Positions 1 through 10,073 of a stretch of 10,073 nucleotides of DNA are shown here, piece after piece. The notes under the pieces were generated by a model that saw only the letters and a list, made by a program, of their open reading frames with translations, was not told where the DNA came from and ran no database searches. Source of the stretch: Pleurocapsa sp. MO_226.B13 (lineage in GTDB: Bacteria > Cyanobacteriota > Cyanobacteriia > Cyanobacteriales > Xenococcaceae); the NCBI GenBank assembly GCA_030064795.1, contig JASJEI010000497.1:1-10073 (forward strand), written 5' to 3'. How positions within the stretch are numbered: the first letter of the stretch is position 1; every line of letters starts with the position of its first letter. The position numbers were made by a program, and so were the translations under genes.

Positions 1-14
1 TTAACAACAATAAA

Positions 15-20
15 AAGGAG
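15..20 (+). promoter_or_regulatory. Strong Shine-Dalgarno site
   Basis: AAGGAG lies eight bases upstream of the ATG at 29. It fixes the start of the NTF2-like gene. Most other genes in this window lack such a clear site. Confidence 0.75.
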
Positions 21-28
21 ATCGAACA

Positions 29-427
29 ATGACTAATACATCAAACAACTTAAGTGAACACCAGGCAATTAAACAAACCGCCCAGTTCTATATTGATGGT
101 GCGATCGCTGGTAAATCTGAAATCATGAGTCGTGCCTTTAGTAAAGATGCAACTATCTATGGTTTTGTTTATCCAGACTCGACCAAGCCTGAAAAAAATA
201 CACTGCTTTCGGGGTCAATCCAGGCACTCTTTGATTTTGTTGACAGCACCGAACCAGTACAAAACCTAAAGGTGGAATTTGTGCGTATAGATATCGTCGG
301 CACATCAGCTAATATCAAACTAGAACTCTACGATTGGCTTGGTATGAAATTTACTGATTCCCTCAACCTTCTCAAGACTGTTGAAGGGTGGAAAATTGTG
401 AGCAAAGTTTTCCATCAATCGACTTAA
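29..427 (+). CDS. NTF2/SnoaL-like small protein (putative lumazine-binding-like fold)
   Basis: Small soluble protein of 132 residues with no signal peptide or membrane segment. The layout fits the NTF2-like/SnoaL cone fold: an N-terminal helix (about 10-27, AIKQTAQFYIDGAIAGK), a segment with FSKDATIYGF (about 38-47), and C-terminal strands ending in LLKTVEGWKIVSKVFH (about 114-129). The ending 'dGWKIvsk.fh' is common in the DUF4440/lumazine-binding-like branch (family knowledge). Members are small-molecule-binding proteins or isomerase/cyclase-like enzymes; no catalytic residues or ligand can be named here. The start is well supported by AAGGAG at 15-20, eight bases before ATG, the clearest ribosome site in the window. 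It is followed by 176 bases without a gene, so it is probably a single transcription unit or the end of an upstream operon cut by the window edge. Family placement is fairly sure; function is unknown. Confidence 0.75.
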   Translation: MTNTSNNLSEHQAIKQTAQFYIDGAIAGKSEIMSRAFSKDATIYGFVYPDSTKPEKNTLLSGSIQALFDFVDSTEPVQNLKVEFVRIDIVGTSANIKLELYDWLGMKFTDSLNLLKTVEGWKIVSKVFHQST

Positions 428-530
428 CATCAGTTTATTGAAGCCCAAGAGAAATAACTAGCTCAAAACAATACCTTCGCCAAATCAGCTCCAATCATGT
501 CAATTTAAATTGAATACATGAGACGTGAAT

Positions 531-574
531 GGTTGTTCGCTTTTAAAATCTATCTTAACTATCATGGAACAACC
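531..574. repeat. Inverted repeat GGTTGTTC / GAACAACC upstream of the aldo/keto reductase homologue
   Basis: Perfect 8-bp arms, GGTTGTTC at 531-538 and GAACAACC at 567-574, enclose 28 bases and end about 30 bases before the ATG at 604. The spacer is AT-rich (TTTTAAAATCTATC) and could hold a promoter. It could be a split operator or an mRNA hairpin in the leader. There is no T-run, so it is not a terminator. The rest of the 428-603 intergenic stretch shows nothing recognisable. Confidence 0.4.
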
Positions 575-603
575 GTAATTAATTATTTGGTTCGGATTTC
601 AAG

Positions 604-1413
604 ATGAAATTAACCACAATTTCTAATACACCAGTCAGTATCTTGGGCTTAGCAGGTAATCGAGCAATGGACGCACGATGCCTCAAGAAAGCCTTTGCAG
701 CAGGTATAAATTACTTTTTTTTCTACGAACTCTCAGCAATTGAAAATCTAGTAGACGAGTTAAAGATTTTACTAGCAGACAAACGACAAGATATGTTAGT
801 TGCGACTGGTAGTGAAAGTCGCAATTTTCAGCAACTCCAACAATATTTAGATTCAGTGCGTAGTTATCTCGATCTCGATGTTATTGATGTATTTCTTTTA
901 GAGTATGTCTCTCCTGCTGACGATTTAACTCAAATACAAGCTTTACTCCAAGAATTGGAAATTTGGCAGGAACGAGGTTGGATTCGTTACCTAGGAATTT
1001 CTACTCACAACCGCTCCCTCGCCCTCAACCTAATCGAATCAGGACAAATTGAGGTTTTGATGCATCGCTATAATATGGCGCACCGCAAAGTCGAGCAAGA
1101 TGTATTTCCCGCAGCACTTCAGGCTGCTTTACCAGCGATCGCCTTTACCTGCACTCGCTGGGGTACATTGCTTAAAGGTCATCCAAATTGGCAAAACCAA
1201 ATCCCCTCAGCAGCAGATTGCTATCGTTATGTCCTCGCCAATGAAGCAGTAAGTATGGCTTTGACTTCTCCTCAAACCTTAGCTCAATTAGAGGAAAATC
1301 TACAAGTCCTCGATCGCTCCCAATTAACTGACGCAGAAAAAACTCTTTGGCAATCCTATGGTGATTTAATCTACGATCGAGGTCAAGATGCTTTTGAAAC
1401 TCAATGGCTTTAA
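604..1413 (+). CDS. Aldo/keto reductase family protein, probable pseudoenzyme
   Basis: 269 residues with the outline of an aldo/keto reductase TIM barrel: N-terminal VSILGLAGNRAMD (11-23), AAGINYF (32-38), LDLDVIDVFLLEY (89-101), RGWIRYLGISTHNR (124-137), and a C-terminal block of the 'fvLanp.vs..l..p....qleenl' type (about 208-233). Aligned to the family, all four catalytic tetrad positions are replaced. The Asp of 'GINFFDTA' is Phe39, the Tyr five residues on is Ser44 (Tyr41 is nearby but out of register), the Lys of 'vaTK' is Gly69, and the His of 'yyLH' is Glu100. The late NADP-binding segment is also poorly conserved. I therefore infer that it is not a working NAD(P)H reductase but perhaps a binding or regulatory descendant. 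The frame is intact and codon use looks normal, which argues for retained function. No clear Shine-Dalgarno site precedes the ATG. The stop codon overlaps the left end of a MITE-like element. Confidence 0.8.
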   Translation: MKLTTISNTPVSILGLAGNRAMDARCLKKAFAAGINYFFFYELSAIENLVDELKILLADKRQDMLVATGSESRNFQQLQQYLDSVRSYLDLDVIDVFLLEYVSPADDLTQIQALLQELEIWQERGWIRYLGISTHNRSLALNLIESGQIEVLMHRYNMAHRKVEQDVFPAALQAALPAIAFTCTRWGTLLKGHPNWQNQIPSAADCYRYVLANEAVSMALTSPQTLAQLEENLQVLDRSQLTDAEKTLWQSYGDLIYDRGQDAFETQWL

Positions 1414-1501
1414 GCTTAGACGCACTAAAGTTACCTATTCTATTCCTTCTCCATAAGGCGTTTGAGGATTTCAAAGTGCAATGTAAATGCGTCTAAGCTT
1501 A
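1411..1501. mobile_element. MITE-like element with 14-bp terminal inverted repeats
   Basis: TAAGCTTAGACGCA (1411-1424) and its exact reverse complement TGCGTCTAAGCTTA (1488-1501) bound a 91-bp segment. Both outer ends are TA, as expected if a TA target was duplicated, which is the habit of IS630/Tc1-mariner elements and their MITEs (family knowledge). The inside has only a small internal hairpin, CCTT (1445-1448) with AAGG (1455-1458), and no gene. The left end supplies the TAA stop of the preceding gene. An alternative is a long-loop hairpin acting on the 3' end of that mRNA; no T-run follows the right arm. The element reading is an inference from end structure alone. Confidence 0.5.
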
Positions 1502-1561
1502 GAATCGTCTTATTAACACTGAGAGGGTATTCATCAACAAGAAATGAGGGTTAAACTTCAT

Positions 1562-1596
1562 AACTCCGAACTGCGAACTCCGAATTCCGAACTTTT
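1562..1596. repeat. Heptanucleotide tandem repeat (STRR-like)
   Basis: Five consecutive 7-mers are visible: AACTCCG, AACTGCG, AACTCCG, AATTCCG, and a decayed AACTTTT. Short tandem heptamers of this kind (STRR) are scattered in cyanobacterial genomes (established knowledge). It lies in the gap between the MITE-like element and the end of the sulfurtransferase gene. No function is evident. Confidence 0.7.
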
Positions 1597-1628
1597 CTTC
1601 TATCCATCAATTCAAAATTGACAGACCA

Positions 1629-2462
1629 CTACTTTTCTACAGGCAAATCGGCAATACGACTCCATTCATTCCAAGAGCCGTGATAATTTTTAACCTGGGG
1701 ATAACCCAATAAATATTTTAAAATAAACCAAGTATGTCCAGAACGCGCTCCCACTGCACAATAGGGAATCACTAGCTTTTCGGGAGTAACATTTTTGGAT
1801 TCAAAAATCTCTTTTAATTCAGTCAAAGACTTGAAAGTACCATCATCATTATGAGCTAATTCGTAGTAAAAATTTATTGCCGAAGGTATATGTCCCGCCC
1901 GCTCATTTTCTGTTGGCGGTTTCATCATAAATAGTTCGCCATTATATTCTTGAGGCGTGCGAACATCTAGGAGAATAGAATCATTTTGTCCAATTATTTT
2001 TTGTACTTCTGCTAGAGAAATTGATAAATCATCATTAGGAATTTTAATCTGATATTGGGTAGGTGTGACTGTAGTTTGGGCTGTAGTTAAAGGATAACCG
2101 TCCATAATCCATTTTGGACGACCACCATTTAAAATCCGAAGGCGATCGTGTCCAAAAACTTTTAGCAACCAAAAAATAAAGCCAGAAGTAGCAATAAAAC
2201 CATCATGAACTGCAACTACAGTTGTCTTATTTGTAATCCCAGAATTACCGAGCAATTCTTCTATAGTTTTTGGCTCTAAATTAATCTGAAAATCGGGTTT
2301 TGTTAGTGTCATTGCATTCCAAAAAATCGACCCAGGAATATGACCTTTTTCGTAAGATTCTGGATTCAAATCCATTTCGACAATACGAACATTAGGATCT
2401 TCTAGATGTTCTGACAACCATTGAGTATCTACTAAAGTTTCAGGATAGGCGTATGGGGACAT
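1629..2462 (-). CDS. Two-domain sulfurtransferase (rhodanese / 3-mercaptopyruvate sulfurtransferase type)
   Basis: 277 residues, normal for the tandem-rhodanese family, which moves sulfane sulfur from thiosulfate or 3-mercaptopyruvate to cyanide or thiol acceptors. The N-terminal structural domain (about 8-125) shows LVDTQWLSEHL, YEKGHIPGSIFWN and VFGHDRLRILNGGRPKW; the catalytic Cys position is replaced (around Asp87), as usual. The C-terminal catalytic domain (about 145-275) has SILLDVRTPQEYNGE, RAGHIPSAINF and the active-site loop CAVGARS with Cys235, followed by KNYHGSWNEWSR. The loop CAVGARS matches neither the classical rhodanese loop (CRKGVT) nor the mercaptopyruvate type (CGSGVT), so the sulfur donor cannot be assigned. 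No signal peptide is seen; it is probably cytoplasmic. The ATG at 2462 has no clear ribosome site. The gene is divergent from the LuxR-type regulator 92 bases away, which may control it (inference). Confidence 0.9.
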   Translation of the reverse strand: MSPYAYPETLVDTQWLSEHLEDPNVRIVEMDLNPESYEKGHIPGSIFWNAMTLTKPDFQINLEPKTIEELLGNSGITNKTTVVAVHDGFIATSGFIFWLLKVFGHDRLRILNGGRPKWIMDGYPLTTAQTTVTPTQYQIKIPNDDLSISLAEVQKIIGQNDSILLDVRTPQEYNGELFMMKPPTENERAGHIPSAINFYYELAHNDDGTFKSLTELKEIFESKNVTPEKLVIPYCAVGARSGHTWFILKYLLGYPQVKNYHGSWNEWSRIADLPVEK

Positions 2463-2502
2463 AATCTTAAAGTCTCGATAAGTTAACTATGGCTATGATA
2501 AA

Positions 2503-2516
2503 GATCGAGTTCGATC
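2503..2516. promoter_or_regulatory. Palindrome in the divergent sulfurtransferase/LuxR-type regulator intergenic region
   Basis: GATCGA-GT-TCGATC is a palindrome with 6-bp arms and a 2-base centre, roughly midway between the two divergent starts. LuxR/NarL-type HTH proteins bind short dyads, so this is a candidate operator. It is partly built of HIP1-like GATCG words common in this genome, which weakens the case. A TATGAT hexamer (2494-2499) just upstream could be a -10 for the plus-strand gene, but no -35 match is seen. Confidence 0.35.
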
Positions 2517-2554
2517 GCGAATAGTCCTCAAACGGGTACACTTGATTGAAAAAA

Positions 2555-3223
2555 ATGACGCAGGATCTAAAAACTTTATTTACAGCGACCGCCAACAGCA
2601 AAAGCGAGTTAGAATTACAGCAAAATGCGATCGCTCAAGTTGGTGAATATTTTGCAGCTACACGCCATCGTTTGTTTATCTTGGCTCGACTTCCCCAAGT
2701 CGTAAATCGCCCGAAGTTGATGCAAATGGCTCTATCTTTGGACTATAATCCCGTTCTACGCTACTTAGTTGAACATCACGTACCAGTTCATGAAGGAGTG
2801 TTATTAACACCCCACAAGTGGCGAACCATTTGTCCTCGTTTCGACCACGGTCATGTAATGGTTGGCCCAATTGTCAATAATGGTAGTCTAATCGGTGGTT
2901 TGGCTTTAACTCGCGATCGCCATCATAATCCTTTTAACCAACAGAATCTCTTAGAGTTAAGTGCTATATGTTTGCACGTCTCAACCAAATTAACTCAAAT
3001 TAAATCTCAACAGCTAGAGTTAGATCGAGACAGTATTGAGAAAATTACTCCTCGTCAATTACAAATTGCTCAATTAGTTGCTCAAGGGTTAACCAATGCC
3101 GAAATTGGCAAAACTTTATGGATTACGGAAAACTCAGTCAAGCAAGCTTTAAAAAGGATGTTTCGTAAATTGCAAGTCTCATCCCGTGCGGAAATGGTTG
3201 CCAAATTGTCTAACTGTAATTGA
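2555..3223 (+). CDS. LuxR-family transcriptional regulator with GAF-like N-terminal domain
   Basis: 222 residues from the ATG at 2555. A TTG at 2546 in the same frame would add three residues (MKK); neither has a good ribosome site, and I prefer the ATG. The C-terminus (about 163-219) is a clear LuxR/GerE helix-turn-helix: ITPRQLQIAQLVAQGLTNAEIGKTLWITENSVKQ, then RMFRKLQVSSRAEMV. The N-terminal part (about 14-150) looks like a GAF-type sensory fold: LELQQNAIAQVGEYF, a central HVPVHEG...HGHVMVGPIVNNGSLIGGLALTR, and a helix NLLELSAICLHVSTKL. There is no phospho-acceptor receiver domain, so this is not a classical two-component regulator. The regulated gene is probably the divergent sulfurtransferase or the downstream MATE gene (inference from position). 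Ligand unknown. Confidence 0.85.
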   Translation: MTQDLKTLFTATANSKSELELQQNAIAQVGEYFAATRHRLFILARLPQVVNRPKLMQMALSLDYNPVLRYLVEHHVPVHEGVLLTPHKWRTICPRFDHGHVMVGPIVNNGSLIGGLALTRDRHHNPFNQQNLLELSAICLHVSTKLTQIKSQQLELDRDSIEKITPRQLQIAQLVAQGLTNAEIGKTLWITENSVKQALKRMFRKLQVSSRAEMVAKLSNCN

Positions 3224-3277
3224 AGGCGTTGCGGATTTTAAATATGAAAATTATTGGAGTTAATTTGCTCGTAGCTA

Positions 3278-3305
3278 TTGACTATTAGCCAAGATCGCTT
3301 ACTTA
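3278..3305 (+). promoter_or_regulatory. Possible weak promoter before the MATE/EamA pair
   Basis: TTGACT (3278-3283) followed 16 bases later by TACTTA (3300-3305) is a loose sigma-70-type match upstream of the ATG at 3346. The -10 match is poor, and this is only the best candidate in a 122-base gap. Confidence 0.25.
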
Positions 3306-3345
3306 AATTCAGATCGAGTAAACTCATAAATACAGATATTAAAAA

Positions 3346-4713
3346 ATGGCTTCGACTATTGCTGACTCTTCTTTTCGCGGGGAAATTAGAAAATTTCTGC
3401 AATTAGCTATTCCTTTAGCTAGCGCGCAGGTGGCGCAATCTCTGACGGGATTTTTTGATACCATCATGATGGGTAGATTGGGGGCAGAAACTATCGCTGC
3501 GGGAGGTTTGGCTTCGATGACTTTTTTTGCCCTCTTTAGTACTGCTGGGGGAGTGGTAATGGGAATCAGTCCTCTGGTAGCAGAAGCTTTTGGTGCGGGT
3601 AAGAAAACCAGAATTGAAAAGTTAACCCGTCAGGGGTTTTGGTTGGTTTTGCTATTGTCCATACCGATGATGATGGCGACTGCCAACTTAGATTCAATGA
3701 TGCTGCAATGGGGACAGGCGCGAACTACTGTCAGTTTAGCTAATAGTTATTTAGATATTCTTCTTTGGGGTTTCTTTCCTGCTTTGGGGTTTGCTATGTT
3801 GCGGGGTGTGGTCTCTGGCTTATCCCAGGCTCGTCCGATAATGATTATTGTTATCTTTGGTACGGTATTTAATATCATCGGTAACTATATTTTGGGATTT
3901 GGTAAGTTAGGTTTTCCCCGTCTGGAGTTAGTCGGTTTGGCGATCGCTAGTACCATATCTCTCTGGGGAATGTTTATTGCTCTGGTTATTTATATCCTCA
4001 AACATCCTCAGCTTAGTGCTTATCGTTTCTTCCAGCAGTTACACCAAATCAAACCCGCTATTATCGGAGAATTGTGTAAAACGGGTATTCCTATTGGTAT
4101 TTTTATGGCTTTGGAATTGGGCTTGTTTACCATTGTCACCTATCTCATGGGGGCATTAGGAACAGAAGTATTAGCAGCCCATCAAATCGTCGTTCAGACA
4201 ATCATAGTAACATTTATGATTCCCTTGGGTATGTCCTATGCAGCAACGGCAAGAGTGGGACAGTGGTTGGGGCGTAAAGATTTACCAGGAATCAAAAGAG
4301 CGGGATATATCAGTATTGGTATGGGTTTAATTGTGATGTCGTTACTGGCGATCGTCATGCTGTTATTTCCTCGGTTTATAGTTGGGATTTATCTAGACAT
4401 CAACGATCCTGCCAACGAGCGATTAATCTCGCTGGCTTTACCGATGCTAACCATTGCCTCAATTGCCCAAATCTTAGACGCAGCGCAAAAAATTACCTAC
4501 GGCGCATTGCAAGGGCTCCAAGATACTCGAATCCCAGTCTTTTTGAATATTTCTGCTTTTTGGCTAATTGGCTTGCCTACAGGCTATTTTCTCGGCTTTC
4601 ACTTCGGCTTGGATGGCATTGGTTTGTGGTTGGGACAGTCTATTGGAGTAGCGATCGCTGCCGTTCTGTTTCCGATCCGTTTTCGCTGGCAAACAAACTA
4701 TTTAGAACCATAA
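3346..4713 (+). CDS. MATE family efflux transporter (NorM type)
   Basis: 455 residues with about twelve hydrophobic segments in two halves, the usual size for MATE antiporters that export cationic drugs or metabolites in exchange for Na+ or H+ at the inner membrane. The first half opens with the signature QSLTGFFDTIMMGRLGAETIAAGG (about 31-54). The acidic residues matching the cation-coupling residues of Vibrio NorM are all present: Asp38 in FFDTIMMG, Glu257 in MALELG and Asp378 in QILDAAQ. The second half repeats the family pattern with LGTEVLAAHQIVVQ (271-284) and GALQGLQDTRIP (386-397). The protein therefore looks functional. No clear Shine-Dalgarno site lies before the ATG at 3346, but no later Met fits the first membrane segment better. 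The EamA gene starts 18 bases after its stop, so co-transcription is likely. Substrate cannot be predicted. Confidence 0.93.
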   Translation: MASTIADSSFRGEIRKFLQLAIPLASAQVAQSLTGFFDTIMMGRLGAETIAAGGLASMTFFALFSTAGGVVMGISPLVAEAFGAGKKTRIEKLTRQGFWLVLLLSIPMMMATANLDSMMLQWGQARTTVSLANSYLDILLWGFFPALGFAMLRGVVSGLSQARPIMIIVIFGTVFNIIGNYILGFGKLGFPRLELVGLAIASTISLWGMFIALVIYILKHPQLSAYRFFQQLHQIKPAIIGELCKTGIPIGIFMALELGLFTIVTYLMGALGTEVLAAHQIVVQTIIVTFMIPLGMSYAATARVGQWLGRKDLPGIKRAGYISIGMGLIVMSLLAIVMLLFPRFIVGIYLDINDPANERLISLALPMLTIASIAQILDAAQKITYGALQGLQDTRIPVFLNISAFWLIGLPTGYFLGFHFGLDGIGLWLGQSIGVAIAAVLFPIRFRWQTNYLEP

Positions 4714-4731
4714 ACCTTATCAAATTACCAG

Positions 4732-5604
4732 ATGCAAAAATTTACCACAATCTATATCAAGTTAGTTTTAACCATGGCAATTTGGGGCGGGACTTTTGTT
4801 GTGGGTAGAATAGTCGCCCAGAATTTAGATCCTTTTACTGCTGGATTGGGTCGTTTTGCTAGTGCTTCGATATTTTTGTGGTTTTTAATTCGCTCTAGAA
4901 AAGAAAAATTAGCTCGGCTCAATCTCAGACAAATTTTGCTAGTAATTTTATTAGGACTGAGTGGAATCTTAACTTATAATCTTTGCTTTTTTCTAGGATT
5001 AAAAGAAATTTCCGCTAGCCGTGCGGGATTAATTATTGCCCTCAATCCAATTTGTATTACTATTGGCTCTCGGATCTTTTTTCAAGAGAGATTGACCCTC
5101 TTGAAATTAGTAGGTATTGCTATTTCCTTGTTGGGTGCAGCCCTGATTATTACCGAAGGCAATATTAGCAGTATAGTTACAGAGGGTATAGGTAAAGGAG
5201 AATTATTTATTTTAGGTTGTGTTTTTAGCTGGGTATGTTATTCTTTGTTAGGTAAATTAGCGATGCAAGAATTATCTGCTTTAACTACTACGACCTATGC
5301 TATTTGGCTTGGTACTCTATTTTTAATTCCTGTAACTATTTGGGAAAACGATCGCTTGCCAACAATCGATTTTTCAACGGCATTAGGTTTATTATATTTA
5401 GGTATTGTCGCCACAGTAATTGCTTTTAATTGGTATTATGCGGGAATTAAAGAGATTGGCGCGTCTAAGGCTGCTATTTTTATTAATTTAGTACCGATGT
5501 TTGCGATTATTTTTGGTCTGGTTTTTCTTCAAGAATCTCTATCGGCGATCGCTTTTTTGGGCGGAGGGTTAGTAATCTTGGGTGTATTTTTGGTAAATCG
5601 ATAA
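4732..5604 (+). CDS. EamA/DMT-family transporter
   Basis: 290 residues and about ten membrane segments, in two EamA repeats (about 11-141 and 157-288), the standard drug/metabolite transporter layout. Typical cues are LTMAIWGGTFVVGRIVAQNLDPFTAGLGRFASA (13-45) in the first repeat and EIGASKAAIFINLVPMFAIIFGLVFLQESL (241-270), with a closing GGGLVILGVFLV, in the second. Family members export amino acids, nucleotides, drugs or other small metabolites across the inner membrane; the substrate here is unknown. The ATG at 4732 is preferred because the Met at 4774 would cut into the first membrane helix, although no clear ribosome site precedes it. It follows the MATE gene by 18 bases on the same strand, suggesting a two-gene export operon. 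It ends one base before the end of the convergent BASS gene, leaving no space for a terminator. Confidence 0.9.
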   Translation: MQKFTTIYIKLVLTMAIWGGTFVVGRIVAQNLDPFTAGLGRFASASIFLWFLIRSRKEKLARLNLRQILLVILLGLSGILTYNLCFFLGLKEISASRAGLIIALNPICITIGSRIFFQERLTLLKLVGIAISLLGAALIITEGNISSIVTEGIGKGELFILGCVFSWVCYSLLGKLAMQELSALTTTTYAIWLGTLFLIPVTIWENDRLPTIDFSTALGLLYLGIVATVIAFNWYYAGIKEIGASKAAIFINLVPMFAIIFGLVFLQESLSAIAFLGGGLVILGVFLVNR

Positions 5605-5605
5605 T

Positions 5606-6484
5606 TTATTTAACAAAATTAAAATTGCGACCTTGCATCCACCAGCCAAAAACCGCACAGGTAAGATACATTAGCAGAGAGTAGATTGCTGCTGGAATCG
5701 CCATAGTAGGATTACTGAGAAAGGTCGGCGCACTAGCAATAGCGATCGCTAAAGTACCGTTTTGAATACCTACTTCTACCGTAATCGCCTTAACGCTATC
5801 CTCTTTTAGCTTAGCAATGGTAGCAATACCGAAGCCTAAAGCCATAGTCGATACATTTAAGACAAAAGTCGATCCACCCACTTGGTAAACATAGCTGAAA
5901 AAATTGGCTCTTTCTACTAACAGCAAGCCAAACACGATTAAAGCCAAAAAGAATACTGAAAGCCACTTGACTAGCTTTTCCGCTTTGACGGCAAATCGCG
6001 GGGTATAGTGGTTTGAGATCATGCCCAAAGCAACGGGAATAATCGTAATTACAGCAATCTTAATCGTAGTTTCGACTAAAGACAATTGCACGGCAACCTC
6101 CTCTCCCATAAAACTCTGCATCGCTAGATTGACTACCAGAGGAATGGTAAACACCGTAATCAGACTACTGACAGCAGTTAGGGTAATTGATAGGGCGACA
6201 TTACCTTTTGCTAAATAGGTCATCATATTGGAGGTAGCCCCCCCAGGACAGGCTGTCAGGATAATTAAACCGACTGCTAACTCTGGAGAGAGAGAGAAAA
6301 CTACAGCGATCGCAAAACCTACCACTGGCAAGATAATTAGCTGGGCGATTAAGCCCAAAACTACCGATTTGGGTTCGAGGGTAACTCGTTTAAAATCATT
6401 TATTGTCAGCCCCATTCCCATACTCAACATGATGATGAATAAAGCCAAGGGCAGAAAAACCGCCGTGAGAAAATTAGATTCCAT
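5606..6484 (-). CDS. Bile acid:sodium symporter (BASS) family transporter
   Basis: 292 residues with about nine to ten membrane segments. The family cores are clear: MGMGLTINDF (22-31), ACPGGATSNMMTYLAKGNVALSITLTAVSSLIT (78-110) and TVEVGIQNGTLAIAIA (235-250). Residues matching the sodium sites of the structurally known bacterial homologue ASBT are kept: Ser85-Asn86 in the first crossing region and Glu237 with Gln241 in the second. A Na+-coupled import mechanism is therefore likely. Bacterial and plastid relatives carry organic anions such as pyruvate, 2-keto acids, pantoate or sulfated compounds; bile acid as substrate is unlikely in a cyanobacterium. It lies 227 bases downstream of the TetR-family gene on the same strand and may be read from that promoter or its own. 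Its 3' end abuts the convergent EamA gene. Confidence 0.92.
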   Translation of the reverse strand: MESNFLTAVFLPLALFIIMLSMGMGLTINDFKRVTLEPKSVVLGLIAQLIILPVVGFAIAVVFSLSPELAVGLIILTACPGGATSNMMTYLAKGNVALSITLTAVSSLITVFTIPLVVNLAMQSFMGEEVAVQLSLVETTIKIAVITIIPVALGMISNHYTPRFAVKAEKLVKWLSVFFLALIVFGLLLVERANFFSYVYQVGGSTFVLNVSTMALGFGIATIAKLKEDSVKAITVEVGIQNGTLAIAIASAPTFLSNPTMAIPAAIYSLLMYLTCAVFGWWMQGRNFNFVK

Positions 6485-6651
6485 CAGTAAATAATAAGTT
6501 TTTCCGCCACTATTACATGGTTGTCTGCTTTAAACCAGGGGAAAAATTCAGGTATTTCTCTGGCTTGAGAGCGGAAAATCAGGTCTTTAGCCTCAAAAAA
6601 GTAAATACCAACTTTTCTTGTTTGCGTAAGTCCTATCCAAGCGCGATCGCA

Positions 6652-6676
6652 CTTGCCAAGTTACAAACTTTTCAAG
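6652..6676. repeat. Small imperfect hairpin between the TetR-family and BASS genes
   Basis: CTTG-cc-AAGTT, loop ACA, AACTT-tt-CAAG forms a short stem with an internal loop. It has no T-run on either side, so it is a poor intrinsic terminator candidate. The rest of the 6485-6711 gap has one HIP1 octamer (6643-6650) and nothing else recognised. Confidence 0.25.
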
Positions 6677-6711
6677 ACTGAGAAAGGATACATCAATGTG
6701 GAATGTGGAGA

Positions 6712-7326
6712 TTATTCCTCAAAGATTAATTTTAGATAGCGACGAAACTGTCTAAGCGATCTAGCCATAAGTTTGGCATCTTGCAGAGATTTGGATAAGA
6801 TAAATCCCCCTTCGACAATGCAGATAATCGTTTCGGCTAACTCTTTAGGCTCGACCTCGATCTTCGGCGGATATTTTTGGATAATTAGCTCGATGCGCTG
6901 TTCGTAAATTTTTCCCCATTCTTTGAAACTATCGGCAACGAATTGTTTGATATCTTCATCAAATTGCTCGCTCTCATGGACGTAGGAAGAGAACAAGCAG
7001 CCTTGAGATGGATCGTTTAAGGCTTCGATATATTCTTCAAACAGTTTGAGGAATATTAACATCGATTGAAGCGGATCGTCACTCAGTTCGTCGGCTCGCC
7101 GAGCGAACTGTTCTAGTAAGGCGTAATCCCTCTGCCAAAATTGCTCGATTAGGGCGCGGGCTAGCTCCGCTTTATTGGGGAAATGATAGAAAAACGCTCC
7201 TTTAGTAATCCCAGTGGCAGCAATAATTTCGTCGATCGAGGTTCCCACAAAACCCTGTTGTAATATTAGTTCTTCCGCATTGGCGAGAATCCGTTCTCTG
7301 GTTTGGTTCTTTCTTTTTGTTGGCAT
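6712..7326 (-). CDS. TetR/AcrR-family transcriptional repressor
   Basis: 204 residues, typical TetR length. The N-terminal DNA-binding domain (about 8-56) is textbook: RERILANAEELILQQGFVGTSIDEIIAATGITKGAFFYHFPNKAEL. The remaining helical part (about 60-204) is the ligand/dimer domain and contains SQGCLFSSYVHE (107-118), a 'GCL' turn seen in several TetR subfamilies; Cys110 is a possible redox or thiol-sensing residue (inference only). The start is supported by GAGGA (plus-strand TCCTC at 7336-7340), nine bases before the ATG. A matching -10 and operator lie directly upstream, so autorepression is very likely. It is divergent from the methanethiol oxidase operon, and an identical operator lies over that promoter, making that operon its likely main target. 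The BASS gene downstream on the same strand may be a co-transcribed partner. Confidence 0.93.
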   Translation of the reverse strand: MPTKRKNQTRERILANAEELILQQGFVGTSIDEIIAATGITKGAFFYHFPNKAELARALIEQFWQRDYALLEQFARRADELSDDPLQSMLIFLKLFEEYIEALNDPSQGCLFSSYVHESEQFDEDIKQFVADSFKEWGKIYEQRIELIIQKYPPKIEVEPKELAETIICIVEGGFILSKSLQDAKLMARSLRQFRRYLKLIFEE

Positions 7327-7349
7327 ACTTAATTTTCCTCATCGTTAAT

Positions 7350-7358
7350 ATTATACCA
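7350..7358 (-). promoter_or_regulatory. Extended -10 promoter element of the TetR-family gene
   Basis: On the minus strand this reads TGGTATAAT, a perfect TATAAT with the TGn extension. It would place transcription start near 7343, giving a short leader that holds the GAGGA ribosome site. No good -35 is seen (ATAATT at 17 bases), fitting extended -10 recognition. It overlaps operator copy 1. Confidence 0.6.
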
Positions 7359-7369
7359 ACTAGTTTGTA
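7351..7369 (-). promoter_or_regulatory. TetR operator copy 1 (tetR side)
   Basis: TTATACCAACTAGTTTGTA contains the 16-bp near-palindrome TACCAACTAGTTTGTA (7354-7369), symmetric except for one position pair. The exact reverse complement of all 19 bases recurs at 7498-7516. On the minus strand the right arm merges into the extended -10 of the TetR gene. Short, nearly perfect dyads beside a divergent TetR gene are characteristic of TetR operators. Confidence 0.8.
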
Positions 7370-7468
7370 AATAATTATTTCGAGTTTGACTGGTGGTTAT
7401 TCTAGTAAAGCTTTTTTCTGGCTTGATTTAGAGGATTTTGGTCGAACGAGAATCACTGGCAATTGAAT

Positions 7469-7517
7469 TTGACAATTTAAAGAATATTTCACTACTATAC
7501 AAACTAGTTGGTATAAA
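7469..7517 (+). promoter_or_regulatory. Promoter region of the methanethiol oxidase operon
   Basis: Two readings fit. One is TTGACA (7469-7474), 18 bases, TACTAT (7493-7498), with start near 7505 inside the operator. The other is an extended -10, TGGTATAAA (7509-7517), mirroring the TetR gene's TGGTATAAT, with start near 7524. Either way operator copy 2 sits on the promoter. Confidence 0.55.
7498..7516 (+). promoter_or_regulatory. TetR operator copy 2 (methanethiol oxidase side)
   Basis: TACAAACTAGTTGGTATAA is the exact reverse complement of 7351-7369. The dyad centres of the two copies are 144 bases apart. The copy overlaps both candidate promoters for the downstream operon, so bound repressor would block transcription. 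The opposite orientation means each copy points toward the gene it would control. Confidence 0.8.
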
Positions 7518-7523
7518 AATAAA

Positions 7524-7702
7524 GCAAACAATCTACGTAGTTTCCTTAAGATCGCTTCATCGGTCATTCCCAGCCAAGCAAAATCTCTAACAGCGAACAG
7601 TTAGCCGTTAAAAGCGATTAGGCTTACGCCTAGCCGACCGATCGCCAGATTGAGTTAAAGCCAAGACGATTAAAAACCGAATCAAGATAAGAGATCGAAC
7701 CA
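7524..7702 (+). other. Long 5' leader of the methanethiol oxidase operon
   Basis: About 180 bases lie between the likely start of transcription and the ATG at 7703. The leader holds a hairpin TAGGC (7619-7623), loop TTAC, GCCTA (7628-7632), of a palindromic type common in cyanobacterial spacers, and a HIP1-like GATCGCC. I recognise no known riboswitch and no upstream reading frame of note. A weak GAGA near 7689 may serve as ribosome site. Confidence 0.35.
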
Positions 7703-9058
7703 ATGAACGAACATCATCATTGTTGTGGACCTGGTTATGCTTCTGTGGAAGCAGCGATGCAAGCAGAACGAGAGCGAGTTCTTTATACCATCGCTCTTTA
7801 TACAGGAACGGGAATTGAAGAATCAGATTACTTAGCTACGATTGATATCGACCCCAAGTCTCCGACTTACTCTCAAGTAATTCACCGTCTCCCCATGCCG
7901 AATCTGGGGGATGAACTGCACCATTTTGGGTGGAATGCTTGTAGTTCTTGTTATGGCGATGCCAGTAAATCCCGACGGTTCTTGATTATCCCAGGGATGC
8001 GTTCGGGCAACATTTATATTGTAGATACCAAAGACGAGCGATCGCCTCAAATTCATAAAGTCATCGAATTTGCCGAAATCAAAGAGAAAACTAATCTATC
8101 TGCCCCCCATACAGTTCACTGTCTCCCCGAACGGGTGATGATTTCCATGTTAGGAGATGGCGAAGGAAATGGCCCAGGCGGTTTTTTGCTGTTGGATGAG
8201 AATTTTGACATTGCAGGACGTTGGGAACAGCAAGCCGAAGGAATGCAATTCAATTATGACTTTTGGTATCAACCCCGTCATAATGTAATGGTCAGTAGTG
8301 AATGGGGCGCACCAAAAACCTTTTTCCCTGGTTTCGATCTCGATGACGTTGCTGCGGGTAAATACGGCAAACAACTACACTTCTGGGATTGGTCGAGCCA
8401 AGAAATTATCCAAACTGTCGATCTCGGCGAAGAAGGGATGATTCCTTTAGAAGTTCGTTTTCATCACAATCCCGAGAGTACTCATGGTTTTGTGGGTGCA
8501 GCATTGAGCAGTAATATTTGGCACTGGCATCAAGCTAATGGTGGTTGGGATATCCAGAAAGCGATCGATATTCCTGCGGTAGAACTAGAGGGTTGGCCGA
8601 TGCCCGTACCTTCTTTGATTACCGATCTGGTCTTGTCTATGGACGATCGATATCTTTACCTATCCAATTGGTTGCATGGCAATATTTGTCAGTATGATAT
8701 TAGCGAGCCAATGAACCCTCGACTAACAGGTCAAGTTTGGTGGGGTGGATTATTAAACAAAGGTAGTGCCGTTAAAGGTCGTCAATCTGCTGCTGGACCA
8801 CAAATGCTGCAATTAAGCCTTGATGGTAAACGGTTGTATGCGACGGATTCTCTCTTTAGTACTTGGGATAATCAGTTTTACCCCGATTTAAAACAAGCAG
8901 GTTCGACCCTATTACAAATTGATTGCGACACAGAAAAAGGCGGACTGAAGATTAATGAGAATTTCTTGGTTGATTTTGGCAAAGAACCATTAGGTCCTTC
9001 CCGCGCCCACGAAATGCGTTATCCAGGCGGTGACTGCACCTCCGATATTTGGCTGTAG
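7703..9058 (+). CDS. Methanethiol oxidase / selenium-binding protein SBP56 family (MtoX/SELENBP1 type)
   Basis: 451 residues and a very strong resemblance to human SELENBP1 from end to end. Shared blocks include CCGPGY (7-12), DYLATIDIDPKSPTYSQVIHRLPMPN (42-67), WNACSSCYGD (77-86, holding the Cys equivalent to the selenium-binding Cys of the human protein), HTVHCLP (136-142), YDFWYQPRHNVMVSSEW (185-201), IPLEVRFHHNP (247-257), SNWLHGN (321-327), and HEMRYPGGDCTSDIWL at the end (436-451). The family oxidises methanethiol with O2 to formaldehyde, H2S and H2O2; conserved His residues (for example 136, 139, 254, 255, 325, 436) are the likely copper ligands. It lacks the roughly 20-residue insertion near 355 of the human enzyme. 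No signal peptide is seen, unlike some periplasmic bacterial MtoX enzymes. It is the first gene of a tight three-gene operon under apparent TetR control. The family is sure; the substrate in vivo is inferred. Confidence 0.95.
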   Translation: MNEHHHCCGPGYASVEAAMQAERERVLYTIALYTGTGIEESDYLATIDIDPKSPTYSQVIHRLPMPNLGDELHHFGWNACSSCYGDASKSRRFLIIPGMRSGNIYIVDTKDERSPQIHKVIEFAEIKEKTNLSAPHTVHCLPERVMISMLGDGEGNGPGGFLLLDENFDIAGRWEQQAEGMQFNYDFWYQPRHNVMVSSEWGAPKTFFPGFDLDDVAAGKYGKQLHFWDWSSQEIIQTVDLGEEGMIPLEVRFHHNPESTHGFVGAALSSNIWHWHQANGGWDIQKAIDIPAVELEGWPMPVPSLITDLVLSMDDRYLYLSNWLHGNICQYDISEPMNPRLTGQVWWGGLLNKGSAVKGRQSAAGPQMLQLSLDGKRLYATDSLFSTWDNQFYPDLKQAGSTLLQIDCDTEKGGLKINENFLVDFGKEPLGPSRAHEMRYPGGDCTSDIWL

Positions 9059-9061
9059 ACA

Positions 9062-9385
9062 GTGAAGAAAACTTACCAAGTTCAATTAATTAATCGGAAT
9101 CTAGTCATTGAGGTAGCAGAAGACCAATACATTTTAGAAGCAGTGGAAGCAGCAGGGCAAAAATTACCTGTAGGTTGTCGTTATGGAGTTTGTGCTACCT
9201 GTGCTGCTCGTCTGCTCAAAGGAGAAGTCGAACAGTCTCAAGCAGTTGGCTTAAAACCCGATCGAGTAGCTAAAGGTTATGTTTTGCTTTGTATTGCCTC
9301 GCCTCGTTCTGATTGTCAGTTTGAGGTAGGGGTAGAATCCCAAGCAGGTTTATATCTCAATCCCTTTCAACATAAACAAGATTAG
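9062..9385 (+). CDS. Plant-type [2Fe-2S] ferredoxin
   Basis: 107 residues with the plant/cyanobacterial ferredoxin pattern: Cys39-x4-Cys44-x2-Cys47-x29-Cys77 in GCRYGVCATCAARLLKGEV...GYVLLCIASP, so the one-electron [2Fe-2S] cluster can form. The N-terminus begins TYQVQLINRNLVIEVAEDQYILEAVEAAG, as in photosynthetic-type ferredoxins. It differs from the housekeeping PetF form in being basic near the cluster and in an extended tail (about 92-107), so it is probably a dedicated rather than a photosynthetic carrier (inference). It starts with GTG three bases after the methanethiol oxidase stop and has no ribosome site of its own, which suggests translational coupling. SBP56 enzymes are not known to need a ferredoxin, so the partner is unclear: the oxidase, the methyltransferase, or a protein encoded elsewhere. 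Confidence 0.92.
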   Translation: MKKTYQVQLINRNLVIEVAEDQYILEAVEAAGQKLPVGCRYGVCATCAARLLKGEVEQSQAVGLKPDRVAKGYVLLCIASPRSDCQFEVGVESQAGLYLNPFQHKQD

Positions 9386-9387
9386 TT

Positions 9388-10002
9388 ATGTCAAGATTAA
9401 CCGACCCCTTAAAAATCAAAGCAGCGACGACCTATAATACTGCATCTGACTATTTCGACGATCCTGCCTGTGAATTCTGGAACATTTATGGTCGAAAAAC
9501 TGTAGAACGTCTTTACTTAAACTTAGGTGATAGAGTTTTAGATGTCGCCTGTGGAACGGGAGCTTCAGCAATCCCAGCAGCCGAAATAGTAGGCGATCGC
9601 GGTCAAGTGATTGGAGTAGATATTGCTGACAATCTAATGGCTCTTGCTAGAGAGAAAGCTCGTCAAAAGAATTTGTCGAATATTACTTTTCAATGGGGCG
9701 ACATGACCGACCTTGAATTTGAAGCAGAATCATTCGATGCGGTGGTGTGCGTGTTCGGAATCTTTTTTGTCAAAGAGATGGAAGAGCAAATCAGTAAGCT
9801 ATGGCGACTTGTCCGACCAGGTGGAAAGCTGGCGATCGCTACTTGGGGACAAAATATATTTGCACCAATTTATTCGATTTGGAACCAAATCTTAAAACAA
9901 CATAGACCAGATCTGTTTTCTGCTTTTCATCCATGGGATCGGATTATACCAATTCTCAAAAGTTACTGGAGACTTAGTTTAGATACAAAATTAGCGTATT
10001 GA
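9388..10002 (+). CDS. Class I SAM-dependent methyltransferase, probably C-terminally truncated
   Basis: 204 residues. The Rossmann SAM-binding core is intact: motif I VLDVACGTG (50-58), VIGVDIA with the ribose-binding acidic Asp78 (74-80), WGDMTDLEFEAESFDAVVC (103-121), and the post-motif LWRLVRPGGKLAIATWG (138-154). After RPDLFSAFHPWDRI (173-186) the family would normally run on for roughly 60-70 residues. Here the sequence becomes IPILKSYWRLSLDTKLAY and stops, and no other frame continues the family. I suspect a deletion or insertion junction near 9940. The SAM-binding part may still fold, but the substrate-covering part is missing. The ATG lies two bases after the ferredoxin stop, so it is the third gene of the operon. 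The methyl acceptor is unknown; a thiol, sulfide or selenide would fit the oxidase (inference). Confidence 0.82.
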   Translation: MSRLTDPLKIKAATTYNTASDYFDDPACEFWNIYGRKTVERLYLNLGDRVLDVACGTGASAIPAAEIVGDRGQVIGVDIADNLMALAREKARQKNLSNITFQWGDMTDLEFEAESFDAVVCVFGIFFVKEMEEQISKLWRLVRPGGKLAIATWGQNIFAPIYSIWNQILKQHRPDLFSAFHPWDRIIPILKSYWRLSLDTKLAY

Positions 10003-10073
10003 AAACGCTAAAGTAATCACAGCCAAGCTCTTAGATATTTTAATTAATAAAAAATAATTTGGTTATATATCTA
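9940..10073. other. Possible rearrangement junction and AT-rich tail
   Basis: From about GATTATACCAATTCTC (starting near 9939) the reading frame stops resembling the methyltransferase family. The sequence then becomes AT-rich non-coding DNA to the window edge, with TAATTAATAAAAAATAATTT near 10040. This may be the edge of an inserted element or the scar of a deletion, and the decisive part lies outside the window. Confidence 0.3.

Follow-up and report, generated by a model that had tools for sequence, protein, structure and literature searches.

A conserved operator pair between divergent tetR and SBP56 genes of a cyanobacterium and the apparent exchange of OsmC for SBP56 as the controlled gene

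The window, which is the whole 10,073-nucleotide stretch of Pleurocapsa sp. MO_226.B13 DNA analysed here, most probably carries a self-controlled divergent repressor–target module, with derepression through residue Cys110 of a TetR-family protein and with an SBP56–ferredoxin (SBP56–Fer2) unit in the place of an OsmC target. The operator pair is real and conserved, and its type is the familiar one of an autoregulated divergent TetR module. The apparent novelty lies in the operator code of this TetR clade and in the replacement, at two loci, of OsmC by SBP56 as the target.

In the proposed mechanism, a TetR-family dimer would bind at two divergent promoters, that of its own tetR gene and that of an SBP56–ferredoxin(–methyltransferase) operon, each provided with one near-palindromic operator, TACnnACnnGTnnGTA. 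Because each operator overlaps a promoter, at the −10 element or the start site, binding would block RNA polymerase at both. Derepression would probably proceed by modification of the invariant Cys110, located at the position of the oxidant-sensing Cys106 of NemR. The ancestral divergent target would have been an OsmC-like protein, and in the lineage comprising the window and one related locus, L012, the SBP56–Fer2 unit would have taken its place downstream of the retained promoter–operator. The operators, their link to the TetR clade, the local regulon (strict pattern, below) and the partner exchange on the tree are computed here; from the sequence we infer the binding, repression and inducer of the module.

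The divergent locus and its operator pair

The repressor gene (6712..7326, minus strand) encodes 204 residues comprising a TetR_N domain and a C-terminal domain of the TetR_C_13/LmrA-YxaF type. It is separated by an intergenic gap of 376 bp from the divergent SBP56 gene (7703..9058, plus strand), the product of which has 451 residues with CC and CSSC motifs. Downstream on the same strand are genes for a plant-type 2Fe-2S ferredoxin-like protein, Fer2 (9062..9385, 107 residues), and for a class I SAM methyltransferase of the UbiE-like type (9388..10002, a 204-residue ORF), presumed to be the third gene of the operon; in L012, no methyltransferase gene was seen after Fer2. Membership of the SBP56 (selenium-binding protein) family is supported by a full-length match to PF05694 (710.7 bits, residues 7–451) and by a match to the structure 2ece (E 9e-124). 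The first-pass annotation named this protein a methanethiol oxidase, a label that is unproven, since the score against the NCBIfam MtoX equivalog model, 149.5 bits, does not reach the cut-off of 650. Genes for SCO1/SenC and MauG, which are linked with mtoX in many organisms (PMC5739008, available text) and are common but not universal companions, are absent; the next genes are those for Fer2 and the methyltransferase, and the window ends at 10073.

The gap contains the 19-mer TTATACCAACTAGTTTGTA at 7351–7369 and its exact reverse complement at 7498–7516, as the first-pass annotation had reported. Three matches were observed at ≤3 mismatches, the third being the second 19-mer copy in the opposite-strand reading; when the window was shuffled 200 times with its dinucleotides preserved, no shuffle gave as many (mean 0.00). 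The arms of the 19-mer lengthen into a 25-nt inverted repeat at 92%, and the longest non-overlapping exact inverted repeat in the gap is 19, compared with 6–11 in mononucleotide shuffles (n = 100). Within these 19-mers are the two predicted, strand-neutral operators: O1 on the tetR side (7354..7369, dyad TACCAACTAGTTTGTA) and O2 on the SBP56 side (7498..7513, its mate TACAAACTAGTTGGTA). By eye, 7/8 base pairs are symmetric in each, so that the description of a mirror-image pair of near-perfect 16-bp dyads with centres 144 bp apart holds. Only in the window are the two copies identical; in five relatives, they differ.

These five relatives, L012, L001 (Xenococcus PCC 7305), L002, L094 and L095, were aligned with the window, and in all six loci the divergent gap has an operator at either end. 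The spacing between centres is 144 bp in the window and L012, 140 bp in L001, 141 bp in L002 and L095, and 143 bp in L094. In L012, L094 and L095, the site on the target side departs from the dyad at one of its ten fixed positions. Invariant positions make up 27/38 of the operators and 15/123 of the spacer, with pairwise spacer identities across the six intergenic regions of 34–55%. The promoter-proximal half is GTTGGT in 12/12 operators of these loci by eye, from which it follows that the mirror orientation is conserved and meaningful despite the near-palindromic nature of the site. This orientation is best explained by an overlap of the GTTGGT half with the promoter.

The claim that each operator is fused to an outward-facing extended −10 element fared differently on the two sides. 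On the tetR side it is well founded: the predicted element TGGTATAAT (7350..7358, minus strand), pointing outward, overlaps the operator in 5/6 loci by eye. On the SBP56/OsmC side, the outward-pointing element TGGTATAAA, at 7509–7517 on the plus strand and overlapping O2, is present by eye in 3/6 loci (the window, L002 and L094), with TGGTTAAAT in L012, and it competes with a candidate sigma-70 promoter, TTGACA-N18-TACTAT (7469..7498, plus strand), that scores 10/12 and has as its last base the first base of the O2 dyad. By eye, L012 has a counterpart just upstream, TTGACA-N18-TAATAT, and the four OsmC loci (L001, L002, L094 and L095) have no such TTGACA-N18 promoter. A promoter scan returned two promoter-like sites against 1.1 expected by shuffling, and thus neither SBP56 start is secure; transcription may begin from the TTGACA-18-TACTAT promoter instead of the extended −10. 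Whichever promoter is used, the predicted O2 covers either its −10 or its start site. The SBP56 leader of about 185 nt (7518..7702, plus strand) begins with a weak likeness to the OsmC leader, an A-rich stretch followed by AACAAT, in which 7/29 positions are invariant. For the remainder, a match was found in L012 alone among the fetched loci, at 70% over 172 nt.

The operator across TetR homologues

A search with the window TetR gave 828 homologues at E ≤ 1e-20, 120 of which were listed, and a 20-sequence profile was used to collect loci from public genomes, the best 80 of 397 confirmed loci being taken. With the window added and the masked or short loci L033 and L071 removed, 79 loci were scorable. 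The dyad TACnnACnnGTnnGTA, scored at ten fixed positions with ≤1 mismatch in the 300 bp that precede the start of tetR, is found in 65/79 of these loci, the window included. By identity, it is found in 4/4 loci at ≥59%, 26/36 at 40–58%, 12/14 at 35–40% and 23/25 below 35%. Coding-region controls of equal length gave 0/79 and shuffles 0.2–0.6%. The dyad accompanies tetR in cyanobacteria, proteobacteria, Bacteroidota and an acidobacterium, though the neighbouring gene varies, and very probably represents the operator of the window TetR and its clade. No occurrence of its operator strings was found in the open-access literature. Given that the dyad tracks the TetR subfamily across phyla and that 6/6 close loci have it at the two ends of the gap, tetR and the SBP56 operon are likely to be controlled together. 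Repression of both the regulator gene and the SBP56 operon, as the first-pass annotation proposed, is the best reading for the window; SBP56 is not the usual partner. As to the expectation that the dyad would recur at orthologous TetR–SBP56 pairs, it is kept in L012, with one mismatch in one of the two sites; the pair itself is rare, OsmC being the usual partner in close relatives.

A strict form of the pattern, TACMRACYRGTYKGTA, was scanned genome-wide without mismatches; it misses some second operators, such as that of the L012 genome. In 6/6 TetR-bearing cyanobacterial genomes scanned, it occurs at the TetR locus alone (in one, G004, as judged by coordinates), and no further strict-pattern sites indicative of a wider regulon were found in these six. 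It is absent from the genome G386, and a backward control pattern gave 0 matches in 8 cyanobacterial genomes. One strict-pattern site was found elsewhere, in a genome (G338, locus L104) that has SBP56 and is without a TetR match at E ≤ 1e-25. Matches to the TetR at this threshold are present in 2/386 genomes of a phylum sample and 5/291 of an order sample; among plasmid records, 1/72,556 has a match at E ≤ 1e-20, with 39% identity.

Two other readings of the paired dyads were considered. That they serve another regulator, or are a chance or terminator repeat unrelated to the window TetR, would fit their lack at ≤1 mismatch in 14/79 scorable homologues, six of which are linked to a fatty-acid-hydroxylase-like gene, but the dyad follows tetR across phyla while the neighbour gene changes, and the strict pattern is nowhere else in the TetR-bearing genomes; the chance of this reading is very slight. 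Cooperation of the two operators by DNA looping through bound dimers, which the first-pass annotation had raised as a possibility, would fit two strong sites with a spacing held at 140–144 bp in six loci despite the divergence of the spacer. However, 140–144 bp corresponds to 13.3–13.7 turns at 10.5 bp/turn and places the sites nearer opposite faces of the helix than the same face; two-site loci elsewhere in the survey are spaced by 40, 50, 79 or 120–164 bp, and many have a single site. Moreover, with a promoter overlapped by each operator on its own, looping need not be invoked. On the grounds of phasing and single-site relatives it was rejected as the primary explanation, and we consider looping improbable.

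Exchange of the partner gene

In four of the cyanobacterial relatives, L001, L002, L094 and L095, an OsmC-like gene is found in place of SBP56. The OsmC family match, PF02566, was confirmed in 5/5 candidates given (L001, L094, L095, L009 and L015), and the OsmC of L002 is 93% identical to the OsmC of the L001 genome. Partners were typed with nine query proteins, eight from these loci and the window SBP56, in 83 loci consisting of the 80 above plus L094, L095 and L102, the window being excluded. This gave 11 loci with OsmC, 7 with a methyltransferase, 22 with a fatty-acid-hydroxylase-like protein and 1 with SBP56; of the rest, 2 have a type without a Pfam match, 3 have that type plus the fatty-acid-hydroxylase-like protein, and 37 have another partner or none.

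Linkage of SBP56 to this regulator is correspondingly rare. An SBP56 gene near tetR was found in L012 alone among the best 80 of 397 loci, with flanks of up to 4 kb. SBP56 occurs in 6/386 sampled cyanobacterial genomes and additionally in G004; the L012 genome (G001) excepted, the dyad is near SBP56 in 0/6 genomes, in flanks of 1.5 kb on each side and in longer ones of about 4 kb. In the longer flanks of one locus, L097, two one-mismatch strings lie about 3 kb from SBP56, inside another ORF. An OsmC of the L002 type was not found in G001, a negative that carries little weight, since this MAG is split over many contigs.

A tree of 59 repressors, rooted at its midpoint, groups the window with L012 (support 0.999) inside a clade of cyanobacterial OsmC-linked repressors (0.991); of the 12 members of the sister group of the latter clade, 7 are OsmC-linked and the other five untyped. 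The simplest history appears to be a target swap, in which SBP56–Fer2 would have replaced OsmC under a retained promoter–operator. Close relatives keep the sites but mostly control OsmC, which makes the switch ordinary in kind, with the controlled gene apparently exchanged. In L012, O2 has one mismatch and the TetR is truncated, its reading frame losing homology from about residue 113 onward; for these reasons, the linkage to SBP56 may be of recent origin or in decay, and it rests mainly on the window. The SBP56–Fer2 pairing itself recurs, in L012, L099, L116 and L117, with Paracoccus and Phaeobacter plasmids among its carriers, and is not universal, with no such ORF adjoining SBP56 in L096, L098 and L101.

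The repressor, its inducing signal and related systems

The window repressor has the N-terminal helix-turn-helix and helical C-terminal domain of the TetR family. Its predicted structure, computed from the 20-sequence alignment (pLDDT 87.2), matches TetR structures, among which NemR (4yze) has the fourth-highest Z (18.8, with 2.6 Å over 184 residues). NemR is the electrophile and hypochlorite sensor of Escherichia coli. In a BLASTP alignment at 22% identity, its Cys106 and Lys175 correspond to Cys110 and Lys179 of the window protein, the only cysteines of which are Cys110 and Cys169. Cys110 is present in 120/120 homologues among the matches listed (of 828), the window included. Lys179 is present in 42/44 of the closest homologues among the matches listed, and over all 120 listed the position is Lys in 50, Arg in 53, Asn in 14 and Leu in 3. 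In NemR, Cys106 serves the hypochlorite response and a Cys106–Lys175 sulfenamide has been proposed (available text of PMC8748444 and PMC7464077); a NemR-based sensor answers hypochlorite without this Cys–Lys sulfenamide (PMC8748444). By analogy, the alignment of Cys110 suggests a plausible thiol-based induction, and a thiol switch would plausibly fit OsmC as the older target. Thiol-sensing TetR precedents considered include DitR of Stenotrophomonas maltophilia and RcrR of uropathogenic E. coli, as far as the available text of their sources describes them. Cys110 could instead be structural. Identity with NemR was rejected, since the window repressor does not have the electrophile-sensing Cys21 and Cys116 (roles in PMC7464077) and, in place of the E. 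coli order nemR–nemA–gloA, has a divergent target.

The same repressor and operators could instead respond, with no cysteine modification, to a reversibly bound pathway metabolite such as methanethiol or another small thiol or volatile sulfur compound. Most studied TetR proteins are ligand-induced, and a TetR_C_13-type ligand domain is present here. In Ruegeria pomeroyi, mtoX, which has an IclR-type regulator upstream, is induced by methanethiol and DMSP (PMC5739008, available text). Set against this are the invariance of Cys110 and the partners of the regulator's relatives, which adjoin OsmC, a methyltransferase or a fatty-acid-hydroxylase-like protein and not SBP56, which makes it unlikely that the ancestral protein had a pocket specific for methanethiol. 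Induction by such a ligand is possible but doubtful, and modification of Cys110 is preferred as the signal. In a broader and decidedly tentative reading, a clade of thiol sensors with the invariant cysteine and its own code TACnnACnnGTnnGTA would keep a divergent cassette and exchange OsmC, methyltransferase, fatty-acid-hydroxylase-like protein and SBP56 within it, the window SBP56 standing in for OsmC. If so, this cyanobacterial SBP56 would serve the reactive-sulfur and oxidant defence of OsmC and be induced by its signal. A redox-type repressor common to OsmC and SBP56 would suggest a thiol- or oxidant-defence role for an SBP56 protein that falls below the MtoX cut-off. The available main text of a thiosulfinate tolerance paper (PMC12306174) contains neither "OsmC" nor "selenium". 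The operator code would, in addition, allow target prediction for this TetR clade in several phyla.

Other known regulators resemble the window repressor in part. AcuR of Rhodobacter sphaeroides is a TetR protein with an inverted-repeat operator over its own promoter and a link to DMSP sulfur metabolism (PMC3017554, available text). Its operator, TAATAGAC-n6-GTCTATTA, differs from the code described above and from the window dyad, and acuR–acuI–dddL is a single operon, whereas the window module is divergent. With an NCBIfam AcuR score of 57.9 bits against a cut-off of 247 and a different operator, identity with AcuR was also rejected. The best NCBIfam match is of the ScbR type, at 75.6 bits, below the cut-off of 150. 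The gamma-butyrolactone receptors CprB, ScbR and SfbR are streptomycete signal receptors, and CprB binds as a dimer of dimers (PMC4150764, available text). The 18-nt ARE of SfbR, AAACVGNNBVNNCSGTTT (PMC7480387, available text), is also dyad-symmetric, but the core bases are unlike those of the window dyad.

No TetR regulator of SBP56 was found in the available open-access literature, including PMC5739008, PMC10277263 and PMC9769926, in which bacterial SBP56 regulation is described for mtoX of Ruegeria only. The IclR-linked mtoX of Roseobacters has a local regulator beside the SBP56 gene, as in the window, of the IclR type there and of the TetR type here. On the Phaeobacter plasmid, SBP56–Fer2 is likewise accompanied by a divergent IclR gene.

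Spacing of paired operators

In the Bacteroidota, the two predicted TetR operators upstream of tetR homologues are separated by exactly 40 bp in nine of the ten two-site loci (L026, L027, L031, L034, L041, L047, L049, L051, and L052; at most one mismatch per site), the exception being L054, with 24 bp. The 40-bp spacing is shared by loci that differ in sequence and in partner gene, which suggests that the promoters are arranged back to back with a fixed geometry or that binding is cooperative. Tandem dyads are observed in six loci (L004, L005, L009, L015, L054, and L070) at a spacing of 21–24 bp, which corresponds to roughly two turns of the helix and would suit two dimers bound next to each other.

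Methyltransferase and TetR reading frames

In the window at 9388–10073, the methyltransferase ORF has an unusual tail from about position 9945, and an 18-mer there, ATACCAATTCTCAAAAGT, was found in none of the 119 loci searched. The frame may end early and is possibly interrupted. In L012, the other SBP56-linked locus, homology of the TetR reading frame (L012:4001–4490) is lost beyond approximately residue 113, which may reflect either a true truncation or an assembly fault in this MAG.

The SBP56 leader and the ferredoxin-like gene

Alignment of the two SBP56 leaders shows that a 24-nt stretch of the window (7615–7638), containing the palindrome TAGGCTTACGCCTA, is absent from that of L012; this stretch has the appearance of a small repeat that was inserted, and it encloses a minus-strand match resembling a terminator (7619–7632). 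SBP56 is followed by a 2Fe-2S ferredoxin-like gene in the window (7703–9385 for the pair) and in L012, L099, L116, and L117, an order that recurs in some cyanobacteria and in alphaproteobacterial plasmids. The recurrence of this pairing suggests that the ferredoxin-like protein may act as an electron partner of SBP56.
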